From positions 1-5,705 of the forward strand of contig VBFF01000065.1 in NCBI GenBank assembly GCA_005889285.1: 5,705 bases of DNA. The letters are read 5' to 3'. Made by a program: the position numbers and the translations under genes. Below are positions 1 through 5,705 of the stretch, one piece after another; positions within the stretch are counted from its first letter, which is position 1; each line of letters begins with the position of its first letter. The stretch is from Chloroflexota bacterium. GTDB lineage: Bacteria; Chloroflexota; Dormibacteria; CF-121. Below the pieces are notes generated by a model. The model did not search any database. It saw only the letters and a program-made list of their open reading frames with translations, and was not told where the DNA came from.

Positions 1-1276
1 CGTAGACGAACTTCGGGTGGATATTGCTGATGTCGGTGTCGACCCAGCAGATCAGGTCGCCCTTGAGGGTGAAGAGGCTTTTCCAGAGCGCTTCACCCTT
101 CCCCTGAAAGGCGCCATAGCGGGGAAGGATCTCGCTGTGCTGTACCACGGTGACGCCGGCACGTTCCGCGATGGCGGCCGTGCGGTCGGTCGATCCAGAG
201 TCGACGACCACGATCTCATCGATCAGCGGGACCCGCTCCATCAGTGCGGACTTGAAAGTGCGAATCACCTTGCCGATGGTGGTCTGCTCATTCAGCGTCG
301 GCAGCCCGAGACTGATGGTGACGCCCTGGCGCTGCTTGAGGTCGACCAACCGCCGCAGGTCACCAAACTCGCGGCTGTGGAAGGTGTTCTCGGCGAACCA
401 GCGATCCACGCGCTCGGCCGCCGCCGCGCGGCTCTCGACCCGGAAGGGCCGATCAGGATCTTTGATCTCCGACACCGGGGCCCCGCTCTTGACCACCATC
501 ACGCTGCCCGGCAGCCGCCGCAGCAGGCGGCCGACCGGCGCACCCAGCACCATCGGCCGGTGCATCAGGCTCATGGTGGCGCCGAGTACCACGAGCTGGT
601 GCTGCGCGGCCTCGCGCACGATCGCCTCCCGCACCGCCGTGGAGAAGAGGGTGATCCGCCGGACCGGCACGTCGACAGCGCTCGACAGCTTGAGGAAGGC
701 CTTTTCCTCCCGCGCCCGCGACTCGTCCGAGATTCGGGGGTTGAAGATGTGCAGGACGCAGAGCTCGGCCCCGTGTTGCTTGCACACGGTGCTCGCCAAT
801 CGCAAGGCCAGCTCGGCGCTCGGGCCGCCTCGAACCGGCACGAGCACGCTCCTGATGGGCGCCGCGTCCGGCCGGACCAGGGCGACATCGCAGGGCGGGT
901 CGGCGAGCAGGTCCTCGACGGCGTTGACCCACAGCCCGTCGCGCCCCTGGCCATCGCCGGCTTCGAGCACCAGCAGGTTGGTGTCGGTTTCCAGCGCGGC
1001 CTCCCGGATACCCTGGGCGGCGACGTGGGCGATCCGCACCTGGCCGCGGAGCTCCCCGGGACCGCGCTCCGCGTAGCGCGTGATGCGCGAGAGCAGGGCG
1101 CGGTAGGCGCGCGCCACCTCCACGCCTTCGCTGAGCGGGCGTTCCGGCGCCATCTCGATGACGCCGAGCAAGGTGCCGCGCGAGTCTTCCGCGTTGAGGA
1201 ACGGAGAGACGGCCTTGAGCAGTGGCCCGGTTCGCGCGGGGTTGGTCGTCGGGATCAGGACGCGGTAGTGGCTCAC
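1..1276 (-). CDS. gpgS: Tandem universal stress protein domains fused to glucosyl-3-phosphoglycerate synthase-like glycosyltransferase (3' end outside window)
   Basis: I translated this frame by hand: 425 residues without a stop, starting at GTG (1276-1274) and leaving the window in frame. Residues about 3-136 and 141-264 each read as a universal stress protein (USP) fold; the second opens with IRSVLVPVRGG and ends LPGSVMVVK. After a linker with RWFAENTFHSREF (292-304), a GT-A glycosyltransferase begins at about 318. It has PTLNE (326-330), DSGSTD (359-364), GKGEALW (392-398) and a DxD metal/nucleotide site D413-T-D415. This order and wording match glucosyl-3-phosphoglycerate synthase (GpgS, GT81), which transfers glucose from a nucleotide sugar to 3-phosphoglycerate, the first step to glucosylglycerate. 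Expected acceptor-site residues and the C-terminus lie outside the window. No signal peptide or membrane segment is visible, so it should be cytosolic. Its start overlaps the upstream GT4 stop (GTGA), implying translational coupling. A typical GpgS is about 300-330 residues without USP domains, so the roughly 315-residue N-terminal extension is unusual. A related GT2 enzyme with another acceptor is possible. Confidence 0.87.
   Translation of the reverse strand, partial: MSHYRVLIPTTNPARTGPLLKAVSPFLNAEDSRGTLLGVIEMAPERPLSEGVEVARAYRALLSRITRYAERGPGELRGQVRIAHVAAQGIREAALETDTNLLVLEAGDGQGRDGLWVNAVEDLLADPPCDVALVRPDAAPIRSVLVPVRGGPSAELALRLASTVCKQHGAELCVLHIFNPRISDESRAREEKAFLKLSSAVDVPVRRITLFSTAVREAIVREAAQHQLVVLGATMSLMHRPMVLGAPVGRLLRRLPGSVMVVKSGAPVSEIKDPDRPFRVESRAAAAERVDRWFAENTFHSREFGDLRRLVDLKQRQGVTISLGLPTLNEQTTIGKVIRTFKSALMERVPLIDEIVVVDSGSTDRTAAIAERAGVTVVQHSEILPRYGAFQGKGEALWKSLFTLKGDLICWVDTDISNIHPKFVY
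1273..1276 (-). other. GTGA stop/start overlap joining the GT4 gene and the USP-GpgS gene
   Basis: On the minus strand the four bases GTGA hold the GTG start of the USP-GpgS gene and the TGA stop of the GT4 gene. Overlaps of this kind usually mean termination-reinitiation coupling within one transcript. No Shine-Dalgarno precedes the GTG (the upstream bases on this strand are CCTGCTGACGTCCAGCTC), which supports coupling and fixes the choice of start. Confidence 0.8.
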
Positions 1277-2523
1277 GAGCTGGACGTCAGCAGGGGTTCG
1301 AGGCGCTCGGCCACGATGTGGTCCCAGGAAAGCGCGTTGATGACGTGATGGCGCGCGCGGGCGGCCGGCGACTCGATGGCGCGAAGCACGGCGGCGGTGA
1401 ATGCCGTCGATCCCTGCGAGGCCGGCACAAAGGTCGCCCCCTCGGGCGCGACTTCGCGAAAGGCAGGCAGGTCGGTGCAGACGACCGGCACGCGGAAGAG
1501 CGCGGCTTCCGCCAGCGGCAGCCCGAATCCCTCACTCGCGCTCGGTAGAACCACGACATCACTCAGCATATAAAGGTCGCTCAGCGTTGCCGCATCGACG
1601 GCATGCTCGCTCGACGCCGGAGACCGCTCTTCGAAGAGGAAGCGGACCGATTGCTCGAGCCGGAGCCGCCCCGTCAGCCGTTTGAGCTCGGCGACGTACT
1701 CGAGCGAACGCGGATTGTGCGGACCGGGTGGACCGGTGATCAGGAGCTGGACACTCCGACCGGAATCGCGGACACCGGCGGCGGCCTCGATGGCCCACTC
1801 GAGGTTCTTTCGTTTGGTGATCCGGACCGGCGCCAGCAGCACGATGTCGGTGCTGAGCAAGCCGAAGCGGTCATTGAGCTCGGTGGCGCGCGCACCGAGC
1901 TTGAGCAGCGCACCCGCGTCGATACCGTTGGGGATGACGTGGGATGCGTCGAGCGCGGCGCCCGTCAGCTGGTTCCACTCCTCCAGTCGCTGCGCCGAGA
2001 CGAAGATCGACGTGATGCGCGGATGCTGGCGGCGGAGCAGATCCCAGGGTTCGCCCTCGTGCATCCAGGGCCGGTAGAGCGGGTTCAACCAACTGATGTC
2101 GTGCACCCACGAGATGATGCGCGCGCGATGGCCGTCGGCCAGCCGCCACAGCGCCGCGGTCAGCGGCAGGTTGAAGTGGAGCGCCAGCGCGTTGTGGACG
2201 ATCAACACGTCGAGCTCGTCCAGCTCCGTGGTGAGGCGCTGGACGATCTCCGCGCGCAGGGTCGCGAATTCCGACGGAATGTCGCCGCGGTCGAGGGCCT
2301 CGCGGACGGCGCTCACCGCGGTCTCGCGGGAGTCCAGCTCCGGGATGATGGCGAGCTTCGCCGCGTGCGGCTCTGGCAATGGACCGCCACGACCGCTCAG
2401 GATGGTCACACGGTAGCCGCGGGCCCCGAGGCGCACGGCCTGCTCGTGCAGGATGGTTTCGACGCCACCAATGATCGGCGGGCTGGTGTAATGCAGCAGC
2501 CCGACGCGCGCCCGAGTGGTCAC
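1273..2523 (-). CDS. Family GT4 glycosyltransferase (GT-B fold), acceptor unknown
   Basis: A 416-residue retaining glycosyltransferase of the GT-B fold. The N-terminal Rossmann domain has the acceptor-side glycine motif IIGGVE (17-22) and VHDISW (140-145, with H141 where GT4 enzymes often carry a catalytic-site histidine). The C-terminal domain begins near IPNGID (197-202), has RITKRKN (234-240) with the Arg/Lys pair that binds the donor diphosphate, and the EX7E motif E331-GFGLPLA-E339. No membrane segment or signal peptide is seen. I start it at GTG 2523-2521, because VTTRARVGLLHYTSPP fits the family N-terminus. The frame stays open to 2643, but those 40 extra residues are low-complexity Ser/Thr/Arg/Pro lying inside the upstream hydrolase gene. 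No Shine-Dalgarno precedes the GTG; with 7 bases from the previous stop, coupling is likely. The donor and acceptor cannot be read from sequence. Next to GpgS, plausible roles are mannosylglucosylglycerate synthase or a glucan-elongating enzyme; an envelope-polysaccharide role is also possible. Confidence 0.9.
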   Translation of the reverse strand: MTTRARVGLLHYTSPPIIGGVETILHEQAVRLGARGYRVTILSGRGGPLPEPHAAKLAIIPELDSRETAVSAVREALDRGDIPSEFATLRAEIVQRLTTELDELDVLIVHNALALHFNLPLTAALWRLADGHRARIISWVHDISWLNPLYRPWMHEGEPWDLLRRQHPRITSIFVSAQRLEEWNQLTGAALDASHVIPNGIDAGALLKLGARATELNDRFGLLSTDIVLLAPVRITKRKNLEWAIEAAAGVRDSGRSVQLLITGPPGPHNPRSLEYVAELKRLTGRLRLEQSVRFLFEERSPASSEHAVDAATLSDLYMLSDVVVLPSASEGFGLPLAEAALFRVPVVCTDLPAFREVAPEGATFVPASQGSTAFTAAVLRAIESPAARARHHVINALSWDHIVAERLEPLLTSSS

Positions 2524-2530
2524 GGGCCGG

Positions 2531-4663
2531 CTAGGTGATGAGGGGCGGTTCGTCGAGGATGACGGCCAGGTCGTCGGGCTTCTCGAGGACGTCGACGTGC
2601 GGCCGGCCGCCGTTGTAATCCACCTTGAACGAGAGCTTGCCATTCCCGAGCCGCATCCCGCGGATCTCGACGCTGCGCGCCTGCCCGAACGGAATCGGGT
2701 TGAGGTAGACGCGGCCGGCCGTGGTATCCGGCACGATGCCGAGCGCGGTCTGCATCAAGTGGAAGGCCGCGCCCGCGCCCCACGCCTGCGGATTGCAGGA
2801 CACCAGGTACTCGGCAGGACCGTTGTTGTAATGGCTGTCGCGCCGAAATCCGCAGAACAACTCTGGCAGGCGATGGTCCGGCATGCGGATGCCGGCTTCC
2901 ATGATGCCTTCGATCACGCGGCCGGCCGCCTCCGCGTGGCGGTAGCGGCGCAGGCCCGCGACCGCGATCGAGTTATCGTGAGGCCAGATCGTGCCATTGT
3001 GATAACTCATCGGGTTGTAGTGCGGTGAGTCGGCGGAGAGTGTACGGATCCCCCAGCCGGAGAACATATCGGGCGCCATCAGCCGGTCGCGCAGAATCTC
3101 GGCGCGCTCGGGATCGATGATGCCGGCCCACAGGCCGTGCGCCGGGTTCGAGGTGATCGAGGGGATCTGCACCTTCTGCCGGTCGAGTCCTTGCGCATAG
3201 AACTGCTCGTGGTCGAGCCAGAACGCGAGCTCGAAGCGACGCCGGAGCTCGGCCGCCTCCCGCGCCAGCCGCTCGGCCATCACCGGTTGGCCGAGGCGCT
3301 CGAGGATGCGGCTCAGCCCCACCTTCGCCTGGTAGACGTATCCCTGCACCTCGACGAGCGCCACCGGCAGCTCCACCGGGCGTCCATCCGGATAGAGCAG
3401 CGAGTCATGCGAGTCCTTCCAACCCTGGTTGCGCACGCCGCCGCTGGCGCGCTCGGCGTACTCGACGAAGCCGTCATGGTCTGAATCGCCGTAGAGGTCG
3501 ACCCACTTGAGCGCGCCCAGGATGGCCGGCAGCAGCTCGACGAACAGATCCTGGTCGTTGAGCCAGTCCATCATTTCGACCGCGGCGACGAGGAAGAGCG
3601 GGGTGCTGTCGACGGATCCGTAGTAGGGCGTGTGCGGGATCAGCTTGAGGTTGGCGAGCTCGCCGTAGCGCGCCTCGTGCAGGATTTTGCCGGGTTCCTC
3701 CTCGCGCGAAGGGTCGACCTTCCCCCCCTGATGCTGCGCGAGGTAGCGCAGGGTTCCTCGGGCGACCTCCGGGTTGAGCATGAGCGTCTGGATGGAGGCG
3801 ATCAGCGCATCGCGTCCAAAGGGCGCCGAGAACCAGGGGATGCCCGCCATGGGGAAGAGCCCGCTGTCGAACTCCTCCAGCAGGATTCGCAAGTCCATCT
3901 GGCTGCGGCGCAGCAGGCCGCGGTCGAGGAAGGCATTGTCGGTGCCGATCCGGGTCGTGTTGTCGTGCCAGCGGCGATAGGACCCTTGCAGCGCCTGCAG
4001 CGCGTCGTCGTAGAGGTAACTCAGTATCGGCTCGTTCTCGCCGATCACCGGGATGACATCGATCACGAGCGTGACCGTGTCTTTCGAGTTGAGGTGGAAA
4101 TGCCAGTTCAGCGTTCCGTCCTGATTGAGCGTGCGCGGCTCCGGCTTGACGACGACCTCGGTTCGGCGCAGGAGGCCATCCTGGCCGTCATAGGTGAAGG
4201 TCAGGCCCCGGGTGTTGACCTCGGTCGGTCGAATCGTGCCGAGGGTCTGCACCTTGTAGCCACGCACATCGAACATGTCGCGAAAGTCGCCCTCGATCCG
4301 CAGCGAGCATTCGATCTCGACGGGTTCGGTGCCGCAGTTCTGGATGCCGATGCGCTCGTGTAGGCCGCCGTAGATGAAGCGACTCCGACGAATGCTCAGG
4401 CTTTGCTGCGGGATCCGGCGCTTGCCCTCGTCGAGGAGCAACACCGGGTTGACCATCTGAAAGGTGGCGACATAGCTCTCATCGACAGAAGCGGATAGCA
4501 GGATCGGCTGTAACCGATTGAGCCGGAACTCATAGGTGGAGACGAAGCGGGTATCAGAAAAGTAGAGGCCGAGCCCCTTACTGTTTCCGGCCGGGATGTC
4601 GCCCATCTCATCGGACACCATCATGATCCGGTTCTCTTTCAGAACCACCCGGCCGTCCGACAC
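2531..4663 (-). CDS. Amylo-alpha-1,6-glucosidase-like glycoside hydrolase (glycogen debranching N-terminal domain protein)
   Basis: A complete 710-residue protein. Residues about 5-210 form the beta-rich N-terminal domain of the GDE_N_bis type: the opening LKENRIMMVSDEMGDIPAG and GLYFSDTRFVSTYEFRLN (31-48) are characteristic. Residues about 235-640 form an (alpha/alpha)6-barrel hydrolase with GIPWFSAPFGRDAL (274-287), HTPYYGSVDSTPLF (344-357), DSDHDGFVEY (393-402), GWKDSHDS (414-421), YHNGTIWPHDNS (554-565) and PQAWGAGAA (625-633). A small beta domain (about 645-710) closes it. By analogy with GH15/GH63-clan inverting enzymes, acids such as D285, E401, D417 or D420 may be catalytic; this is inference. 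No signal peptide, so an intracellular alpha-glucan or glycoside is the likely substrate. The start is GTG 4663-4661: an in-frame TGA lies eight codons upstream and no other start codon lies between. A TATAAT hexamer 7 bases upstream predicts a leaderless message. It is first in the operon. Family names imply debranching, but a glucosylglycerate-type substrate is equally possible here. Confidence 0.9.
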   Translation of the reverse strand: MSDGRVVLKENRIMMVSDEMGDIPAGNSKGLGLYFSDTRFVSTYEFRLNRLQPILLSASVDESYVATFQMVNPVLLLDEGKRRIPQQSLSIRRSRFIYGGLHERIGIQNCGTEPVEIECSLRIEGDFRDMFDVRGYKVQTLGTIRPTEVNTRGLTFTYDGQDGLLRRTEVVVKPEPRTLNQDGTLNWHFHLNSKDTVTLVIDVIPVIGENEPILSYLYDDALQALQGSYRRWHDNTTRIGTDNAFLDRGLLRRSQMDLRILLEEFDSGLFPMAGIPWFSAPFGRDALIASIQTLMLNPEVARGTLRYLAQHQGGKVDPSREEEPGKILHEARYGELANLKLIPHTPYYGSVDSTPLFLVAAVEMMDWLNDQDLFVELLPAILGALKWVDLYGDSDHDGFVEYAERASGGVRNQGWKDSHDSLLYPDGRPVELPVALVEVQGYVYQAKVGLSRILERLGQPVMAERLAREAAELRRRFELAFWLDHEQFYAQGLDRQKVQIPSITSNPAHGLWAGIIDPERAEILRDRLMAPDMFSGWGIRTLSADSPHYNPMSYHNGTIWPHDNSIAVAGLRRYRHAEAAGRVIEGIMEAGIRMPDHRLPELFCGFRRDSHYNNGPAEYLVSCNPQAWGAGAAFHLMQTALGIVPDTTAGRVYLNPIPFGQARSVEIRGMRLGNGKLSFKVDYNGGRPHVDVLEKPDDLAVILDEPPLIT

Positions 4664-4669
4664 GGTGCC

Positions 4670-4675
4670 TATTAT
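4670..4675 (+). promoter_or_regulatory. Candidate -10 box (TATTAT) for der, overlapping the opposite-strand -10
   Basis: The plus strand reads TATTAT here, five of six matches to the -10 consensus including the key TAnnnT positions. It would start transcription near 4682 and give der a leader of about 60 bases. No good -35 is visible. It shares its bases with the minus-strand TATAAT because 4668-4678 is a near-palindrome. An alternative weak -10 lies in the AT-rich stretch 4701-4714, so this assignment is tentative. Confidence 0.35.
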
Positions 4676-4676
4676 A
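4671..4676 (-). promoter_or_regulatory. Candidate -10 box (TATAAT) of the hydrolase-GT4-gpgS operon
   Basis: Read on the minus strand, these six bases are a perfect sigma-70-type -10 hexamer. The expected start of transcription, about 7 bases downstream, falls at about 4664-4663, at or next to the GTG start of the hydrolase. This predicts a leaderless mRNA and agrees with the absence of a Shine-Dalgarno sequence. No good -35 hexamer appears 15-19 bases upstream (the area is G-rich on this strand) and there is no extended -10 TGn, so an activator or alternative sigma factor may be needed. Start-site use is inferred. Confidence 0.5.
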
Positions 4677-4742
4677 GGTTCGGGTTTTCACCAAGCCCCC
4701 CATACAGATACATCAAATGTTGACAATCCCCACGCCCGGCTG

Positions 4743-5705
4743 ATGGCGCTGCCCTTAGTGGCGATCGTCGGCCGCCCGAACGTGGGCAAGTCCGCGCTGT
4801 TCAACCGGATTCTGGGCGAGCGCCGCGCCATCGTCGATCCGATGGCCGGGCTGACCCGCGACCGGCTGTACGCCGAGAGCGAGTGGCAAGGGCGCAAGTT
4901 CGTCATTGTCGATACCGCGGGACTGGTCCTGGGGAAGGACCGCGACGAGGTTCCGGCTCAGCGCGAGCTCCGCCGGCGGATGGAGGAGCAGAGCCGGCTG
5001 GCCATCGAGGAGGCCGACCTGGTTTTGTTTGTGCTCGATGTGCGCGAGGGCTTGACCGCCGTTGATCGCGACATCGCCGAGCTGCTGCGTAGGTCGCGAA
5101 CCCCGGTGCTGGTGGTGGCGAACAAGGCCGATGGGCGCGGCCGCGAGGTGCTGGCGAGCGAGTTCTATGAGCTGGGGATTGGCGACCCCTGGGTGATCTC
5201 TGCCCTGCATGGGACGGGAAGCGGCGACCTGCTGGATGCGGTGGTGGAGAAGCTGCCGCCGCCGAAGCCGGAGGTGGTCGATGACAAGCTGGCCGGCCGG
5301 GTCGCGATTCTGGGGCGACCGAATGTGGGGAAGTCGTCGCTGGTCAATGCGCTGATCGGCGACGCGCGAAGCCTGGTGACGGCGGTGCCGGGAACGACGC
5401 GCGACCCGGTCGACACGACGGTGACGTTTCAAGGCAAGCGCGTGCTGCTGGTCGATACCGCCGGCATCCGTCGGCCCGGCCTGACCCGAGGCGTGGAACA
5501 GTACTCCCTCTTGCGCGGGCTGCGCGCGATGGAACGGGCCGATATCGGGATCGTTGTCATCGATGCCAGGGAGGGACTGACGGCGCAGGACGCGCACATC
5601 GCCGGGTATGTCGTTGACGCGGGCCGCGGACTGGTGCTGGTGCTGAACAAATGGGATCTTCTGACGCCGGAGGAAAAGGAGGAGAAGGTCTGGCGGAAGA
5701 AGGTC
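4743..5705 (+). CDS. der: Ribosome biogenesis GTPase Der (EngA), 3' end outside window
   Basis: The first 321 residues of Der, a cytosolic tandem GTPase required for 50S subunit maturation. G domain 1 shows G1 GRPNVGKS (10-17), the GLTRD switch (36-40), G3 DTAGL (57-61) and G4 NKAD (127-130), with SALHG (153-157) as G5. After a linker (171-184), G domain 2 repeats the set: GRPNVGKSSL (191-200), PGTTRD (216-221), DTAGIRRPG (238-246) and NKWD (302-305). The stretch VEQYSLLRGLRAMERAD (251-267) is a Der signature. The C-terminal KH-like domain (roughly the last 120 residues of a usual 440-490 residue protein) lies beyond the window. ATG 4743 places the P-loop at the usual distance from the N-terminus; no ATG, GTG or TTG start precedes it in frame nearby, and no Shine-Dalgarno is visible. 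It is transcribed divergently from the hydrolase operon. Between DTAGL and MEEQ, domain 1 is about 8 residues longer than in E. coli Der. Confidence 0.97.
   Translation, partial: MALPLVAIVGRPNVGKSALFNRILGERRAIVDPMAGLTRDRLYAESEWQGRKFVIVDTAGLVLGKDRDEVPAQRELRRRMEEQSRLAIEEADLVLFVLDVREGLTAVDRDIAELLRRSRTPVLVVANKADGRGREVLASEFYELGIGDPWVISALHGTGSGDLLDAVVEKLPPPKPEVVDDKLAGRVAILGRPNVGKSSLVNALIGDARSLVTAVPGTTRDPVDTTVTFQGKRVLLVDTAGIRRPGLTRGVEQYSLLRGLRAMERADIGIVVIDAREGLTAQDAHIAGYVVDAGRGLVLVLNKWDLLTPEEKEEKVWRKKV

What the first reader, a model, noticed from the sequence alone, without database searches (positions are those of the whole stretch)
1..1276. Tandem universal stress protein module fused to a GpgS-type glycosyltransferase
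The sequence shows one uninterrupted frame with two USP-like domains (about residues 3-136 and 141-264) ahead of a GpgS-like catalytic domain carrying PTLNE, DSGSTD, GKGEALW and D413-T-D415. Characterised GpgS enzymes (for example from mycobacteria) are, to my knowledge, stand-alone and lack USP domains. Glucosylglycerate is a solute made under salt or nitrogen stress, so a covalently attached nucleotide-binding or stress-sensing domain would be a direct way to gate the committed step. The fusion is seen; the regulatory role is inferred.
Basis: partly seen in the sequence, partly recalled or inferred. Interest (0 to 1): 0.7.

Follow-up and report, generated by a model that had tools for sequence, protein, structure and literature searches.

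The report
Osmolyte enzyme fused to stress-protein regulator
This gene joins a predicted enzyme for the protective sugar compound glucosylglycerate to a pair of universal-stress-protein domains in one protein; the same fusion is on nearly every copy examined in its bacterial phylum, and the stress-protein pair likely acts as a built-in control of how much protectant is made.

Summary
The fusion is real and lies in one open frame; the contig ends at residue 425 of about 616. A full-length 94% relative passes the curated GpgS model. In a survey of the window's phylum, 77 of 78 newly fetched GpgS-like loci carry the USP pair in frame; the other is a contig-end fragment. The same query finds mostly unfused GpgS among the best Actinomycetota loci. 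A tree suggests one fusion and two losses. The operon runs GH, GT4, USP-GpgS, with a 4-base GTGA overlap.

USP2 keeps a near-invariant pocket (R149-G150-G151, G232) but lacks the canonical ATP motif and the KdpD c-di-AMP motif. The predicted tandem superposes best on regulatory domains of cation-chloride cotransporters.

Two natural experiments suggest the USP pair has its own job. In one branch the GT has lost catalytic residues while the USP half stays conserved (GT4 is missing beside it in the one locus seen). Elsewhere a free descendant of the pair sits directly before a trehalose-phosphate-synthase-type gene (9 of 13 loci).

Best reading: a portable control module for compatible-solute synthases. 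Regulation, ligand and direction of control are inferred.

The parts
2..1276 (-). USP-USP-GpgS fusion gene (3' end cut by contig end; 425 of about 616 residues)
866..1276 (-). USP domain 1 (residues 1-137); pocket loops not conserved
   Evidence: fold of the relative P0002; conservation
488..856 (-). USP domain 2 (residues 141-263)
   Evidence: Pfam Usp
821..832 (-). R149-G150-G151-P152 loop after strand 1 of USP2 (99, 97, 95, 91% in 78 sequences)
581..583 (-). G232, invariant, at the start of the beta4-alpha4 loop of USP2
2..421 (-). GpgS-type GT-A domain, N-terminal part (residues 286-425)
   Evidence: fold of the relative P0002
287..301 (-). PTLNE
185..202 (-). DSGSTD
83..103 (-). GKGEALW
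32..40 (-). D413-T-D415 (DxD)
1273..1276 (-). GTGA overlap: stop of GT4, start of the fusion
1273..2523 (-). GT4 glycosyltransferase (416 aa from GTG 2523), weak match to mannosylglucosylglycerate synthase
2531..4663 (-). GDE_N_bis / MGH1-like glycoside hydrolase, 7 bases upstream of GT4

Best explanation
The gene encodes a predicted glucosyl-3-phosphoglycerate synthase (GpgS) with two universal-stress-protein domains fused to its N-terminus, and this USP pair likely works as a built-in regulator that tunes glucosylglycerate synthesis. Shown here by sequence: the fusion, its retention in the phylum survey, one well-supported clade of fused genes, the operon, a conserved pocket in USP2, a branch whose GT lost catalytic residues while its USP half stayed conserved, and free relatives of the pair in front of a GT20 gene. 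Inferred: that the free forms descend from the fusion, that USP2 binds a phosphorylated ligand through R149-G150-G151 and G232 (KdpD- or KCC-like, without the canonical ATP motif), and that binding changes GpgS activity. The ligand and the direction of control are unknown.
Against: No biochemistry. The canonical ATP motif and the KdpD c-di-AMP motif are nearly absent. The USP halves are poorly conserved overall (mean pairwise identity 31% against 65% for the GT in 72 loci). Two lineages (L212, L234) lack the USP pair and keep a GT, so it is dispensable there. The free-tandem/GT20 association sits in three genera of one family and may be one event; three of 13 free tandems show no GT20 in the stretch held. 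No interface between USP and GT was measured.
Confidence: 0.6

Rival explanations
1. The USP pair is a structural scaffold: it sets oligomeric state or stability of GpgS and binds no signal.
For: Canonical nucleotide motifs are nearly absent; USP sequences drift fast in active lineages; GpgS of M. tuberculosis is described as a dimer in solution (PMC2581804, passages).
Against: A near-invariant pocket in USP2 only; the USP half is the better conserved half where the GT has decayed; the pair also exists without a GT.
Confidence: 0.22
2. The USP pair is a localisation or docking part that holds GpgS with GT4, the glycoside hydrolase or a transporter.
For: Tight operon with GT4 (GTGA overlap); GT4 directly upstream in 41 of 68 loci with more than 1 kb upstream; an exchanger or EamA gene downstream in the three loci looked at.
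Against: 27 of those 68 loci lack GT4 directly upstream; the conserved positions cluster at a ligand-pocket site; most free tandems sit by GT20 instead.
Confidence: 0.12
3. The GT makes another product, such as mannosyl-3-phosphoglycerate, so the module does not control glucosylglycerate.
Against: NCBIfam GpgS cut-off passed by P0002; identity to GpgS structures 43-46%, to MpgS 38-39%; the R. xylanophilus enzyme is itself called MpgS/GpgS in PMC2581804 (passage).
Confidence: 0.15
4. The fusion is a neutral historical accident kept by descent.
For: One origin explains its spread; the USP half appears to have been lost twice.
Against: 77 of 78 newly fetched loci retain it, near-invariant pocket residues, and purifying selection on free tandems (dN/dS 0.11-0.46 in six pairs).
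Confidence: 0.05

Closest known systems
Mycobacterial GpgS and Rubrobacter xylanophilus MpgS/GpgS (GT81 in the table of PMC2581804)
   Different: Solved chains are 326-387 aa and match only the GT half; here two USP domains precede it.
Tandem universal stress proteins (TB31.7 = 2jax, UspE/YdaA)
   Same: Two USP domains in tandem; 2jax and 3cis are the best sequence profile matches of the N-terminal half (2jax E 1.7e-15).
   Different: Fused to an enzyme; canonical ATP motif lost; Arg-Gly-Gly in the loop after strand 1.
C-terminal regulatory domain of cation-chloride cotransporters (KCC1, NKCC1, prokaryotic CCC 3g40)
   Different: Transporter, not enzyme; sequence signal only E 0.16; Foldseek's own ranking puts stand-alone tandem USPs ahead, with no cotransporter in its 50 rows.
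KdpD USP domain binding c-di-AMP
   Same: A USP regulator inside an osmoregulatory protein, without Walker motif but with the first Gly kept (PMC8214093, passages).
   Different: Its binding motif is in 1 of 152 fusions.
TeaD, regulatory USP subunit of the ectoine transporter TeaABC
   Same: USP attached to a compatible-solute system (PMC8280820 passage).
   Different: A separate protein acting on uptake, not a fused tandem on synthesis.

Membership tests
GpgS (glucosyl-3-phosphoglycerate synthase) | Passes the curated GpgS profile | tested here: met
   P0002 390 bits vs 262; the window copy is truncated, 153.6 bits; the decayed P0038 fails at 202
GpgS (glucosyl-3-phosphoglycerate synthase) | GT-A fold with NDP-sugar and metal residues (LNE, GKG, DxD) | tested here: met
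   mostly lost in the decayed branch
GpgS (glucosyl-3-phosphoglycerate synthase) | Transfers glucose from NDP-glucose to 3-phosphoglycerate | not testable with these tools
   -
Universal stress protein (Usp) | Pfam Usp above cut-off and alpha/beta USP fold | tested here: met
   45.9 bits vs 24 in the window; secondary structure of the model of P0002; 73 of 74 halves match at E<=1
ATP-binding USP (UspFG type) | G-2x-G-9x-G-[ST] motif | tested here: not met
   3 of 152 full-length fusions, none in USP2; ATP binding without the motif is known for some USPs (passages)
KdpD-type c-di-AMP-binding USP | [AGC]xSxSxxN motif | tested here: not met
   1 of 152, although a diadenylate cyclase is in 30 of 31 related genomes
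Cation-chloride cotransporter C-terminal domain | Same tandem arrangement | tested here: met
Cation-chloride cotransporter C-terminal domain | Sequence homology | tested here: inconclusive
   3g40 at E 0.16
Cation-chloride cotransporter C-terminal domain | Attached to a transporter | tested here: not met
   attached to a glycosyltransferase
Mannosylglucosylglycerate pathway (GT4 neighbour) | GT4 passes the MGG synthase profile | tested here: not met
   window GT4 56.6 bits, two L094 GT4 genes 224 and 84 bits, cut-off 640

The most novel reading that the evidence does not exclude
A portable osmolyte-control module. A tandem USP built like the regulatory domain of animal cation-chloride cotransporters was fused once to GpgS, senses a phosphorylated signal through an Arg-Gly-Gly pocket, and gates solute synthesis. 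It then outlived its enzyme: on a dead GpgS in one lineage, and as a free protein translationally coupled to a trehalose-phosphate-synthase-type enzyme in another. Cells would thus control ion transport and solute synthesis with the same fold.
Probability: 0.42. Interest if true: 0.85.

Novelty: new variant of a known kind. Interest (0 to 1): 0.68.

Why it matters
How bacteria switch compatible-solute synthesis on quickly, before transcription, is in my view still largely open. A regulator covalently attached to the committed enzyme, with a defined pocket, two apparent natural losses, a dead-enzyme branch and a free form beside another solute-type synthase, would make the question directly testable. 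It would also tie enzyme control to the USP-like regulatory fold of cell-volume transporters.

Full report
WHAT IS IN THE WINDOW. The window is a whole 5,705-base contig of a metagenome-assembled genome; the relatives found are titled mostly Chloroflexi bacterium, some Ca. Dormibacteraeota or Dormiibacter. On the minus strand three genes follow each other: a GDE_N_bis/MGH1-like glycoside hydrolase (4663-2531), a GT4 glycosyltransferase (2523-1273) and the fusion (1276-2, cut by the contig end). GH and GT4 are 7 bases apart; GT4 and the fusion overlap in GTGA. The GTPase gene der runs the other way (4743-5705).

HOW WIDESPREAD. A GT-only query found a match in 87 of 301 genomes of the window's phylum, 91 matches in all. 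I fetched 78 of these; 77 carry the USP tandem in the same frame, and one (L199) ends at a contig end. Of the other 13, eleven were fusions seen before, and two are short fragments (G001:C267, G359:C663). Over all GT loci examined it is 158 of 159, with some genomes counted twice. The tandem model was built from the family itself, so I checked independently: Pfam Usp matches 73 of 74 N-terminal halves at E<=1. A control for stand-alone enzymes: in the phylum of Ca. Oleimmundimicrobium (Actinomycetota) 149 of 296 genomes match; of the best 30 loci 10 are fused, 19 have no USP in frame, and one (L226) starts at a contig start and cannot be judged. Around L086 (titled Deltaproteobacteria) 6 of 148 genomes match; L086's own is fused, the other five have frames of 329-359 aa.

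ONE FUSION. In a 64-row GT tree all 42 fused rows plus two unfused ones (L212, L234) form one clade at 100/99; forcing the fused rows alone together is rejected (p-AU 6e-5). The parsimonious reading is one fusion and two losses of the USP half. In L234 a GT4 gene runs right up to the USP-less GT. A quick 78-row tree agrees.

NEIGHBOURS. Among 79 loci (the best 80 stretches of 210), 66 have at least one neighbour of sugar-glycerate type in the stretch held: GT4 (47), GDE/MGH1-like GH (22), sucrose-phosphorylase-like GH13 (12), glycerate kinase (10), further MGH1-like GH (7 and 4), histidine phosphatase (6), MPGP-type HAD phosphatase (4). GT4 lies directly upstream in 41 of the 68 loci with more than 1 kb upstream. 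Families were named from one or two representatives, and no background count was made. GH13_18, the sucrose-phosphorylase subfamily, holds a glucosylglycerol phosphorylase, and a glucosylglycerate phosphorylase is cited with it (PMC10873239, passages). The exact product of each neighbour is not established.

NATURAL EXPERIMENT 2: THE MODULE GOES FREE. In the class, 13 loci in 110 genomes match L268's USP tandem (E<=1e-15) in frames under 400 aa. In 10 of these 13 genomes the free tandem is the best match to the window protein, so no GpgS-grade gene was seen (the MAGs are incomplete); G061, G023 and G031 also have the fusion. All nine studied in 9-15 kb stretches keep the RGG loop, and on a quick USP tree they sit with Dormibacteria-type fusions (98). 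The GT tree, rooted on unfused enzymes, places Dormibacteria fusions inside the fused clade, so the free forms most likely derive from the fusion. Nine of 13 are followed at once by a GT20 gene (OtsA-like: L268's scores 304 bits, under the cut-off of 565), in L268 with a GTGA overlap; one (G051) by TreT and then GT20; three (G061, G023, G031) by neither in the stretch held. GT20 matches number 1-3 in 105 of the 110 genomes and none in 5. These lineages are related, so this may be one event. Free tandems are under purifying selection (dN/dS 0.11-0.46 in six pairs).

CONCLUSION. That it regulates, and by which ligand, is inferred.

Noticed in passing
L084:6157-7971 and L068:3-1118: A second, divergent GpgS-like ORF lies directly upstream of the fusion (GpgS model 50 and 44 bits, below cut-off).
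   Followed up: partly
L200 (G353:C1:190900-193400): A second fused copy with lost GT motifs in a genome that also has an intact fusion (L184): apparently another decay of the enzyme half.
   Followed up: partly
L048:7239-8294: An EamA-type transporter gene follows the fusion in this same-family locus; the same ORF family is downstream in six other loci.
   Followed up: no
L110:9774-10991 and L094:9973-11100: A sodium/hydrogen exchanger (L110) or a sodium/calcium exchanger (L094) gene follows the fusion in Anaerolineales loci.
   Followed up: no
L212 and L234: GpgS genes inside the fused clade that lack the USP half: apparent secondary losses, useful as natural deletion controls.
   Followed up: partly
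L274:5698-6984: A TreT-like trehalose synthase sits between a free USP tandem and a GT20 gene, near a histidine kinase gene.
   Followed up: partly
G013:C68:9585-10775 (L018, L049): A fusion with about 30 residues of USP2 missing, perhaps an assembly fault.
   Followed up: no
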